A DNA stretch of 64,000 nucleotides, taken from Dactylosporangium siamense. GTDB taxonomy: Bacteria; Actinomycetota; Actinomycetes; Mycobacteriales; Micromonosporaceae. Location of the stretch: the NCBI RefSeq assembly GCF_016862795.1, contig NZ_BONQ01000077.1:124001-188000 (forward strand). The letters are read 5' to 3'. Below, piece after piece: positions 1 to 64,000 of the stretch. How positions within the stretch are numbered: position 1 is the first letter of the stretch; each line of letters starts with the position of its first letter. The notes below the pieces were generated by a model. The model saw only the letters and a program-made list of their open reading frames with translations. It searched no databases and was not told the origin of the DNA. The translations under genes were made by a program, and so were the position numbers.

Positions 1-1
1 G

Positions 2-1735
2 CGGAGCCTCGGGATCACCACCTCGGCGGGGCTGAGCCTGCTCACGGTCGAGCCGCGAGCCTCCATGAGCGCCGACGCCCCGGCCCGGATGCTGCGTGGG
101 CACCGGCTCGCCTGGCAGGTCACCGACGCGCAGGGCGCCGTGATCGACGGGCGGATCGTGCCGTTGCCCGACATCGCCCCGGGCGCCGCCACCCTCCAGC
201 GGGCCGTGCGCTGGACGGATCCGGGCACCGCCGTGCGGCAGCGGCTGACGCTGCTCGCGCCGTCCGGCCACGAGGTCGCTTCCGTCACGCTGGATTCGCG
301 GGTGCCGGACGCGCCGGTGATCCGGCAGGTCATCGCCGCGAACGGGTCGGCCCGGGTCGTCTTCGACCGGGTCGCCAACGCCGACAACTACCGCGTGGTC
401 GGGGCCGCGGGCGCCGACACGGTCAACGGGTTCGCCGACCTGACCGGCCTCACCAACGGCACCGCCGTCCAGCTGCGGGTCGTCGCGCTCAACGGCGCCG
501 GCACCTCGGCCGCCTCCGCCCCGGTGACCGTCACGCCCACCGGCACCCTCGCGCTGCCACCGAAGATCCAGGACGTGGTGCCCGTCGCCGGCGGGTTCGT
601 GCTGGGCTTCATCGTCGCCCCAGGCGCCACCGATCACCAGGTGCAGGCCTTCGCCGGCGGGAGCACCGTGCGCGACTTCACCACGGCGCTGAAGGGTTCG
701 GTGCGGGTCACCGCCACCGCCGACACCGTGCGGATCAAGGGATCCACCACCGTGTGGAGCGAGGCGGCGCCGGTGCCGTTGCCCGGCATGACGGTGCACG
801 GCGCCCTGGCCGGCGACGACCGGGTCGCGGTGCGGATCACCCCGCACCCCACGGCCGAGCGCTACGAGGTGACCGCCACCGGCGGTGGCCGCACCGTGGT
901 CCGGGTCGTGGAGTCCTCGGCCGTCGAGCTGCTGACCGTGACCGGGCTCCTCGCCGACACCGCCCAGCAGGTCAGCGTCCGGTGCGGGACCGCCGCCGGC
1001 TGGTCCGCCCCGCAGACCCTGACCACGCGCACCACGCCGCCGCTGCCGACCGGCGCGCCGGGCACCCCGACCGGGCTCGGCAGCTCCACCAGCGGCGGTG
1101 TCACGACGCTGGTCTGGTCCGCGGCCGCCGGCGCCGCCGGCTACCTCGTCGCGGCCGCCGACTGCGGCCCGGAGCGCACCGTCGCCGTCGTCGCCGGCGC
1201 GACCACCCTGGTCCTCGGCGCGCAGGGCACGGTCGCGGGGATCGCCTACCGCGTCACGGCCGTGGGTGAGGGCGGCACCAGCGCGCCGTCGGCCGGCTAC
1301 GTCGTGCCCGGCACCCCGGGACCGCGGCAGGTCACCGTCACGCCCCTGGACACCACGGTGGACTGCGCCGGGAACATCCGGTACCGCGAGACCGGCACCT
1401 GGCTCGCGAGCAGCCTGACCGGCGTCGACGGCACACCGAGCCGGTACAGCAACACCAGCGGCTCCACCGCCACCTGGGCGCCGACGTTGCGGGCGGCCGC
1501 CACGTATCGCGTCGAGGCCTGGGTGCCGGCGAGCACCAGCAGCACGACCGCCGCCGCGTACCAGATCACCCACGCCGGCGGCACGGCCCAGGTCACCGTG
1601 GACCAGGTCGCCGCGGGCGGGACCTGGCGCACCCTCGGCACCTGGGCGTTCGCGCAGGGCACCGCCGGCAAGGTCGTCCTGACCGCCGGCACCACCTTCG
1701 CCAGGGCGAACGCAATTCGGTTCACCCCCGTCTGA
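2..1735 (+). CDS. Secreted FnIII-repeat protein with golvesin-like C-terminal domain, 5' end cut off by window
   Basis: The reading frame is open from base 2, so the true start is probably upstream; the ATG at 65 is only the first one visible. The visible part starts with the tail of a beta-sandwich domain. About four fibronectin-III-like segments follow, with typical Val/Thr/Ala-rich strands and Pro/Gly-rich linkers. The last 130 residues or so (VDCAGNIRYRETGTW, YRVEAWVPAST, FARANAIRF) resemble the golvesin/xanthan-lyase carbohydrate-binding domain. Such tails occur on secreted actinobacterial polysaccharide hydrolases and peptidases. The catalytic part, if any, lies outside the window. No membrane anchor or sorting signal follows the last domain, so the protein is probably released. 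A GNAT gene begins 20 bp downstream. The domain reading is fairly firm; the enzyme class cannot be told. Confidence 0.7.
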   Translation, partial: RSLGITTSAGLSLLTVEPRASMSADAPARMLRGHRLAWQVTDAQGAVIDGRIVPLPDIAPGAATLQRAVRWTDPGTAVRQRLTLLAPSGHEVASVTLDSRVPDAPVIRQVIAANGSARVVFDRVANADNYRVVGAAGADTVNGFADLTGLTNGTAVQLRVVALNGAGTSAASAPVTVTPTGTLALPPKIQDVVPVAGGFVLGFIVAPGATDHQVQAFAGGSTVRDFTTALKGSVRVTATADTVRIKGSTTVWSEAAPVPLPGMTVHGALAGDDRVAVRITPHPTAERYEVTATGGGRTVVRVVESSAVELLTVTGLLADTAQQVSVRCGTAAGWSAPQTLTTRTTPPLPTGAPGTPTGLGSSTSGGVTTLVWSAAAGAAGYLVAAADCGPERTVAVVAGATTLVLGAQGTVAGIAYRVTAVGEGGTSAPSAGYVVPGTPGPRQVTVTPLDTTVDCAGNIRYRETGTWLASSLTGVDGTPSRYSNTSGSTATWAPTLRAAATYRVEAWVPASTSSTTAAAYQITHAGGTAQVTVDQVAAGGTWRTLGTWAFAQGTAGKVVLTAGTTFARANAIRFTPV

Positions 1736-1755
1736 ATGGGTGCCAGGATGGCGCG

Positions 1756-2298
1756 ATGCAGTTCACGATCAGAGCGGTGCGCGGCGAAGACTGGCAACTG
1801 GCGAAGGAGCTGCGGCTCGCCGCGCTCCAGGACCCGGTCGCGTCGATCGCGTTCCTCGACACGTATGAGCGGTCGGTCGTGCAGGCCGACGAGTTCTGGC
1901 AGGGCCGCACGGCCGACGCCGCCGAGGGCAGGACCGTGCGGCAGCTCATCGGCGAGGACGGCGACGGGCGCTGGCTGGGCACCGTGACCGTCCTCGTCGA
2001 GCCGGCCGGCGTGCAGGACTACTTCGGCCACACCCCCGCGGTCGCGCAGACGCACGTCGTCGGGGTCTACGTCCGGCCCGAGGCGCGCGGCACCGGCCTC
2101 GCGCCGGCGCTGTTCGAGGCCGCACTGGCCTGGTCGTGGGCGCTGCCCGACCCGAAGATCGAGCGGGTCCGGCTCTACGTGCACGAGGACAACGCCCGCG
2201 CCCGGGCCCTGTACGAGAAGGCCGGCTTCACCCGCACCGGGGTCGCCGTGGCCGTCCCGGCGGGCCGCGAGTTCGAATACGCCGTCGACCGGGACTGA
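1756..2298 (+). CDS. GNAT family N-acetyltransferase
   Basis: The product has 180 residues, the usual size of a single-domain GNAT enzyme, which moves an acetyl group from acetyl-CoA to an amine. The acetyl-CoA pyrophosphate-binding loop is visible as VVGVYVRPEARGTGLAPALF, with the Q/R-x-x-G-x-G/A pattern as R-G-T-G-L-A. A C-terminal segment (LYVHEDNARARALYEKAGF) matches the RimI-like motif in which Asn and Tyr face the thioester. An AGGA lies about eight bases before the ATG. The substrate cannot be deduced. The gene runs towards the minus-strand tRNA-like gene at 2309-2381 and leaves only 10 bp between them. Confidence 0.85.
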   Translation: MQFTIRAVRGEDWQLAKELRLAALQDPVASIAFLDTYERSVVQADEFWQGRTADAAEGRTVRQLIGEDGDGRWLGTVTVLVEPAGVQDYFGHTPAVAQTHVVGVYVRPEARGTGLAPALFEAALAWSWALPDPKIERVRLYVHEDNARARALYEKAGFTRTGVAVAVPAGREFEYAVDRD

Positions 2299-2308
2299 GG
2301 GGCAGGGG

Positions 2309-2381
2309 CAGGACCGGCCGGAATCGAACCGGCGTCCTCCGCCTTGGTAAGGCGGTGCGTCGACCTCTGCGCTACGGCCCT
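2309..2381 (-). tRNA. tRNA-like gene 1, anticodon ACC
   Basis: The minus strand folds as a 73-nt class I tRNA. It has a 7-bp acceptor with one G-T pair, T8-A9, a 3-bp D stem with A14, G15 and G18G19, a perfect anticodon stem CCGCC/GGCGG with loop TTACCAA, a 5-nt variable loop ending in C48, and T arm GCCGG-TTCGATT-CCGGC. The discriminator is G73 followed by CCC, so CCA is not encoded. Flanking GGC and GCC can lengthen the acceptor stem to 10 bp. Anticodon ACC would read the glycine codon GGU and is very rare in bacteria. The gene starts 12 bp after the ankyrin gene stop. Its arms match those of the copies at 4209 and 4312. Confidence 0.6.
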
Positions 2382-2393
2382 GCCGGTGGCAGC

Positions 2394-4151
2394 CTACCGC
2401 CGCTGGATCAGGTCGCGGAGGAAGGCGAGGTCCTGCCGGCCGGTCCAGATCGGGGCGCGGGCATACGGCCGCTGCGACGTGGCGTGCGGGTCGGCGCCGG
2501 CCCCCAGCAGCGCCCGCACCAGCTCCGGCGAGCCGTAGTCGACGGCCGGGTGCAGCGGCGTCTCACCGTTGAGGTCGCGGGCGTGCACGTCGAGGCCGGC
2601 GGCGAGCAGCCGCGGCAGCAGGTCCACCCCGGTCAGCCACGGCAGCAGGTGCAGCAGCGTCCGGCCGCGCTCGTCGCGCACCCGCGGGTCCAGGCCGCCG
2701 TCCAGGGCGGCGGCCACCGCGGCGGCGTTGCCGTGCAGGACCAGCGTCAGGAATTCGCGGCGCAGGCCACGCATCGGGCCGGGCATCCGCACGGCCGGGT
2801 TCCGCCACCCGTCGTGGGCGGCGACGCAGCCCTGCACCTGGCCGCCGAGCGCCTCGATCATGCGCTCCCGCTGGATCTCGGCCGGCGGGTGTGGCATGTG
2901 GACGGTGCCGTCGCGCAGGAGCACCTCGTGCGTGGCGTGGTTGCACTGCACCCGGACCCGGTCCCGCAGCCCGGGCGGCGGGACCGGTGCGGGAGCCGTC
3001 CCGGCGGGGAACAGCGCCGCGTGCACCAGCGGATGCAGCTGGTCCGGCCGCATCGCCCCCCGGAACAGGGCGGTCAGCTCGGCCGGCCGGCGGGCCAGCA
3101 CGTGCGGCAGCCGCGGCACCCGGTCCAGTTCCAGCCCGAACTCGGCCACCTCGGCGCGCCGTCGCTCGTCGTCGACGCGGTGGTACGGCACCCCGGCGAC
3201 CAGCCGGGCCCGCGGCCGCCCGGTGTCCAGGCGGTCCAGCACGACGCACCGCCCGCGCACGTCGATGCGCACCAGGCCGGCGTGCTCGTCGACGTGGAGC
3301 GGCAGCGCGTCCGGCCGCGGCTCCGGCACCACCTGGCCAGCCTCGCGGCCCGACGGTGTGAACATGAGCCGGTGCTCCGGCTCCTTGGGCACCGGCGCCG
3401 CCGCGCGCACGTCGTCCAGGTGCGCCGCGATCCGGCCGGCGGCCCCGGCCAGCGCCGCGTGCAGGGGCCGCAGCCAGGCCAGCGACCGCTCGACCACGTT
3501 TCGCCTCGCCCGGTCTCGTCCGCCCTCGTCGCGGAACGCGGCCGGGTCGATGCGGTCCCGGCTCCAGCCCGGCTCGAACAGCAGCACCTCGAGGTCGAAC
3601 CCGGCGGCGGCCCACGCGTCGGCGTGCCGGCCGTCCTCGTCGAGCAGCACGGCCCGCTCGACGGCCGCCTCCGGCCCGTCGCCGGTTGCCGGCCGGCCTG
3701 TCGTGGTGAAGAACGGCAACCGCGTAACCCCGCCGCAGCGGGCCAGGAGCTCACCCGTACACCTGGAATCCCAGCGATCGCGAAGGTGCAGCAGAGATGC
3801 GTCCCGCCGGCCGGCGGTGGCGCTGTCCAGGCGCTCGAAGCGCAGCGTGATCCGCTGCGGCGGCAGGTCGAAGCGGTCCGGCGTGCGGGCGACCAGCGCG
3901 TGCACGTCGGGGAACAGCGCCAGCGGCAGGAGCAGCCCCGGGCGCAGCAGGCCGTCCGCGGGGCGCCGCGGCAGGTGCCAGCGCAGCAGGTCCGGCACGA
4001 GATGCCGCAGCTCGTCCTCGACCCGCGCGGCGGTCTCGGCGCCGTGGACCTCCCGGATCGCGGCCAGGTCGAAGTCCACGTCGACGGCCGCGGCGGCGCA
4101 CGCACCACGCCAGTCGCCGGCCAACCGGCGCGCCGTCGCCCGCTCGATCAT
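2394..4151 (-). CDS. Ankyrin-repeat protein embedded in a tRNA-like gene cluster
   Basis: The product has 585 residues. About 455 N-terminal residues match no family I can name; they are rich in Arg, Leu and Asp and have no signal peptide or membrane segment, so the protein is probably cytoplasmic. The last 120 residues hold about three ankyrin repeats (GLDPRVRDERGRTLLHLL, GLDVHARDLNGETPLHPA, GADPHATSQRPYARA), a fold that usually binds proteins. The gene lies between tRNA-like genes 1 and 2 on the same strand: tRNA 1 begins 12 bp after its stop and tRNA 2 ends 58 bp before its start. A tRNA-related role is inferred only from this layout. Confidence 0.75.
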   Translation of the reverse strand: MIERATARRLAGDWRGACAAAAVDVDFDLAAIREVHGAETAARVEDELRHLVPDLLRWHLPRRPADGLLRPGLLLPLALFPDVHALVARTPDRFDLPPQRITLRFERLDSATAGRRDASLLHLRDRWDSRCTGELLARCGGVTRLPFFTTTGRPATGDGPEAAVERAVLLDEDGRHADAWAAAGFDLEVLLFEPGWSRDRIDPAAFRDEGGRDRARRNVVERSLAWLRPLHAALAGAAGRIAAHLDDVRAAAPVPKEPEHRLMFTPSGREAGQVVPEPRPDALPLHVDEHAGLVRIDVRGRCVVLDRLDTGRPRARLVAGVPYHRVDDERRRAEVAEFGLELDRVPRLPHVLARRPAELTALFRGAMRPDQLHPLVHAALFPAGTAPAPVPPPGLRDRVRVQCNHATHEVLLRDGTVHMPHPPAEIQRERMIEALGGQVQGCVAAHDGWRNPAVRMPGPMRGLRREFLTLVLHGNAAAVAAALDGGLDPRVRDERGRTLLHLLPWLTGVDLLPRLLAAGLDVHARDLNGETPLHPAVDYGSPELVRALLGAGADPHATSQRPYARAPIWTGRQDLAFLRDLIQRR

Positions 4152-4208
4152 CTCCGCCGGGACCGCGGCCGGATGCAGTGGCAGTATCGGGAGCTCCTCA
4201 CGTCGGGG

Positions 4209-4281
4209 CAGTGCCGACCGGATTCGAACCGGCGTTCTTCCGTTCCGGAGACGGACGCGACCACCTCTGCGCTACGGCCCT
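4209..4281 (-). tRNA. tRNA-like gene 2, anticodon CCG (arginine CGG)
   Basis: The minus strand gives a 73-nt tRNA fold. The 5' half up to the D loop matches tRNA-like gene 1, and the T arm is GCCGG-TTCGAAT-CCGGT. The anticodon stem is TCCGT/ACGGA with loop CTCCGGA, the loop usual for tRNA-Arg(CCG), including G37. T8, A14, G15, G18G19, C48, T54, T55, C56 and A58 are all present. The acceptor has one A-G mismatch at 3-70. G73 is followed by CCC, so CCA is not encoded. Flanking GGC/GCC could extend the acceptor stem. It lies 58 bp upstream of the ankyrin gene and 30 bp downstream of tRNA-like gene 3. Confidence 0.65.
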
Positions 4282-4311
4282 GCCGCCGGCCACTCTATCG
4301 ACCGTCGGGGG

Positions 4312-4384
4312 CAGTGCCGACCGGATTCGAACCGGCGTCTTCCCGATCATGAGTCGGACGCGACCACCTCTGCGCTACGGCCCT
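4312..4384 (-). tRNA. tRNA-like gene 3, anticodon CAT
   Basis: This is a 73-nt minus-strand tRNA fold that matches tRNA-like gene 2 except in the anticodon arm and variable loop. The anticodon stem is TCCGA/TCGGG with loop CTCATGA. CAT would read AUG, or AUA if C34 is changed to lysidine. G37 is unusual for an A-starting codon, where A37 is normal. The acceptor carries the same A-G mismatch at 3-70. Its first ten bases lie inside the 3' end of the 453-aa gene: T8-A9-G10 is also that gene's TAG stop. Confidence 0.65.
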
Positions 4385-5736
4385 GCCGGCGCCGATCGTA
4401 CCGACATCAGGTGCCGGCCGAGATCGGTCAGCTCGACGGTCAGGCCGGGCTCCGGCGCCATCGCCCACGTGGTGGTGCCGGCCGCGGCCGCGGCGGCCTC
4501 GCGGTCCGGATCCGCGGTGAAGCCGGTGACCGTGACGGCGCCGTGGCGGGCCAGGGTCGCGAGGATGTTGCGGATCGCGGTGCCGGCGATGCGGCGGTAC
4601 AGCTCGGGCTCGCGGCGCGGCAGGTGGCCGGCCTGCTCGGCCAGCAGCCGATCGGTGAGCGCCTGCAGGTCGGCCGGGCCGGCGGTGGCGCCGAGCAGGT
4701 CGAGGAACATCGGCGCCCACGGGGCCAGCCAGCGGCGGAGGGGCTCGGTGCCCTTCTCCGCGTGCAGCGGCGTGATCGGATGGATGAGCACGTCGGCGAG
4801 GTCCGTCCACAGTTCGAGCGCGGCCGGCACCGGCGCGGTCCCGTCCAGGACGGCGTCGACCAGGTCCGCACCCGGCCCCCGCACCGCCCGGCCGCGGACC
4901 AGCTGGACGACGTCGAACTCGAGCCCGGTCTGCCACAGGTTCGTCAGGACCGGCTCGCCGTCCTCCGGCAGGCCCAGCGCGGCGAGCAGGGCGGGCCGGT
5001 CGGCCTTGCGCACCTCGCCGCGACCGTCGACGGCGTGCCCCTCCGGTCCGACCCAGCCGGCGAGCGTGGCGAGGTCCCGCAGCCGGGCGGCACCGTCGTT
5101 CGACACCGCCTTGGCGAGCGCCGCGTCGTCGGTCGGCACGGGACCGGACCTGTCCGGCGCCGGGCGGGTCCGGGCCGGGCGTCCCGGGGGCGCCATCGTG
5201 ACCTGGTCACCGGTGACGAGGACGGTGCCGGTGGCGTGCCGCTCCTGCTCCATCAGGTTGCCGAGCACCTCCCGGCGCTCCTGCGGCCCGCGGGCACTGA
5301 ACCGCGCGGCCCAGGCGCCGACCTCGGCCGGGTCGCCGTCGGGCCGGACGCCGTCGCGGAGCATGGCGGTGAAGATCCGCTTGGTCAGGTCCCACCGGGT
5401 GGTGTCGGCCATCGCCGCCGGGAACTTCGCCGTCAGCCGGTCCAGCTCCTTGAGCAGCGCGGCCGGGCGGGCGCTCGCCGGGTGCAGCCGGCCGGTGTCG
5501 TCGAGAAACCGCAGGAAGTCGCGGAGCGTGTCCAGCCCCCGCTCGCTCAGCTGCCAGGCGTCCACCTGCCCGGGCGCGACGGCGTCCATGAGCAGCGTGT
5601 GCACGTCGCCGCTGCGCCACCGGGTCGGATCGGGCCGCCGCCGCAGCAGGACCTCGATCCGGCCCCGCCGGCCGGCGTCACCCGAAGGCGCCCAGGCGAT
5701 GAAGTCGTCAACGAGCCGCTGCCGCATCCGGGACAT
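4375..5736 (-). CDS. Unrecognised 453-aa protein of the tRNA-like cluster
   Basis: I do not recognise this 453-residue protein. It is mostly predicted helix, with many Asp-Leu and Arg-Leu pairs, a Pro/Gly/Arg-rich linker near residues 176-195, and no signal peptide or membrane segment. The C-terminal 75 residues look like a winged helix, ending in VELTDLGRHLMS, a pattern common where a wing closes with an L-T-x-L-G-R turn. That would suit nucleic-acid binding but is only inferred. The last three codons and the TAG stop lie inside tRNA-like gene 3, so the transcript probably runs on into tRNA 3, tRNA 2 and the ankyrin gene. A tandem repeat lies just upstream of its start. Confidence 0.7.
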   Translation of the reverse strand: MSRMRQRLVDDFIAWAPSGDAGRRGRIEVLLRRRPDPTRWRSGDVHTLLMDAVAPGQVDAWQLSERGLDTLRDFLRFLDDTGRLHPASARPAALLKELDRLTAKFPAAMADTTRWDLTKRIFTAMLRDGVRPDGDPAEVGAWAARFSARGPQERREVLGNLMEQERHATGTVLVTGDQVTMAPPGRPARTRPAPDRSGPVPTDDAALAKAVSNDGAARLRDLATLAGWVGPEGHAVDGRGEVRKADRPALLAALGLPEDGEPVLTNLWQTGLEFDVVQLVRGRAVRGPGADLVDAVLDGTAPVPAALELWTDLADVLIHPITPLHAEKGTEPLRRWLAPWAPMFLDLLGATAGPADLQALTDRLLAEQAGHLPRREPELYRRIAGTAIRNILATLARHGAVTVTGFTADPDREAAAAAAGTTTWAMAPEPGLTVELTDLGRHLMSVRSAPAGP

Positions 5737-5761
5737 CGGTCGACCGTAGCTCCAGCCGGGA

Positions 5762-5840
5762 GATCAGGTTGCTCCAGTCGGGAGATCAGGCGCTCCGATC
5801 GAGTGATCAGGCCGCTCCGGTCAGGTGATCAGGCTGCTGA
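5762..5840. repeat. Tandem repeat, about 22 bp, roughly four units
   Basis: Units beginning GATCAGG start at 5762, 5784, 5805 and 5827. Each is 21-22 bp and most continue with GCTCC and a GTC or ATC. A partial unit (GCTCCAGCCGGGA) comes just before. The array fills the gap between the 453-aa gene and the small membrane-protein gene, and the last unit runs into the coding end of the latter. There are no unique spacers, so it is not a CRISPR array. It may be a degenerate duplication of the small gene's 3' end. Confidence 0.7.
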
Positions 5841-5982
5841 AGAAGTCGCCGAAGCCCTTGCCGACCGAGCCGATGAGGCCGACGAGGCCCTTTCCGACAC
5901 TCGCCGCGGCCTGCGGACGGAAGGCGATGAAATAGATGAGGAACGCCCAGGCGGCGTAGGTCAGCGTCTTCTTGACGGTCAT
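5821..5982 (-). CDS. Small 53-aa membrane protein
   Basis: This short frame starts with ATG at 5982 and ends with TGA at 5821. It encodes MTVKKTLTYAAWAFLIYFIA and then about 33 more residues. There are two Lys near the N-terminus, then one clear membrane helix (about residues 8-22), then an FRPQAAAS turn and an amphipathic Gly/Ser/Lys-rich tail with two similar segments (VGKGLVGLIG, VGKGFGDFFSS). Codon use is strongly GC3, as in its neighbours, which supports real coding. Function unknown. A single-pass inner-membrane protein with a membrane-lying tail is likely. Confidence 0.6.
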   Translation of the reverse strand: MTVKKTLTYAAWAFLIYFIAFRPQAAASVGKGLVGLIGSVGKGFGDFFSSLIT

Positions 5983-6122
5983 CGGGTGCCCCGTGCGGTG
6001 TCGGTCGGTCAGGTGCCAGGCCGCCGACTACCCGGATGCCACCGCCCTAACCGCGACCTGCACGAACAAGAAAATCCAAAGGGGATGTAGCAGTTTCGCC
6101 CCGCCGGTTACGTTCTTCCACC

Positions 6123-6605
6123 GTGACCTTCGAGGAGTTCGTGGCCGTCCGGCTCGCGGCGCTGGTCAGGTACGCCACGGTCGTCACGTGGGACCCGCAC
6201 CTGGCCGAGGACGTCGTGCAGGACGTCCTGGTCCGGGCGCAGGCCCGCTGGTCGCGGATCGGGTCGCTGGACGAGCCGGAGCGCTACGTGCGGCGCATGG
6301 TCGTCAACGAGTTCCTCTCCTGGCGCCGCCGCCGGTCCGCCCGGCTGCTGCACCCCGGCGAGGCGCTCGACCTGCCGCCGCAGGCCGACCCGACCGGCGG
6401 CTACGACGAACGCGACGCCATGGTGCGCCTGATCGGCACGCTGCCACCCCGGCAGCGGGCGGTGATCGCGCTGCGGTTCTACGAGGACCTGGCCGTCGAG
6501 CAGATCGCCGACGTGCTCGGCTGCCGGGTCAGCACCGTGCGCACGCATCTCACCAGGGCGATGGAAGCGCTGCGCAGCCCGCTGATGGCAGGGGAGAGGT
6601 CGTGA
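6123..6605 (+). CDS. SigE-family ECF RNA polymerase sigma factor
   Basis: The 160-residue product has the length and layout of actinobacterial SigE-family ECF sigma factors. Region 2 (FEEFVAVRLAALVRYATVVT, then AEDVVQDVLVRAQARW) binds core polymerase and the -10 element. Region 4 (LPPRQRAVIALRFYEDLAVEQIA, then STVRTHLTRAMEAL) is the helix-turn-helix for the -35 element. The start is GTG. No ribosome site is seen, but a TACGTT at 6109 would fit the -10 box of a nearly leaderless mRNA. The next gene overlaps it by 4 bp (GTGA) and codes for a membrane protein that is the likely regulator. Confidence 0.9.
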   Translation: MTFEEFVAVRLAALVRYATVVTWDPHLAEDVVQDVLVRAQARWSRIGSLDEPERYVRRMVVNEFLSWRRRRSARLLHPGEALDLPPQADPTGGYDERDAMVRLIGTLPPRQRAVIALRFYEDLAVEQIADVLGCRVSTVRTHLTRAMEALRSPLMAGERS

Positions 6606-7630
6606 ACGAAGGACTCGAAGCGCTGGTCCGCAGCGCCCAGGAGGAGCGGGCCCGGCAGGCGCCCGACCCGGACCGGGTGCTCCGTGCGCTGCCGGCCCTG
6701 GCCGCCCGCCGGCGCCGCCGCCGGCGGACCGGGCTGGCCGCCCTCGCCGCCCTCGCCGTCCTGGCGGTGGTGCTGCCGGCGGTCCTGGTCGACCGCACCA
6801 CGCCGGTGCCGCCGACGGCCCCACCCTCGGTCGCGGTCCCGGCCGAGCCGGCGGTGCCGACCCTCACGTTCCGGCCCACCTGGATCCCGCCCGGCTTCAA
6901 GGAGACGATCCGCTCCGGCTTCATCACCGCGGACGAGGCGCTCGCCATGCAGACCTGGACCGCCCAGCGGCCCGGCGTCGGACGGCCTCCACGCACGGAT
7001 CCCGACCCGGCCATCAACCTCGGTATCCGCCGCCAGGACCGGCAGGCCGCGCCGCCCAGCGGGACACCCGCCGACGTCAACGGCGTCACCGGCACCCTGG
7101 TCGAAGCCGTGGGCGGGTCCTCGCTCGTCTGGGCCGTCGACGCCACCCACCTCGCCACGCTCCGTGCCCGCGGGGTGTCCCGCACCGACCTGCTGCGCGT
7201 CGCCGCCTCGGTGCGCCACGACGAGGTGGCCGTCCCGCCGCCGCTCAAGCTCGACTGGCTGCCCAGCCCGCCGGCGACGCTGCAGTACTCACTCAGCGGC
7301 GACACGCCCGTCGACTGGAACGCCACCCTCGTCGTCGACGTCGAGGCCCTGGGCACCTTCACCGTGATGCTCGCCCCGACGACCGACGCCCCCGCCGACG
7401 GCGAGCCGGTGCCGGTCGGCACGGACATGGGCCGCGTCACCGCCGACACCGACCCCGTCACCGGCCGGCCCCGCCAGATCGTCGTGCTCCAACCACCGGC
7501 GAGCCGCTACATCCTGACCGTGTGGTTCGTGCCTGCCGTGGGCGCCACCCTCGACCGCGACGCGCTGCTACGCCTCGTCGGCAAGGCCGACACCGACCTG
7601 GTGGCCAACTCCGACTGGATCGGCACCTGA
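6602..7630 (+). CDS. Membrane protein coupled to the SigE-type sigma factor, probable anti-sigma role
   Basis: The 342-residue product starts at a GTG that overlaps the sigma-factor stop. It has a short cytoplasmic arm of about 40 residues, an Arg-rich stop (RRRRRRRTG), one membrane helix (about 45-62), and a long outer domain of about 275 residues rich in Pro, Thr and Val. There is no zinc-binding H-x3-C-x2-C motif, so it is not a classical ZAS anti-sigma factor. Membrane partners of this shape commonly follow SigE-family genes and are thought to hold or sense for the sigma factor. That role is inferred from coupling and topology only. Confidence 0.75.
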   Translation: MNEGLEALVRSAQEERARQAPDPDRVLRALPALAARRRRRRRTGLAALAALAVLAVVLPAVLVDRTTPVPPTAPPSVAVPAEPAVPTLTFRPTWIPPGFKETIRSGFITADEALAMQTWTAQRPGVGRPPRTDPDPAINLGIRRQDRQAAPPSGTPADVNGVTGTLVEAVGGSSLVWAVDATHLATLRARGVSRTDLLRVAASVRHDEVAVPPPLKLDWLPSPPATLQYSLSGDTPVDWNATLVVDVEALGTFTVMLAPTTDAPADGEPVPVGTDMGRVTADTDPVTGRPRQIVVLQPPASRYILTVWFVPAVGATLDRDALLRLVGKADTDLVANSDWIGT

Positions 7631-7633
7631 GCC

Positions 7634-8440
7634 TCAGGTGAGGCGGGCGACACCCGCGTACATGGCGGTCTCCGAAGCGGTCGGGCGGGGCTGCGGCTCG
7701 GCTGAGGCGCGCCACTCCGCAAGGGGCACGACGCCCGGCTCGACCAGGTCCAGGCCGTCGAAGAACCGGGCGAACTCGGCCCGGGTGCGCAGGCGGCCCT
7801 GGCCGTGCCGGCCGGAGGAGATGTCGGCGACCAGCTCCGGCGGCAGGTAGTCGCTGGTGGCGTGGGAGGCGACCAGGTAGCTGCCGGCGGGCAGCGCGGC
7901 GAGCAGCCGGCGCACCACCGAATACGGGTCGTCCTCCTCCGGCACGAAGTGCAGGATCGCGAGCAGCAGCAGCGCCACCGGCTGGGTGAGGTCCAGGGTT
8001 CGGCGCAGGTCCGGGTCGTCGAGGATCTTCCCGGGGTCGCGCAGGTCGGCGTCGACGTAGACGGTGCCGCCCTCGGGGGCGCTGGTGAGCAGGGCCCGGG
8101 CGTGCACGAGGACGAGGGGGTCGTTGTCGACGTAGGCGATCCGCGACTCCGGGGCGATCGCCTGGGCGACCTCGTGGGTGTTGTTCGCCGTCGGCAGGCC
8201 GGTGCCGATGTCCAGGAACTGCCGGACGCCGACCTCCGAGGCCAGGAACGTCACCGCGCGGCGCAGGAAGCGCCGGTTCTCCACCACCGCGGTGCGGATC
8301 GCGGGGAACTTCGCGGCGATCGCGTCGCCGGACGCACGGTCGGCGGCGAAGTTGTCCTTGCCGCCGAGCCAGTAGTCGTACCGCCGGGCCGGGTGTGCCA
8401 CCGTCGTGTCGATCCGCGACTGCCAGTCCTGCGAACTCAC
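7634..8440 (-). CDS. SAM-dependent methyltransferase, DUF574 (PF04672) type
   Basis: The 268-residue product closely resembles the DUF574 group found widely in actinobacteria. The N-terminal hallmark HPARRYDYWLGGKDNFAADR is present, followed by the SAM-binding loop FLDIGTGLPTANNTHEVAQ (motif I), VDNDPLVLVHA (acidic end of strand 2) and VALLLLAILHFVPEEDDPY (motif IV region). The substrate is unknown for the family. The start is GTG at 8440. The gene converges with the sigma-factor operon, leaving 3 bp between stops, and is divergent from a GNAT gene. Confidence 0.9.
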   Translation of the reverse strand: MSSQDWQSRIDTTVAHPARRYDYWLGGKDNFAADRASGDAIAAKFPAIRTAVVENRRFLRRAVTFLASEVGVRQFLDIGTGLPTANNTHEVAQAIAPESRIAYVDNDPLVLVHARALLTSAPEGGTVYVDADLRDPGKILDDPDLRRTLDLTQPVALLLLAILHFVPEEDDPYSVVRRLLAALPAGSYLVASHATSDYLPPELVADISSGRHGQGRLRTRAEFARFFDGLDLVEPGVVPLAEWRASAEPQPRPTASETAMYAGVARLT

Positions 8441-8493
8441 CCGCGAACCTCCGTGCCCGACGACGTCTCCACCGGCGATCCTAGAATGCCGTC

Positions 8494-9018
8494 ATGGTCA
8501 TGTTCCGCCCCGCGCACATCGAAGACGTCCCGGCCGTGGTCGCACTGGTGCAGTCCGCGTATCGGGGGGACAGCAGCCGCGCGGGCTGGACGACCGAGGC
8601 GGACCTGCTCGAGGGGCAGCGGGCCGACCCGGCGATGGTCGAGGCCGCGATCACCGGCACGCTGGTGCTGGTGGCGGAGCAGGACGGGGTCGTCGTCGGG
8701 TGCTGCCAGCTGGAGCGGCGCGACGGCTACGGCTACTTCGGCATGTTCGCGGTCGACCCGGCACAGCAGGGCAACGGGCTCGGCCGGGCGGTGCTCGGCG
8801 AGGCGGAGCGGATCGCGCGGGACGAGTGGGGCGCCGGGGAGCTGCGGACGACGGTGATCGTCCAGCGGGAGGACCTCATCGGCTGGTACGGGCGGCGCGG
8901 CTTCGCCCGGACCGGCGAGCTGACCCCGTTCCCCTACGGTGACGAGCGCTTCGGCCGGCCACTGCGGGACGACCTGGCCTTCGAGACGCTGACCAAGAAG
9001 ATTGATTCTTCGGCTTGA
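8494..9018 (+). CDS. GNAT family N-acetyltransferase
   Basis: The 174-residue single-domain acetyltransferase has an acetyl-CoA loop at GMFAVDPAQQGNGLGRAVL, with the Q-x-x-G-x-G form QQGNGLG, and a late GWYGRRGFARTG segment typical of the last strand-helix. The best start is ATG 8494; ATG 8500 is an alternative. No ribosome site is visible. TAGAAT at 8482-8487 sits six bases before the ATG, so the message may be leaderless. Substrate unknown. It is divergent from the DUF574 gene with a 53-bp gap. Confidence 0.85.
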   Translation: MVMFRPAHIEDVPAVVALVQSAYRGDSSRAGWTTEADLLEGQRADPAMVEAAITGTLVLVAEQDGVVVGCCQLERRDGYGYFGMFAVDPAQQGNGLGRAVLGEAERIARDEWGAGELRTTVIVQREDLIGWYGRRGFARTGELTPFPYGDERFGRPLRDDLAFETLTKKIDSSA

Positions 9019-9050
9019 GAACCTGAACACGAGTGCCCAGGCGCTCAACC

Positions 9051-10181
9051 CTAAGAATCCAACCGCAGCCCGCGGCCCAGGTACGCCTCGGCGACGAGGG
9101 TCGTCCACTGATACACCGCGTCCTCGTTCGGGGCGAGCGGGCCGGGCACGAAGTGCGGGGAGCTCAGGCCCCGCTGGACCGACTCGCACGCGGCCCAGTC
9201 CTGCCGGTTCGTCAGGTCCCAGAAGTCGACCGCGTAGGCCGTCTCCGCGAAGCCGGCCGGGAAGAACCAGCTGCACTCGATCGACGTCAGCCCCGGCTCC
9301 AGCGGCGTGAGCCGGTGCGTCATCACGTAGTCCGGGTGCGCGGACACCAGCAGGTTCGGGAACAGCCCCACATACAGCACGGTGCGGCGCGGGGCGTCGG
9401 GGATGTAGACGCCCGGCCCGTTGCCGTCGAAGGACATCGTCGACGCGTGCGGGCGCAGGTCCATCGAGCCGCCGACCCACGCGCCGGGCAGCGACCAGTT
9501 GTCCCCGGACGTCGGCGGCGAGACCTTGCACAACTCGGGGTGGATCAGCGGGCAGTGGTAGCACTCGTGATAGTTGTCGATCATCACCTTCCAGTTCGCG
9601 GCGACCCGGTATTCGTGCCGTGCGCCGAGTTCGAGGCTGCCCATCCGGTACGGCGTGAGCAACCCGTCCAGCGCCCCGAGGTGCTCGGCGAACGGGGCCG
9701 CCGGCGCGCCGGCGTTGACGAACAGCCACCCCTCCCACACCGCGGCGGGCAGCTCGATGAGCCCGAACTCGCTCGCGTCCAGCGCCCCCATTCCGGGCGC
9801 CGTGGCCAGGGCGCCGTCGAGCCGGAACGCCCAGCCGTGATACGGGCACACCGCCGCCGGCCGGCCGTTCGACCCGCCGTCGGGCAGCAGCTCATGGGCC
9901 CGGTGCCGGCAGACGTTGGCGAAGGCCCGGGCCGCGTCCGCCTGGAAGGTCAGCAGCACCCCGACGTCGCCGACGGTGACGGCCCGCTGGGTGCAGCCGT
10001 CGCTCAGCTCGCCGACCCGCCCCACGCACGTCCACGCGTCGGCGAACAGGTGCCGCCGCTCCCACGCGAGGACCGCGGGGTCGGTGTACGCCTGCGCCGG
10101 CAGCATCCGGGACGACCCGAACGGCCGCAGCGCTGCCTCGACCGCGGCCCGGTCCAGCGGAGCTTCCATACCCTCAATCAT
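9051..10181 (-). CDS. Rieske non-heme iron aromatic-ring oxygenase, large subunit
   Basis: The 376-residue product has the two-domain layout of Rieske oxygenase alpha subunits. The Rieske [2Fe-2S] ligands are C91-x-H93 (VCRHRAHE) and C112-x-x-H115 (VCPYHGW). The mononuclear iron site is in NYHECYHCPLIHPEL, about residues 198-212, with two His spaced as in the family. Overall it resembles the choline monooxygenase/phenylpropionate-dioxygenase group. No ferredoxin, reductase or beta-subunit gene lies nearby, so electrons must come from elsewhere and the substrate cannot be named. ATG 10169 is a possible later start. It lies 6 bp downstream of the response-regulator stop, on the same strand. Confidence 0.9.
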   Translation of the reverse strand: MIEGMEAPLDRAAVEAALRPFGSSRMLPAQAYTDPAVLAWERRHLFADAWTCVGRVGELSDGCTQRAVTVGDVGVLLTFQADAARAFANVCRHRAHELLPDGGSNGRPAAVCPYHGWAFRLDGALATAPGMGALDASEFGLIELPAAVWEGWLFVNAGAPAAPFAEHLGALDGLLTPYRMGSLELGARHEYRVAANWKVMIDNYHECYHCPLIHPELCKVSPPTSGDNWSLPGAWVGGSMDLRPHASTMSFDGNGPGVYIPDAPRRTVLYVGLFPNLLVSAHPDYVMTHRLTPLEPGLTSIECSWFFPAGFAETAYAVDFWDLTNRQDWAACESVQRGLSSPHFVPGPLAPNEDAVYQWTTLVAEAYLGRGLRLDS

Positions 10182-10187
10182 GACCGC

Positions 10188-10826
10188 TCAGCGGCGGTCG
10201 AGGTAGCTCAGGACGGCGAGGACGCGGCGGTGCTGGTCGGTGGACGGGGCCAGGCCGAGCTTCGCGAACAGCGAGTTGATGAGGTTGTTGACGGACTTCT
10301 CGGCGAGGACGAGCCGGGCCGCGATGGCCGCGTTGGAGTGGCCCTCGGCCATGAGGCGCAGCACCTCACCCTCGCGGGTGGTGAGGCTGTCCACGGTGTC
10401 CGGGCGGTGCAGCAGCTGCGCGACGACCTCGGGGTCCATCACCGTGCCGCCGGCGGCGACGCGGCGGATCGCGTCGACGAACTCGCGGACCTCACCGACC
10501 CGGTCCTTGAGCAGGTAGCCGACCGCTCCGGCCCGGTCGGCGAGGAGGTCGCGGGCGTAGAGGCGCTCGACGTACTGCGAGAGCACCAGCACCGGCAGTC
10601 CGGGCCGGGCGCGGCGGGCGGCGACGGCGGCGCGGAGGCCCTCGTCGGTGAAGGTGGGCGGCAGCCGGACGTCGACCACCGCCACGTCCGGCCGCGCCGC
10701 GACGAGCCGCTCGGCCAGCCCGCCGCCGTCGGCCCCGGTAGTCGTGACGTCGAAGCCGTACGCGGTCAGCATGCGGGTCAGGCCGTCGCGCAGCAGCACC
10801 TGGTCCTCGACGATCAGGACGCGCAC
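10188..10826 (-). CDS. LuxR-family two-component response regulator
   Basis: The 212-residue product is of NarL/LuxR type. The receiver domain begins VRVLIVEDQVLLRDG; the phosphate-accepting Asp is in PDVAVVDVRLP (about residue 52), and the conserved Lys is in GYLLKDRVGE. The DNA-binding domain has LTTREGEVLRLMAEGHSNAAI and KSVNNLINSLFAKLG. I chose the GTG at 10826; the frame is open further upstream, but that part is the antisense shadow of the kinase gene. The kinase stop lies 13 bp inside this gene, so the two are translationally coupled. It probably controls its own operon. Confidence 0.9.
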   Translation of the reverse strand: MRVLIVEDQVLLRDGLTRMLTAYGFDVTTTGADGGGLAERLVAARPDVAVVDVRLPPTFTDEGLRAAVAARRARPGLPVLVLSQYVERLYARDLLADRAGAVGYLLKDRVGEVREFVDAIRRVAAGGTVMDPEVVAQLLHRPDTVDSLTTREGEVLRLMAEGHSNAAIAARLVLAEKSVNNLINSLFAKLGLAPSTDQHRRVLAVLSYLDRR

Positions 10827-12022
10827 GGCAGCTCCATCTCCAGCACCGTCGGCCCGCCGGCCGGGCTGCTGACCCGCAGGCCACCGTCGAACGCGGACAG
10901 CCGCCGCTGGATGCCGAGCAGGCCGGTGCCGCGGGACGGGTCGGCGCCGCCGTGGCCGTCGTCGCGCACAGTGATCCGCACCGCCGCACCCTCGTCGACG
11001 AGGGCGATCCGGACCTGCCGGGCGCCGCTGTGCCGGATGGCGTTGGTCAGCGCCTCGGCGGTGGCGAAGTAGGCGGCCGCCTCCACGGGCGCGGCGAGCC
11101 GCCGGTCCAGCCGCAGGTCCAGCTCGACCGTGACCGCGCTGCCCAGCACGAGCGCGTGCACGGCGGCGGCCAGGCCCCGGTCGGCCAGCACCGGCGGGTG
11201 GATGCCCCGGACCAGGTCGCGCAGCTCGGTCAGGGCGGCGCCGGCGCCGGTCCGCGCCTCGGCCAGCAGCGCCTTGGCCACCGCCGGGTCGGCGTCGATG
11301 ACGTCGGAGGCCACCCCCAGGTGCATGGCGAGGACCACCAGCCGCGCCTGCGCGCCGTCGTGCAGGTCGCGTTCGATGCGGCGCAGCTCGGCGGCGGAGG
11401 CGTCCACTGCGGCGGCCCGGGTGGTGGTCAACCGGTCGACCCGGGCGGCGAGGCGGGCCCGGGCCGTGGGCGCCAGCAGCGCACCGGCGAGCCGGGTCTG
11501 CGCCTCGACCAGGTGCCGGGGCAGCCAATACGCGAGGACGGCCAGCCCCGCACCGACCGGCACCAGCACCCAGGTCAGCGGCCCGGACCGGCCGGTCCAC
11601 TCCAGGACCGCGGGATCGAACCCGGTCGGCTCGGGCAGCAGCACCCGCAGCGCCGGGGCCGTCGCGCACTGCACGGCGGCCAGCCACAGCCCGACCGCGA
11701 GGACGAGGCCGCCGACGCCGGCGACGAACTGGCCCGGCAGCCACAGCAGGTCGCGCCACGTGGCCGGATCCCGCACGACGGTGCGCAGCCGGGCCCACAT
11801 GGTGCCGGTCAGCGGCCGGTACGGCGACGGCAGCCCGGTCACCCGGCGGCGCTGCGCACCGGCGAGCCGGCGGCACGCCCATACCGCGCCGGCGAAGAGC
11901 AGCATGCCCACCCCGACGAGGCTGGTCGGTCCTGCCACGGCGACGACCGCCAGCAGCGCGGGCGCCGGCAGCCCGATCGCCGCACCCACCGCCAGCCAGC
12001 GCAGTTCCTGCAATCGGTTCAC
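10814..12022 (-). CDS. Sensor histidine kinase, HisKA_3 (DesK-like)
   Basis: The 402-residue product has about four N-terminal membrane helices (for example LRWLAVGAAIGLPAPALLAV and FVAGVGGLVLAVGLWLAAV). The dimerisation helix with the phospho-acceptor His is LRRIERDLHDGAQARLVVLA. The ATPase domain shows the N box (FATAEALTNAIRHSGA) and G boxes (VRDDGHGGADPSRGTGLLG). This is the DesK/NarX-like class that pairs with LuxR-type regulators. I chose the GTG at 12022, which gives VNRLQELRWL just before the first helix. The outer loops are short, so it may sense a membrane signal. It is divergent from a secreted hydrolase gene. Confidence 0.9.
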   Translation of the reverse strand: MNRLQELRWLAVGAAIGLPAPALLAVVAVAGPTSLVGVGMLLFAGAVWACRRLAGAQRRRVTGLPSPYRPLTGTMWARLRTVVRDPATWRDLLWLPGQFVAGVGGLVLAVGLWLAAVQCATAPALRVLLPEPTGFDPAVLEWTGRSGPLTWVLVPVGAGLAVLAYWLPRHLVEAQTRLAGALLAPTARARLAARVDRLTTTRAAAVDASAAELRRIERDLHDGAQARLVVLAMHLGVASDVIDADPAVAKALLAEARTGAGAALTELRDLVRGIHPPVLADRGLAAAVHALVLGSAVTVELDLRLDRRLAAPVEAAAYFATAEALTNAIRHSGARQVRIALVDEGAAVRITVRDDGHGGADPSRGTGLLGIQRRLSAFDGGLRVSSPAGGPTVLEMELPCAS

Positions 12023-12161
12023 GACCCCGACGGTAGGCCGCACCCACGGCGCTCGACAGGGTGCCCGCACCTGATTGCGCCGGGGTGCCGCTGCCCTGGG
12101 CCGGCGGATGGTGCGGCGGCCAGTCTGAGCCGCGACATCCATGAACGACAGGGAGCTTGTG

Positions 12162-13502
12162 ATGCGTCGGATCGCCACGGTACTGGCAGCGCTGCTGCTT
12201 GCCTCGACCCCAACCGCCGCCCACGCGGCCCCCACCGGTCTCACGTCGACCGAGGTCTCGTTCACCGGCAACGACGGCGTGGTCCTGCACGGCACCGTGC
12301 TCACCGCGGCATCGGGCGGCGCGGCGCGGCGGCCGGGCATCGTGATGCTGGAGGGCGCCGGCAACCGCGGCCGGTCCTACCTGCGCCCGGAAGCGGAGGC
12401 GTACGCCCGGCACGGCGTCGTGACCCTGATCTACGACAAGCGGACCGAGGGGTACTCGGCGGTGCACCGCGACTTCTCACTGCTCGCCGACGACGCCCTC
12501 GCCGGGCTGCGGCTGCTGCGCGACCGGCCCGACGTCGACCCCTCACACCTCGGACTGTGGGCGCTGTCCGAGGGCGCGTGGGTCGCGCCGCTCGCCGCGA
12601 ACCGCTCCGCCGACGTCAGGTTCCTGATCACCGTCGGGGCCGTCGGCATCACCCCGGCGGCGCAGACGGCCTGGGCGTATGGCACCTACCTGCGGCACGC
12701 CGGCGTCCGCGGCGCACTGCCCCGCACGATGCGGAGCACCGTCGTGCGGACCACGATCGACCTGGGCCTCTTCGCCGAGTCGGACTTCGACCCGGTGCCC
12801 GCCTGGCAGCGGGTGCGCCAGCCGGTGCTCGCCCAGTGGGGCCGGCTCGACCGGGACGCGGTGCCCGGACTCAGCAGCCGGCTGATCGGCGGGGCACTGG
12901 ACCGCGGCGGCAACACCAGCCACACGATCCGGATCGTCGCCGGCACCAACCACAACCTGCACCGCACCGCCGCCGACGGCTTCGACCGGCTGCCCGACCT
13001 GCCGGCCGACTACGCGGACTTCGAGACCGCCTGGATCGCCGATCCTGCCCGCACCGCCCCGAGCGCCTCCCCGGCCGACGAACCCGCCCCGCCCGTGTTC
13101 GCGGCCGGCGACCATGCCTGGGTGTCCTCCGGTGTCGTGCTGGCCCTGCTGGTCGCCTTCGCCGGGTTCCTGGTCGTGGGCCGCCGGTCGAGGCTGGGCC
13201 GCCCCGCCCGGTGGCTGGCCGTGCTCACGCCGGTCACGCTCGTCGCCACCTACCTCTACCTGATGTTCCTGCTCGTCGTGGCGGCCAAGGTGACCGGCCC
13301 GGTGGTGCTGGGCCGGCCGCTGCCGTGGCTGCTCCTGCAGCTGCTCGCCGTCGCTACGGTCGCGGCGGCGGTGGCGGTCGCCACGACCTGGCGGCGCCAC
13401 CGGGACCTCGCCACCGCCGGCCGGATCCGGCTCGGCCTGCTCACCGCGACCGGAGCGCTGTTCGCCGTCTGGGCGGTCCAGTGGGGCCTGCTGCTCCCCT
13501 GA
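12162..13502 (+). CDS. Alpha/beta hydrolase with signal peptide and four C-terminal membrane helices
   Basis: The start ATG at 12162 has AGGGAG about eight bases upstream and gives a signal peptide ([20 protein letters not shown]); ATG 12141 is in frame but less likely. The outer domain, about residues 25-295, is an alpha/beta hydrolase of the acyl-peptidase/dienelactone type. The nucleophile elbow is LWALSEGAW, where the first Gly of G-x-S-x-G is Ala. The His is in GTNHNLHR. Four membrane helices follow (about residues 310-446), so the enzyme is tethered to the outer face of the membrane. The substrate is unknown. Its 5' end faces the DesK-type kinase gene, which may regulate it. Confidence 0.8.
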
Positions 13503-13518
13503 CGATCGAGGTCGACAA

Positions 13519-14241
13519 CTACGGCACGATGGGCGGGTCGCCGAAGCCGAGCCAGGTGATCCGGTGGCCGAGCCCGTCGTGCACCACCTCCAGGCGCAGC
13601 CGCGACACCCCGTAGACGGTGTCCCACAACGACATCACGCTGACCCGGCGGTATCCCTCGTCGGTGCTGATCAGGTCCGGTGGGATCCGGTGCGGCGGCA
13701 GCAGCAGCGGCACCGGATAGCCGTCGACGATCTCCCGCAGCCGGTCACCCTGCCAGCCCTGGCCGTCCGTGCGGGCGTCGATCGTCTGATACCAGCCCCG
13801 CACCAGGTCCAACACGATCGCCGCCAGCTCGAAGCGGACCGACGGCGGCAGCTCGCGGGCGGTCGGCGGTCCCCAGGCGACCGGCTTCAGCCCGGCCGCC
13901 GGCAGCGCGGCGTGCATCCCGTCGCGGATCTCCGGGTTGCCGCCGAGCTCCCGCAGCGGACCGTTCAGGTGCTGGTCGAGCGCGGCCAGCACCTGCATCG
14001 TGCCGAGCGCCATCGCGCGGACCGCCGGCGAGTGCTGCCGGTTCCAGTCGTTGAGCAGGAACACGAAGAACTCGCGCAGCTTCAACGGGTCGAAGTGCAG
14101 CTCGTCGCTCTCGGGTCCGAGGATGCCGCTGGAGCGCTGGATCCGGTCCTCCATCACCCGCACCTGCGCCGCGAACAGCTGCGCGGTGCTGCGGCCCGGC
14201 TCCCAGAACGACACCCCGTCGACGTACCCGAACATGCCCAT
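13519..14241 (-). CDS. Hypothetical protein next to flagellin
   Basis: The product has 240 residues from ATG 14241 ([13 protein letters not shown]); the frame stays open to 14286, but those codons lie in the flagellin leader. No known domain is recognised. It is rich in aromatic and Leu residues, with motifs [27 protein letters not shown] and [18 protein letters not shown]. There is no signal peptide or membrane helix. It is divergent from flagellin, 120 bp apart, so a shared control region is possible. Its stop lies 16 bp from that of the hydrolase gene (convergent). Role unknown. Confidence 0.65.
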
Positions 14242-14275
14242 ACGAAAGACCCTGCCATGTCTGTCGAAAAAGGGC

Positions 14276-14302
14276 TCATGCCCCACGGCGCGGCGCCGAT
14301 GT
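14276..14302 (+). promoter_or_regulatory. Candidate sigma-28 (FliA/WhiG-like) promoter for flagellin
   Basis: GCCGATGT at 14295-14302 matches the sigma-28 -10 element GCCGATAA in six of eight bases. The matching -35 place, 15 bases upstream (TCAT at 14276), is only a weak match to TAAA. Transcription would start near 14309, giving a leader of about 53 nt before the flagellin ATG. Support is partial. Confidence 0.35.
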
Positions 14303-14361
14303 CAGTCCCGAGCGGGCCAAGGACGGCCCCGGAGCACGACCCGATTCAAGGAGGAAACATC

Positions 14362-15219
14362 ATGGGTCTTCGTATCAACAACAACATCGCTGCCCAGAAC
14401 GCCTACCGGAACCTGTCGGTGACCGACAGCCAGATGAGCAAGTCGCTGGAGAAGTTGTCGTCGGGTTTCCGGATCAACCGGGCGGCGGACGACGCGGCCG
14501 GCCTGTCGATCAGTGAGGGTCTGCGGTCGCAGATCGGTGGCCTGAAGGTCGCGGTGCGCAACGCGCAGGACGGCATCTCGGTCGTGCAGACCGCTGAAGG
14601 CGCGCTCACCGAGACGCACTCGATCCTGCAGCGTATGCGTGACCTGTCCGTGCAGGCTTCGTCGACCGGTTCGCAGGACACCGACGCGCGGACCGCGGCC
14701 CAGACCGAGTTCACCCAGCTGAACGCGGAGCTGGACCGGATCGCCACCACGACCAGCTTCGGCGGGCAGAAGCTGCTCGACCCGGCGGGTTCGTACACCG
14801 GCACGTTCCAGGTCGGCGCCAACACGTCCAGCGCGGACCAGATCGCGGTCAACCTCGGGACGGCGGCGTTCGGCAGCGTGTCCGGCGTGACGGGCTTCGA
14901 CTCCACCGGCCTCGGCGTCAACTCGCTCAGCCTGGTGACCGGCGCGTCGGCGGCCATCACCGCGATCGACACCGCGATCAAGGGCATCTCGACCGCTCGG
15001 GCCACGCTCGGTGCGTACCAGAACCGCTTCGAGCACACGATCAACAACCTGAACACCGCGACGGAGAACCTGACCGCCTCGGAGTCCCGCATCCGGGACA
15101 CGGACATGGCCCAGGAGATGGTCTCCTTCACCCGCTCGCAGATCCTGACCCAGGCCGGCACGAGCATGCTGGCCCAGGCCAACCAGGCGCCGCAGAACGT
15201 CCTGTCCCTGCTGCGCTAA
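14362..15219 (+). CDS. fliC: Flagellin
   Basis: The 285-residue flagellin has the classic N-terminal D0/D1 helices ([52 protein letters not shown]) and the C-terminal D1/D0 helix ([40 protein letters not shown]). The middle region is short, so D2/D3 outer domains are essentially missing; this is close to the minimal polymerising form. AAGGAGG precedes the ATG by seven bases. No other flagellar gene is in the window, so it stands apart from any main flagellar cluster. In Actinoplanes-type actinobacteria, flagella serve spore motility. A strong hairpin terminator follows. Confidence 0.95.
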
Positions 15220-15233
15220 GTAGTCACCTTCGA

Positions 15234-15266
15234 TGAGCGGAGCCCGCGTACGTTGGGCTCCGCTCA
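15234..15266 (+). terminator. Hairpin terminator after flagellin
   Basis: A perfect 12-bp stem (TGAGCGGAGCCC pairing with GGGCTCCGCTCA) encloses a 9-base loop, 15 bp after the flagellin stop. The run that follows is AT-rich (ACGAATTCTTAAG) but has no long T tract, as is usual for actinobacterial terminators. Confidence 0.8.
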
Positions 15267-15293
15267 ACGAATTCTTAAGTTTCTATTCGGTCG

Positions 15294-15339
15294 TTGACAA
15301 CGTTTACCGCCGGTACGAATGCTGCTGAGAGCGCTCTCA
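15294..15339 (+). promoter_or_regulatory. Promoter region with CebR-like palindromic operator for the glucanase gene
   Basis: TGAGAGCGCTCTCA at 15326-15339 is a perfect 14-bp palindrome. It matches the CebR operator type (TGGGAGCGCTCCCA) of LacI-family sugar repressors in all but the third base of each arm. A TTGACA at 15294 and a TACGAA-like -10 at 15314 lie just upstream, so a bound repressor would block early transcription. The glucanase RBS GAAGGAG at 15341-15347 follows. The operator is clear; the exact promoter boxes are less sure. Confidence 0.6.
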
Positions 15340-15354
15340 CGAAGGAGTCTCTCG

Positions 15355-16980
15355 GTGCGTCTCAGGACAAAACTGCTCGGTGCGGCCGCCGCGCTGGCCG
15401 TGGCGGTGCCCGTGGGCATCGCCGCGATGCCCAACGCGTCGGCGGTCGGACCCAGCCTGCTGCCCTTCACGGTCACGAACACCACCGGCCGCGGCGACGC
15501 GGTCTACCTCTACGTGCTCGGGGTGAACCTGACCACCGGACGTCTCGGCTACGTCACCTCCGGTGGGACCTTCAACAACTGGCCCGCGGGGCAGAACCCG
15601 CCCTCCCCGGCGCCCGACGTCGCCATCGGTGGCCCCGCCAACGGCGGCAGCACCACCATCCAGCTGCCGAAGAACCTGTCCGGCCGGGTGTACATGTCCC
15701 TGGGCCAGAAGCTGAAGTTCTTCCTCACCCCCGACGGGCTCGTCCAGCCGGCGCCGTGGTCCGCCAGCGACCCCAACCACGACATCCTGTTCGACTGGAG
15801 CGAGTTCACCTACAACGACGCCGGGCTGTGGCTCAACAGCTCGCAGGTCGACATGTTCGCCGTCCCGCACGAGGTCACGGTGACCGGCAGCAACGGCGTC
15901 ACGACCCGCACCGGCGCACCGGTCGCCAACGGCCGGCAGAACGTGATCAACCAGGTCAAGGCCCAGGCCGGCTGGGGCAACACCGTCGTCACCCGCGCCG
16001 ACGGCACGGTCCTTCGCGTTCTCGCTCCCGGCAAAGCCGCCGATGCCGGGCTCTTCAGCGCGACGTACCTCGACCCGTACATCACCAACGCCTGGAACGC
16101 CTACACGTCCAAGACGCTGACCGTGGTGCCGTTCACCGACCAGCCGGGCATCAAGTACTTCGGCCGCACCAGCGGCAACGTCATGACCTTCACCAACGGC
16201 TCGGGCCAGCAGGTCGCGTCGTTCAACAAGCCCAGCACCAGCAACGTCTGGGGCTGCGACGGCGCGCTCGGCGCCCCCAACGACCAGGTCGTCGGGCCCA
16301 TCGCCCGCACGCTCTGCGCGGCGCTGCACCGCGGCACGCTCGGCACCATCGACACCCAGCCCGGCGGCGGGGCGGCGGACTTCTACAAGAGCTCGCTGAC
16401 CAACCACTACTCGCGGATCATCCACGCGAACATGGCCGACGGGAAGGCATACGGGTTCGCCTTCGACGACGTGCAGAACCAGGAGTCCCTGGTGCACTCC
16501 GGCGATCCGCGCTCGGCCGGGATCACGCTCAGCCCGTTCGTCGGCGGCACCACCCCGCCGACCACGCCGCCGCCGACCACCCAGCCGCCGGCCGGCAACG
16601 TCAGCGGCATCGCCTCAAACTGGCACGGCAAGTGCATCGACGTGCCGAACTGGAACTTCAACGACGGCCAGCAGCTCATCGTCTGGAACTGCACCGGCGG
16701 CACCAACCAGCGCTGGACCTGGGTCAACGGCACCCTGCGCACCGAGAACAACAAGTGCATGGACGTCGCCTGGGGCTCCACCGCCAACGGCGCGGCGATC
16801 CAGCTCGCCACCTGCAGCGGCAACGCCGCCCAGCAGTTCGTCCTGTCCGCCGCCGGTGACCTGGTGAACCCCCAGGCCAACAAGTGCGTGGACATCGCCG
16901 GCTGGAACCCGAACAACGACGCCGTCCTGCACTTGTGGGAATGCACGGGCGGCGCCAACCAGAAGTGGCACCGCGTCTGA
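15355..16980 (+). CDS. Secreted GH64-type beta-1,3-glucanase with ricin-B/CBM13 lectin tail
   Basis: The start is GTG 15355, eight bases after GAAGGAG; the frame is open further upstream. A signal peptide (LLGAAAALAVAVPVGIAAM) is followed by about 385 residues that look like GH64 laminaripentaose-producing beta-1,3-glucanase (for example LPFTVTNTTGRGDAVYLYVL, GRVYMSLGQKLKFFL, FGRTSGNVMTF, ALHRGTL, YAFAFDDVQNQ-like end). A Pro/Thr linker near residue 405 leads to a ricin-B trefoil of about 125 residues with repeated QxW-type motifs (NQRWTW, AQQFVLS, NQKWHRV). It would cut fungal or plant beta-1,3-glucan outside the cell. The CebR-like operator suggests induction by oligosaccharides. A terminator follows. 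Confidence 0.88.
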   Translation: MRLRTKLLGAAAALAVAVPVGIAAMPNASAVGPSLLPFTVTNTTGRGDAVYLYVLGVNLTTGRLGYVTSGGTFNNWPAGQNPPSPAPDVAIGGPANGGSTTIQLPKNLSGRVYMSLGQKLKFFLTPDGLVQPAPWSASDPNHDILFDWSEFTYNDAGLWLNSSQVDMFAVPHEVTVTGSNGVTTRTGAPVANGRQNVINQVKAQAGWGNTVVTRADGTVLRVLAPGKAADAGLFSATYLDPYITNAWNAYTSKTLTVVPFTDQPGIKYFGRTSGNVMTFTNGSGQQVASFNKPSTSNVWGCDGALGAPNDQVVGPIARTLCAALHRGTLGTIDTQPGGGAADFYKSSLTNHYSRIIHANMADGKAYGFAFDDVQNQESLVHSGDPRSAGITLSPFVGGTTPPTTPPPTTQPPAGNVSGIASNWHGKCIDVPNWNFNDGQQLIVWNCTGGTNQRWTWVNGTLRTENNKCMDVAWGSTANGAAIQLATCSGNAAQQFVLSAAGDLVNPQANKCVDIAGWNPNNDAVLHLWECTGGANQKWHRV

Positions 16981-16994
16981 GCGGGGTCACTCCA

Positions 16995-17030
16995 TGAAGG
17001 GCCGGGTCTCCGCCAGGACCCGGCCCTTCA
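16995..17030. terminator. Bidirectional hairpin between glucanase and LuxR regulator
   Basis: TGAAGGGCCGGGTC pairs perfectly over 14 bp with GACCCGGCCCTTCA around an 8-base loop. It lies between the convergent glucanase and LAL regulator genes, and its right end is the regulator's own stop codon, so it probably serves both strands. Confidence 0.8.
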
Positions 17031-19712
17031 CCCTGCCAGGTCCAGACGGGCCAGTTGGGTACGGCTGGAGACGTTGAGCTTCGGGAACGCCCGGTACAGG
17101 TGGTAGCTGATCGTCTTCGGCGACAGGAACAACTGGGCGCCGATCTCGCGGTTCGTCAGGCCGGCCGCGACCAGGCGGACGATCTGCAGTTCCTGCGGTG
17201 ACAGGCCCGACACCGCGCTCGGAGCCGCTGCCGAATCCTGGGCGCCGGCGGCGCGGAGCTCGGCGCGGGCCCGGTCGGCCCAGGGGCGGGCGTCCAGCCG
17301 GTCGAAGATCTCCGCCGCCGTCCGCAGCTGGGTCCGCGCCTCGTGCTTGCGGCGCTCCCGGCGCAGCCGCTCGCCGAACGCCAGGTGGGTGCGGGCCGCC
17401 TCCCACGGGCGGTCGCTCGCGGCGTGCGCGGCGACCGCCGCCTCGAAGTGCCGGTTCGCGTCCGGCCAGGACGGCTCCAGCTGGGCGTGGCACCGGTGCG
17501 CGACCGCGTCGGCCCAGTCGAGGCGGGCCGCGCCGGCCCACTCGGCGAAGCGGGCGCAGGCGGCCTCGGCCCGGTCGTACGCGCCGATCCGGCTGGCCGC
17601 CTCCACCTGGTCCGGGGCGCTGTACACGGCCTGGATCTGGTGGCGGACCGGGCCGGCCAGGGCCGCGTCGAGCCGGTCGGACGCCTCCGCGGGCCGGCCC
17701 AGCCCCAGGTCGAGCAGCGCGAGAGCCCATTCGGCCCAGGCGAGCCCGTTGGCGATGCGGTTGCGGGTGTACCGGTCGTGGCAGTTCCCGGCCAGCTTCA
17801 CGCACTCGGCCGTGTCACCGCGGGCCGCATGGATCCAGCCGAGGATCCCCTCCAGATAGCCGGCCCGGTTCGGCTGCCCGGTGTCGGCGGCCAGCTGCAG
17901 CCCCTCGGTCGCGGTGGCGACCGCGTCCCGGAACCGGCCCAGGTAGAGCTCCGCGGCGGCGAGGGTGACGTGGGCGAGGGGCAGCCAGCCGATCGTGCCC
18001 CCGGCCCGCGACTCGTCCGCGACCGCCTGCGAGATCTCCCGGCCGGCCTCGAAGTCGCCGACCAGCCCCGCCACGAACGCCGCGTTGAGCCGCAGGTTCG
18101 GCGGGCCGGTGCGGGTGCGGGTGAGCGCGCGCATCGCCGGTACACCGGCCGCCGGACCGTCGGCGAGCAGCCGCGCCGCCGCGGTCACCGCGTCGACCGC
18201 CGGGCCGAGCCCGTCGTCCGGGGACAGGTCGAGCTCGTGCAGCCGGGCCGCGGCCTCCCGCACCCGCGGCGGGTCGCTGAGCTGCCAGGCGTTGCGGGCG
18301 GCATCGACGAGCAGCAGCCCGGCGGCCCGGCGGTCCACTGGCGCGAGCGCGAGCGCGCCGGCGACGAGCAGGTCGTGCGCCGACGCCGCCGAACCCTCGT
18401 CGAACGCGAGCCGGGCCCGCAGCTCGCACACCTGCGCGGTGAGCACCGGGTCGGCGTCGACCGGGTCGCAGGACGCGAGGAACCTGCGGGCCAGGTCGGG
18501 CTGGCCGGCGTCGTTGGCGGCGACCGCGGCCGCGACGAACCGCCGGGTCCGCCGCACCGGGTCCGCGGTCAGCTGGGCCGAGCGTTGCAGCGCCGCCGCC
18601 GACGCCGGGTAGCCCTTGCGGCCGCGCGCCCGGTCGGCGGCCTGTTCCAGGGCGAGCGCCGCCTCCTCGTCCGGCCCCGTGGCCGCGGCGGCGAGGTGCC
18701 AGGCCCGGCGGTCGTCATCGGCCGGCAGCAGTTCCGCCAGCGCCCGGTGCACGGCCAGCCGCCGGTCGAACGTCGTCTGCTGGTAGGCGGCGGCCCGCAG
18801 CAGCGGATGGGTGAAGCTGATCCGCCCGGCGGCGACCGTCACCAGGCCCGCCTCCTCGGCCGCGCCGAGCCCGTCGGGGTCGACGCCGAGCTCCCGCGCC
18901 GCGCGCAGCACGACGCCGAGATCAGCGTCGGCGGCGGCCGCGGCGATCAGCAGCATCGCCCGCCCGGCGGGTGGCAGCCGGTCGATCCTCGCCGCGAACG
19001 CGTCCTGGATCCGGCGCGGCAGGGCGGCCGGGACGAACGGCGGCGCCCCGCGCGGCAGCTCCCGCAGCGCGAGGGGGTTGCCGGCGCTGTCGCGCACCAG
19101 CCGCACCCGGATCCGCTGCGGCAGGTCCGGCCGCAGCTGCCGCAGCAGGGCGTCCGCGGTGGAGGGGTCCAGCCCCGCGAGCCGGTGCTCCGGCAGTCCT
19201 TCCAGGGCGAACTCGTCCCGCGCGCCGAGCAGCATCGCCACGGCTTCGGCCTGCAGCCGGCGGGCCACGAATCGCAGCGCCTGCGCCGAGGACCGGTCCA
19301 GCCAGTGCGCGTCGTCGATCAGGCACAGCACCGGCCGCTCCTCGGCGAGCTCGGCGAGGAGGCTCAGCGCCGCCACCCCGACGAGCAGCTGGTCGCCGCC
19401 CGCCGCCGGACCGAGCCCGAGGGCGCCGCGTAGCGCGGCCTGCTGCACGTCCGGCAGGTTCGTGGCGCGGGCCAACGCCGGCGCCAGCAACTGGTGCAGC
19501 GACGCGAACGGCACCTCCGCCTCGGTCTCCACCCCGGAGCAGCGCAGCACGGTCATCCCGGTCGCGGCGGCGGCCGCGTCGTCGAGCAGGGCGCTCTTGC
19601 CGATCCCCGGATCGCCGCGCACGACCAGCACGGCGCTGTGCCCGGCGCGGGCCCGGTCGAGCACCGAGCCCGTCGCGGCCCGATCGGCTTCCCGTCCCCA
19701 CAGCATGATCAT
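17028..19712 (-). CDS. Large ATP-binding LuxR-family (LAL) transcription regulator
   Basis: The product has 894 residues from ATG 19712, which gives MIMLWGREADRAATG. The N-terminal AAA-like ATPase shows Walker A GDPGIGKSALLDD at about residues 35-45 and the acidic Walker B region VLCLIDDAHWLD. A long helical, TPR-like middle follows (about residues 300-820), rich in Ala, Arg and Leu. The C-terminal LuxR helix-turn-helix is LSPQELQIVRLVAAGLTNRE plus SPKTISYHLYRAFPKLN. LAL proteins switch on pathway genes after sensing a ligand or protein. It is divergent from the ABC exporter genes at 19775, which are its most obvious target. Confidence 0.92.
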   Translation of the reverse strand: MIMLWGREADRAATGSVLDRARAGHSAVLVVRGDPGIGKSALLDDAAAAATGMTVLRCSGVETEAEVPFASLHQLLAPALARATNLPDVQQAALRGALGLGPAAGGDQLLVGVAALSLLAELAEERPVLCLIDDAHWLDRSSAQALRFVARRLQAEAVAMLLGARDEFALEGLPEHRLAGLDPSTADALLRQLRPDLPQRIRVRLVRDSAGNPLALRELPRGAPPFVPAALPRRIQDAFAARIDRLPPAGRAMLLIAAAAADADLGVVLRAARELGVDPDGLGAAEEAGLVTVAAGRISFTHPLLRAAAYQQTTFDRRLAVHRALAELLPADDDRRAWHLAAAATGPDEEAALALEQAADRARGRKGYPASAAALQRSAQLTADPVRRTRRFVAAAVAANDAGQPDLARRFLASCDPVDADPVLTAQVCELRARLAFDEGSAASAHDLLVAGALALAPVDRRAAGLLLVDAARNAWQLSDPPRVREAAARLHELDLSPDDGLGPAVDAVTAAARLLADGPAAGVPAMRALTRTRTGPPNLRLNAAFVAGLVGDFEAGREISQAVADESRAGGTIGWLPLAHVTLAAAELYLGRFRDAVATATEGLQLAADTGQPNRAGYLEGILGWIHAARGDTAECVKLAGNCHDRYTRNRIANGLAWAEWALALLDLGLGRPAEASDRLDAALAGPVRHQIQAVYSAPDQVEAASRIGAYDRAEAACARFAEWAGAARLDWADAVAHRCHAQLEPSWPDANRHFEAAVAAHAASDRPWEAARTHLAFGERLRRERRKHEARTQLRTAAEIFDRLDARPWADRARAELRAAGAQDSAAAPSAVSGLSPQELQIVRLVAAGLTNREIGAQLFLSPKTISYHLYRAFPKLNVSSRTQLARLDLAG

Positions 19713-19774
19713 TCGAGGGTACTGGTCACCTGTCCGGTACCGGGCTCCCACCCGCCGTCCCTACCGTGCTGAGC

Positions 19775-20488
19775 ATGGTTGAGCTCGATGCCGTCACCAG
19801 GCAGTTCCCCAACGGGGTCACCGCGTTGGACGCGGTCACCGTCGCGTTCGCGCCGGCCACGTTCACCGCCGTCATGGGCCCCTCGGGATCCGGCAAGTCG
19901 ACGCTGCTGCAGTGCGCCGCCGGGCTCGACCGGCCCACCTCGGGCCGGGTCACGATCGCCGGGCAGGACCTCACCGGGCTCAGCGAACGCCGCCTCACCC
20001 TGCTGCGCCGGGACCGGATCGGGTTCGTGTTCCAGGCGTTCAACCTGCTGCCCGCGCTCACCGCCCGGCAGAACGTCGGCCTGCCGCTGCGCCTCGCCGG
20101 CCGCCGCCCCGACCGGGGCGCGCTGGACCGGGCCCTCGCCGCGGTCGGCCTCGCCGACCGGGCCGGACACCGCCCGCACGAGCTGTCCGGCGGCCAGCAG
20201 CAGCGGGTCGCGATCGCCCGCGCCCTGGTCACCAGCCCGGCGGTCCTCTTCGCCGACGAACCGACCGGCGCCCTGGACACCGCCACCGGCCGGGACGTGC
20301 TGCGGCTGCTGCGCACCCTGGTCGACGAGCACGGCCAGACGATCGTCATGGTCACCCACGACCCGGTCGCCGCCGCCCACGCGGACCGGGTGCTGTTCCT
20401 GACCGACGGCCGGTGCTCCGGATCGCTGGACGCGCCGACCGCCGCCGCCGTCGCCGCCCGGATGACGGGGCTCGGGGTGGCGTCATGA
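19775..20488 (+). CDS. ABC transporter ATP-binding protein, MacB/LolD type
   Basis: The 237-residue ATPase has Walker A GPSGSGKSTLL, Q-loop FQAFNLLPALT, ABC signature LSGGQQQRVAIARAL, Walker B VLFADEPTGALD and the H-loop MVTHDP. These features place it with the LolD/MacB/FtsE-like exporters that partner FtsX-type permeases. The start ATG 19775 gives MVELDAVTRQF; a GTG nine bases earlier is also in frame. The next gene overlaps by 4 bp and codes for that permease. It is divergent from the LAL regulator, 62 bp apart. Confidence 0.93.
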   Translation: MVELDAVTRQFPNGVTALDAVTVAFAPATFTAVMGPSGSGKSTLLQCAAGLDRPTSGRVTIAGQDLTGLSERRLTLLRRDRIGFVFQAFNLLPALTARQNVGLPLRLAGRRPDRGALDRALAAVGLADRAGHRPHELSGGQQQRVAIARALVTSPAVLFADEPTGALDTATGRDVLRLLRTLVDEHGQTIVMVTHDPVAAAHADRVLFLTDGRCSGSLDAPTAAAVAARMTGLGVAS

Positions 20489-22809
20489 TCTTCATCGCGT
20501 TCGCGTCGCTGCGGCTGCGGTGGGTGTCGTTCGTCGGCACGTTCATCGCGCTCGCCCTGGGCAGCGCCCTCATCGCGGCGATGGGCCAGGTCCTCGCCAC
20601 CACCGCCACCGCACCGGACCGTGCCCCGCAGCGCTACGCGGCCTTCCCCGTCGTGGTCGCGCCGCACGACACGCTGACCGTGCCGACCTGGCGGGGCGGG
20701 GACAGCGAGCCGCTCGCCGTGCCGCCCGGCCTGCCGGCGGACCTGGTCGCGGCGCTGCCCGGCGCCCGCGTCGACCGGCTCGTCCCGGCGCAGCTCGCGG
20801 ACGGCTCTCTTCGGGGCGGGGTCGGGCGGCCCTGGGCGGTGGCGCCCGCGCTGCTGGCCGGCCGGCCGCCGGTGGCCGACGACGAGATCGCCACCCGTGA
20901 CCCGGTGGGCACCCGGACGAGCGTCGTGACCGGCGACGGGCCGCGCCGCTACACGGTCGTCGGCACCGTGCCGGACGGGCTGTACTTCGCCGACACCACG
21001 GCGGCGAAGCTCCGGCCGCAGGTGGACGCGCTGCTGCCGGCCGCTGCCGAGGCTTCGCAGGTCCGGGCCGCGGTCGGCGACCGGGCCAGGGTGCTGACCG
21101 GCGACGACCGGGCCCGCCTGGATCCCGGCCGCGGCACCGACGGCCGGGCCCGCAACAACGCCAACACGATCGTCGGCATCGCCCTCGGGTTCGCCGCCTT
21201 CGTCGCGATCTTCGTCGTGGCCTCGACGTTCGCGTTCGCCGTCGGTCAGCGGCGGCAGGAGTTCGCCCTGCTGCGGGCCGGCGGAGCGTTGCCCGGCCAG
21301 ATCCGGCGACTGGTGTACTGCGAAGCCCTGCTCGTGGCCCTCGGCGCCGCCGCGATCGGTGCCCTGGCCGGCCCGTCGCTGGCACCCGCGCTGCTGGACC
21401 TGCTCCGGGACCGGGGCATGGCACCGGACTGGGTGACCACGGTCAGCACGGCGGGGTGGCCCGCGTGGACCGCGTTCGGCACCGGCGTCACCGTCGCCCT
21501 GCTCGGCGCGGTCACGGCGGCGTGGCGGGCGGGCCTGGTCCGCCCCGGCGAGGCGCTGCGGGAGACGGTCGTCGAGGCCCGGACCATGCCCGTCGCCCGG
21601 TGGGTCGTCGGCGGCCTCACCCTGGCGACCGCCCTCGTCACCATGATCGTGACCGCGGTCGGCGACCCCGCGTCGGCGACCAACCGCAAGAGCTACATGC
21701 CGGTCGTGATGCTGCTCATCGCCGCGACCGGTCTCCTGGCGCCCGCGCTCGTCGGCCTGGTCGCCCGCCGCTTCGGTGGCTCGGAACCGGCCGGCACGGG
21801 CCTGCTGCTCGCGCTGCGCAACGTGACCGCGTCTGCCCGGCGCACGGCGGCGGTCACGGCGCCGGTGCTGGTCACCGTCGGGCTGGCGGCGTCGCTGCTC
21901 ATCGCGTCGGACCTCACCGACGGGGCCAAGGACGTCCTGCGGGCCAGGCCCGTGCGCGCCGACTTCCTGGTCCTGCCGGACGGGACGCTCGGCCTGGACC
22001 GGGAGCTCGTCGCCGCCCTGCGCACCGTCCCCGGCGTCGACGTCACGGTCAGCACCGACACCAGCGTCTACACCCTCGAAGGCGACACGGCGCTGATCCG
22101 GCGCCCGGCCGAGGCGGTGGACGGCGTGCCCGACGGCGGGATCAAGGTCGCCGCCGACTGGAACCTGCGGGTCGGTGACACGGCCCGGGTCTGGCTCGCC
22201 GACGGCAGCGAGGCGAGCCTGCGGGTGCTCGAGGTGCTGCCACCCGGCAGTCCGGCGGACGCCTACGTGGCGGCGTCCCGCACGTTCGGCGTGCTGCCGT
22301 CGGTCGCCTACGTGCACCTGCGTCCCGGCACCTCCGTCGAGGCGACCACCGCGGCGCTGCGGGCCGCCGTCGACGGGCACCGGGCCCGCGCCGTGCCCCG
22401 CGGCGCGTGGCTGGCAGCGGCGCGGGGGAGTGCTGGGTCGGCGAGCCGGCTCGGGCTGCTCATCGTGCTCGGGATCGTGCTGGCGTACACCACCCTGGCC
22501 ATGGTCAACACGCTGCTGATGGCGGCACCGGACCGGGCCGGGGAGCGCCGCTCGCTGCACCTGCTCGGCGCGACCAGAGCCCAGGTGCTCGCCTGGACGG
22601 CCGTGGAGGTGCTGGTCACCGTGGCGCTGGGGATCGTGCTCGCGGTCGGGGCCACCGTGGTCGCCGTCGGCGGGCTGTGGGCGACGCTGCTGCGGGTCGC
22701 CGGGCCGGTGACGGTGAGTGTGCCGTGGACGACGCTGGGTGCGCTGATCGGCGGAACCGCGCTCATCGCGGTCGCTGCGGCGCTGATGGGAGCCAGGCCG
22801 GGAAAATAG
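20485..22809 (+). CDS. FtsX-like ABC transporter permease
   Basis: The 774-residue permease starts at an ATG that overlaps the ATPase stop (ATGA). The layout is of the double FtsX/MacB-like type. An N-terminal membrane helix (FVGTFIALALGSALIAA) leads to an outer domain of about 190 residues. Three helices of the first FtsX block follow (ANTIVGIALGFAAFVAIFVV onwards), then a central pair, a second outer domain, and a last FtsX block ending in LGALIGGTALIAVAAALMG. Such systems pull lipids, lipoproteins or antibiotics from the membrane, or act mechanically. The substrate is unknown. A hairpin terminator sits just after the stop. Confidence 0.9.
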   Translation: MIFIAFASLRLRWVSFVGTFIALALGSALIAAMGQVLATTATAPDRAPQRYAAFPVVVAPHDTLTVPTWRGGDSEPLAVPPGLPADLVAALPGARVDRLVPAQLADGSLRGGVGRPWAVAPALLAGRPPVADDEIATRDPVGTRTSVVTGDGPRRYTVVGTVPDGLYFADTTAAKLRPQVDALLPAAAEASQVRAAVGDRARVLTGDDRARLDPGRGTDGRARNNANTIVGIALGFAAFVAIFVVASTFAFAVGQRRQEFALLRAGGALPGQIRRLVYCEALLVALGAAAIGALAGPSLAPALLDLLRDRGMAPDWVTTVSTAGWPAWTAFGTGVTVALLGAVTAAWRAGLVRPGEALRETVVEARTMPVARWVVGGLTLATALVTMIVTAVGDPASATNRKSYMPVVMLLIAATGLLAPALVGLVARRFGGSEPAGTGLLLALRNVTASARRTAAVTAPVLVTVGLAASLLIASDLTDGAKDVLRARPVRADFLVLPDGTLGLDRELVAALRTVPGVDVTVSTDTSVYTLEGDTALIRRPAEAVDGVPDGGIKVAADWNLRVGDTARVWLADGSEASLRVLEVLPPGSPADAYVAASRTFGVLPSVAYVHLRPGTSVEATTAALRAAVDGHRARAVPRGAWLAAARGSAGSASRLGLLIVLGIVLAYTTLAMVNTLLMAAPDRAGERRSLHLLGATRAQVLAWTAVEVLVTVALGIVLAVGATVVAVGGLWATLLRVAGPVTVSVPWTTLGALIGGTALIAVAAALMGARPGK

Positions 22810-22811
22810 TG

Positions 22812-22843
22812 AGACCGGCACCCACGGGGGAAGGCGCCGGTCT
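22812..22843 (+). terminator. Candidate terminator after ABC permease
   Basis: AGACCGGC pairs with GCCGGTCT over 8 bp around a 16-base loop, starting 3 bp after the permease stop. The loop is long, so confidence is moderate. Confidence 0.5.
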
Positions 22844-22973
22844 ACTGCCTCCAAGGATAAGCCGCGCGCCGCGCATCCGCCAGTGCCAACCGTAGGACGC
22901 CCAACATGGACGATCGGTGATCCGCGGGACGCGATGTCGTCTCACGTTCATCGGGCGTTCAGCTGAGGGCCGG

Positions 22974-23020
22974 TCGTACACATGTGCTATCCACAGCCTG
23001 TGGATAGCACATGTGTACGA
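22974..23020. repeat. Perfect 47-bp palindrome with DnaA-box-like cores
   Basis: Two 23-base arms (22974-22996 and 22998-23020) are exact reverse complements around one C. The inner ends read CTATCCACAG and CTGTGGATAG, one base away from the DnaA box TTATCCACA, so two boxes face each other. A third, exact box (TGTGGATAA on this strand) lies at 23044-23052. The palindrome sits 46 bp before the stop of the response-regulator gene, in the 257-bp gap after the ABC permease. It could be a DnaA-titration site, a strong terminator or a remnant of a mobile element. No transposase is near. Confidence 0.75.
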
Positions 23021-23066
23021 ACATGTATTGCCTGGTCAGTCCCTGTGGATAACTCCGGTGGTCCGA

Positions 23067-23741
23067 TCAGAGGCCCTCAGGGTCGGGGGCGACGAGGCCG
23101 TTGGCGTAGGCGAAGATCACCAACTGGACGCGGTCGCGGGCGCCGACCTTGGCCAGCAGCCGGCCGAGGTGGCTCTTGGCGGTCGCCTCCGTGACGACGA
23201 GCCGGCCGGCGATCTCGGTATTGGTCAGCCCGCGGGCGACGAGGACGAGCACCTCGCGTTCGCGCGTGGTCAGCGAGCCGAGCAGTGGCGACGGCCGTGC
23301 GGCGACGGCCGGACGAGCGGCGAACTCCTGGATCAGCCGCCGGGTGACGGTGGGCGAGAGCAGCGCGTCGCCCGCGGCGACCACGCGGATGGCCTCCAGG
23401 AGTCGATCGCGTGGCGCGTCCTTGAGCAGGAATCCCGCCGCGCCCGCGCGCAGGGCGCCGAAGACGTACTCGTCGAGATCGAACGTGGTGAGGATCAGCA
23501 CCCGCGGCGTGTGGTCGCGTCCGGGCGCGGTCAGGCGGGCGGTGGCCGCGACGCCGTCCAGGACCGGCATCCGGACGTCCATGACGACCACGTCCGGTCG
23601 GAGCTCGGCGGCGCGCGCCACCGCCTCCGCACCGTCCTGCGCCTCGCCGACGACCTCGAACCCGTTCTGGGTCTGGAGGAAGAGCCGGAGACCGGTGCGG
23701 ATCAGTTCCTGGTCGTCGACCAGCAGGACCCGGATGCTCAC
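23067..23741 (-). CDS. LuxR-family two-component response regulator
   Basis: The 224-residue NarL-type regulator has a receiver starting MSIRVLLVDDQELIRTGL, the phospho-Asp in PDVVVMDVRMPVLDG (about residue 54), Thr in LILTTFD and Lys in GFLLKDAP. The LuxR helix-turn-helix is LTTREREVLVLVARGLTNTE with ATAKSHLGRLLAKVG. It overlaps the kinase stop by 4 bp and is the last gene of a four-gene operon with an ABC transporter. It probably controls that transporter in response to the kinase. Confidence 0.93.
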   Translation of the reverse strand: MSIRVLLVDDQELIRTGLRLFLQTQNGFEVVGEAQDGAEAVARAAELRPDVVVMDVRMPVLDGVAATARLTAPGRDHTPRVLILTTFDLDEYVFGALRAGAAGFLLKDAPRDRLLEAIRVVAAGDALLSPTVTRRLIQEFAARPAVAARPSPLLGSLTTREREVLVLVARGLTNTEIAGRLVVTEATAKSHLGRLLAKVGARDRVQLVIFAYANGLVAPDPEGL

Positions 23742-24907
23742 GGCGCCACCGGGATCGGCACGTGCGCGCCGACGCGGAAGCCGCCGCCGGGCCTGGGCCC
23801 GGCCGCGAAGGTCCCGCCGAGGAGCCGGACGCGTTCGCGCATGCCCACCAGGCCGTGGCCGCCGGGAGGCCGCTGTCCCGTCGGCCCCCTTCCGTGGTCG
23901 GACACCTCGAGGTCGATGTGCTGCGGCCCGGTCGTGAGCCGGACGAGCGCGTGGTCGGTCCCGGCGTGCCGCAGGACGTTGGTCAGGGCCTCCTCGACGA
24001 TGCGGTAGACCGACAGGCCGGTTCCCTCGTCGAGCACGGGCGGCTCACCGTCGATCTCGAGGCTGACCGAGAGGCCGACGGCGCGGAAGGTGGCCGCCAG
24101 CTCGGCCAGGTCGGCCAGGCCCGGCAGGGGTTGGTGCGGTGTTACCGGGGACGTCGTGGTGGGGGATTCGGAGCGCAGCAGGGCCAGCAGCCGGCGCAGC
24201 TCGACGATGCTCTGCTCGCCCCTGGTCTCGACCCGGCCCAGCACGTCGGCGGCGACGTCGGGCGCCGTCGGAATGACGTCCCGCGCGCCGCGCACGCCCA
24301 CCAGCATGACCGTGACCGAGTGCGCGACGATGTCGTGGAGCTCACGCGCGATCGCCGCTCGCTCCTCGTGTGCGGCGATCGCTGCCCGCTGCTCCCGTTC
24401 GGCTCGCGCGGCGGTGGCGCGCGCACGCTCGTCCTCGAGGTGCCGGCGGCGGCCGCGGAACGCGGCGCCGACCGCCCACACGGCCACCGGTGGAGGCACC
24501 GAGGTCACCGAGAGCGCGACGAGCACGACCGTGGCGGCGACGAGTGCCACCACCGACGCCCGGGCTGGACAGCGTTCGGCGACGGTGAACAGTCCGACGC
24601 AGACCAGCATGCCACCCGGGGACTCGCCGAGGGTGAACAGGAGCGCGGTCGTTGTGAGCATGGCCGACAGCACCAGGATCGGGTGCCGGCGCCGAGCGAA
24701 CAGTGCCGTGCCGGCGGTCACCGTGAGCAGCACCGGGACCGGGCGGACCGGGGATTCGTCGTCGTAGAGCAGGGTCAGCTCGCCCGCCACGCCCACCACG
24801 ACCGCGAGGACATCGACCAGCGTCTGCTCGGCCCTGGGACTGAGCCACCGCCCGCCCCCCAGCTGGGCGCGCCACCGGGGGGCGGTCAACCAGCTCATGG
24901 TCGTCAT
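23738..24907 (-). CDS. Sensor histidine kinase, HisKA_3 type
   Basis: The product has 389 residues from ATG 24907, which overlaps the permease stop; the frame open further upstream is a shadow. About five membrane helices fill residues 25-150. The His box is ARELHDIVAHSVTVMLVGVR, and the ATPase has N box YRIVEEALTNVLRHAG and G box DHGRGPTGQRPPGGHGLVG. It is the DesK-like class that pairs with LuxR regulators. Short outer loops and linkage to an ABC transporter suggest an intramembrane sensor of a compound the transporter handles; this is inferred. Confidence 0.92.
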   Translation of the reverse strand: MTTMSWLTAPRWRAQLGGGRWLSPRAEQTLVDVLAVVVGVAGELTLLYDDESPVRPVPVLLTVTAGTALFARRRHPILVLSAMLTTTALLFTLGESPGGMLVCVGLFTVAERCPARASVVALVAATVVLVALSVTSVPPPVAVWAVGAAFRGRRRHLEDERARATAARAEREQRAAIAAHEERAAIARELHDIVAHSVTVMLVGVRGARDVIPTAPDVAADVLGRVETRGEQSIVELRRLLALLRSESPTTTSPVTPHQPLPGLADLAELAATFRAVGLSVSLEIDGEPPVLDEGTGLSVYRIVEEALTNVLRHAGTDHALVRLTTGPQHIDLEVSDHGRGPTGQRPPGGHGLVGMRERVRLLGGTFAAGPRPGGGFRVGAHVPIPVAP

Positions 24908-25623
24908 CCTAGATCTCGACGCCGTTCGGCGAGCACGGCGAGCACGGCCAGCCCGACGGCCCAGACCGCCAGCGCCAGGGCGGAGGCCGGCACGGAGTGC
25001 GCCGAGCCGTGCACTCCCCGGGTGAGCACCTGCAGGCTGCCGAAGGGCGTGTAGTCGACCGCCGACGCGCTGATCATCCCGATCAGTGACGGCGCGACGA
25101 AGTAGGCGACGATGCCGGCCACCACGGCGGCGATCTGGTTGCGGAGAAGACCGCCGAGGGCGGCGCCCACCAGCACCGACAGCATGCCGGCGAGGACGCA
25201 TCCGCCCGCCAGCGGGATCAGCTGTGCCGCCGTGAGATCGGGGCCTGGATGGTGCGCGGCGAGGATGGGCACCCCGACGGCGAACGCCGCTCCCGTCGTG
25301 AGCACCGCCAGGCCCAGTCCGACGGCTCCGGTCGCGACCAGCCGGGCAGCGGCGACGGCGCCCGGACCGCGGCCGGAGACGAGGACCGCCGGCGCCGCGG
25401 TGCGATGCCGGTGCTCGGCCGCGACGGCCACCGCGCCGAAGAACAGCAGGAGCAACGGCATCCCGCCGAGCGCCTCCTCCTTCTCGGTGACCTCGTCGAG
25501 CGTTCCGGAGGCGAGCGAGACCAGGATGCCGTTGAGGACCGCGAGCGCGACCGAGGCCAGCGCGAACCACAGCGCGGTGCGGATCGTGAGGAGCTTGCGC
25601 ACCTCACCGACGATCAAGGTCAT
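24904..25623 (-). CDS. ABC-2 type transporter permease
   Basis: The 239-residue protein has about six membrane helices, including TALWFALASVALAVLNGILV, LVATGAVGLGLAVLTTGAAF and AVVAGIVAYFVAPSLIGMI. The cytoplasmic N-terminus MTLIVGEVRKLLTIRTALWF is typical of ABC-2 permeases of the antibiotic-export or bacteriocin-immunity kind. It overlaps both neighbours by 4 bp (ATGA), so ATPase, permease, kinase and regulator should be made together. The substrate is unknown. Confidence 0.88.
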   Translation of the reverse strand: MTLIVGEVRKLLTIRTALWFALASVALAVLNGILVSLASGTLDEVTEKEEALGGMPLLLLFFGAVAVAAEHRHRTAAPAVLVSGRGPGAVAAARLVATGAVGLGLAVLTTGAAFAVGVPILAAHHPGPDLTAAQLIPLAGGCVLAGMLSVLVGAALGGLLRNQIAAVVAGIVAYFVAPSLIGMISASAVDYTPFGSLQVLTRGVHGSAHSVPASALALAVWAVGLAVLAVLAERRRDLG

Positions 25624-26537
25624 GACCGGGCTCCCATCAGCTCGAGGAACACGTCTTCCAGTGAGGTGGACCGCGGCGTCAGCTCATGCAGATCCACCTG
25701 TGCCCGGCGGGCCGCCTCGGCGACGGCGGGCGCGTCCAGGCCCTCGATCAGGTAGCGCCCGCTGGCCGCGTCCGGCGTGATCCGGCCGCCGGCGGGCACA
25801 ACTGCCTCCGCGAGCCGTCCGGGCTCGTCGGTGCGCACCCACACGCCACTCGCCGGAGTGAGCGCTGCGATCGCGCCGGCGTGCACCACGCGGCCCTGCC
25901 GCACCACGACGATGTCGTCGACGGTTTGCGCCGCCTCGCTGAGCAGGTGGCTGGACACGAGCACCGCCCGGCCCCGCTCGGCCCGCTCCCGCAGGAGTGT
26001 GCGCAGCCAGCGGATCCCTTCGGGGTCGAGTCCGTTGGTCGGCTCGTCGAGCAGCAGCACCTCGGGGTCGCCGAGCAGGGCCGCGGCGAGCCCCAACCGC
26101 TGGCGCATGCCGAGCGAGAAGGTGCCGACCCGCCGGCCGGCGACGTCGGCCAGCCCCGAGAGCGCCAGGACCTCCTCGACCCGGGTCCGGGGCAGCCGTG
26201 CGAGCCCGGCCAGGATTCGCAGGTGCTGGCGGGCCGAGCGGCCCGGGTGGGCGCCGCACGAGTCGATCGCCACGCCGACCGTGCGTGCCTCGGGCCGGCG
26301 TTGCGCCAGTGGTGTGCCGCCGAGCAGCACGCGGCCCGAGGTCGGACGGACCAGGCCGGCCAGCATCGCCAGCATCGTGGTCTTGCCGGCGCCGTTGGGT
26401 CCGAGGAACCCGGTGACGACGCCGGGCCGGACGTCGAAGGAGACGTCTTCCACCGCGGTCACCCGGCGGTACCGCTTGGTGAGCCGCTCCGCTGTCAGCA
26501 CCGCGGAAGGCTCGGGGAGATGAGGTCGTTCCGTCAT
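25620..26537 (-). CDS. ABC transporter ATP-binding protein
   Basis: The 305-residue ATPase has Walker A GPNGAGKTTMLAML, signature FSLGMRQRLGLAAALL (the LSGG-type loop as SLGM), Walker B VLLLDEPTNGLDPEG and H-loop VLVSSHLLSE. It has the C-terminal extension of DrrA/BcrA-like exporters. It is the first gene of the four-gene operon. No clear promoter is seen in the 91 bp between it and the terminator at 26629. Confidence 0.92.
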   Translation of the reverse strand: MTERPHLPEPSAVLTAERLTKRYRRVTAVEDVSFDVRPGVVTGFLGPNGAGKTTMLAMLAGLVRPTSGRVLLGGTPLAQRRPEARTVGVAIDSCGAHPGRSARQHLRILAGLARLPRTRVEEVLALSGLADVAGRRVGTFSLGMRQRLGLAAALLGDPEVLLLDEPTNGLDPEGIRWLRTLLRERAERGRAVLVSSHLLSEAAQTVDDIVVVRQGRVVHAGAIAALTPASGVWVRTDEPGRLAEAVVPAGGRITPDAASGRYLIEGLDAPAVAEAARRAQVDLHELTPRSTSLEDVFLELMGARS

Positions 26538-26628
26538 GCCCGCAACGGTCCCGCTCAGGGGCGGTCCCGGTCATCAACCCGCGGACTACATGTGATCTCC
26601 GACCCTGGTCGGAGACCGGAAGCACACA

Positions 26629-26664
26629 CCAGGAACCCCCGGCCACCTGGCCGGGGGTTCCTGG
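26629..26664. terminator. Strong hairpin terminator
   Basis: A perfect 16-bp stem (CCAGGAACCCCCGGCC with its complement) encloses a 4-base loop. It lies 12 bp past the stop of the minus-strand GlsB-like gene, so it should end that transcript before the ABC operon. Confidence 0.85.
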
Positions 26665-26676
26665 ACGATCTCAGTG

Positions 26677-26955
26677 TCAGAGGGCTCGACGGCCACGGCC
26701 GGCGAAGCCGGCGACCAGCGCGACACCCAGGGCGGCCACGATGACCTGGACCACCAGCTCGCCCCAGTCCACGCCGGGGGTGTCGGTCGCGATGCCGACG
26801 GCGTTGGCGATGAAGGTGCCGATCAGCGCGGCCACGACGCCGATGACCATCGTGAGCCAGATCGGGATGTTCTGGCGGCCGGGGACCACCAGCCTGCCGA
26901 GCGCGCCCACGATCAGACCGACGATCAGCGCGGTGATGATTCCGGTGACGGTCAC
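26677..26955 (-). CDS. GlsB/YeaQ/YmgE-type small membrane protein
   Basis: The product has 92 residues from GTG 26955, preceded by a strong AGGAGG about six bases upstream; the frame runs further upstream without support. Three membrane helices are seen (TGIITALIVGLIVGALGRL, WLTMVIGVVAALIGTFIA, WGELVVQVIVAALGVALVAG). Between the first two lies VPGRQNIPIWL, the family's short loop (transglycosylase-associated protein family). Members are linked to membrane or acid stress, with no known reaction. It is a single-gene unit with its own terminator. Confidence 0.88.
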   Translation of the reverse strand: MTVTGIITALIVGLIVGALGRLVVPGRQNIPIWLTMVIGVVAALIGTFIANAVGIATDTPGVDWGELVVQVIVAALGVALVAGFAGRGRRAL

Positions 26956-27036
26956 TGTTCCTCCTCGTGTCCCAAGTAGCGGCGTCGATGTGCCGCTGTC
27001 CAAGGGGTGCCCGGTCCGGGACGCCACCAAACACCG

Positions 27037-28263
27037 TCAGTCCTCTTTGGACTCCTCTGCGGGCGGGCGCAGCACCCCGGCCAGGAAGAACGCGACGGTG
27101 AGCAGGACCCCGATCGCGATGAGTGCCCGGAGGACGGAGATGTGGTCGCCGAGCAGGCCGATCAGCGGCGGGCCGCCCAGGAAGGCGCAGTAGCCGACCG
27201 AGGCGACCACGCTGACCCGGCCGGCGGCCTTGGCCGGGTCGTCGGAGGCGGCGCTCATCCCGACGGGGAAGCCCAGGGACGCGCCGGTGCCCCAGAGGAG
27301 CGCGCCGACGAAGGCGGTCGGGGTGTTGGGGCCGAAGATGAACAGCACCAGGCCGGCCAGGGAGATGACGGCGAGCGTGCGCAGGACCGGGACGCGCCCG
27401 AACCGGTCGAGCAGGCCGGGGCCGAACCAGCGGCCGACGGTCATCGCGGTCAGGAAGACCGTGAAGGCGAGGGTGCCGACCACGGCCGGTGTGTCGTAGC
27501 CGTCGATGACGGCGACGGCGATCCAGTCGATGCCGGCCCCCTCGGTGAAGGCGAACGCCAGCACGAAGACGCCGATGAGCAGGGTGCGCGGCTCGGTCCA
27601 GAACTGCAGGAACCTGGTCCTGCCACCGGTGCCGCCGGCGCTCTCGGCCGGGGTGTCGGTGTCGGTGTCGGTGTCCGGCAGGAACGCGCGGACCACCACG
27701 AACGTGATCGCGCCGACCAGGACCGCGACCGCGCTCAGGTGGATCGTCACCGGGACCTTCAGCGCCACCATCGCCGTGCCGAGCAGCGCGCCGATGACGG
27801 TGCCGACGCTGTAGCCGGCGTGGAAGCGGGGCATGATCGCCCGGCCGAGGCGGCGCTCGACCATGGCGCCCTGCACGTTCATCGCGACGTCCCACGCCCC
27901 GTTGGCGAACCCGAACCCGAAGAGGCCCAGCACGACCGGCGGCACGCCGAGGTGATACCCGCCGGCGACGATGATCAGGCTGACGGTCAGCAGGACCGCC
28001 ATCGCCGCGACCGTCGCGCGGGAGCCGAGGCGCGCGGTGATGGCGCCGGAGAGCACCAGCGAGATGATCGAGCCGGCGGCGATGGCGACGAGCACCAGGC
28101 CGAGCTCGGACGGGCCGAGGCGCAGCTCGTCCCGGATGCCCGGGATCCGGGTGGCCCAGCTCGCCATCGCGACGCCGGCACCGATGAAGGCGAAGTAGAC
28201 GGCGCGGGTGGCGGCGCGCAACGGCTGGTCGGTCGTGGATGCCGGCCCGGCGGTGACGATCAT
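27037..28263 (-). CDS. MFS transporter
   Basis: The 408-residue protein has about 12 membrane helices. The MFS loop-2 signature is seen as SGAITARLGSRATVAA between helices 2 and 3, with a repeat-like SLAGLVLFIFG region in the second half. A long cytoplasmic loop rich in Asp and Thr (DTDTDTDTPAESAGG, encoded by a short TCGGTG-type DNA repeat) joins the two halves. It resembles YbjJ-like drug or sugar-acid transporters. Its ATG overlaps the TetR stop, so export of a TetR ligand is plausible. Confidence 0.88.
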   Translation of the reverse strand: MIVTAGPASTTDQPLRAATRAVYFAFIGAGVAMASWATRIPGIRDELRLGPSELGLVLVAIAAGSIISLVLSGAITARLGSRATVAAMAVLLTVSLIIVAGGYHLGVPPVVLGLFGFGFANGAWDVAMNVQGAMVERRLGRAIMPRFHAGYSVGTVIGALLGTAMVALKVPVTIHLSAVAVLVGAITFVVVRAFLPDTDTDTDTPAESAGGTGGRTRFLQFWTEPRTLLIGVFVLAFAFTEGAGIDWIAVAVIDGYDTPAVVGTLAFTVFLTAMTVGRWFGPGLLDRFGRVPVLRTLAVISLAGLVLFIFGPNTPTAFVGALLWGTGASLGFPVGMSAASDDPAKAAGRVSVVASVGYCAFLGGPPLIGLLGDHISVLRALIAIGVLLTVAFFLAGVLRPPAEESKED

Positions 28264-28808
28264 CGTGGCTCTCCGAGGGTTCGTTCGACGATGACGCGGA
28301 TCTGCTCACGCGGCACCGGCGCCGTTGACAGTGTCTTGTGCATGACCAGGCCCTCGATCAGGGCGTCGACGCCCCGCGCGGTGGTCGGGTCGACGAAGCG
28401 TTCGAGGACCGCGCGGCTGGTGCGCATCCAGGTCTCGGTGATGGTGCGCAGCGCGGGGTCCCGCAGCGCGGCCAGATACAGCTCATAGGCGATCGCCCAG
28501 TCGGCGGTGTCGGCGCCGGCGTCACCGTGGATGAGGTCGGTGATCGCCTCGACCAGGGCCTCGTGGGTGTGCACCTGCAGGAAGTGCGACTCGTAGACCA
28601 CCGACATCCGTTCGGCGTGCCGCTGGAACGCCTGGGCGCGCAGATCGTCGAGGCTGCTGAAGTGATACGTCAGCGACCCGAGCGGCACGTCCGCGGCCGC
28701 CGCGATCAGCCGGTGGGTCGTGCCGGCCACGCCATGCTCGGCGATGACCCCGATCGCGGCGTCGACGATGCGGTCCTTGCGGTTCGGGTCGTGCCGCCGC
28801 GTCGCCAC
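28260..28808 (-). CDS. TetR-family regulator
   Basis: The 182-residue product has a helix-turn-helix in its first 50 residues (DRIVDAAIGVIAEHGVAGTT, then HRLIAAAADVPLGSLTYHF), the standard TetR form. The C-terminal helices form a ligand pocket. I chose the GTG at 28808 because GGGAG lies about nine bases before it. A GTG at 28889 that overlaps the acetyltransferase stop is also in frame and would add a 27-residue repeat tail. It is co-transcribed with the MFS gene and probably binds the twin operators at 29495-29531. Confidence 0.88.
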   Translation of the reverse strand: MATRRHDPNRKDRIVDAAIGVIAEHGVAGTTHRLIAAAADVPLGSLTYHFSSLDDLRAQAFQRHAERMSVVYESHFLQVHTHEALVEAITDLIHGDAGADTADWAIAYELYLAALRDPALRTITETWMRTSRAVLERFVDPTTARGVDALIEGLVMHKTLSTAPVPREQIRVIVERTLGEPR

Positions 28809-28823
28809 CGGTTTCGCTCCCGT

Positions 28824-28919
28824 GGTGCCGGGTCGTTGCACTCGTGCGGGTCCGGGTCGTTGCGCTCCAGTGGTGCCGGGTTGTTTCACTCGTGCGGGTC
28901 CGGGTCGGTGCGATCCTGT
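28824..28919. repeat. 48-bp direct repeat, two copies in tandem
   Basis: Units 28824-28871 and 28872-28919 share about 90 percent of their bases, both beginning GGTGCCGGGT. The period is 16 codons. The array spans the 3' end of the acetyltransferase gene, including its stop, and the gap before the TetR start. It looks like a local duplication. Confidence 0.75.
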
Positions 28920-29494
28920 GCGTCCCGGTCGGCGACCAGCTGCCGCACGATCCGGGCCGGGTTGCCGACCGCGAGCACGCCCGCGGGCAGGTCGCGGACC
29001 ACGACCGAGCCGGCCCCGACGACGGTGTCGGCGCCGATCGTGACGCCGGGGCAGACGATGACGCCGCCGCCGAGCCAGACGTTGTCGCCGATCACGATCG
29101 GCTTCGCCGCCTCCCACTTGTCCCGGCGCGGGCCCGGCTCCAGCGGATGGGTCGAGGTGAGCAGCTGCACCCCCGGGCCCATCTGCACGTCGTCGCCGAT
29201 CGTGATCGTGGCGACGTCGTTGCAGACCAGGCCCCAGTTGGCGAACGAGCGGGCGCCGAACGTGGTCTGGTAGCCGTAGTCGCACCGCAGCGGCGGCCGG
29301 ATGTAACTGCCCTCGCCGTAGCCGCCGAGCAGCTCGGTCATCAGCGCCCGGACCGCGGCCGCGTCGGTCGGATCCGTGGTGTTGATCTGGAACGTGAGCC
29401 GCTGCGCGCGGGCGTCGTCGGCGCCCAGCTGCGGATCGTCGGCGATGTACAGCTCCCCGGCCAGCATCCGCTCGCGCATGCTCTTCTCCGTCAT
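28886..29494 (-). CDS. maa: Maltose O-acetyltransferase-like enzyme
   Basis: The 202-residue enzyme has an N-terminal Mac domain (MRERMLAGELYIADDPQLG) and a left-handed parallel beta-helix of hexapeptide repeats (VWLGGGVIVCPGVTIGADTV). The catalytic His is in TSTHPLEPGPRRDKWEAAKP. It resembles maltose/galactoside acetyltransferases, which acetylate the 6-hydroxyl of sugars from acetyl-CoA. It is the first gene of an operon with TetR and MFS genes, and twin operators sit directly upstream of its ATG. The tail after residue 185 is Asp-rich and lies in the duplicated DNA. Confidence 0.9.
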   Translation of the reverse strand: MTEKSMRERMLAGELYIADDPQLGADDARAQRLTFQINTTDPTDAAAVRALMTELLGGYGEGSYIRPPLRCDYGYQTTFGARSFANWGLVCNDVATITIGDDVQMGPGVQLLTSTHPLEPGPRRDKWEAAKPIVIGDNVWLGGGVIVCPGVTIGADTVVGAGSVVVRDLPAGVLAVGNPARIVRQLVADRDAQDRTDPDPHE

Positions 29495-29531
29495 GTGTAC
29501 AACCGTACACTGGTTGTGTACAGCTGTACAC
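29495..29531 (-). promoter_or_regulatory. Twin GTGTAC-GTACAC operators, probable TetR sites
   Basis: GTGTAC-AACC-GTACAC lies at 29495-29510, and the perfect palindrome GTGTACAGCTGTACAC at 29516-29531. Their centres are 21 bp apart, two helical turns, so two dimers could bind one face. The first begins at the acetyltransferase start codon. This fits autorepression by the TetR protein of the operon. Confidence 0.7.
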
Positions 29532-30091
29532 TAGCGGCGGCGCCGGGCGATGACGGCGGCGATCAGGGCGACCGGGATCCACAGGTACACCGCGAAGAAC
29601 CCGGCGAACTTGAGCGCCGCGGCGGTCGAGTAGAGCACCGCGACGACCGGGTTGATCGAGCCCGGGTCCGGCAGCATGGCGAAGGAGAACAGGTTCTCCA
29701 CCACGTCGCACAGCGGGCCGAGCGGTCCGAGGGCGACCATGGCGGTGGCGACCCGCCGGCCCCTGGTGCCGGCCGGGAAGGCGCGGGCGACGAGCGCGAG
29801 CGCGGCCGTGAACACCAATGCCGTGGCGGCGATGAAGGCGAAGTCCACGAACTGGGTCTGCCAGTAGATGCCGAGCGTGCCGGCCTGGCGCATCTGGGTG
29901 TACCAGCCGGAGAGCCTGTCCGCGCTGAACGACAGCTGCCCCACGTAGTAGGGCACCGGGTAGCCGGACCGGGCGTAGAACCCGTCGAGGATCGTCTGGC
30001 TGACCCGCTGTGCCACGAACCCGGCGACGGTGGCGCCGATGAGGACGGGGAGCTTCGCGCGCTGGACGAATTTGAATTCCATGGAATGCAT
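29531..30091 (-). CDS. Four-helix membrane protein of unknown function
   Basis: The 186-residue protein has a basic start (FKFVQRAKLP) and about four membrane helices (PVLIGATVAGFVAQRVSQTI, FAFIAATALVFTAALALVAR, MVALGPLGPLCDVVENLFSF and FAGFFAVYLWIPVALIAAVI). It ends in an Arg run. No catalytic motif is seen. ATG 30082 is an alternative start. It is divergent from the MarR gene, and a 12-bp palindrome covers its start, so MarR may control it. Its stop touches the TetR operator. Confidence 0.65.
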   Translation of the reverse strand: MHSMEFKFVQRAKLPVLIGATVAGFVAQRVSQTILDGFYARSGYPVPYYVGQLSFSADRLSGWYTQMRQAGTLGIYWQTQFVDFAFIAATALVFTAALALVARAFPAGTRGRRVATAMVALGPLGPLCDVVENLFSFAMLPDPGSINPVVAVLYSTAAALKFAGFFAVYLWIPVALIAAVIARRRR

Positions 30092-30138
30092 CTTGCCGAC
30101 GGGATGCCCGTGACGTCAAGTGTTCCTTGGAATATATT
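30076..30138. promoter_or_regulatory. Candidate MarR operators and leaderless marR-type promoter
   Basis: ATTCCATGGAAT at 30076-30087 is a perfect palindrome. TTCCTTGGAA at 30123-30132 shares the TTCC/GGAA arms, with centres 46 bp apart. TATATT at 30133-30138 lies six bases before the ATG at 30145, and TGACGT at 30111 fits a -35, so the MarR message may be leaderless and overlap the second operator. Confidence 0.45.
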
Positions 30139-30144
30139 TACCGG

Positions 30145-30594
30145 ATGGACCCACAGAAGCGGGCCGAGCTGCAGGGGCGGGCGATGCGCGAGCTGTCGAT
30201 CGCGCACCAGCTGGCCGAGACCCGGCTCAACCGGGCGCTCCGGCCGCTCGGCCTCACCATGACCCACACCGCGGTGCTGCTGCACCTCGCCAACGCCGGC
30301 CCCTGCTCCGTCGGCGACATCGCCGCCGCGATGGAGGTCAACCAGCCGGCCGTGTCCAAGACCCTCAAGACCCTGGCCGAGCGCGGCGCCGTGACGGTGG
30401 CCGCCGCCGCGGACGACGCCCGCCGCCGCGAGGTCGCCCTCACCCCGCTGGGCGGCGACCTGATCGGGCAGGCCATGCAGGCGATGCACCCGGACGCGAC
30501 GGTCGCGTTCGCCGGCCTCGACGACGCCCGGCTGATCCACCTCGTCGAGCTGCTCGCCGAGGTCAGGGCCACCCTCGACGGCGCCCGGGGATGA
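30145..30594 (+). CDS. MarR-family transcription regulator
   Basis: The 149-residue product is a winged-helix MarR protein: a helical dimer arm (MRELSIAHQLAETRLNRALR), the recognition part (CSVGDIAAAMEVNQPAVSKT) and wing (DDARRREVALTPLGGDL). The ATG at 30145 (MDPQKRAEL) is preferred; a TTG 18 bases earlier is in the palindrome region. It probably represses the divergent membrane-protein gene and itself. The ligand is unknown. Confidence 0.9.
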   Translation: MDPQKRAELQGRAMRELSIAHQLAETRLNRALRPLGLTMTHTAVLLHLANAGPCSVGDIAAAMEVNQPAVSKTLKTLAERGAVTVAAAADDARRREVALTPLGGDLIGQAMQAMHPDATVAFAGLDDARLIHLVELLAEVRATLDGARG

Positions 30595-30600
30595 CGGACC

Positions 30601-31263
30601 TCAGGGATGCGACGGCTTGACCGGATGGGTGCGGTTCGGGCCGCCGCCCGGGTCGGCGTTGCCGGGCTTGGCGGTGCCCTGCCGGCCGTTCGCCGCGGTC
30701 GCGGTCGTCACGTAAGGGGTGCCCAGCACGGCCCGGCAGAAGTCGTTGATGCCGGTGTCGCCGCTCGCCGCGTGGGCCAGGGCCCGCCGGTCCTCGCCGG
30801 TCACCTGCGCGGCGTGCGGGTCCGCGCGGGCGGCCTCCCACGCACGGCACAGCGCCTCGACGCGACCCGGCGGGCTCCAGCTCGCCGGCGGCGCCGGCGC
30901 CGGCGCGGTCGCCGGCCGGCCGGCGGCACCGGGCACCGTGGACGGTGCCGCGTCCTGGCCGTCGAACAGCGACTCCACGGTGTGTTGCACGGGTCCCGGC
31001 AGGTGATCACCGGCGGCCGCGTATCCGGTGCCGCCCAGCGACGCGACCACCACGGCCACGCCCGCGATCAGCCCGGCCCGGCGCCGTTTCCGCCGGGCGC
31101 GGCGGGCCAGCCGAAACGCGCGCAGCGCGGACTCCTCCCCGGCCAGCTCGGCGGGCAGGGCCGGCCCGGCGGCCGCGACCAGCAGCGCCGTGACGCCGGC
31201 GGGTCGCCCGCCGTCCAGCTCCCGCAGCTGCTCCGCGATGTCAGGGGCAAGGGAATCGGACAT
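30601..31263 (-). CDS. Single-pass membrane protein, probable anti-sigma partner
   Basis: The 220-residue product has a cytoplasmic part of about 65 residues, a basic stop (RRARRKRRRAG) and one membrane helix (LIAGVAVVVASLGGTGYAAA). The outer part is Pro/Ala-rich with two Cys (ALCRAW, DFCRAV) that could pair. It starts 2 bp after the ECF sigma stop. No zinc motif is seen. The partnership with the sigma factor is inferred from position and topology, as in the SigE-type pair at 6123. Confidence 0.7.
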   Translation of the reverse strand: MSDSLAPDIAEQLRELDGGRPAGVTALLVAAAGPALPAELAGEESALRAFRLARRARRKRRRAGLIAGVAVVVASLGGTGYAAAGDHLPGPVQHTVESLFDGQDAAPSTVPGAAGRPATAPAPAPPASWSPPGRVEALCRAWEAARADPHAAQVTGEDRRALAHAASGDTGINDFCRAVLGTPYVTTATAANGRQGTAKPGNADPGGGPNRTHPVKPSHP

Positions 31264-31265
31264 GA

Positions 31266-31922
31266 TCAGCTGCCTTCCCGCGGATCCGTGTCGCGGTGTG
31301 CCTGGACCTCGGGATGTTCGGCCAGCCGGCGCAGTCCCCGCATCGTCGCGACCCGGACCGCGCCGGGGCGTTTGCGCAGGACCTGGGCGGTGCCGGCGAC
31401 GTCGAGGCCGGCCACGACCCGTAACATGACCGCCTCCGCCTGCTCGGCCGGCAGGGTGCGGATCATCCGCAGCGCCCACTCGGTGCCGGACCGGTCGCCG
31501 GCGTCCAGCGCCGCGTCGCGGGCCACCGCGCCGGCCGCCTCGCCGACGTCGTGCACCGTCTCGTGCGGCTCCTCACGGCGGCGCCACGCCCGCCGGTTCT
31601 CGTCGATGCCACGGTTGCGGGCGATCCGGAACAACCACACCCGGAACGCCGTCGTGTCACCGCTGAACCGGGACAGGTCCCGCGATGCCTGCAACCACGT
31701 CTCCGACGCCACGTCCTCGGCCGCGTCGCCGCAGACCACCCGCAGGTATCGCAGGACCAGCGGCTGCAACGCGCGCCACAGCTCGGTGAAGGCCACGGCG
31801 TCGCCGGCGATCGCGCCGGTGAGGGCGGCCCCGAGCCGGTCGTCCAGCGCCGCCGCCTCGGCCGCCCGCCGGGCGGCGCCGTGGGCGAACGGCGTCGGAC
31901 AGGTCTCTGCCAACGCGGTCAC
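31266..31922 (-). CDS. ECF RNA polymerase sigma factor
   Basis: The 218-residue product has region 2 (FTELWRALQPLVLRYLRVVC, AEDVASETWLQASRDL, FRVWLFRIARNRGIDENRRA) and region 4 (LPAEQAEAVMLRVVAGLDVA, RKRPGAVRVATMRGLRRL), as in ECF sigma factors. The start is GTG and overlaps the stop of the deacetylase-glycosyltransferase gene by 4 bp. A probable anti-sigma gene follows. Coupling to an envelope-polysaccharide enzyme suggests a cell-envelope stress role, which is inferred. Confidence 0.92.
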   Translation of the reverse strand: MTALAETCPTPFAHGAARRAAEAAALDDRLGAALTGAIAGDAVAFTELWRALQPLVLRYLRVVCGDAAEDVASETWLQASRDLSRFSGDTTAFRVWLFRIARNRGIDENRRAWRRREEPHETVHDVGEAAGAVARDAALDAGDRSGTEWALRMIRTLPAEQAEAVMLRVVAGLDVAGTAQVLRKRPGAVRVATMRGLRRLAEHPEVQAHRDTDPREGS

Positions 31923-34228
31923 GGCCGACCCGGCCGACCCGGCCGGTCCGGCGTCGTCCTCCGCCTCGGCGCGAATCCCGCCGGCTCATGACTCGGCACG
32001 ATCCCCGCCGGGCTTTGACTCGGCGCGATCCCCGCCGGTTCATGACTCGGCGCGATCCCCGCCGGGCTTTGACTCGGCGCGAATCCCGCCGGGCCATGGA
32101 CCGGCTCGACCCCCGTCGGTTCATGGCCCGGTGCGGCCCCCGAAGGTCCGCGCTGCGGCGGGACGGCGGCCGCGGCCAGGCCGGTGCGCGCCATGACCTG
32201 CCAGCGCTGCCGCCCGCCGAGCAGGGCGGCGACCGTGGACTGCACGACGACCAGGTACAGCAGCTGCCGGTACACCACCTGCTGCAGCGGCACGGTCCAC
32301 AGCGACCCCAGCCGCTCCCGGTCGAGCCGCAGCGCGTATCCGGCGGCGAGGACCTGCAGGGCGGTGAAGCCGCACCACACCGCCGCCACCTGCGCCGGCG
32401 GCAGGAAGAACAGGCTGTAGACGGCGTAGACGTCGACCAGCGGCGCGGTCAGCGGCAGCAGCATCTGGAACACCGCCAGGTAGACCAGCCCGCGCCGGCC
32501 GAGCTGCCCGCGCTCGCGCAGCGCCCGGCGGTGCTTCCAGGCCGCCTGCATCGTGCCGTAGCACCACCGGTACCGCTGCCGCCACAGCTGCCGCAGCGTC
32601 GCCGGCGCCTCCGTCCAGGCGACGGCACGCTCCGCGTACACGGCGCGCCACCCGGCCCGCAGCACCGCCATCGTCAGGTCGGTGTCCTCGGCGAGGGTGT
32701 CGCCCGGCACGCCGTCGACGTCCAGCAGCGCGGCCCGCCGGAACGCGCCGATCGCGCCCGGGATCGTCGGCATGCACTCGCCGAGGTCGAACATGCGCCG
32801 GTCGAGGTTGAAACCGACGACGTACTCCAGGTGCTGCCAGCGGCCGAGCAGCCCGCCCCGGTTGGCGACCTTGGTGTTGCCGCTGACCGCGCCGACGGAC
32901 GGATCGGCGAAGGGCTGGACCAGCCGGCCGACGGCGTCGGGCTCGAAGACGGTGTCGCCGTCCACCAGGACCAGCAGCTGGCCGCGGGCCGCCGCGACAC
33001 CGGCGTTCAACGCGGCCGGCTTCCCGGCGTTCGCCTGGCGGATCAGCCGCACCCCGGGCAGGCCGAGGCGCGTCACCACCGCTGCGGTGGCGTCGGTGGA
33101 GCCGTCGTCGACGACGATGACCTCGAGCTGCGGGTAGTCGTTGCCGACCAGCGACCGGACCGTCGCGGCGATGTTCGCCGCCTCGTTGTAGGCCGGGACG
33201 ACGACCGACACCAGCCCGAAGCTCCGCAACGGCCGGCGGCCCTGCGCCGCGGCCCGGCGGGCGTGCCGGCGCGCCGCGATCACCTGGACGGCCAGCCGGA
33301 GCAGGGCGAGGGCGGTGCCGGCGACGATCAGCCACCACATCGCCGCGCTGACCCAGCCGGCACCCGCCTGCGCCCAGCGCAGCGCGTGCCCGCGGGCGAC
33401 CGTCCCGGCGCCGGCCGGCTCGTCGGGCGGCAGGCCGATCCCTTCGGAGACGGTCACGAACCGCGGGCCACCCGCCCCGGACACGATCCGCTCGACCGCC
33501 GCCACCGTCTGCGAGCGGTCACCGCCGCCGTCGTGCAGCATCACCACGGCACCGGGGCCGGTGGCAGCGGGCAGCGCCGCCGCGACGATCGCGTCCACCC
33601 CCGGCCGGCGCCAGTCCTCGGTGTCGCGGTCGGTCAGGACGGTGAGGTAGCCGGACGCGGCGCGGACCGTCGCGAGGTCGGGCAGCGCCGACGGCGTCGA
33701 GGAGTACGGCGGTCGCATCAGCCGCACCGTCCGGCCCGTGGCGGCGGCGATCGCGTTGCGGGTCAGGTCCAGCTCGAGCCGCTGCCGCCAGGCCGGCAGG
33801 GTGGCGAGGTCGGCGTGGGTGAAGGTGTGGACGCCGAGCTCGTGGCCCTCGGCGACGATGCGCCGCACCAGCTCCGGGTGCTGGTTGACCCGCGCGCCGA
33901 CGACGAAGAACGTGGCCCGGGCGTGGTGGCGGCGCAGCGCGTCCAGGATCAGCGGCGTCCATCTGGGGTCGGGGCCGTCGTCGAAGGTGAGCGCGACCGC
34001 CCCGGCCGGGATCGCGGCGGAGCGCACCGCGCCGCCGGCGTCGACCTGCAGCACCGGGCCGGTCCCGGCGGGCAGCACCGACGCGCCCGTCACGGGCGCC
34101 GGGCCCTGCTCGCCGCCGACCCCGGTCACCCAGCCGTTGAGGCACAGCTCGGCGAGCAGCACGGCCATCCCGAGCAGCAGCAGGAGCCAGTGCGCGCGCG
34201 GCGCCCGGCGGGAGACGTGTCTGGCCAC
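31919..34228 (-). CDS. Polysaccharide deacetylase-glycosyltransferase (GT2) fusion
   Basis: The 769-residue product has a signal-anchor helix (residues 14-34) and then a NodB deacetylase domain (about 75-265) with the TFDDGPDP metal motif, HTFTHADL second metal His pair and RPPYSS. A membrane helix follows near residue 300, then a GT2 processive transferase (about 340-570) with VVPAYNEAANI, VDDGSTDAT, LVDGDTVFEPD, EDTDL and the QRYRW motif. Three or four more helices follow. This is like PgaC/NodC polymer synthases fused to a deacetylase outside. It would make and trim a beta-linked GlcNAc-type glycan. It ends in a 9-residue repeat tail. Confidence 0.9.
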   Translation of the reverse strand: MARHVSRRAPRAHWLLLLLGMAVLLAELCLNGWVTGVGGEQGPAPVTGASVLPAGTGPVLQVDAGGAVRSAAIPAGAVALTFDDGPDPRWTPLILDALRRHHARATFFVVGARVNQHPELVRRIVAEGHELGVHTFTHADLATLPAWRQRLELDLTRNAIAAATGRTVRLMRPPYSSTPSALPDLATVRAASGYLTVLTDRDTEDWRRPGVDAIVAAALPAATGPGAVVMLHDGGGDRSQTVAAVERIVSGAGGPRFVTVSEGIGLPPDEPAGAGTVARGHALRWAQAGAGWVSAAMWWLIVAGTALALLRLAVQVIAARRHARRAAAQGRRPLRSFGLVSVVVPAYNEAANIAATVRSLVGNDYPQLEVIVVDDGSTDATAAVVTRLGLPGVRLIRQANAGKPAALNAGVAAARGQLLVLVDGDTVFEPDAVGRLVQPFADPSVGAVSGNTKVANRGGLLGRWQHLEYVVGFNLDRRMFDLGECMPTIPGAIGAFRRAALLDVDGVPGDTLAEDTDLTMAVLRAGWRAVYAERAVAWTEAPATLRQLWRQRYRWCYGTMQAAWKHRRALRERGQLGRRGLVYLAVFQMLLPLTAPLVDVYAVYSLFFLPPAQVAAVWCGFTALQVLAAGYALRLDRERLGSLWTVPLQQVVYRQLLYLVVVQSTVAALLGGRQRWQVMARTGLAAAAVPPQRGPSGAAPGHEPTGVEPVHGPAGFAPSQSPAGIAPSHEPAGIAPSQSPAGIVPSHEPAGFAPRRRTTPDRPGRPGRP
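31984..32145. repeat. 27-bp tandem repeat, six units, in the synthase C-terminal tail
   Basis: Six in-frame 27-bp units start at 31984, 32011, 32038, 32065, 32092 and 32119. They code for 9-residue units of the form PSHEPAGIA and PSQSPAGIA, mostly alternating. The four units from 31984 to 32091 are closest to each other. The repeats form a Pro-rich cytoplasmic tail. Confidence 0.85.
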
Positions 34229-34230
34229 GG

Positions 34231-34620
34231 CTACTTCGTCCGGCTCGGCTTCGGGTTGCCCGGGTGCGACGTCTTGCGGTTGTCGTGCGGCTCGCTCGCC
34301 GACGGCGACCCGGCGGTGCTGCCCGGGCCGGCCGGACCGGTGGTCGCGGTGCCGCCGGCGCTCCTCGCCGGCGACGGGCGGACCGGTGCGCCGGTCCCCC
34401 GGGGGGCCGGGCTGGCGCCGGGCTCCGCGCCGTCGCGATGGACGCCGCCCTGGCCGCTCTGCGGGAGCCCCGGCAGCGGCACCGGCGAGGTGCCCAGCAG
34501 CCCGGCGACCAGCAGCAGCGAGCCGGCCGCGAGCAGCACGCCGAGGCCGGCGCCGAGGCTGGTGAACAGCCTGCGACGCCGGCCGCTGCGGTCAACGAAG
34601 ACCGGGTCGACCAGGTTCAC
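34231..34620 (-). CDS. Small membrane-anchored Pro/Ser-rich protein upstream of the synthase
   Basis: The 129-residue product has a basic start (VFVDRSGRRRRLF), one membrane helix (GAGLGVLLAAGSLLLVAGLL) and a low-complexity outer tail rich in Pro, Gly and Ser that ends in basic residues (HPGNPKPSRTK). The stop lies 2 bp before the GTG of the deacetylase-glycosyltransferase, so it heads that operon. It may be an accessory subunit of the synthase. No domain is recognised. Confidence 0.65.
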   Translation of the reverse strand: MNLVDPVFVDRSGRRRRLFTSLGAGLGVLLAAGSLLLVAGLLGTSPVPLPGLPQSGQGGVHRDGAEPGASPAPRGTGAPVRPSPARSAGGTATTGPAGPGSTAGSPSASEPHDNRKTSHPGNPKPSRTK

Positions 34621-34646
34621 GGGAGAAGGAGCGGTGCAGCCCCTCC

Positions 34647-34713
34647 GGGCGTTACGGGGCTCGGGGCGTTACGGGGTGACGGGCGTTACGGGTGATGGGC
34701 GTTACGGGGTGAT
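34647..34713. repeat. 16-17 bp tandem repeat, four units
   Basis: Units beginning GGGCGTTACGGG start at 34647, 34664, 34681 and 34697. The last unit holds the TAA stop of the sugar-binding lipoprotein gene, so copies of the gene's end continue downstream. It fills most of the 81-bp gap before the next gene. Confidence 0.8.
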
Positions 34714-36072
34714 GCCGGTGTTCGTCGGGTCCTGCAGGGCCTCGTCGATGTCGGCGGTCGTCTTCGACATGATCGCCTGGACCTGGTCCCGGGTCAGGGC
34801 GCCCGGCGCGCTCCACAGCTCCCGCAGGTCCTTCGCGATGATGGACTCCACGATGATCCAGGCGGACACCGACGGATACATCTTCCCGTGCGGGATCATC
34901 TCGCGGAACGCGGCGTATGCCGGCTCGGTCGCCAGCTTGGTGCCCTCGATCGCCTCGGTGCGGGCGGGCCACAGGCCGGAGTTGACGCTGTAGCGCTGCT
35001 GGCTGGCCTTGCCCGTCAGGTACCGGACGAACTCGAAGGCCGCCTCGGGGTGCTTGGCCGTCTTCAGGATGCCGAGGTTGGAGCCGCCGAGGAAGCCGAA
35101 CGTGCCCGCCTTGCCGGCCGGCATCGGCGCGGTGGACCAGCCGGCCTTGAGACCCGCCCGGCTGGTGTCGGAGGCGAACTCCGCGACCGACTGCGAGTTG
35201 TCGATGGTGATCGCGCCGGTGCCCTCGGCGAACGCCCGGGGCACGTCGCTGGAGGACAGCGCCATTGCCTTGGGGTCGTCGTAGAGGCCGATGAGCCGCT
35301 GGTAGTAGCTCACCCCGTCGATCGCGGCGGGCTCGGCGAGCATCGACTTGGTGCCGTCGTCCTTGATCAGGTCGCCGCCGGAGGCCCAGATGAAGGGGGC
35401 CACGTTGTGGATGATGCCGAAGTTGTTCTGCAGGCCGATGGCGAGCGGGGCGACCCCGACGTCCGACGCCTTGATCTTCTGCAGGGTCGTCTCGAAGGAG
35501 TCCCAGGTCGCGAACGCCGCCTTCGGGTCGAGGCCGACCTGCTGCAGGACGTCGGTGCGGTAGAACAGGGCCCGGATGTCGATCAGCCACGGCATGGCGG
35601 TGATGTCCGAGGAGGTGATGAGGTGGCTGGAGCTCCAGCTCGCCTTGGCGAACACGTCCTCGCCGCCGACCGCCGCGATCTCCTCGATGCTGTAGGGGCG
35701 CAGCGCCCCGATCGAGCTGAAACCCGCCACCCAGGTGGTGCCCAGGACCGTCACGTCCGGCCCTTCGCCGCTGGTCGAGGCGGTGCTGAGCCTGGTCAGC
35801 GCCTCGTCCCAGGGCACCCGGACCGGGTTGACGGTGATGTTCGGGTGCGCCTTGTGGAACTCCTCGGTCTCGGTGACCACGGCCTGGTCCTGCACCGGTC
35901 CGCCGTAGGGCATGTACCAGAAGTCGATCGTGACCGGCGGCTGGTCGGCGGCGTACCCCACGCCGCCGGCGCCCTCGCCGTCCTTCTTCGCGCACGCGGC
36001 CGCGGGCAGAAGCGTCGCGGCGGCGGCGGCCGCGGTCATGATCAGCCGGCGACGGCTGAGGCTGCGCTGCAC
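34702..36072 (-). CDS. Extracellular sugar-binding lipoprotein (SBP family 1)
   Basis: The product has 456 residues from GTG 36072, with a G-rich ribosome site upstream. The leader SLSRRRLIMTAAAAAATLLP has twin Arg and leads to AAAC, a Tat-type lipoprotein signal. The mature part has the family 1 fold: PVTIDFWYMPYGGP start, EEFHKAHPNITVNPVRVPW, TSGEGPDVTVLGTTW, and GFLGGSNLGILK near the ligand hinge. It would bind an oligosaccharide for an ABC importer. No permease or ATPase gene is nearby, so it is an orphan and must use a remote permease. It is divergent from the GGDEF gene. Confidence 0.9.
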   Translation of the reverse strand: MQRSLSRRRLIMTAAAAAATLLPAAACAKKDGEGAGGVGYAADQPPVTIDFWYMPYGGPVQDQAVVTETEEFHKAHPNITVNPVRVPWDEALTRLSTASTSGEGPDVTVLGTTWVAGFSSIGALRPYSIEEIAAVGGEDVFAKASWSSSHLITSSDITAMPWLIDIRALFYRTDVLQQVGLDPKAAFATWDSFETTLQKIKASDVGVAPLAIGLQNNFGIIHNVAPFIWASGGDLIKDDGTKSMLAEPAAIDGVSYYQRLIGLYDDPKAMALSSSDVPRAFAEGTGAITIDNSQSVAEFASDTSRAGLKAGWSTAPMPAGKAGTFGFLGGSNLGILKTAKHPEAAFEFVRYLTGKASQQRYSVNSGLWPARTEAIEGTKLATEPAYAAFREMIPHGKMYPSVSAWIIVESIIAKDLRELWSAPGALTRDQVQAIMSKTTADIDEALQDPTNTGITP

Positions 36073-36182
36073 TGGGCACCCCCCGTTCCTCAGCTGACCC
36101 ATCGGCGCGGCCTCAGCGCTACTGAGAGCAAATCCCCAGCTCAAAACCCGAAGGTCGGGCCGCGCGTGCCGATCTCCAAGCC

Positions 36183-37355
36183 ATGCGACAGGTCGGGAAG
36201 CTCAGGTGGCGGTGGCCGCGCGTGCTGGCGCTCGCGGTCGTGCTGCTCGGCGGCGTGACCTTCGCCAACGTGCACCTGCACGGCAAGAGCCAGGTCCACG
36301 AGGCGACCCGGTCGCACCTCAGCGAGCTCAACATGCTGCTGCACGAGGAGAGCTCGGTGCTGTGGAAGGCCGTAGCCGACCGCAACTCGCCGGTGAACGT
36401 CGCCCGTGAGCTCGGCGAGAGCCGCATGCGGGAACGCGCCCTGCTCAAGGCGTTGCAGGGCGACCTGCCCGCGGGCACGCTCGCGGACCTCGAGAAGAGC
36501 GTGGCCGCGTACCGGGCGGTGCTGGACACCGAGCTCGGGCTGCTCGGCGTGGGCAAGATCAGCGAGGCGAAGGCGCTGGAGAAGCGGGAGACCGAGCCGC
36601 GGTTCGGCCGGCTCAACGCCCGGTTGCACAGCCTCGAGGACCAGGCGGCCGACGCCGCCGACCTGGCCAACAACATCGCCGACCTGGCGCTCGGCATCGC
36701 CATGACCGTCGCCGTCGCCGCGATCGGCCGGCTGCTGTACCGCTTCGAGCGCGAGCACCGCCTCACCACCAAGGCCAACGAGGAGATGCTCGAGCAGCAG
36801 CAGATCGCCCTCGACACGCTCGCCGAGCACGAGGCGCTGATCCGCCACCAGGCCTCGCACGACCCGCTGACCGGGCTGCCGAACCGGCGCCTGCTCACCG
36901 AGCTCCTCGAAGGCAGCGGCGGCCACGACCAGGCGCTGCTGCTGGTCGACCTGGACAACTTCAAGCCCGTCAACGACCAGCTCGGCCACGCCGCCGGCGA
37001 CGACCTCCTGGTCGGCGTCTCCAGCCGGCTGCTGTCCGCGGTGCGCGCCGACGACACCGTGGTCCGCCTCGGCGGCGACGAGTTCGCGATCGTGATCGCC
37101 GGCGGCGACGCCGGCATCGCGGTCCGGGTCGCCGAGCGGATCGTCACCGCGGTCGGCGACCCGTTCGAGATCGCCGGCACCGAGGTCCGCGTCGGCGCCA
37201 GCGTCGGGGTCGCGATCAGCGGCGGCGGCCGCGACGGCAACCAGCTCCTGCGCGACGCCGACATGGCCATGTACCAGGTGAAGCAGGGCAGCAAGGGCGG
37301 GTTCGCCGTGTACCACGAACCCGACGTCCGGCTGATCCACCAGGCCGTCCGGTAA
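36183..37355 (+). CDS. Membrane diguanylate cyclase (GGDEF)
   Basis: The 390-residue protein has two membrane helices (about 12-28 and 165-182) around an outer helical sensor of about 135 residues with 4-helix-bundle features. After a cytoplasmic coiled link (EEMLEQQQIALDTLAEHEAL) comes a GGDEF domain with DPLTGLPNRRLL and active loop RLGGDEFAIVIAGGD. The inhibitory site RxxD is present as RADD, five residues before GGDEF. It should join two GTP into cyclic di-GMP, with feedback by product. No EAL domain. It is divergent from the sugar-binding protein gene, and the end of the gene is duplicated downstream. Confidence 0.93.
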   Translation: MRQVGKLRWRWPRVLALAVVLLGGVTFANVHLHGKSQVHEATRSHLSELNMLLHEESSVLWKAVADRNSPVNVARELGESRMRERALLKALQGDLPAGTLADLEKSVAAYRAVLDTELGLLGVGKISEAKALEKRETEPRFGRLNARLHSLEDQAADAADLANNIADLALGIAMTVAVAAIGRLLYRFEREHRLTTKANEEMLEQQQIALDTLAEHEALIRHQASHDPLTGLPNRRLLTELLEGSGGHDQALLLVDLDNFKPVNDQLGHAAGDDLLVGVSSRLLSAVRADDTVVRLGGDEFAIVIAGGDAGIAVRVAERIVTAVGDPFEIAGTEVRVGASVGVAISGGGRDGNQLLRDADMAMYQVKQGSKGGFAVYHEPDVRLIHQAVR

Positions 37356-37399
37356 CGCGGCATCCGACCGCCGCCTGATCCCGGCCGTCCGGTAACGCG
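37332..37399. repeat. Direct repeat duplicating the 3' end of the GGDEF gene
   Basis: CTGATCC followed by GGCCGTCCGGTAACGCG occurs at 37332-37359 and, three bases shorter, at 37375-37399. The first copy holds the last codons and the TAA stop of the cyclase gene; the second is intergenic. Confidence 0.7.
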
Positions 37400-37451
37400 T
37401 CGGCGGGCTCCGGCGCTCCTTCCGCTCGAATGCGAGAGGAAGGAGTGGTGC

Positions 37452-38471
37452 ATGCGACGGGTGCTCGCACTGACGATGGTTGTGGCGGCGACCGTGTCTG
37501 CCGGGGCGGCGGCTCCGGCGTACGCCACTGCGACCGGCTCGGCGACCGCGACCGTGTTCTTCCCCAACCCGGTCCAGTCGCTCGGCCTGCAATACCTGAC
37601 GGACGGCAAGGACGCCGACAGCCCGGCGTTCGCACCCGCCTACCGCCGGGTCACGCTGACCGGCCTCGACGGATCGGGCGGGCTGTCCGGCCGATACGTG
37701 ACCGTGAAGAGCTCCACCGGCAAGGCGGCACTGGCGGTCGACGGCGCATTCCCCGCCTGGCACCGCGACGCCGATCAGTTCGAGCAGGTGATGGGCTACT
37801 ACTGGGTGACAACCGCCCAGCTGTACCTCCAGCACCTGGGCTTCGGTTCGACGCTGCGCCCTGTCAACCAGCGCCGGATCGAGCTGCGGATCGACCAGTA
37901 CGGCGGCGACAACTCGTTCTTCCGCGACGACAAGGCCAACATCACCCTCGGCAAGGGTGGGGTCGACGACGCGGAGGACGCGGAGGTCATCGTGCACGAG
38001 TACGGCCACTCGGTGCAGGACGGCCAGGTGCCGGGCTTCGGCACGACGCTGGAGTCGGGTGCGATCGGTGAGGCGTTCGGCGACTACCTCGCGGTGGCCG
38101 TCAGCAGTTGGGCGGCCGGCGCGCCGACCGGCACGCCGGAGGCGTGCGTCGCGGACTGGGACGCCGTGTCCTACACCAGCACCGTGCCGCACTGCCTGCG
38201 CCGGCTCGACGGCGCCAAGCACTACCCGCAGGACGTCGTCGGTGAGGTCCACGCCGACGGCGAGATCTGGTCCCGCGCCCTGTGGGACATCCGGGTGGCG
38301 CTCGGCGACACCAGGGCCAGCACCCTGATCGTGGAGGCGCAGTTCGCCTTCGCGGTCGACACCACGTTCGCGGCGGCGGCCCAGGCCACCGTGGACGCGG
38401 CCGCCCGGCTCTACGGCCCGACGGCCGCGCGGGCCACCTGGGCCGCCTTCGTGGCCCGCGGGTTGCTGTAG
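37452..38471 (+). CDS. Secreted M36/thermolysin-like zinc metalloprotease
   Basis: The 339-residue product has a signal peptide (VLALTMVVAATVSAGAAA) after a strong GGAAGGAG site. The zinc site is HEYGH in VIVHEYGHSVQDG (about residues 182-186), with the third ligand Glu in SGAIGEAFGDYLAVAVSSW. The segment QVMGYYWVTTAQLYLQHLGF and the order of motifs match M36 fungalysin-like peptidases. The usual large propeptide is missing; only about 110 residues precede the catalytic core. It should act outside the cell. A strong hairpin follows the stop. Confidence 0.87.
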   Translation: MRRVLALTMVVAATVSAGAAAPAYATATGSATATVFFPNPVQSLGLQYLTDGKDADSPAFAPAYRRVTLTGLDGSGGLSGRYVTVKSSTGKAALAVDGAFPAWHRDADQFEQVMGYYWVTTAQLYLQHLGFGSTLRPVNQRRIELRIDQYGGDNSFFRDDKANITLGKGGVDDAEDAEVIVHEYGHSVQDGQVPGFGTTLESGAIGEAFGDYLAVAVSSWAAGAPTGTPEACVADWDAVSYTSTVPHCLRRLDGAKHYPQDVVGEVHADGEIWSRALWDIRVALGDTRASTLIVEAQFAFAVDTTFAAAAQATVDAAARLYGPTAARATWAAFVARGLL

Positions 38472-38478
38472 TGGGATC

Positions 38479-38518
38479 TTGCTCCGGATCGCCGTACCGT
38501 CCCGGCGGTCCGGAGCAA
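38479..38518 (+). terminator. Hairpin terminator after the metalloprotease
   Basis: TTGCTCCGGATCGCCG pairs with CGGCGGTCCGGAGCAA over 16 bp with one G-T pair, around an 8-base loop, starting 8 bp past the stop. It ends at a possible ATG at 38518, which argues for the later start at 38530 for the next gene. Confidence 0.75.
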
Positions 38519-38529
38519 TGATTGGGCTC

Positions 38530-39390
38530 ATGAAGCTGGGTCTGCACTACTGGAACTTCTCGACGCCGGCCGATCCGGCGGCCATCGCACCGACGCTCAA
38601 GGAGACCGCGCTCATCGCCGAGCAGTCGGGCGTGCACTCCTTCACCGTCATGGACCACTACTTCCAGATGGAGGCCATGGCACCGGCGGACGAGCCGATG
38701 CTGGAGGGCTACACCACCCTGGGCTACCTCGCGGCGCTCACCGACCGCATGACGCTGGGCCTGCTGGTGACCGGGGTGATGTACCGCCACCCGGGCCTGC
38801 TCGCGAAGATCGTCACCACGCTGGACGTGCTGTCCGCCGGGCGCGCCCGCCTCGGCATCGGCGCCTCCTGGTACGAGCGGGAGCAGCGCGGCCTCGGCGT
38901 GCCGGTCGTGCCGATGGGGGAGCGCTTCGAACGGCTCGAGGAGACACTGCAGATCTGCCTGCAGATGTGGAGCGACGACAACGGCCCCTACCAGGGCACC
39001 CACTACCAGCTGGCGGAGACGCTCAACTTCCCGCCGCCGCTGGGCCGCCCGCGCCCGCTGATCATGGTCGGCGGCGGTGGCGAGAAGAAGACGCTGCGGC
39101 TGGTCGCGAAGTACGCCGACGCCTGCAACATCTTCGCCAACAACCCGGACGAGGTCGCGGCGAAGCTCGACGTGCTGCGCGGGCACTGCGCCGCCGAGGG
39201 CCGCGACTACGACACGATCCTGAAGACCGCGGTCGTCACCCGGCCGCCGCTCGCCGACCCGGACGCGTGGCTGCGCGACGTCGAGGCGTACGGCCGGCTC
39301 AGCATCGCCGAGGTCATGACGATGCCGGACCGCCACCCGGTCGAGTTCGCCAACGCCCTGGCGAAGGAGATCATCCCCCGGCTGCCGTGA
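38530..39390 (+). CDS. LLM-class F420-dependent oxidoreductase
   Basis: The 286-residue product is a luciferase-like TIM barrel. It begins KLGLHYWNFS, with FTVMDHYFQM (strand 2 end), TLGYLAALTDRMTLGLLVTG, HPGLLAKIVTTLDVLSAGRA and LGIGASWYEREQRGLG, then PLIMVGGGGEKKTLRLVAKY near the phosphate site. These are marks of F420-using members of the family in actinobacteria. The substrate is unknown. ATG 38530 is chosen because a hairpin covers the upstream ATG. The 3' end overlaps the convergent APH-like gene by 20 bp. Confidence 0.9.
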   Translation: MKLGLHYWNFSTPADPAAIAPTLKETALIAEQSGVHSFTVMDHYFQMEAMAPADEPMLEGYTTLGYLAALTDRMTLGLLVTGVMYRHPGLLAKIVTTLDVLSAGRARLGIGASWYEREQRGLGVPVVPMGERFERLEETLQICLQMWSDDNGPYQGTHYQLAETLNFPPPLGRPRPLIMVGGGGEKKTLRLVAKYADACNIFANNPDEVAAKLDVLRGHCAAEGRDYDTILKTAVVTRPPLADPDAWLRDVEAYGRLSIAEVMTMPDRHPVEFANALAKEIIPRLP

Positions 39391-40123
39391 ACCCGTCTCC
39401 GCTGAGCAGGGCGATGTCGTCGAGGTAATGGTCGAGGTCGCCGCGGGCGATGTGGGCGGCGAACGCCTCGTCGCCGGCGGCGGCCGCGGTGCGCATGTGC
39501 TCCGTCAGGTCGCGCAGGCGGGGCACCACCGCCGCGCGGGTGGCCCGGCGCAGCGCATCGTCGGCGCCGTACGCGTCGAAGAACAGCGCCAGCCGCTCCT
39601 CGACCCGCGGCCCGGCGGCCGAGCCGAGCGGCACGAACCGGTAGATCGCGTAGCCCAGGTCCCACGATCGCGGCCCCGGCGCGGCCGTGTCGAAGTCGAT
39701 CAGGCCGACCGCCCGACCGCCCTCGTAGACGCAGTTGTACGGCGCGGGATCGTTGTGGCAGATCACCTCGATCGGCTCCACGGCCGGCTTCTGCCAGCCG
39801 TCGCGCCAGCTCGCGGCGACGTCGGCGGTCGCGTCGTGGTAGGCCCGCAGCAGCCGGGCGGCGCTGGTCAGTGCGGTGTCACCGGCCACCTCCGGCGTCC
39901 ACGGGTCGTGCCCGACCTCGCCGGGCAGGTAACCGAACACGTCCCGCCCGGCCGGGTCGGTGCCGAACGACCGGGGCGCGCCGGTGAAGCCGCGGGTCTG
40001 CAGGTGCTCGAAGAGCTGGTGGACCCGGGGGCTCCAGGCCTGGGCCGGCCGCCGGACCGTCGCGCCGACCCGCACGACCCGGTTGATCCCGCCGCCCGCG
40101 AGGACCTCTTCCTGCGAGTTCAT
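39371..40123 (-). CDS. Aminoglycoside phosphotransferase (APH)-family kinase
   Basis: The 250-residue protein has the kinase-like core of the APH family. The catalytic loop is VICHNDPAPYNCVYEGG (HxDxxxxN form) and the metal Asp is in VGLIDFDTAAPGPRSWDLGY. The N-lobe is short, with RVVRVGATVRRPAQAW in place of a full Gly-rich loop. Family members phosphorylate aminoglycosides, choline, homoserine or other small molecules, so resistance cannot be claimed. The start ATG is at 40123. Confidence 0.88.
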   Translation of the reverse strand: MNSQEEVLAGGGINRVVRVGATVRRPAQAWSPRVHQLFEHLQTRGFTGAPRSFGTDPAGRDVFGYLPGEVGHDPWTPEVAGDTALTSAARLLRAYHDATADVAASWRDGWQKPAVEPIEVICHNDPAPYNCVYEGGRAVGLIDFDTAAPGPRSWDLGYAIYRFVPLGSAAGPRVEERLALFFDAYGADDALRRATRAAVVPRLRDLTEHMRTAAAAGDEAFAAHIARGDLDHYLDDIALLSGDGFTAAGG

Positions 40124-40287
40124 GGAGCCCAACCTTTCACGGATCTTCCCGATCCGCTGCCCTCGATGCCGCCCGGCGGGCTGTCCGAGGTGCTCCCGGG
40201 GGCTGTCCGAAAGGACTGGTTCATCCGCAAAAGCGGCGACCTCGCACGGGGCGTCACCTTGGTTCGCATCCTGGCGTTGGTCCGTTG

Positions 40288-41232
40288 ATGAGAGTTCTGG
40301 TCACCGGCGGCGCGGGGTTCATCGGGGGAAACCTGTGCCGGGAGCTGGTCAACCACTCGGCCGTGAGTGAGGTCGTCGCGTTCGACGATCTCACCACGGG
40401 CAGTGAGGGCAACCTCGACGGCGTCGGCGCGACGCTGATCACCGGCAGCATCCTGGACCGGCCCGCGATCGACGACGCCGTCGGTGCCGTGGACGCCGTC
40501 ATCCACCTGGCCGCCCGGCCGTCGGTGCCGCGGTCCGTCGCCGATCCGCTGCGCAGCCACCTGGTCAACGCCACCGGCACGATGCACGTGCTGGAGGCGT
40601 GCCGCCGCGCCGGCACGCCGATCATCACGGCGTCCTCGTCGTCGGTGTACGGGCCGACCCGGGTCCTGCCCAAGCACGAGGAGCTGCCCACCCGGCCGCA
40701 GAGCCCGTACGCCGCCAGCAAACTCGCTTCCGAGTCCGCGGTGCTGGCCTACGGCGCCACCTATGGGCTGCCGGTGCTCGCGTTGCGGTTCTTCAACGTG
40801 TACGGGCCGCTGCAGTCCGTCGGGCACGCGTACGCCGCGGTCATCCCCACGTTCGCCGACGCCGCGTTGCGTGGGCAGCCGCTGCACGTGCACGGCGACG
40901 GCCGGCAGACCAGGGACTTCACCTTCGTCGGCTCGGTGGCCCGGCTGTTGACCGATGCCGCGGTGCGCCGGGTCACCAGTCCCACGCCGGTGAATCTGGC
41001 GTTCGGAACCCGTACCTCACTCATCGATCTGATCGACAAGATCCGCGGGCTGGCCGGCCGGCCGGTCGAGGTGGTCCACGACCCGGCGCGCCCCGGGGAC
41101 GTGCGCGACTCGCAGGCCGAGTCGTCGAGGCTGCGGGAGCTGTTCCCGGGGCACGAGCCGGTCCCGCTGGACGTGGGGCTCGCGGAGACCGTCAGCTGGT
41201 ACGAGCGGCAGATAGCGACGGCACCGCGATGA
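40288..41232 (+). CDS. NAD-dependent sugar epimerase/dehydratase (GalE-like)
   Basis: The 314-residue product is an extended SDR: NAD loop VTGGAGFIGGNLCREL, VIHLAARPSV, catalytic Ser in ASSSSVYGP, and Y-x-x-x-K in SPYAASKLASES. Late motifs RFFNVYGP, DGRQTRDFTFVGSVA and VNLAFGTRTS fit nucleotide-sugar 4-epimerases of the GalE/WbpP group. It opens the surface-polysaccharide locus and should supply an epimerised UDP-sugar. Its 3' end overlaps the convergent dehydratase gene by 41 bp. Confidence 0.92.
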   Translation: MRVLVTGGAGFIGGNLCRELVNHSAVSEVVAFDDLTTGSEGNLDGVGATLITGSILDRPAIDDAVGAVDAVIHLAARPSVPRSVADPLRSHLVNATGTMHVLEACRRAGTPIITASSSSVYGPTRVLPKHEELPTRPQSPYAASKLASESAVLAYGATYGLPVLALRFFNVYGPLQSVGHAYAAVIPTFADAALRGQPLHVHGDGRQTRDFTFVGSVARLLTDAAVRRVTSPTPVNLAFGTRTSLIDLIDKIRGLAGRPVEVVHDPARPGDVRDSQAESSRLRELFPGHEPVPLDVGLAETVSWYERQIATAPR

Positions 41233-42997
41233 TCAAAGGCAGGTGCGGGACCACACACAGGTCGGCGAGCTGACCCACGAGTGCGCCCGGCGCCGCGCGC
41301 ACGTCCAGCGCCAGGGCGAGGGCGGGGTCCAGCGGGGGCACCGTCACGTGCGAGATGAGCGGGTGCAGCGGCCGCAGGTCGGTCTCGCCGTCGCCGAAGA
41401 GCTCCTCGTGCAGCTTCTCGCCCGGCCGTAGACCGGTGTAGACGAAGTCGACCGGCCGCTCGGCCTGCGCGGCGAGCTGGTGCGCCAGCTCGTCGATGCG
41501 CACCGGGCTGCCCATGTCCAGCACGAGCGCCTCGCCGCCGGCGCCGAGGGCGGCGGCCTGGATCACCAGCTGCACCGCCTCCTGGACGGTCATGAAGAAG
41601 CGGGTCACCTCCGGGTCGGTGACGGTGACCGGCCCGCCGGCGGCGATCTGCGACTGGAAGGCGGTCACCACCGAGCCGCGGCTGCCGAGCACGTTGCCGA
41701 AGCGGACGTTGAGGTACGTGCCGGCCGCGACCGTCGAGCGGTGCGCGGTGAGCCGCTCGGTGACCCGCTTCGAGAACCCGAGGACGCTGACCGGGTTGGC
41801 CGCCTTGTCCGTGGAGATGTTCACGAACCGCTCGACCCCGACCGACGCGGCGGCCGACAGCACGTTGAGCGTGCCGAGCACGTTGGTCTGCACCGCCTCG
41901 GCGGGGTGCCGCTCCAGCAGCGTGAGGTGCTTGAGCGCGGCGGCGTGGAAGACGACCTCCGGCCGGCGGGCGGCGAAGACCGCCGTGATCGACGCGGCGT
42001 CGCGCAGGTCGGCGAGGATCAGCTCGGGGCTGTCCAGCAGGGCCCGGCCGTGGATCGACAGCTGCACCGCGTGCAGCGCCGACTCGTCGCGGTCCAGCAT
42101 CATCAGCTCGGCCGGGCCGAAGCGGTGCAGCTGCCGGCACAGCTCGGAGCCGATCGAGCCGCCGGCGCCGGTGACGAGGACCCGCCGCCCGGTCAGGTAG
42201 TCGCCGATGGCGCCCAGGTCGGTGTCGATCTGGCGGCGGCCGAGCAGGTCGGACAGGCGCACGTCGCGCACCTCGGCCACGCCGACGGGGCCGTCCAGAC
42301 TCTCGTTGATGGACGGCAGGACCTTCAGCGCCCGGCCCGCCGCGGTGGTCGCCGCGCGCACCTCCCGCAACAGGACGCCGTCGCCGGCCCGGATCGCGAA
42401 GATGACGACCTGCGCGCCGGTGCGCTCGATCGCGGCGGTCAGCGAGGACCGGCCGCCGAGCACGGCGACGCCCTCGATCCGCAGGTTGCGCTTCGCCGGG
42501 TCGTCGTCGACGATGCCGACCGGCCGGTACCGGCAGTGCGGGTCGTGCGCCATCGAGCGCAGCAGGCGGTGCCCGGCGGCGCCGGCGCCGAAGATCAGCA
42601 CCGGCACGGCGGGGCCGGGGGAGACGCGCAGCCGGCGTTCGCGGCGCAGCCGGCCGGCGGCGCGGCCGGTGACCATCGCCAGCAGCGCGGTCATCGCCCC
42701 GACGACGGCGACGGCGGCCGGCACCTCGGCGAGCAGCCACAGCAGCGCCCCGGTCGCGGCCACGGTGAGCGCGAGGACCCGCAGCTCGGGCAGCGTGCCG
42801 CGGCCGTAGCGGCGCCGGTACAGGTGGATCGGCCAGGCGATCACCGTGTGCAGCGCGGCGGCGACGACGATCGCGGTGCCGACGGCGAACAGTGACGGTG
42901 GGGCGGGCGCGATGGTGATCGCGAGCGCGAGGCCGCCGGCCCAGGCGCAGAGGTCGGCCGGCCAGTCGGCGGGCCCTGAGGGCCTGTGGTCGTCCAT
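41192..42997 (-). CDS. Membrane nucleotide-sugar 4,6-dehydratase (PglF/CapD-like)
   Basis: The 601-residue product has four N-terminal membrane helices, a CoA-binding-like Rossmann domain (LIFGAGAAGHRLLRSMAHDP) and a C-terminal SDR dehydratase domain with VLVTGAGGSIGSELCRQL, VVFHAAALKHLTLLERHP and FVNISTDKAANPV. That is the PglF/FlaA1-long layout that makes UDP-4-keto-6-deoxy-GlcNAc. The usual Met four residues before the catalytic Lys (VMGxxKR) is Leu here (VLGFSKR). It is divergent from the BY-kinase gene. With 45092, 46204 and 46803 it completes a bacillosamine-type set. Confidence 0.9.
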   Translation of the reverse strand: MDDHRPSGPADWPADLCAWAGGLALAITIAPAPPSLFAVGTAIVVAAALHTVIAWPIHLYRRRYGRGTLPELRVLALTVAATGALLWLLAEVPAAVAVVGAMTALLAMVTGRAAGRLRRERRLRVSPGPAVPVLIFGAGAAGHRLLRSMAHDPHCRYRPVGIVDDDPAKRNLRIEGVAVLGGRSSLTAAIERTGAQVVIFAIRAGDGVLLREVRAATTAAGRALKVLPSINESLDGPVGVAEVRDVRLSDLLGRRQIDTDLGAIGDYLTGRRVLVTGAGGSIGSELCRQLHRFGPAELMMLDRDESALHAVQLSIHGRALLDSPELILADLRDAASITAVFAARRPEVVFHAAALKHLTLLERHPAEAVQTNVLGTLNVLSAAASVGVERFVNISTDKAANPVSVLGFSKRVTERLTAHRSTVAAGTYLNVRFGNVLGSRGSVVTAFQSQIAAGGPVTVTDPEVTRFFMTVQEAVQLVIQAAALGAGGEALVLDMGSPVRIDELAHQLAAQAERPVDFVYTGLRPGEKLHEELFGDGETDLRPLHPLISHVTVPPLDPALALALDVRAAPGALVGQLADLCVVPHLPLIIAVPSLSAARTS

Positions 42998-43176
42998 CGG
43001 TGTCCCCCAGTGGCGAGTCCAGTGGTGAGTGATGCCTTCGGACTGCGACCATTCTTCACGATTTGTGGTGGGACATCCGGGTAAAAAGTAGATCGGGGAA
43101 ATTAGACCGTTTCACCTCTTCCGTCATGACAACCTGTCACTCTTCGTAAAGAAGCGAGTACGGGAGGTCATGGCGT
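42998..43176 (+). promoter_or_regulatory. Divergent control region of the polysaccharide operon
   Basis: This 179-bp stretch between divergent genes is much richer in A and T than its surroundings (for example GGTAAAAAGTAGATCGGGG and GAAATTAGACCGTTTCACC). It contains TGACA-ACC-TGTCA at about 43129, a small perfect inverted repeat. GGGAGG at 43162 is the ribosome site for the kinase gene. No firm -10/-35 pair could be assigned. Both operons probably start here. Confidence 0.5.
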
Positions 43177-44610
43177 ATGGAGCTGCGCGACTATGTCAGC
43201 GCGGTCCGGAAACGCTGGTGGCTGGTGGCCACGACCGCCTGCCTGGCCCTGGTCGCCGCGGTCTTCGTCACCGCGCGCACCGCGCCGATGTATGCCGCCT
43301 CGGTGACGTTCTTCGTGAGCACCCCGAGCAGCGGCGTGACCGACGCGTATCAGGGCGGCCTGTTCTCCCAGCAGCGCGCCCGGTCCTACGTGAACCTCGT
43401 GCGCAGCGACCGGCTGGCCCGGGCCGTGGCGGCCGACCCGTCCGTCGGCCTGGACGCCGACGGTGTCCAGCAGCGCATCAGCGCCCGGACCGTGCCCGAC
43501 ACCGTGCTGCTGGACATCACCGTGCTGGACACCAGCAGCGACCGTGCGCTGCGCGTCGCCGAGGCGGTCGCGGCGAAGTTCGCCGCGCTCGTCGCGGTCC
43601 TCGAAACCCCGCCCGGCGCGGACAACCCGACCGTCCGCGTCGACGTCGTCACCGGCCCCCGCGTCGGCACCGACCCCGTCTCGCCGCAGCCCGCCCGGAA
43701 CTTCGCGGTCGCGCTGCTCATGGGGCTGCTCGTCGGCGCCGCCGGCGCCGTGCTGCGGGAGATCCTGGACAGCAGCGTGCGCTCCGCGTCCGCGCTGCGC
43801 CAGGCGGGCGGCAAGGCGGTGCTCGCCACCGTGCCGATGGACCCCCGGGCCCGCCAGGAGCCGCTGCTCGTCGAGGACGCCGCCTGGTCGCCGCGCGGCG
43901 AGGCGATGCGCCACCTGCGCACCAACCTGCAGTTCGTCGACCCCGACCGGCGGGCCCGCTGCATCGTCGTCACCAGCGCGCTGCCCGAGGAGGGCAAGTC
44001 GACGATCGCCTGCAACCTCGCGATCGTCCTCGCCGAGAACGGGCACCGAGTCCTGCTGGTCGACGCCGACGTGCGCCGCCCGAAGCTCGCCGAGTACCTC
44101 GACCTCGAAGGCGCCGTCGGCCTCACCAACGTGCTCGTCGGCCAGGTCGACCTGGACACCGCCGCGCAGCCCTGGGGCGACCGCGACATGTGGGTCCTGG
44201 CCAGCGGCTCGATCCCGCCCAACCCGAGCGAGCTGCTCGGCTCGCAGCAGATGGCCCGGCTCCTCGCCAGTGCCGCCGAGGACTACGACTACGTCGTCGT
44301 GGACACCTCACCGCTGCTCGTCGTCACCGACGCGGCGGTCGTGGCCAGCCGCGCGGACGGCGCCGTGCTGGTCACCCGCGCCGGCAAGACCACCGTCACC
44401 CAGGTGCGCTCCGCCGTCCTGGCGATCGAGGCGGTCTCCGCCCGGCTCTTCGGCTGCGTGCTCAACGGCGCCAAGCCCGGCGGCGACGACGCCTACTCCT
44501 ACGCCTACTACGGCACCCGGCCCGGCGCGCCGCTGCTCGCGGCCGCCGGCCCGAACAAGCCGGTGCCGCTCAGCCGGGATCTCGACGCGGCCGGTCGGCC
44601 AGGAGGGTGA
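43177..44610 (+). CDS. Wzz-BY-kinase fusion, polysaccharide chain-length tyrosine kinase
   Basis: The 477-residue protein has two membrane helices (about 15-34 and 175-195) around a Wzz-type outer domain. The cytoplasmic BY-kinase has Walker A in SALPEEGKSTIACNLA, Walker A' LLVDADVRRPKLAEY and Walker B YVVVDTSPLLVVTDA. The tail has a Tyr cluster YSYAYYG for autophosphorylation. Such kinases control the length and export of Wzy-made polymers through cycles of phosphorylation. The ATG follows GGGAGG. The gene overlaps the convergent phosphatase by 41 bp. Confidence 0.93.
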   Translation: MELRDYVSAVRKRWWLVATTACLALVAAVFVTARTAPMYAASVTFFVSTPSSGVTDAYQGGLFSQQRARSYVNLVRSDRLARAVAADPSVGLDADGVQQRISARTVPDTVLLDITVLDTSSDRALRVAEAVAAKFAALVAVLETPPGADNPTVRVDVVTGPRVGTDPVSPQPARNFAVALLMGLLVGAAGAVLREILDSSVRSASALRQAGGKAVLATVPMDPRARQEPLLVEDAAWSPRGEAMRHLRTNLQFVDPDRRARCIVVTSALPEEGKSTIACNLAIVLAENGHRVLLVDADVRRPKLAEYLDLEGAVGLTNVLVGQVDLDTAAQPWGDRDMWVLASGSIPPNPSELLGSQQMARLLASAAEDYDYVVVDTSPLLVVTDAAVVASRADGAVLVTRAGKTTVTQVRSAVLAIEAVSARLFGCVLNGAKPGGDDAYSYAYYGTRPGAPLLAAAGPNKPVPLSRDLDAAGRPGG

Positions 44611-45079
44611 GGATGCGCGCAATCGTCGCGGCACAGTCGCGGAACCCGTCGATCGGGCCGCCGAACGGGTCGGTCAGGTCGTCGTCGGCCGGCGAACCCG
44701 GCTGCAGCCGCCCCCGGACCCGGGCGATGTCCCGCAGCGTGGTCGGCGCCGGCGGCAGCGCCTCCAGGTATCTGCCGAACTGCCGCAGCGTGAACGTCCG
44801 CGCCGCGGCCGCCGGCGCCAGGGTGACGCAGTGCGCCCGCTCCGCCCGGGTCGCGGTCAGCACCAGGCCGGCGCCGGCCAGCAGGGCGGCGTCGACCCGC
44901 CGGCTGGCGAACGCCGAAGGGTCCGCGCCCAGCTCCCGCAGCACCACCTTCGCGTTCTCCGGCATGTCCAGGTCCGGCACCGCGTGGGTGCCCGCACTCG
45001 CGGCGTCCAGACCGGCCGCCCGGGCCAGCCGCTCGGCGATGGCCGACCGGCACAGGTTGGCCCGGCAGACGAACAACAT
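44570..45079 (-). CDS. Low-molecular-weight protein tyrosine phosphatase
   Basis: The 169-residue enzyme starts with the P-loop FVCRANLCRSAIAERL (C-x5-R as CRANLCR) and ends with the general-acid loop DDLTDPFGGPIDGF (DP). It is the LMW-PTP type that removes phosphate from the BY-kinase tail. The start ATG 45079 is 12 bp from the divergent aminotransferase ATG, and the 3' end lies 41 bp inside the kinase gene on the opposite strand. Its promoter must lie within the aminotransferase coding region. Confidence 0.92.
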   Translation of the reverse strand: MLFVCRANLCRSAIAERLARAAGLDAASAGTHAVPDLDMPENAKVVLRELGADPSAFASRRVDAALLAGAGLVLTATRAERAHCVTLAPAAAARTFTLRQFGRYLEALPPAPTTLRDIARVRGRLQPGSPADDDLTDPFGGPIDGFRDCAATIARILTLLADRPRRDPG

Positions 45080-45091
45080 GGAAAGCCCCCG

Positions 45092-46207
45092 ATGAAGACG
45101 AACACGCGCATCCACCTGTCGGCCCCCGACATCTCGGGCACCGAGGAGCGCTACCTGGTCAACGCCCTACGCTCCGGTTGGGTGGCGCCCGTCGGACCGG
45201 ATCTCGACGCGTTCGAGACCGAGATCGCCCGGCGGTGCGGCACCGCGCACGCCGTCGGGGTCAGCTCCGGCACCGCCGCCCTGCACCTGGCCCTGCTCGC
45301 CATGGGCGTCGGGCCCGGCGACGCGGTCGTCGTGCCGACGCTGACGTTCGCGGCCACCGCCAACGCCGTCGTCTACACCGGCGCCGAGCCCGTCTTCGTC
45401 GACTGCGAACCCGACACCGGCAACGTCGACGTCGCCCTCGTCGAACGGGCCGTCGCCGACCTGCGCCGCGACGGCCGGCACGTCGGCGCCGTCATCCCGG
45501 TCGACCTGTTCGGCGCGTGCGCCGACAACGCCAGGCTCGAGGCGCTGGACGTACCACTCCTGGAGGACGCGGCCGAAGCGCTCGGGGCGAGCCGGGACGG
45601 CCGGCAGGCGGGGTCGTTCGGGCGGGCCGCCGCGCTGTCGTTCAACGGCAACAAGATCATCACCACGTCCGGCGGCGGGATGCTCGTCACCGGCGACGCC
45701 GCGCTCGCCGCCCGCTGCCGCTACCTCGCCACCCAGGCGCGCCAGCCGGTGGCGCACTACGAGCACGCCGACATCGGGTACAACTACCGGCTCAGCAACC
45801 TGCTCGCCGCGGTCGGCCGGGCCCAGCTGTCCCGGCTCGACGGGATGATCGCCCGCCGCCGGCAGCTGCGCGAGCGCTACGCGAAGGCCTTCGCGGGTGC
45901 ACCGGGCGTCCGCATCGTGGGTGAGGCCGAGCACGGTTCCAACTGCTGGCTGACCGTCATCGCGGTCGACGAGCGCGAGTCCGGCTGGGCCGCGGCGCGG
46001 CTCGGCGAGCACCTCGCCGGGCACGACATCGAGACCCGGCCGGTGTGGAAACCGATGCACCAGCAGCCGGTGTACCGCGCCGCCCGCAGCTGGCTGACCG
46101 GCGCCGCCGACCGCCTGTTCGCGACCGGCCTGGCCCTGCCCAGCGGCTCGCAGCTGACCGACACCGCGCAGCAGCGCATCTTCGACGCGATCGACGGGTT
46201 CCGGTGA
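45092..46207 (+). CDS. DegT/DnrJ/EryC1 sugar aminotransferase (PglE-like)
   Basis: The 371-residue PLP enzyme has the DegT marks: SGTAALHLALLAMGVGPGD, VVVPTLTFAATANAVVY, LLEDAAEALGAS (PLP-binding Asp) and FNGNKIITTSGGGMLVTGD with the catalytic Lys. The last motif is very close to that of PglE, which aminates UDP-4-keto-6-deoxy-GlcNAc. The later YNYRLSNLLAAVGRAQL is typical. The start is ATG 45092 with GGAAAG six bases before. It overlaps the transferase gene by 4 bp. Confidence 0.92.
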   Translation: MKTNTRIHLSAPDISGTEERYLVNALRSGWVAPVGPDLDAFETEIARRCGTAHAVGVSSGTAALHLALLAMGVGPGDAVVVPTLTFAATANAVVYTGAEPVFVDCEPDTGNVDVALVERAVADLRRDGRHVGAVIPVDLFGACADNARLEALDVPLLEDAAEALGASRDGRQAGSFGRAAALSFNGNKIITTSGGGMLVTGDAALAARCRYLATQARQPVAHYEHADIGYNYRLSNLLAAVGRAQLSRLDGMIARRRQLRERYAKAFAGAPGVRIVGEAEHGSNCWLTVIAVDERESGWAAARLGEHLAGHDIETRPVWKPMHQQPVYRAARSWLTGAADRLFATGLALPSGSQLTDTAQQRIFDAIDGFR

Positions 46208-46806
46208 ACCGCGCCGTCGACCTCGCCGGCGCGACGGTCGCCGCCGTCGTCCTGGCCCCGGTCATCGCGGCCACCGCCGTGTTCGTCGGCTGCACGATGG
46301 GCACGCCGGTGCTGTTCCGCCAGGAGCGGACCGGGCTGCACGGGGAGCCCTTCACGTTCGTCAAGTTCAGGAGCATGCGACCGTCCCCGAAGGGCTTCGA
46401 CCCGGGCAGCGACGCCGAGCGGATCACCCCCGCCGGCCGGTTCCTGCGCTCCACCAGCCTCGACGAGCTGCCCGCGCTGTGGAACGTGCTGCGCGGCGAC
46501 ATGAGCCTGGTCGGCCCGCGGCCGCTGCCGAGCGCGTACCTCGGCCGGTACAGCGAACAGGAGGCGCGCCGGCACGATGTGCGCCCCGGCATCACCGGCC
46601 TGGCCCAGGTCCTCGGCCGCAACACCCTCACGTGGGAGCAGAAGTTCGCCCACGACCTGCACTACGTCGAGCACCGCTCGCTCCGGATGGACCTGCGGAT
46701 CCTCGTCGCGACCGTCCGCACCGTCGTGCGCCGCGACGGCGTCACCGCCACCGGCTCGGCCACCAACCACGAGTTCCGGCCCGTCGAGAAAGGCCGGCAG
46801 GCATGA
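46204..46806 (+). CDS. Undecaprenyl-phosphate phosphosugar transferase (PglC-like)
   Basis: The 200-residue protein is the small monotopic type: one N-terminal re-entrant helix (VDLAGATVAAVVLAPVIAAT), then GTPVLFRQERTGLHGEPF, VKFRSMR, the catalytic DE in STSLDELPALWNVLRGDMSL and VGPRPLPSAYLGRY. PglC has the same length and shape. It would start the glycan by moving a phospho-sugar to undecaprenyl phosphate. The GTG start overlaps the previous stop, and the stop overlaps the next ATG. Confidence 0.92.
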   Translation: MNRAVDLAGATVAAVVLAPVIAATAVFVGCTMGTPVLFRQERTGLHGEPFTFVKFRSMRPSPKGFDPGSDAERITPAGRFLRSTSLDELPALWNVLRGDMSLVGPRPLPSAYLGRYSEQEARRHDVRPGITGLAQVLGRNTLTWEQKFAHDLHYVEHRSLRMDLRILVATVRTVVRRDGVTATGSATNHEFRPVEKGRQA

Positions 46807-47426
46807 AGAACGGCCTGGTCATCGTCGGTATCGGCGGCCACGGCCGGGAGATCCTGACCATCGCGCGGGCGGCCGGCATGCCAGTGCGCGGCTTCGTCGA
46901 CGACAGCCCCAGCCAGCGCAACCTCGACCGGGTGTCGGCGCTCGGCGTGCCGTTCCTCGGGCCCAGCGCCCGCCTCGGCGACGAGCGACCGTCGATCGGC
47001 TACATCATCGGCATCGGCGACCCGCGGATCCGGGCCCGGCTCGACGAGCAGCTGCGGCTGCACGGCCTCGCCGCCGCGACCCTCATCCACCCCGCCGCGA
47101 CGATCGGACCCGACGCCTGCATCGCCGAGGGGTTCGTCGCGTTCGCCGGCGCCCGCGTCACCACCAACGTCCGCATCGGCCGGCACGTGCACCTCAACCA
47201 GAACTGCACCGTCGGCCACGACACCGAACTGTCCGACTTCGTGCAGGTCAACCCCCTGGCCGCGATCTCCGGCGACTGCCGGATCGGCCCCGAGGTGCTT
47301 GTCGGCACGACCGCCTGCGTGCTGCAGGGCCTGCACGTCGGCGAGGGCGCCACCGTCGGCGCGGGCGCGTGCGTCACCCGCGACGTCGAGCCGAAGACGA
47401 CAGTGAAAGGGGTACCGGCGCGGTGA
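46803..47426 (+). CDS. PglD/NeuD-like sugar O/N-acetyltransferase
   Basis: The 207-residue protein has a Rossmann N-terminal part (LVIVGIGGHGREILTIARAA) and a left-handed beta-helix of hexapeptide repeats. The active His is in NQNCTVGHDTELSDF, with Asp next to it where PglD has Glu. The NeuD/PglD shape fits acetylation of the 4-amino group to yield the diacetyl-bacillosamine sugar. It is coupled on both sides by 4-bp overlaps. Confidence 0.9.
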   Translation: MKNGLVIVGIGGHGREILTIARAAGMPVRGFVDDSPSQRNLDRVSALGVPFLGPSARLGDERPSIGYIIGIGDPRIRARLDEQLRLHGLAAATLIHPAATIGPDACIAEGFVAFAGARVTTNVRIGRHVHLNQNCTVGHDTELSDFVQVNPLAAISGDCRIGPEVLVGTTACVLQGLHVGEGATVGAGACVTRDVEPKTTVKGVPAR

Positions 47427-48589
47427 AGGTCGCCATGCTCATCAAGACCGACGAGGGCGGCCGGTGGACCCTGCCACACCTCGACGAGCTGCGCGCCCGC
47501 GGCCACGAGGTCGTCGCCGTGCTGCCACCCGGCAGCGAGGGGCAGCTGCGCAAGGCGCTGCACGACCGGGGGATCGACGTCGTGCAGTCCGCGTTCGACT
47601 TCCGGTTCCGCCCGGCGGCGGCCACCGTCACCGGGCTGCTCGGCCTGCGCGGCCAGCTGCGCGCCCTCGCCCCCGACGTGCTGCACTACCACCTGTACGC
47701 CTCCGCCCTCGCCACCCGGATCGCGAGCCTCGGCCTGCCCGCCCGGCGGGTGCACATGGTGGCCGGGCCGCTGTACCTCGAGTCGCCGCTGATCCGCCTG
47801 GTCGAGCGGCTGCTGTGCCGGCTCGACGCGGTCGTCATCGGCGGCAGCGACCACACCGCGACCCTCTACCGCCGCCTCGGCCTGCCCGCCGTCAGGGTCA
47901 CCGCGATCCCGTACGGCGTGGACACCGCACACTTCACGCCGCCGTCGCCCGCGTACCGGGCCGCGTGCCGCGACGCGTTCGGCATCGACGCCGGCACGTT
48001 CACCGCCTGCCTGGTCGCCTACGTGTACCCGCCGAAACGGCTCACCCACCGCGGCCGCGGCATCAAGGGCCACGACGTGCTCCTCGCCGCGTGGCGGCGC
48101 TTCCGCCGCGAGACGCCCAGCGCCGCCGCGTCCCGGCTGATCCTGCTCGGCGGCGGCTTCACCCCCGCCGGCGAGGCACACCGGCAGCAGCTGATGGCCA
48201 GGTTCGGCGTCGCCGCGGACCCCAGCGTCGACTGGCAGGACTCGGCCCTGGACGTCCGGGACTGCTACGCGGCCGCCGACGTCAGCATCAGCCCGTCGCT
48301 GTCGGAGAACCACGGCGCCGCCCTGGAGGCGGGCGCGATGGGCGTGCCGAGCATCGTCTCCGACGCCGGGGCACTGCCGGAGACCGTGGACCGCTCGACC
48401 GGCTGGACCGTGCCCCGCGACGACGTCGACGCGCTCGTCGCCGCCCTGCACGAGGCGCACCACGAGTTCCGCACCGGTGCGCTGCGCCGGCGCGGGCAGC
48501 TCGCCCGGGAGCGCACCGAGGCGCGGTTCGCCCAGGACCGGGCCGCCGCCGCGGTCGCCGACGTGCTGGAACGGGTCGTCGGGCGATGA
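47423..48589 (+). CDS. Glycosyltransferase, GT4 family
   Basis: The 388-residue transferase has a GT-B fold with VKVAMLIKTDEGGRWTLPHL at the start, APDVLHYHLYASALATRI, VTAIPYGVDTAHFTP and the E-x7-E signature in SISPSLSENHGAALEAGAMG. Donor and acceptor are unknown; by position it may add the second sugar. The GTG start overlaps the acetyltransferase stop. Confidence 0.9.
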   Translation: MKVAMLIKTDEGGRWTLPHLDELRARGHEVVAVLPPGSEGQLRKALHDRGIDVVQSAFDFRFRPAAATVTGLLGLRGQLRALAPDVLHYHLYASALATRIASLGLPARRVHMVAGPLYLESPLIRLVERLLCRLDAVVIGGSDHTATLYRRLGLPAVRVTAIPYGVDTAHFTPPSPAYRAACRDAFGIDAGTFTACLVAYVYPPKRLTHRGRGIKGHDVLLAAWRRFRRETPSAAASRLILLGGGFTPAGEAHRQQLMARFGVAADPSVDWQDSALDVRDCYAAADVSISPSLSENHGAALEAGAMGVPSIVSDAGALPETVDRSTGWTVPRDDVDALVAALHEAHHEFRTGALRRRGQLARERTEARFAQDRAAAAVADVLERVVGR

Positions 48590-49875
48590 CGGCGACGGCC
48601 AAACCCAGATCGAGATCGGCGTCCCGCCCGCCGGTGCGGCACGCGCGCCGCCCGTCCTTCGCCGGCAACGTCGGCTGGGGCGTGGCGGGCAACGCCGGCT
48701 ACGCCCTGTGCCAGTGGCTCGTCCTGGTCGTCGTCGCCCGGCTCGGCACCCCGTCGATGGTCGGCGACTACGCGCTCGGCCTCGCCGTCGGCGCCCCGCT
48801 GGTGCTGCTGGCGAACCTGTCGCTGCGGACCGTCCTGGTCACCGACACCGCGCACGAGCACCCGTTCCGGCGGTACCTGCGGGTCCGCGCCGGCGGGATG
48901 GCCGTCGCCACCGCCGCGATCTGCGCCGCCGTGTGGGTCTTCGACCTGCCGGCCGCAGTCGTCGTCCTGGTCGGCCTGGCGAAGGCGTTCGACGGGGTCG
49001 GCGACATCTACCTCGGCCTGCTGCAGCGCCATCACGACCAGCGCGCGGTCGCGCTCGCCCAGCTCGCCAACGGCGCGCTCACCATCGGGCTGACCGCGCT
49101 GCTGCTGGCCGCGACGGGCAGCATCGCCTGGGCGGCCGCCGGCTCCGCGATGGGTTCGCTGATCGCCTGGCTCGGCTGCTGCGCCCCGCTCGCCTCCCGC
49201 GTCCTGGACGCCGACGCCCGCCGGAGCGTGCCCAGGCGGCACACGCACCGCTTCAGCCCGCCCGGCCCCGGCGCCCTGGTGTGGACGGCGCTGCCGCTCG
49301 GCCTCGCCTCCGGGATCACCTCGCTGACCGCCAACGTGCCCCGCTACGCGTTGCAGGACCGGCTCGGCGCGGCCGCCCTCGGCGCGTTCGCCGCCGCCGG
49401 ATACCTGGTCCTCACCGGCAACGTGCTCGTCTCCGCCGTCGCGCAGACCCTCCTGCCGCGCCTGGTCGAGCTGCGCGCCGCCGGCGCCCGGGAGCGCTTC
49501 GCCACGCTGGTCCGGCAGGCGCTCGTCGGTGTCGCGGTGGCCGGGGTGCTCGCCGTGTGGGCCGCGGACCTGTTCGGCGCGTCGGTGCTGCGGACCGTCT
49601 ACGGCGAGGAGTACGCCGGGGACGCCCTCACCCTCACCGTCCTCACCGTCGCCACCGCCGTCGCCGCGACCTGCTTCGTGCTCGACGCCGCCCTGTCGGC
49701 GGTGCGCCGCTTCACCGGCCAGCTCGCCGTCAACGCCGCCGTCCTCGCCGCGGCCGTGCTCGCCGCGCTGGTGCTGGTGCCCCGCTACGGCATCACGGGC
49801 GCGGCCTGGGCCGCCACCGCCGCCGCGGCCGTCCACGCCGGCCTGAAATGGGAGCTGCTGCGGCGTGACCTATGA
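48586..49875 (+). CDS. Wzx-like polysaccharide flippase
   Basis: The 429-residue protein has about 12 membrane helices with the MOP/PST flippase pattern: NVGWGVAGNAGYALCQWLV, ARLGTPSMVGDYALGLAVGA at the N-terminal half, and an ALGAFAAAGYLVLTGN loop in the middle. A basic N-terminal arm precedes helix 1. It would turn the lipid-linked repeat unit to the outer face. The start ATG overlaps the GT4 stop. Confidence 0.88.
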   Translation: MTATAKPRSRSASRPPVRHARRPSFAGNVGWGVAGNAGYALCQWLVLVVVARLGTPSMVGDYALGLAVGAPLVLLANLSLRTVLVTDTAHEHPFRRYLRVRAGGMAVATAAICAAVWVFDLPAAVVVLVGLAKAFDGVGDIYLGLLQRHHDQRAVALAQLANGALTIGLTALLLAATGSIAWAAAGSAMGSLIAWLGCCAPLASRVLDADARRSVPRRHTHRFSPPGPGALVWTALPLGLASGITSLTANVPRYALQDRLGAAALGAFAAAGYLVLTGNVLVSAVAQTLLPRLVELRAAGARERFATLVRQALVGVAVAGVLAVWAADLFGASVLRTVYGEEYAGDALTLTVLTVATAVAATCFVLDAALSAVRRFTGQLAVNAAVLAAAVLAALVLVPRYGITGAAWAATAAAAVHAGLKWELLRRDL

Positions 49876-51052
49876 CCCGTGGTACGCGGTGCTGCTCGCC
49901 GGGCTGGTGATCCCGGTGCTGCTGCTCGTGGGCGGGACGCGGGACGTGCTCGCCTACGTCACCGCGTACTTCTTCCTCTTCGGCTTCGGTCCGGTCGTCA
50001 GCTACCTGCTCGGCGGCTCGATCTACTTCGGCACCAACACCGCGCTCATCGGGCGGGCCGCGGTCGGGCTGCTGCTCGCCTTCGCCGGGGTCCTCGCCGG
50101 CGGCCTGCTCGTGCGCCAGCGCGCCGACCTCGGCGGGCCCACCGTGACGCACCGGTTCCCGCTGCTGCCCGTGGTGCTCGTCGCGCTGACGGTGTACGCC
50201 ACGACGGTGCTCGTCCTCGGCGGCACCGGATTCCTCGCCGGCACCAAGATCGACCGGATCGGCGTCGCCGGCCCCGGGCACTACGACTACCTGCTGTTCG
50301 AGATGTTCGCCTGCGCGCTGTACTTCATGGCCGACGGCAGCCACGCCGGACGTTTCACGTATCGGCTGAACCTGGTCGTCTACATCGCCTACTGCCTGTC
50401 GACCGGCGAGCGCGACTTCGTCTTCGTGCTGTTCAGCATCGTCCTGCACCGGGAACTGGCCCGCGGCGGCTCGTTCGCCAAGCCCGTCGGCTACGGCATC
50501 GCCCTGCTGCTCGGCGCCACCCTGATCTTCAGCCTCCGCGGCGGCGGGCCCACCGGCACCACCCAGGTGCTCAACCAGGGATCCGTGCTGTTCGTGGACA
50601 CCTGGGTGATGACGCACGTGCCGGCCGTCGACCCGTTCACGCACGGCGCCACCTACTGGCAGGCCGCGCTGAACCTGGTGCCCGGCCACGCCCAGCCGCC
50701 GCTCGCGCAGTGGCTCGTCGACCGCTACGCCCCCGGCAGCGCGTCCGGGTACGGCTTCTCCCTCACCGGTGAGGCGTACCTGAACTTCGGGCTGTGGGGC
50801 ATCCCGGTGCTGTTCGCCGCCCTCACCGTGCTGCACCGGTTGCTGATCAACCGGATCGACCGGGCGCCGGTCTACGCCTACGCGAGCGTGCTGTTCACCG
50901 TCGCCTGGATGTACGGCTTCCGCGGCGAGAGCGCCAGCCTGCTCAAGACGTGCGTCTACGGGCTCGTCTTCTACGGGGTGCTGCGCCTGGTGACGGTCCG
51001 GGTGCCGGCCGGCAGTGAAGAGGAGGTGACGGTTGCATGCGTCTCGTCGTGA
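49865..51052 (+). CDS. Wzy-like O-antigen/EPS polymerase
   Basis: The 395-residue protein has about ten membrane helices and a large outer loop with NLVPGHAQPPLAQWLVDRYA. The shape matches oligosaccharide repeat-unit polymerases (O-antigen polymerase family). The sequence is too variable to give the bond formed. The GTG start lies 11 bp inside the flippase gene. Confidence 0.8.
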   Translation: MTYDPWYAVLLAGLVIPVLLLVGGTRDVLAYVTAYFFLFGFGPVVSYLLGGSIYFGTNTALIGRAAVGLLLAFAGVLAGGLLVRQRADLGGPTVTHRFPLLPVVLVALTVYATTVLVLGGTGFLAGTKIDRIGVAGPGHYDYLLFEMFACALYFMADGSHAGRFTYRLNLVVYIAYCLSTGERDFVFVLFSIVLHRELARGGSFAKPVGYGIALLLGATLIFSLRGGGPTGTTQVLNQGSVLFVDTWVMTHVPAVDPFTHGATYWQAALNLVPGHAQPPLAQWLVDRYAPGSASGYGFSLTGEAYLNFGLWGIPVLFAALTVLHRLLINRIDRAPVYAYASVLFTVAWMYGFRGESASLLKTCVYGLVFYGVLRLVTVRVPAGSEEEVTVACVSS

Positions 51053-52257
51053 GCTGCGAGCAACGATACGTGCGGACCCCGGACGGGCGGGTGTGGAGCA
51101 CCACCGGCGGCACGTACGACTTCTGGCAACGCTACCTGACGGTCTTCGCCGAGGTGCGGATCGTCGCCAGGGTCGCCGAGCGGCCGGGCCGCCCGCCGGA
51201 CGCGCAACGCGTCGACGGCGACCACGTCACCGTGCACGCCGTGCCGCACTACGTCGGCCCGCTGCAGTACCTGCGGCGCCTGCGCGGCGTCCGCGCCGCC
51301 GTCCGGACCGCGGTCGAACCCGGCGACGCCGCCCTGCTGCGGGTGCCGTCGCCGATCGGCACGCTGCTGCACCGCACGCTGCGCCGCCGCGGGATGCCGT
51401 TCGGGCTCGAGGTCGTCGGCGACCCCTACGACGTGTTCGCCCCCGAGGCCCTGCGCCACCCGCTGCGGCCGCTGCTGCGCGCGTGGTTCACCGCCCGGCT
51501 GCGCTTCCAGTGCCGCACCGCCGTCGCCGTCGCCTACGTCACCGAGCGGGCGCTGCAGTCGCGGTATCCGGCCGCGAGCGGCGCGGTGACCGCCGCGTAC
51601 TCCAGCATCCAGCTCGACGACGCCGCGTTCGTCGACCGGCCGCGCGCCGCCGCCGCACCGAAGGTCGCGGTGCGGCTGGTGTCCGTCGGCTCGCTCGAGC
51701 TGCCCTACAAGGGGATCGACACGCTCATCGAGGCGCTGCCGATGCTGGTCCGGGCCGGCCTGGAGGCGCACCTCGTGCACCTCGGCGACGGCCGCTGCCG
51801 CCCCGACCTCGAACGGCTCGTCCGGCAGCGGCGCCTCGGCGGGCGGGTCGCGTTCGCCGGCGCCGTCCCACCCGGCGCGGCCGTGCGGCTGTTCCTCGAC
51901 GACGCCGACCTGTACGTGCTGCCGTCGCGGACCGAGGGCCTGCCGAGGGCGCTGATCGAGGCGATGGCCAGGGCGCTGCCGGCGGTCGGCACCCGCGTCG
52001 GCGGCACCCCGGAACTGCTCGACCAGGCGCACCTGGTGCCGCCGGACGACCCAGTCGCCCTCGCCTACGCGATCACCGCCCTGGTCGCCGACCCGGGGGC
52101 GATGGCCGCGGCGTCGCAGCGCAACCTGGCCCGCGCCCGCAGCTACGCCGCGGAGACCCTGGCCCGGCGCCGCACCGACTTCTACCGCGCCCTGCGCGTC
52201 ATCACCCAACCCGAACAGGTCAAGGAGGTCGTCGGCGGTGCGCGACAGCTCGACTGA
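51037..52257 (+). CDS. Glycosyltransferase, GT4 family
   Basis: The 406-residue GT-B enzyme has LVVSCEQRYVRTPDGRVWS at the start, RLVSVGSLELPYKGIDTLIE before the C-terminal domain, and LYVLPSRTEGLPRALIEAMA with the E-x7-E signature. The donor is unknown. The ATG lies 16 bp inside the polymerase gene, and its own stop is 20 bp inside the DUF4012 gene. Confidence 0.9.
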   Translation: MRLVVSCEQRYVRTPDGRVWSTTGGTYDFWQRYLTVFAEVRIVARVAERPGRPPDAQRVDGDHVTVHAVPHYVGPLQYLRRLRGVRAAVRTAVEPGDAALLRVPSPIGTLLHRTLRRRGMPFGLEVVGDPYDVFAPEALRHPLRPLLRAWFTARLRFQCRTAVAVAYVTERALQSRYPAASGAVTAAYSSIQLDDAAFVDRPRAAAAPKVAVRLVSVGSLELPYKGIDTLIEALPMLVRAGLEAHLVHLGDGRCRPDLERLVRQRRLGGRVAFAGAVPPGAAVRLFLDDADLYVLPSRTEGLPRALIEAMARALPAVGTRVGGTPELLDQAHLVPPDDPVALAYAITALVADPGAMAAASQRNLARARSYAAETLARRRTDFYRALRVITQPEQVKEVVGGARQLD

Positions 52258-54046
52258 GATCACCGGCGTCCGGTCGCACCTGCGCGCGCTGCTGCGCACC
52301 CGGCGGCGCAGGGCGGTGTTCGCCGCCGCCGTGGCGCTGGTGCTCGTCGCCGTGCTCGGCCTGCGGCTGATGGCCGTCGCCGGCTCCGCCGCCGGGCACC
52401 TGCAGCGCGCCGCCACGCTCGTCGGCACGCTGGAGCGGTCGCTGCGCGCCGGCGACCTGACCGCCGCCCGCCGCACGACCGCCGACCTGCGCCGCCAGAC
52501 GAAGGCCGCCCGCGCCGACACGCAGGGCCTCACCTGGGGGCTGGGCAGCTCCGCCCCGGTGGCCGGCGACGACCTGACGGCGGTCGGCGCCGTCGCCCGG
52601 ATCGTCGACGACCTCGCCAACCGGGTCCTGCCGCCGCTGCTGGACGCGGCCGGCGGGCTGCAGTCCACCTTCACCGGCACCGACGGCCTCGCCGCGGTCA
52701 CGGCGGCCGCGCCGAAGATCACGGCCGCGGGTGAGCTGGTGCGCTCGGCCCAGGACCGGCTCGCGAAGCTCGACCGGGGCGGCCTCGACCCGCGGGTCCG
52801 GGCCGCGGTGGAACGGCTCGACGACGGGCTGCGCCGGGTGGTGCCGCTGCTGGAGCCGGTCGCGCGCGCGGCCCGGCTGCTGCCCGCCATGCTCGGTGCC
52901 GCCGGGCCACGGACCTACCTGGTGCTCTTCCAGAACCTCGCCGAGGTGCGCGCCACCGGCGGCATGATGGGCGCGTACGTGGTGCTCCAGGCCGACAAGG
53001 GCGCGATCAGCATCGTGGAGCAGGGCGCCGCCGCGACCGGCATCGGCTCGTTTCAGACCCCGGTGCTGCCGCTGGACCCCGACCAGGAGGACCTGCACAC
53101 CGCCAGGCTCGGCACCTTCCCCGCCGACGTGAACCTCACCCCCGACTTCCCGACCGCGGCGGCGCTGTATCGCGAGATGTACCGGCTGCGCTCCGGCCGG
53201 ACCGTCGACGGCGTCCTGGCCACGGACCCGGTGGCGCTGGCCTACCTGCTGCAGGCGACCGGCCCGGTCGACGTGGCCGGCGGCCCCGCCCTCACCGGTC
53301 CGACCGCGGTGCGGCGGCTGCTGTCCGAGGTGTATCTGACGATCGCCGACCAGGCCGCCCAGGACGCGTTCTTCGCCGGCGCCGCCAAGGCCGTCTTCGA
53401 GAAGCTGACCGGTGCCGCGTTCTCCACCACGAAGCTCGTGCCGGCGCTGCGGCAGGCGGCGGGCGAGCGGCGGCTGCTCGCCTGGAGCGCGCACCCGCCG
53501 GAGCAGGCGGAGATCGCCGCGACCGTCTTCGCCGGGACCCTGCCGGTCGAGGACGGGGACCGGCCGACCGTCGGGGTGTTCCTCAACGACGGCACCGGCG
53601 CCAAGCTCGGCTACTACATGACCCGGGAGGCCTCGCTGGTGCCGGGGGAGTGCCTGGAGGACGGTTCCCGGCACCTCCGGCTCACCGTCCGGCTCGCCTC
53701 GAACGCTCCCCGCTCGGGGCTGCCGCGCAGCGTGCTCGGGCTCGGGCTGGCCGGTGAGTACACCATCCGCACGAACGTCATGGTGTACCTGCCGACCGGT
53801 GGCGCGCCCGTGGACGCCACGCAGGACGGCGCGCCGGTCGACTACGGCAGCGGGGTCGAGCTGGGCCGCACCGTGGCCGTCTTCACCGTCGACCTGGCCC
53901 CCGGCAAGAGCAGCACGCTGGAGCTGAACCTCATCACGGGACCGCTGCCGGTGCCGGGCTCCGCGTTCACGCCGCGCCTGCTCACGACCCCCGGCATCGG
54001 GCCGTGGACGCTTCGGTTGCAATCCGCCGGAGCATGCGGGAAATGA
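52238..54046 (+). CDS. DUF4012 domain protein
   Basis: The 602-residue protein has one N-terminal membrane helix (RAVFAAAVALVLVAVLGLRL) after an Arg-rich arm, and a large outer region. The middle (TYLVLFQNLAEVRATGGMMG, DLHTARLGTFPADVNLTPDF) is the DUF4012 core. The family often sits in actinobacterial polysaccharide loci and its role is unknown. The GTG start overlaps the upstream GT4 gene. Confidence 0.88.
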   Translation: MRDSSTEITGVRSHLRALLRTRRRRAVFAAAVALVLVAVLGLRLMAVAGSAAGHLQRAATLVGTLERSLRAGDLTAARRTTADLRRQTKAARADTQGLTWGLGSSAPVAGDDLTAVGAVARIVDDLANRVLPPLLDAAGGLQSTFTGTDGLAAVTAAAPKITAAGELVRSAQDRLAKLDRGGLDPRVRAAVERLDDGLRRVVPLLEPVARAARLLPAMLGAAGPRTYLVLFQNLAEVRATGGMMGAYVVLQADKGAISIVEQGAAATGIGSFQTPVLPLDPDQEDLHTARLGTFPADVNLTPDFPTAAALYREMYRLRSGRTVDGVLATDPVALAYLLQATGPVDVAGGPALTGPTAVRRLLSEVYLTIADQAAQDAFFAGAAKAVFEKLTGAAFSTTKLVPALRQAAGERRLLAWSAHPPEQAEIAATVFAGTLPVEDGDRPTVGVFLNDGTGAKLGYYMTREASLVPGECLEDGSRHLRLTVRLASNAPRSGLPRSVLGLGLAGEYTIRTNVMVYLPTGGAPVDATQDGAPVDYGSGVELGRTVAVFTVDLAPGKSSTLELNLITGPLPVPGSAFTPRLLTTPGIGPWTLRLQSAGACGK

Positions 54047-54083
54047 TGAGAAATGCCCATATTGGGGTGATGTGGAGTCTACG

Positions 54084-54848
54084 GTGAAATTCATGCGACC
54101 CCGAACAAGATCCGCACTGACCGCCCTCGCGGGGGCACTCGTCGCGGCGGCCGTGCTGGGAGCACCGACCGCTGCGCACGCCGAACCCGGTGGAGCCGCG
54201 GCTGCCGCTGAGGCCTACCCGGCACCCGAACCTGCTATCAGGGTGAGTTCCGGCTCGGTCAGCACCGGCGGCGCGGTCCGCATCGTGGGGAAGCGATTCC
54301 TTCCCGGCGAGCCGATCTCGATCCGCGTCAAGTACCGCATCACCCGGCACTCCGGCGGCTTCGACAGCCCGTTCCCGGCCAGTGTCAGCGGCGACCGCCG
54401 CGCGGGCGACGACGGCAAGTTCTCCGCCAAGGTCCGGCTCACCTCACCCGGCTACGCCACCATCAAGGTCACCGGCAAGAAGTCGGGGCAGTCGGCCTCC
54501 GTGACCGTGCGGGTGCTCGCCTGGCGCGGCTCGTACGACTTCGGCGGCGACGACTTCTTCGCCGGCACGCCGCTGGGCAACGGCGTGCGCAAGGACAACC
54601 ACGGGTGGGACGGCGGCGACCGGCCGGCCGGCTTCTACGGACCGTTCTTCGGCGGCTGGAGCCCGTTCAAGCTGTCCGCCAACGAGACCTCGCTCGCCGG
54701 CGCCACGTCCACCGAGGCCACTGACCTCGCGGCGGACACCGACACCAGCACCGGCACCGCGCACGGCGCCGACATGGTCGCCAGCCTGCTCGGCATCACC
54801 GCGCTGATCGGCAGCGGCTTCATCCTGCGCCGCCGCCGCGTCTCCTGA
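54084..54848 (+). CDS. Secreted protein with C-terminal membrane anchor
   Basis: The product has 254 residues from GTG 54084, with GGAG six bases upstream; GTG 54072 is possible. A signal peptide (LTALAGALVAAAVLGAPTAA) is followed by an Ig-like beta domain (IRVSSGSVSTGGAVRIVGKR) and an Asp/Thr-rich stalk. The last 21 residues are a helix ending in RRRR, like a sortase signal but with no LPXTG. It may be a surface protein that holds the polymer. No enzyme motif. It follows DUF4012 by 37 bp, and a terminator comes after it. Confidence 0.7.
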   Translation: MKFMRPRTRSALTALAGALVAAAVLGAPTAAHAEPGGAAAAAEAYPAPEPAIRVSSGSVSTGGAVRIVGKRFLPGEPISIRVKYRITRHSGGFDSPFPASVSGDRRAGDDGKFSAKVRLTSPGYATIKVTGKKSGQSASVTVRVLAWRGSYDFGGDDFFAGTPLGNGVRKDNHGWDGGDRPAGFYGPFFGGWSPFKLSANETSLAGATSTEATDLAADTDTSTGTAHGADMVASLLGITALIGSGFILRRRRVS

Positions 54849-54877
54849 CGAACGGCCGTCCACCTCTTCACCCGCGT

Positions 54878-54908
54878 TCGACCCGTCGGCCTGGGGCCGG
54901 CGGGTCGA
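54878..54908 (+). terminator. Terminator of the main polysaccharide operon
   Basis: TCGACCCGTCGGCC pairs with GGCCGGCGGGTCGA over 14 bp with one G-T pair around a 3-base loop, 29 bp past the stop of the secreted-protein gene. Confidence 0.75.
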
Positions 54909-54931
54909 GTGTTCCCACCCTTAGGATGATC

Positions 54932-56194
54932 ATGGGCAAAACAGTCATCATCGGGCAGGGCTACGTCGGCCTGCCGCTCGCCATCCGAGCGGTCGAGGCG
55001 GGCGACGACGTCGTCGGGCTCGACGTCGACACCGACCGGATCAAGTCCCTCGGTGCCGGCATCTCCTTCGTCGAGGACGTCCCCGACGACCGGCTCGCCT
55101 GGGCCCTGGAGACCGGCCGGTACCACCCGAGCGAGGACTACGCCGACGCGGCCGGCTTCGACACGTGCGCGATCACCGTGCCGACCCCCCTCACCGACGG
55201 CGCGCCCGACATCAGCCACATCGAGCAGGCCGCGCTGCAACTCGCCCCGCACCTGCGGTCCGGCTGCACCGTCATCCTCGAGTCGACCACCTACCCCGGC
55301 ACCACCGAGACCGTGCTGCGGCCGCTGCTGGAACACGCCTCCGGGCTCAGCGCGCCGGACGACTTCTTCCTCGGCTACAGCCCCGAACGCATCGACCCGG
55401 GCAACCCCACCTGGCACCTGGACAACACGCCGAAGCTCGTCGCCGGCATCGACGAGGCGTCCCTGGCCGCCACGATGCGCTTCTACCAGCGGTTCGTCGA
55501 CCGGCTGGTGCCCGTCTCCGCGCCGCGGACCGCCGAACTGACGAAACTGTTCGAGAACACCTTCCGGCACATCAACATCGCCCTGGTCAACGAGCTCGCC
55601 ATCGTCGCCAACCAGCTCGGCGTCGACGTGCGGGAGGCGATCGGCGCGGCCGCGACCAAACCGTTCGGGTTCATGGCGTTCGACCCCGGCCCCGGCGTCG
55701 GCGGGCACTGCCTGCCGATCGACCCGTCGTACCTCTCCTGGCAGGTCAAGCGCGAGGTCGGGCAGCGGTTCCGGTTCATCGAGCTGGCCAACGACGTCAA
55801 CGAGGGCATGCCCCGCTACGTCGTGCAGCGCCTCGCCGCCGGGCTCAACACCCGCTACAAACCCGTCAACGGCAGCCGGATCCTGCTGCTGGGCCTGGCG
55901 TACAAGAGCAACGTCGGCGACCTGCGCGAGTCACCGGCCCGCGCCGTCGCCGAACTGCTCGTCGCCCAGGGCGCCGACGTGCACGCCGTCGAGCCGCACG
56001 CGTCGCAGCGCGACACCGGCAACGTCGCCGGGGTGACCGTCGTCGACCTGACCCCGGCCGAACTAGCCGCCGCCGACGCCGTCGTGCTGCTCACCGACCA
56101 CGACGACTTCGACTACGACATGGTCGAACGGCACGCCGGCTACATCTTCGACACCCGGGCCCGCTGCCACGGCGAGGCCGTCGAACGCCTGTAA
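54932..56194 (+). CDS. UDP-sugar 6-dehydrogenase (WbpA/WecC-like)
   Basis: The 420-residue enzyme has NAD loop KTVIIGQGYVGLPLAIRAVE, ITVPTPLTDGAPDISHIE, LGYSPERIDPGNPTW and the catalytic Cys in PGVGGHCLPIDPSYLSW. The GGHC-x-PIDP form is usual in UDP-GlcNAc/ManNAc dehydrogenases, with UDP-glucose a lesser option. It would make a UDP-uronic acid for the polymer. ATG 54932 with AGGA is preferred; 54926 is possible. Confidence 0.92.
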   Translation: MGKTVIIGQGYVGLPLAIRAVEAGDDVVGLDVDTDRIKSLGAGISFVEDVPDDRLAWALETGRYHPSEDYADAAGFDTCAITVPTPLTDGAPDISHIEQAALQLAPHLRSGCTVILESTTYPGTTETVLRPLLEHASGLSAPDDFFLGYSPERIDPGNPTWHLDNTPKLVAGIDEASLAATMRFYQRFVDRLVPVSAPRTAELTKLFENTFRHINIALVNELAIVANQLGVDVREAIGAAATKPFGFMAFDPGPGVGGHCLPIDPSYLSWQVKREVGQRFRFIELANDVNEGMPRYVVQRLAAGLNTRYKPVNGSRILLLGLAYKSNVGDLRESPARAVAELLVAQGADVHAVEPHASQRDTGNVAGVTVVDLTPAELAAADAVVLLTDHDDFDYDMVERHAGYIFDTRARCHGEAVERL

Positions 56195-56240
56195 CCGCTC
56201 GACATGCGGCGGCATCGCGGTCGTCGGGTAGCTTGGCCCG

Positions 56241-58100
56241 GTGATCGTGGTGCCGCTGCTCACCTTCCTGGCCGTCGCGTGCCTGTGCCTGCCCCGCGAG
56301 GGCGGCATCCGGCTCGCGCTGCTGCGCGCCGCGGTCCTGGTCGGCGGCGCCGCGTGCCTGAGCGTCGAGGCGCTGTCGGCGCTGCACGCGCTGCACCGGC
56401 CCGCGATCATCACCGGCTGGGTCCTCGCCCTGCTGATCACCGGCGGGTTCGCGATCCGCTCCTCCCGCCTCCGTGACCTTTCCGGGGTGCGGGCCCGCTG
56501 GGCGGGGCTCGCGCGCGTGGACCGGGTCATGGTGGCCGCGCTCGGCGGGCTGTTCCTGCTCGACCTCGTCGTCGCCGTCATCGCCCCGCCCAACAACTTC
56601 GACTCGCAGACCTACCACCTGCCGAAGATCGAACACTGGGTCCAGCAGGGCGACGTCAACTTCTACCCGACCGTCATCGACCGGCAGCTGGCGATGGCCC
56701 CGGGCGCGGAGTACCTGCTGCTGCACCTGCGCCTGCTCACCGGCGGCGACGGCGCCTACAACCTGGTCCAGCTCGCCGCCGGCGTCGGCGCCGTCCTCGC
56801 CGCGTCCCGCATCGCCCGCCAGCTCGGCGGCGGCACCAGGGCACAGCTCGTCACCGCGCTCATCGTCGGCACCACCCCGATGGTCGTGCTCGAGGCGACC
56901 AGCACCCAGACCGACCTCGTCGTCGCGCTGTGGGTCGCCTGCGTCGCCACCTTCACCCTCGACGGCCTGCGCACCCGGTCGGGGCCCTTCGACGTCCTGC
57001 TGATCGGCACCGCCGCCGGCCTGACCCTGCTGACGAAGGCGACCGGGCTGCTCGCCGCCGGGCTGCTGCTCGCGGTCTGGGCCGTCGCGCAGCTGCGCCT
57101 CGCCAGGTGGCGCGGCCTGCCCGGGGCGGTCGCGGTCGGCGCGCTGATGGTGCTGCTCGCCGGGCCCAGCCTGCTGCGGGTCCAGCAGACCTACGACAAC
57201 CCGCTCGGACCGGCGCACCTGCGCGAGTCGATCTCCATGCAACGGCACGACCCGGCGTCGGTGCTGATCAACGCGCTGCGCGTGGCGGAGACGGCGCTGC
57301 AGACGCCGGTCGCACCGGTCAACGACGCCGTCGCCGCCGGGATCATCGGCCTGGCCGGCGTCCTCGGCGTGGACCCGCAGGGGCGGGACATCACGTATTG
57401 GAACCAGCAGTTCCCGTACCTGTCCTGGCCGCCGGACGAGGACCGGGTGTCGTTCCCCGCGCAGGGCGTGCTCATCCTGCTCGGCGCGCTGGTCCTGGTC
57501 TTCCGCAAGGACACCAGGCTCTATGCCGCCGTATTCTGGCTGGCGATCCTCGCGTACGTCGTCACCGTGAAGTGGCAGCCGTGGGGCAACCGCCTCATCG
57601 TCTTCCTGCTCGTCCTCGGCGCGCCCCTCGCCGGGCTCTGGATCGCCGGGCTCACCGGGCGGCGCGTCGCCACCTGGGTCACCACCGGCGCGCTCGTCGC
57701 CGGGGTCGCCGCCGGTGGCCTCGCCGTCGCGTACGGCTGGCCGCGCCGCCTCGTCGGGCCCGGCAACGTGTTCACGACCTCGCAGCTCGACCAGCGGTTC
57801 ATCCGGGAGCCGACCTGGGGACGCGACTACGTGTGGGCGGCGGACGCGATCCGGGCGGCGGGGGCGAAGAAGGTCGGGCTGATCCAGGGGTACAACACGT
57901 GGGAGTACCCCTGGTGGATCCTGCTGCCGGGCACGCAGATCGTGCCGCTGCAGTCGCTGCAGCCGGACCTGCCCCCGCCGGGCGTCGCCGGCCTGGACGC
58001 GGCGGTGTGCATGCAGCCGCCGAAGGTCTGCGAGTTCTACCTGCCGCCGACCTGGAAGGTGATCCGCCAGGGCGAGATGGCGTACGCCCTGGCACCCTGA
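56241..58100 (+). CDS. GT-C-like membrane glycosyltransferase
   Basis: The 619-residue protein has about 12 membrane helices. After an early helix comes an outer loop with acidic motif APPNNFDSQTYHLPKIEHW, like the D/E loop of PMT/ArnT-type GT-C enzymes that use lipid-phosphate sugars. A C-terminal outer domain has LDQRFIREPTWGRDYVWAA and IQGYNTWEYPWW. The sugar is unknown. No ribosome site is seen; TAGCTT six bases before the GTG suggests a leaderless mRNA. Confidence 0.75.
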   Translation: MIVVPLLTFLAVACLCLPREGGIRLALLRAAVLVGGAACLSVEALSALHALHRPAIITGWVLALLITGGFAIRSSRLRDLSGVRARWAGLARVDRVMVAALGGLFLLDLVVAVIAPPNNFDSQTYHLPKIEHWVQQGDVNFYPTVIDRQLAMAPGAEYLLLHLRLLTGGDGAYNLVQLAAGVGAVLAASRIARQLGGGTRAQLVTALIVGTTPMVVLEATSTQTDLVVALWVACVATFTLDGLRTRSGPFDVLLIGTAAGLTLLTKATGLLAAGLLLAVWAVAQLRLARWRGLPGAVAVGALMVLLAGPSLLRVQQTYDNPLGPAHLRESISMQRHDPASVLINALRVAETALQTPVAPVNDAVAAGIIGLAGVLGVDPQGRDITYWNQQFPYLSWPPDEDRVSFPAQGVLILLGALVLVFRKDTRLYAAVFWLAILAYVVTVKWQPWGNRLIVFLLVLGAPLAGLWIAGLTGRRVATWVTTGALVAGVAAGGLAVAYGWPRRLVGPGNVFTTSQLDQRFIREPTWGRDYVWAADAIRAAGAKKVGLIQGYNTWEYPWWILLPGTQIVPLQSLQPDLPPPGVAGLDAAVCMQPPKVCEFYLPPTWKVIRQGEMAYALAP

Positions 58101-58115
58101 CGTGCCTCTCGCGCT

Positions 58116-59633
58116 TTACGTGCTGGCGTTCTGACGGCCCTCGGCCGGTTCCGTCGACGGGCTCTGGCCGGGCACGACCGCGGCCGGCTCCGCCTTCTGC
58201 CGGGACCGGACCTCGCCGGCCAGCAGCACCAGCCAGATCGCGCCGTTGGTGCCGCCGATGACCCAGTCCTCGGTCATGATCGTCGGTACCGCGGCGACGG
58301 CACCGACGGTGAACCAGATCGCCGGTTGTGCCGTTTCCGGGCGTCGCAGGATCAGCGCGTACCAGAGGCCGCGCAGCGCATGCCACAGCAGCAGTGCGAC
58401 ACCGATCAGGAAGCCGATCGCACCGAGCACACCACCGCGGCGGAACGCTCCGACGGCGGCGTTGTCCGTGTTCAGGTCGCGGCGCGGCCCTTCCACCGGG
58501 GCGCCGTCGTTGTCGCGGTGCACCACGGCCCGCGAGGTGTGCGCGTCGCCGAACGCCTTCTCCGCCCAGCCGGCGTGCTCCCAGTCGACCCAGACCTGCC
58601 GCCACGTGTCAGTGCGCCCGCTGGTGACGTCGTTGCCACCGTCGGTGAACCGGTCGCGGAACAGGAAGTCGCTGCCGCCGCCGATGGTGAACACGGTCGC
58701 GAGGACCACGAACGGCATCGCGACCGCGACCCAGCGGGCCCGCCCGCGATCCACGTCCTCGGCCCCGCCGCGCCGCAGCAGGACCACGACGGCATACGCG
58801 CAGGCGGCCGCGGTGGCGAACACGAACCCGGTCCGCGAGTCGCTGATCGACAGCACCAGCGCGGCGGTCGCGGCGACGCCGAGGCGCTGCCACGCGGCGA
58901 ACGCCCGGTCGAACCCGACCCGCACCGCGGCGATCACGACCAGCCCGGCGAGGGAGTTCGGGTGGTAGAACACGCCCGTGCCGCCCCAGAACCGGTTGCG
59001 CATCAGGCGGGCCGACGCGCTGTCCGGGATCGCGTGGAACTCGTCGAAGAGGCTGCCGGCGCCGAAGTACAGCAGCGCGCCGATGCCGATGAGGATCGCC
59101 GCGGCCATGCCGATGCTGAGGTCCCGGCGGCGGTCCTTCGCGGTGATCGCGACGACCGCGAGCACGGCGAGGGTGAACACGCCCAGATACGCCAGGCGCT
59201 GCGCGGCCACGGTGAGGTGCCCGGACCGCTGCACGAACAGCGCGCCGAGCACGCCGAACACCCAGTAGGACAGGCCGAGCCAGGCCCCGCCGAACTTCGG
59301 CAGCTCCCGCAGGTTACGCAGCCAGGGGCGGCTCCACAGGGCGAAGACCACGACTTCGACGAACAGCACGCCCCAGATGACGATCGGGCGCTGGGTCGAG
59401 GTCCAGGTGAGGATGCCGGCGGCGGTGAAGAGCCCGCCGACGACCACGCCGCGCACCGTGCTGCCGCGCAGGCTCAACGCCAGGCCGACGACGCCGACGG
59501 CGATGACCGCGGCCGCGAACGCCTCGGCCGACTCGCTGAGGCTGCCGGTCCGGCCGTGCTCCAGGATCGCGGCGAGGACCGCCAGGATCGCCGCGGCGGC
59601 CGCGCCCGCGGTGACTGCGGTGCGCCGGGTCAT
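58116..59633 (-). CDS. O-antigen-ligase-like membrane protein
   Basis: The product has 505 residues from ATG 59633, which overlaps the GT2 stop (ATGA). It has about ten membrane helices and a large outer loop (SGRTDTWRQVWVDWEHAGWA and nearby) with a conserved-looking FYHPNSLAGLVVIAAVRVGF segment. This fits the O-antigen ligase/polymerase (Wzy_C, WaaL) family. It may join the polymer to a carrier or be a second polymerase. The C-terminal tail is soluble. Confidence 0.78.
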   Translation of the reverse strand: MTRRTAVTAGAAAAAILAVLAAILEHGRTGSLSESAEAFAAAVIAVGVVGLALSLRGSTVRGVVVGGLFTAAGILTWTSTQRPIVIWGVLFVEVVVFALWSRPWLRNLRELPKFGGAWLGLSYWVFGVLGALFVQRSGHLTVAAQRLAYLGVFTLAVLAVVAITAKDRRRDLSIGMAAAILIGIGALLYFGAGSLFDEFHAIPDSASARLMRNRFWGGTGVFYHPNSLAGLVVIAAVRVGFDRAFAAWQRLGVAATAALVLSISDSRTGFVFATAAACAYAVVVLLRRGGAEDVDRGRARWVAVAMPFVVLATVFTIGGGSDFLFRDRFTDGGNDVTSGRTDTWRQVWVDWEHAGWAEKAFGDAHTSRAVVHRDNDGAPVEGPRRDLNTDNAAVGAFRRGGVLGAIGFLIGVALLLWHALRGLWYALILRRPETAQPAIWFTVGAVAAVPTIMTEDWVIGGTNGAIWLVLLAGEVRSRQKAEPAAVVPGQSPSTEPAEGRQNAST

Positions 59634-60598
59634 CGGGCGCTGGCCTGCAGCGGCTTCTTGTCCTTGCGCCGGCTGCGGCCCAGGAAGAAGTCGCGCACCA
59701 CCCGCCGTGGACCGGCCGGGACGAGCCACACCTGCAGGAACGTCACGTAGTCCGTCATGCTCGGCTTGCCGTGCCGGCGGGCCTCGCCGAGCAGGTCGAA
59801 GAAGACCCGGGGGCTGCGGCTGACGGCGGCCATCGAGCCGACCACGCTCATCGCGAGCGCGGCATAGGCCCGGGGCGTCACCCGCGGGCGGGTCTCGCGC
59901 AGCCAGTCGAGGGACTGCTTCCACGGCGCGTCGAAGCTGATCCGGGGCCGGTTCTCATCCGCATACCAGATGACCAGGGGCTCCTCGGCGTAGATCAGGT
60001 CGACGCCGTCCTCCTGCAGGCTGCGCAGCGTCCAGTCGAGCTCCTGCAGGCGGCGCAGCCCGTCGGCGAACGGCACCTTCCGCAGCAGCGCCGTCGGCGC
60101 CATGATCGTCGAGGTCTGGATGAAGCCGTCACCGTGGAACAGCCCGTGCCGCACGGCCAGGTATTCGCTGATCGGCTCGCCGGGCGCCGGCACGCGGCGC
60201 GGCATGATCAGCTCGGCCCGCGGGGTGCGCATGTAGAGGCGGCTGCCCACGATCGGCAGCGGCACCCCGGACGCCTTGGCCCGGGCCAGCTGGATCTCCA
60301 GCTTCTCCGGCAACCACTCGTCGTCGTCGTCGAGGAGCGCGACCCAGTCGGCGAGTGCGACGTCGACGCCGTGGTTGCGGGCGGTCGGCGCGCCGCCGGA
60401 CGTCTCCCGCTCGACCCAGCGGACCCGCTCGTCGCCGATCTCACCGAGCGCGGCAACCGTCGCGGCGTCGGGACCGTCAATGATGACGACGACCTCGAGC
60501 TCCGCGAGGGTCTGCGCCAGGGCGCTACGGACGGCGCGCACCACCAGCTCGGGCCGGTTGCGCGTCGGGATGACGACGCTCACCTCGGGTCTTTGCAC
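59630..60598 (-). CDS. Glycosyltransferase, GT2 family
   Basis: The product has 322 residues from GTG 60598 (VQRPEVSVVIPTRNRPEL); TTG 60607 is an alternative. The GT-A fold shows VVIIDGPDAATVAALGEIGD, DWVALLDDDDEWLPEKLEIQ (DxD-like acidic run), and QELDWTLRSLQEDGVDLIYA. The donor is unknown. It is followed with a 4-bp overlap by the ligase-like gene and lies 25 bp after the 673-aa gene. Confidence 0.9.
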   Translation of the reverse strand: MQRPEVSVVIPTRNRPELVVRAVRSALAQTLAELEVVVIIDGPDAATVAALGEIGDERVRWVERETSGGAPTARNHGVDVALADWVALLDDDDEWLPEKLEIQLARAKASGVPLPIVGSRLYMRTPRAELIMPRRVPAPGEPISEYLAVRHGLFHGDGFIQTSTIMAPTALLRKVPFADGLRRLQELDWTLRSLQEDGVDLIYAEEPLVIWYADENRPRISFDAPWKQSLDWLRETRPRVTPRAYAALAMSVVGSMAAVSRSPRVFFDLLGEARRHGKPSMTDYVTFLQVWLVPAGPRRVVRDFFLGRSRRKDKKPLQASAR

Positions 60599-60623
60599 GA
60601 TGACCAATCCGTCTCGGCGATCC

Positions 60624-62645
60624 TTACGGGTTCGCTGGCGTAGCGTACACGAGCTGCACTTTTGTCGGATACGTCGCGGCCAGCAGGCGGGCCGCCTCGA
60701 AATTCGATGGTGCAGCGGGATCACCGAAGGCTACCGGGAGCGGCTGCCCGGCGCGCACGGCGGGGCGGTTCGGGTGATCCTTATCCACAACGAGCAGGCT
60801 GGCCGTCGGGTCGTGCAGGAAGAAGCGCACGGTCACGGGACTGTTAGCTACCAAACGATCCAGGTCGGCCATCGTGCCGCCCTTGCCGCCCGGGTACAGC
60901 AGTGCGGACCAGCCGGGAAACTGGCGGTACTGGCCCTGCAGGGCGGCGGCACCGAGCGTGCCGGACCAGTTACGCCACGGGCTGCCCATCAGGTTGACGT
61001 TGACCGCGTTGCCACCGTCGGGGAACATCCGGGCGATCAGCAGCGCGTCGCGGGCCGCCTCCGGAGAGCCGCGGTCCCGGCCGAGGGCGAGCTTCACCCC
61101 GGGCGCGACCGGTGTGGTGTGCCACTCACCGCCGGCGACGAGCATGAACAGGGCGACCGGTGCGGCGACGGCGGCGGCGGTCCACTTCCATCGGAACCTG
61201 GCCAGGCCACCGAGGGCGCACAACGCGACCACGATCAGCAGGTGCAGCAGCTTGTCGAAGTAGTAGACGGGCCGGCCGATGGTGACGATCTGCCACGTGC
61301 CGAGCCCGACCGCCATGGCGCCCGCCGTGGCCAGCGCGAAGGCCGCGACGTTCCGGCTCTGGAACACCTTGCTGCTCCGGAGCGCCTTGCTGCTCCGGAG
61401 CACCGCGTCCGTCCTGCTCCGGAGCGCCGCGACTCGTCTTCTTTGGAGCACCGCGACCCGTCTTCTTTGGAGCACCGCGACGGCTGCCAGGGCCACGAGC
61501 AGCGCCGTCGCCGGGCGGTCCACCACCCGGGCGGTGCCGTTGAGCAGCAGCTGGTCGCCGCTGGAGGCCTGGGCCGCGGTCAGCGGGCCGATCGCGGCCA
61601 GGCCGCCGACGGTCACCGCGACCACCCACGCCCACCAGTGCCGCCACAGCCGGGCCCGGACCGCCCACAGCGCGGCGACGATCCCCGCGTAGGGCAGGAA
61701 CAGCGAATAGGTGAACGAGATGCCGACCAGCAACAGCGCGACCGTCGCCGTCTGCTCGCCCAGCCTGGTCAGCGGGCGGGCCACCAGCGCGGTCAGCACC
61801 GCGGCGCAGGCGAGACCGGCGAGCTCGTTGGGGTAGCCGCGGGACAGCACCGTCACCGGGTCGCCGAGGACCAGCCAGGCGGCCACGAGCGCCAGCACCG
61901 GCAGCAGGCGGGCATTCGTGGCGCCCGGCCCGGCGATGCGGCGGGCCGCCCACAGGATCGCGAGGACGAGCAGCAGGTACGTGCCGACGAGCAGCCACAT
62001 CATGACGTCGACGGCGGTCACGGGGGCGGCGTTGTGCGCGCTCGATCGCGCGAACCGGTCCAGGACCGCGTAGCTGAAGTGCAGGCCCTGGGGGTAGTTG
62101 GCGATGCCGGTCAGCTCGGCGTCGGGCACGAACGGGCGCAGCGCCTCGGGTCGCATGAAGAGGTAGCCGCCGGTGCGGCCGATGACGTCGAAGAGCAGGT
62201 AGTGCCGGGCGATGTCCTCGCCCGCGAGGGGCAGGCCGAGCCTTCCACCGAGGTCGCGGACGGCGTACGGGACGAGGGCCACCACCGATACGCCGGCCAC
62301 CGCGATCGCGAGGAGCGCATCTTTGCGCATTCCGGGCAGTTCCGGCGTTCTTTGCGTCGCTACGGCGATCAGGATCAGCGCGGTGAGGGCGGTGCCGGCG
62401 ATCAATGTCGGATGCAGGTGCCCGGGCCACAGCGTGATCGCGAGGCCGAAGACGCAGGCCGCGCCGAACAGCTGCGCGCAGGCCGCCATCACCCGGTCCG
62501 CCAGGGTGACGCCGCCCCGCTGGATGGCCACCGTGCCCGCGAGGATCAACACCGGCAGGACGAAGTCCAACCCCAGTGGATGCGTCGCCAGGGGGACCAG
62601 CCAGGCCAGGGCGAGCGCCACCGCCGTCTTCCGGATCACCGACAC
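60624..62645 (-). CDS. Large membrane protein, GT-C-like
   Basis: The 673-residue protein has about 13 membrane helices. An early outer loop holds DLGGRLGLPLAGEDIARHYL with an acidic pair, as in GT-C enzymes, and a later IANYPQGLHFSYAVLDRFA. A cytoplasmic loop near residues 391-427 is a repeat-coded, Arg/Lys-rich stretch. The C-terminal part is outside. It may be a lipid-sugar-using transferase. It is divergent from the LCP gene. Confidence 0.7.
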   Translation of the reverse strand: MSVIRKTAVALALAWLVPLATHPLGLDFVLPVLILAGTVAIQRGGVTLADRVMAACAQLFGAACVFGLAITLWPGHLHPTLIAGTALTALILIAVATQRTPELPGMRKDALLAIAVAGVSVVALVPYAVRDLGGRLGLPLAGEDIARHYLLFDVIGRTGGYLFMRPEALRPFVPDAELTGIANYPQGLHFSYAVLDRFARSSAHNAAPVTAVDVMMWLLVGTYLLLVLAILWAARRIAGPGATNARLLPVLALVAAWLVLGDPVTVLSRGYPNELAGLACAAVLTALVARPLTRLGEQTATVALLLVGISFTYSLFLPYAGIVAALWAVRARLWRHWWAWVVAVTVGGLAAIGPLTAAQASSGDQLLLNGTARVVDRPATALLVALAAVAVLQRRRVAVLQRRRVAALRSRTDAVLRSSKALRSSKVFQSRNVAAFALATAGAMAVGLGTWQIVTIGRPVYYFDKLLHLLIVVALCALGGLARFRWKWTAAAVAAPVALFMLVAGGEWHTTPVAPGVKLALGRDRGSPEAARDALLIARMFPDGGNAVNVNLMGSPWRNWSGTLGAAALQGQYRQFPGWSALLYPGGKGGTMADLDRLVANSPVTVRFFLHDPTASLLVVDKDHPNRPAVRAGQPLPVAFGDPAAPSNFEAARLLAATYPTKVQLVYATPANP
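61365..61472. repeat. Mixed 18/24-bp tandem repeat in a membrane-protein loop
   Basis: Two 18-bp units (ending TTGCTGCTCCGGAG) are followed by three 24-bp units (ending in CTCCGGAG or CTTTGGAG). All unit sizes are multiples of 3, so the frame holds. On the coding strand they give VLQRRRVA-type and ALRSSK-type peptide units in a basic loop. Confidence 0.8.
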
Positions 62646-62800
62646 GCTCCGTATTCATCGTGGCCACTGGCGATGCACGTCGCGACCGGGACGTGACGAT
62701 ATCGCGTTGTCCGGGTACGGTGCAGAAGGCTTCCGGGGCCGGCCTTCATGACGGAAGGTGATTGCCGAATACGGGGAGTGGCGGGGAGTTGGCGAAGGGC

Positions 62801-63949
62801 GTGGCGCGACGAAAGGGTCGCGGCCGGCGGGATCCACTGTGGGCGCGGATTCTCGTGATCGCGGGTGCACTCCTGATGATCGGTGCCGGCACCACATTCG
62901 TGCTCAAGGACGTGGTCTTCGGCTACGCGACCCGGAGCGTCTCCAAGGAAGATCTGCTTCCCGTGGACGGCGCCCAGCACGCCTCGGTCAGCGGCGCGAA
63001 GAACATCCTGCTCATCGGCATCGACCCGCGCCCGAACCAGGACCCCACCGAGGCCATCCGCTCCGACTCCATCCTGATCCTGCACATCCCCGCCAGCCAC
63101 GACATGGCCTTCCTGATCTCGATCCCGCGTGACACCTGGGTCTCGATCCCGAAGTACAGCAACGGCAAGCGGACCTACGGCGGCGGCAAGGGCAAGATCA
63201 ACAGCTCGTTCGCCGAGGGTGGCTACGGCCTGACCGGCAAGGACCAGCGCAAGCACGGCACCACGCTGCTCGCCGCCACCATCAAGCAGAACTGGGGCGT
63301 CACCTTCGACGCGGCCGCGATCGTCGACTTCGTCGGCTTCCAGGACGTCGTGAAGATCCTCGGCGGCGTCGACATGTACGTCGACCAGCGCACCGTCTCG
63401 GTCCACGTCGGCTACGACTCCAAGGGCAACGTCAAGACCCCCTTCGACCAGCGGGACGACCCCAACGGCGGCACGATCCTGATCCCGATCAAGGGGGTCA
63501 CGCCCAAGGTGTACGAGGTGGGCCAGCAGCACCTGGCCGCCTGGGAGGCGCTCGACTTCGTCCGGCAGCGCGAGACCCTGCCGAAGAGCGACTACGACCG
63601 CCAGCGGCACCAGCAGCAGTTCATCAAGGCCCTGCTGAAGAAGATCGCCAGCAAAGAGGTCCTGGGCAACCCCAGCATGCTGAACAAGGTCCTCGAGGTC
63701 ATCGGCCGGGCCATGACCATCGACACGGGCAAGATCGGTCTGGACGACTGGATCTTCGCGATGCGCAACATCGACAGCGACCGGATGCTGACCCTCAAGA
63801 CCAACGACGGCGGCTTCCACTCGTCCCCGGAGAACCCCGGCGCCGAGGCTCTCGATCAGACGACCCTGGACCTGTTGAGCGCCGTGCGGACGAAGACGGT
63901 GCCGACGTTCGTCGCCTCCAACCCGGGCATCGTCAGCTCCAGCGGCTGA
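62801..63949 (+). CDS. LytR-CpsA-Psr (LCP) family cell-wall ligase
   Basis: The product has 382 residues from GTG 62801; TTG 62789 and TTG 62762 are in-frame options. A basic arm (RRKGRGRRDPLW) leads to one membrane helix (LVIAGALLMIGAGTTFVL) and an outer LCP domain: NILLIGIDPRPNQDPTEAIR, RSDSILILHI, FLISIPRDTWVSIP, the Arg-rich ALDFVRQRETLPKSDYDRQR and RHQQQFIKAL. LCP enzymes move lipid-linked polymers onto peptidoglycan, so this would attach the polymer made by the cluster. After its stop, 51 bp remain with no gene. Confidence 0.9.
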   Translation: MARRKGRGRRDPLWARILVIAGALLMIGAGTTFVLKDVVFGYATRSVSKEDLLPVDGAQHASVSGAKNILLIGIDPRPNQDPTEAIRSDSILILHIPASHDMAFLISIPRDTWVSIPKYSNGKRTYGGGKGKINSSFAEGGYGLTGKDQRKHGTTLLAATIKQNWGVTFDAAAIVDFVGFQDVVKILGGVDMYVDQRTVSVHVGYDSKGNVKTPFDQRDDPNGGTILIPIKGVTPKVYEVGQQHLAAWEALDFVRQRETLPKSDYDRQRHQQQFIKALLKKIASKEVLGNPSMLNKVLEVIGRAMTIDTGKIGLDDWIFAMRNIDSDRMLTLKTNDGGFHSSPENPGAEALDQTTLDLLSAVRTKTVPTFVASNPGIVSSSG

Positions 63950-64000
63950 CGGCTTCTTGTTCGCGCAACTTTTTGGCGCCGGTTCATGGCTGGGTTCATG

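What the first reader, a model, noticed from the sequence alone, without database searches (positions are those of the whole stretch)
2309..5736. Three near-identical tRNA-like genes interleaved with an ankyrin gene and an unrecognised gene
All five genes lie on the minus strand in the order 453-aa gene, tRNA 3 (CAT), tRNA 2 (CCG), ankyrin gene, tRNA 1 (ACC). The tRNAs share nearly the same acceptor, D and T arms and the same 73-nt length, but differ in the anticodon arm. Spacing is tight (an overlap, 30 bp, 57 bp, 12 bp), so one transcript is likely. Normal tRNA operons do not share bodies and swap anticodons. This looks like a dedicated module, perhaps tRNAs that serve as substrates, sensors or decoys for the two proteins.
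Basis: partly seen in the sequence, partly recalled or inferred. Interest (0 to 1): 0.75.

Follow-up and report, generated by a model that had tools for sequence, protein, structure and literature searches.

The report
tRNA-mimic leaders of ankyrin gene module
Three small genes that look like tRNAs are probably not working tRNAs but members of an actinobacterial family of tRNA look-alikes with their own promoter signals, many of which sit directly in front of ankyrin, LRR and SDR genes of a suspected immune-type system and differ chiefly in the anticodon arm.

Summary
The three tRNA-like genes are real and near-identical outside the anticodon arm. They belong to a family (here 'TLR') found across Actinomycetes. 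Features not used to find them set them apart from ordinary tRNAs. The acceptor stem is extended over positions -3..-1/73-75, covaries, and leaves no room for an encoded free CCA end (all three extra pairs in 121 of 190 distinct TLRs, 0 of 73 ordinary tRNAs of the same genome). A TANNNT box sits about 13 nt upstream in 153 of 172 non-redundant TLRs (shuffled 10.05), so transcription should start at the TLR. Where an ANK, SDR or LRR gene lies within 300 nt (127 of 204), it is on the same strand and in 114 downstream. Full loci read TLR-(SDR)-LRR-ANK-MoxR-DUF2201/vWA, a MoxR-vWA ternary-system layout. The window holds a satellite ANK gene led by two TLRs, with a third behind it; the 453-aa gene is not a conserved part. 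Tandem TLRs never shared a loop (0 of 18). Best reading, inferred: 5'-leader tRNA mimics whose conserved body is a dock and whose anticodon arm is a diversified recognition element, perhaps bait for tRNA-attacking nucleases. Mechanism untested.

The parts
2307..2384 (-). TLR1: tRNA-like RNA, loop TTACCAA (ACC), with 3-bp extended acceptor stem; downstream of the ANK stop codon
2391..2396 (-). -10-like element TAGGCT of TLR1 (overlaps the ANK stop codon)
2394..4151 (-). ANK gene: conserved N-terminal region (no PDB relative found with a Streptomyces homologue), then ankyrin repeats; the start may lie 36 nt upstream (4185-4187 ATA, GTG in the close homologue L084)
4194..4199 (-). Shine-Dalgarno-like GAGGAG between TLR2 and the possible upstream ANK start
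4207..4284 (-). TLR2: tRNA-like RNA, loop CTCCGGA (CCG); leader of the ANK gene
4292..4297 (-). -10-like element TAGAGT of TLR2
4310..4387 (-). TLR3: tRNA-like RNA, loop CTCATGA (CAT, unusual G37); in tandem upstream of TLR2
4395..4400 (-). -10-like element TACGAT of TLR3, inside the 3' end of the 453-aa ORF
4375..5736 (-). 453-aa ORF, no family match; neighbour, judged not part of the conserved module

Best explanation
The three genes encode tRNA-mimicking RNAs (TLRs), not translation tRNAs. SHOWN by sequence: a tRNA fold with an extended, covarying acceptor stem and no encoded free CCA end; a -10-like box at a fixed distance upstream; position directly 5' of ANK, SDR or LRR genes on the same strand in more than half of the TLRs seen; full loci of the form TLR-(SDR)-LRR-ANK-MoxR-DUF2201/vWA; a conserved body with an anticodon arm that differed in all 30 tandem pairs seen. 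INFERRED: transcription starts at the 5' end of the extended stem, so the ANK mRNA starts with TLR2 (and TLR3). The shared body is a docking surface for a common partner (the ANK N-terminal region or a tRNA-handling enzyme). The anticodon arm is the recognition element by which satellite TLR-ANK units sense different insults, plausibly nucleases that attack tRNA anticodon loops, and report to the MoxR-vWA machine encoded elsewhere in the genome.
For: Extension pairs 5/84, 6/83 and 7/82 change on both sides (7/82: CG 41, GC 15 of 58); covariation 0.387 against 0.177 shuffled and at most 0.126 slid. All three extension pairs: 121 of 190 TLRs, 0 of 73 ordinary tRNAs. TANNNT starting at -22..-8: 153 of 172, shuffled 10.05 +- 2.8, at most 20; ordinary tRNAs 20 of 73, scattered. 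Nearest ANK/SDR/LRR within 300 nt: 114 downstream same strand, 13 upstream same strand, 0 opposite, 77 none, of 204; in loci chosen only for a TLR, 35 downstream, 1 upstream, 0 opposite, 52 none of 88 (L164-L243). Operon in Streptomyces and others. Arm below body identity in 17 of 18 tandem pairs of equal length; identical 7-nt loop 0 of 18, identical arm 0 of 30. U33 65/87 and A37 61/87 in well-formed arms; 20/87 loops equal an ordinary tRNA loop of this genome against 9.8 +- 2.7 shuffled. Patchy presence by exact pattern: 78 of 350 family and 17 of 394 class genomes, reversed control 0.
Against: No expression or binding data. 77 of 204 TLRs have none of the three genes within 300 nt, and Streptomyces holds stand-alone classes with no fixed neighbour seen. 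The LRR-leading class has no U33 (0 of 11) and 2-4 stem pairs, so it does not mimic a decoding loop. The exact Trp-arm copy idea failed. Predicted folding gave no sign that the intact TLR gates the ribosome site. ANK homologues without TLR exist: 16 of 62 ANK genes had none within 4 kb upstream, and three plasmid operons of the N-terminal region with MoxR/vWA, plus a fourth unannotated region, have none.
Confidence: 0.42

Rival explanations
1. Autoregulatory leader: the TLR is an operator that the downstream protein binds to control its own mRNA, as aminoacyl-tRNA synthetase operators do (recalled example, thrS). Arm diversity then reflects co-evolution with each paralogous protein, not sensing of attack.
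For: Leader position and orientation, own promoter box, conserved arm in the LRR-leading and part of the SDR-leading class.
Against: Stand-alone TLRs without a downstream gene of these families and tandem arrays of unlike arms before one gene fit less well; no fold-based gating seen.
Confidence: 0.3
2. Accessory or relic tRNAs that are processed and decode, or tRNA remnants with no function.
For: They pass the tRNA model cut-off by a wide margin; many loops have U33 and A37.
Against: Covarying pairing of positions 73-75, promoter box close to the extended stem, no U33 in the LRR-leading class, a stop-type anticodon (TCA) and anticodons not seen among the ordinary tRNAs read here, such as ACC and ATC. 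Compensatory changes argue against decay.
Confidence: 0.12
3. Recombination or integration targets: conserved tRNA-like bodies let TLR-ANK cassettes duplicate and move, and the RNA itself is incidental.
For: TLR-ANK units recur in tandem and as satellites.
Against: RNA-level covariation and the fixed promoter distance point to an RNA product; the exact pattern gave no viral contig.
Confidence: 0.08

Closest known systems
MoxR-vWA ternary conflict systems (Kaur et al. 2020, PMC7159879; extended in PMC8195603)
   Same: A MoxR AAA+ ATPase gene next to a vWA-domain gene and a third component; reported mainly from multicellular bacteria including actinobacteria (passages).
   Different: Third component here is an ANK protein whose N-terminal region has no Pfam match, plus LRR and SDR proteins, and the vWA protein is DUF2201. 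A term search of both texts found 'tRNA' only in a reference title of the first.
Pseudo-tRNA tRNA-Other of Bacillus cereus (PMC3399842, passages)
   Same: A tRNA-shaped RNA that does not serve translation; it bears a Trp anticodon, as one Streptomyces TLR class does.
   Different: It flanks a pathogenicity island and is poorly aminoacylated in vitro. TLRs are a multi-copy family with a covarying extended stem and recurrent neighbours.
Bacterial Y RNA YrlA with Ro60/Rsr (recalled; the RNA repair operon paper PMC7790460 was seen only in a search listing)
   Same: A tRNA-mimic RNA encoded beside a vWA-containing protein (recalled).
   Different: No Y-RNA family match in the window; no TROVE match among the proteins scanned with Pfam.

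Membership tests
Translation tRNA | Cloverleaf fold with T8-A14, G18G19 and T-loop motifs (motifs recalled) | tested here: met
Translation tRNA | 7-bp acceptor stem with unpaired discriminator and 3' end free for CCA | tested here: not met
   positions 73-75 all pair with -1..-3 in 121 of 190 TLRs against 0 of 73 ordinary tRNAs
Translation tRNA | Aminoacylated and used on the ribosome | not testable with these tools
   needs tRNA-seq or a charging assay
MoxR-vWA ternary system | Adjacent MoxR AAA+ and vWA genes with a third component | tested here: met
   met for full loci such as L114, L146, L162, L166, L196, L210; the window itself holds only the ANK and TLR parts, a full set is at G000 contig 154
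MoxR-vWA ternary system | Third component is VMAP, iSTAND, TERNS3 or beta-propeller (from PMC8195603 passages and the Pfam bpMoxR entry) | tested here: inconclusive
   Pfam gave only ankyrin for the ANK protein and its N-terminal region no PDB fold match with E <= 0.001; VMAP and TERNS3 were not compared directly
Bacterial Y RNA | Match to a curated Y RNA family or an Rsr neighbour | tested here: not met
   (Rfam on the window; Pfam on window proteins and ten proteins of related loci)
Pseudo-tRNA (tRNA-Other type) | tRNA fold without translation role | tested here: inconclusive
   fold met and structure departs from tRNA; lack of a translation role is not testable here

The most novel reading that the evidence does not exclude
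A guard-decoy immune module made of RNA and protein: promoter-bearing tRNA mimics form the 5' ends of sensor mRNAs, each showing a different tRNA-like anticodon arm as bait. Cleavage or capture of the bait by an invader's tRNA-attacking nuclease is the trigger that ANK/LRR sensors relay to a MoxR-vWA response.
Probability: 0.2. Interest if true: 0.93.

Novelty: new variant of a known kind. Interest (0 to 1): 0.76.

Why it matters
ARAGORN and Rfam call these RNAs ordinary tRNAs, so a widespread actinobacterial RNA family tied to a suspected conflict system has probably been hidden in genome tables. If the arms are sensors, bacteria diversify an RNA part, not only a protein part, to watch for attack on tRNA, and tRNA mimicry would join the known kinds of defence trigger. 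The family also gives a clean test system for why tRNA-shaped elements sit at mRNA 5' ends.

Tried and rejected
Exact mimicry of the native tRNA-Trp anticodon arm in Streptomyces-type genomes: rejected, the arm pattern occurred only inside the TLR in 5 of 6 genomes and nowhere in the sixth. Ribosome-site gating by TLR folding: mean SD accessibility with the intact TLR 0.396, with shuffled TLR 0.392, p 0.76. With only the 3' half of the TLR it is 0.336 (p 0.023 against intact), but not below a shuffled 3' half (0.361, p 0.24). n = 38 of 64 leaders, those with an SD of 4 or more. Covariance-model census of the order: only 18 candidates per genome were scored, so its 8 of 249 is not used as prevalence. 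Phage origin: only ankyrin repeats of two Wolbachia phage records matched; the exact TLR pattern gave 0 viral contigs. PADLOC: only weak matches to ankyrin and AAA parts. The first AlphaFold model, of the whole ANK protein (pLDDT 68), gave mainly ankyrin/DARPin matches. The N-terminal model (pLDDT 84, pTM 0.81) gave no PDB match with E <= 0.001. The 453-aa ORF was not pursued beyond. Plastid-ycf2 hits on the plus strand are below the gathering score and taken as antisense tRNA artefacts.

Caveats: TLRs were found by body patterns, so body conservation is partly by construction; stem extension, promoter and neighbours were not in the pattern. Related loci are not independent; only the promoter test was thinned for similarity (172 of 203). 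Counts from the list of 204 leave out 9 TLRs with identical context (213 in all). Loci L124-L163 were picked by me: 20 mostly because no ANK hit was listed near them, 20 mixed. The neighbour HMMs were built from proteins of the window and L084-L123.
Full report
WHAT IS THERE. The window lies in a 12.7-Mb genome (G000, contig 77). ARAGORN and Rfam both find three tRNA-like genes on the minus strand at 2309-2381, 4209-4281 and 4312-4384. Their bodies are nearly identical and the anticodon arms differ. Between TLR2 and TLR1 lies a 585-aa ORF with ankyrin repeats at its C-terminal end. A 453-aa ORF without family match precedes TLR3.

ORDINARY tRNAs OF THE SAME GENOME ARE DIFFERENT. The genome has 84 matches to the tRNA model. 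The ordinary ones read by ARAGORN do not share this body. Six genes do: the three in the window and one each on contigs 40, 50 and 154. Contigs 40 and 50 carry an ANK homologue directly behind the TLR, and contig 154 a full locus.

THE PROTEIN FAMILY TRAVELS WITH SUCH RNAs. The ANK protein has matches at E <= 0.001 in 270 of 350 family genomes, many with weak E-values. I fetched 40 stretches of 14-20 kb, one of them for the 453-aa protein. With the window, 35 of 41 hold at least one TLR; missing are L085, L093, L095, L096, L098 and L119. L096 is the 453-aa locus; L119 ends at a contig edge within the operon. Among 62 ANK genes in these loci, 15 have a TLR within 300 nt upstream, 31 within 4 kb, 16 none. 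These loci were high-scoring hits, not a random draw.

FULL LOCUS. Gene calls and Pfam give the order TLR - SDR-type protein with a Cys-rich N-terminal part - LRR protein - ANK protein - MoxR-like AAA ATPase - DUF2201_N/DUF2201 (vWA-like) protein (L114; L146 and L162). In L153 the ANK gene with its own TLR stands before the SDR gene instead. In Streptomyces loci the order is TLR - LRR - ANK - MoxR - DUF2201 (L166, L180, L196, L210, L222, L237). The own genome has a full set on contig 154. The window's ANK gene, with TLR2 and TLR3 in front, looks like a satellite of that system.

DISTRIBUTION. An exact body pattern finds TLRs in 78 of 350 family genomes and 17 of 394 class genomes; the reversed pattern gives none. 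Viral contigs gave none. In the 80 loci given, 32 hold at least one of the five protein families within 8 kb. Most of the rest are stand-alone TLRs of Streptomyces and Lentzea; among 45 such loci listed, no downstream family recurred broadly. Of 40 further family loci fetched around TLRs, 29 hold such a gene. The other eleven were looked through: several lie by a SUKH/SMI1-like protein with ankyrin matches, all below the Pfam cut-offs, or by DUF1304. As a control, in 50 stretches fetched around tRNA matches of the own genome the families appear only at L069, L070 and L071, the TLR-bearing ones.

WHY NOT ORDINARY tRNAs. In 58 distinct TLRs every helix has pairs with compensatory changes: covariation score 0.387, shuffled 0.177, slid at most 0.126. 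The acceptor stem goes on for three pairs beyond the usual seven, over positions 73-75, and these pairs change on both sides. In 190 distinct TLRs, 121 form all three, 34 two, 22 one, 13 none; in 73 ordinary tRNAs none forms three. Where all three form, no CCA can be free at the encoded end.

PROMOTER. In 172 non-redundant TLRs, a TANNNT box starts between -22 and -8 of the first stem base in 153, with a sharp peak at -13; shuffled sequences give 10.05 +- 2.8, at most 20. Ordinary tRNAs of the genome have one in the matching stretch in 20 of 73, scattered. No clear -35 box was found. The box distance places the predicted start at about the TLR's own 5' end. Members of the tandem arrays printed have boxes of their own. 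In the window the boxes are TAGGCT, TAGAGT and TACGAT.

LEADER POSITION. Of 204 TLRs, the nearest ANK, SDR or LRR gene within 300 nt is downstream on the same strand in 114, upstream on the same strand in 13, on the opposite strand in 0, absent in 77. Without removal of identical contexts, the split is: ANK-chosen loci 50 downstream, 9 upstream, 5 none; L124-L163 36, 3, 22; L164-L243, chosen only for the TLR, 35, 1, 52. In 64 leaders with a recognised start codon the gap is 27.5 nt at the median; 38 have a Shine-Dalgarno match of 4 or more. With so short a gap the mRNA should carry the TLR at or near its 5' end; this is inference from layout.

ANTICODON ARM. In 104 distinct variable regions (one more was too long to score), 87 form a 7-nt loop on a good stem; U33 in 65, A37 in 61. 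Twenty of 87 loops equal a loop of an ordinary tRNA of the own genome, against 9.8 +- 2.7 by column shuffling. LRR-leading TLRs are a class apart: 0 of 11 have U33 and 11 of 12 have only 2-3 stem pairs, with a conserved arm. In 30 tandem neighbour pairs no arm is shared; of 18 pairs with comparable loops none is identical, and the arm is less alike than the body in 17 of 18 (mean arm identity 0.54; mean body identity 0.85).

PROTEIN. The ANK N-terminal region (Streptomyces chattanoogensis homologue, 430 aa, 16-sequence alignment) folds with pLDDT 84 and pTM 0.81 and has no PDB match with E <= 0.001. Its first 180 residues or so also match nine plasmid records, where the match stops before the ankyrin part. 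I opened four: in three the protein stands directly before MoxR and vWA genes; the fourth region has no annotation. No TLR pattern or ARAGORN tRNA was found in the four, and Pfam finds no ankyrin in the two proteins scanned. So the N-terminal region goes with the MoxR-vWA pair even where the RNA is absent.

HOW IT MAY WORK. Shown: the RNA family, its stem, its promoter boxes, its place before these genes, its arm diversity. Inferred: leaders that mimic tRNA, with the body as a common dock and the arm as recognition element, in a system laid out like predicted conflict systems. The bait-for-nuclease idea rests on arm diversity, U33/A37 and patchy distribution only. Autoregulation is the main rival.

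LITERATURE. Nine searches of the open library returned no listing that, by title and abstract start, describes this family. Of PMC7159879 and PMC8195603 I saw only passages found by term; 'tRNA' occurs once in the first, in a reference title, and not in the second. PMC10907252 (passages) proposes DGR-diversified antigen sensors in ternary systems, a protein-side parallel. PMC3399842 (passages) is the pseudo-tRNA precedent. Subscription papers and most preprints are not in the library.

Noticed in passing
G000 contigs 44, 14 and 124 (L064, L065, L066): Dense arrays of 12, 10 and 6 extra tRNA genes in the window's genome, many with irregular-looking bodies, distinct from the TLRs; possibly mobile-element tRNA arrays.
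   Followed up: no
L283-L286, about 4949-4976: TLR-less operons of the ANK N-terminal region share another leader: a -10-like box (TACGAT, TAGGAT or TAGGCT) and GTGAGTGCTGATG in all four, followed by CTCAC in three, which could form a hairpin around an ATG.
   Followed up: partly
L137, L139, L160 (family genomes G035, G187, G160): TLRs lie beside a roughly 390-aa protein with SMI1/KNR4 (SUKH) and ankyrin matches below the Pfam cut-offs (Pfam run on L137 and L160 only).
   Followed up: partly
window 4185-4187: The ANK gene appears to have ATA where the close homologue L084 has a GTG start; the listed ATG start is 36 nt further in.
   Followed up: partly
L174, L175, L186, L192, L203, L235: Lentzea TLRs with CCCTCC arms lie 114-115 nt from a 371-aa gene on the opposite strand whose start looks DnaJ-like (recalled motif).
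   Followed up: no
Streptomyces loci such as L182, L200, L215, L226: Stand-alone TLR class with a Trp (CCA) loop on a 6-bp stem, promoter box present, no fixed neighbour seen.
   Followed up: partly
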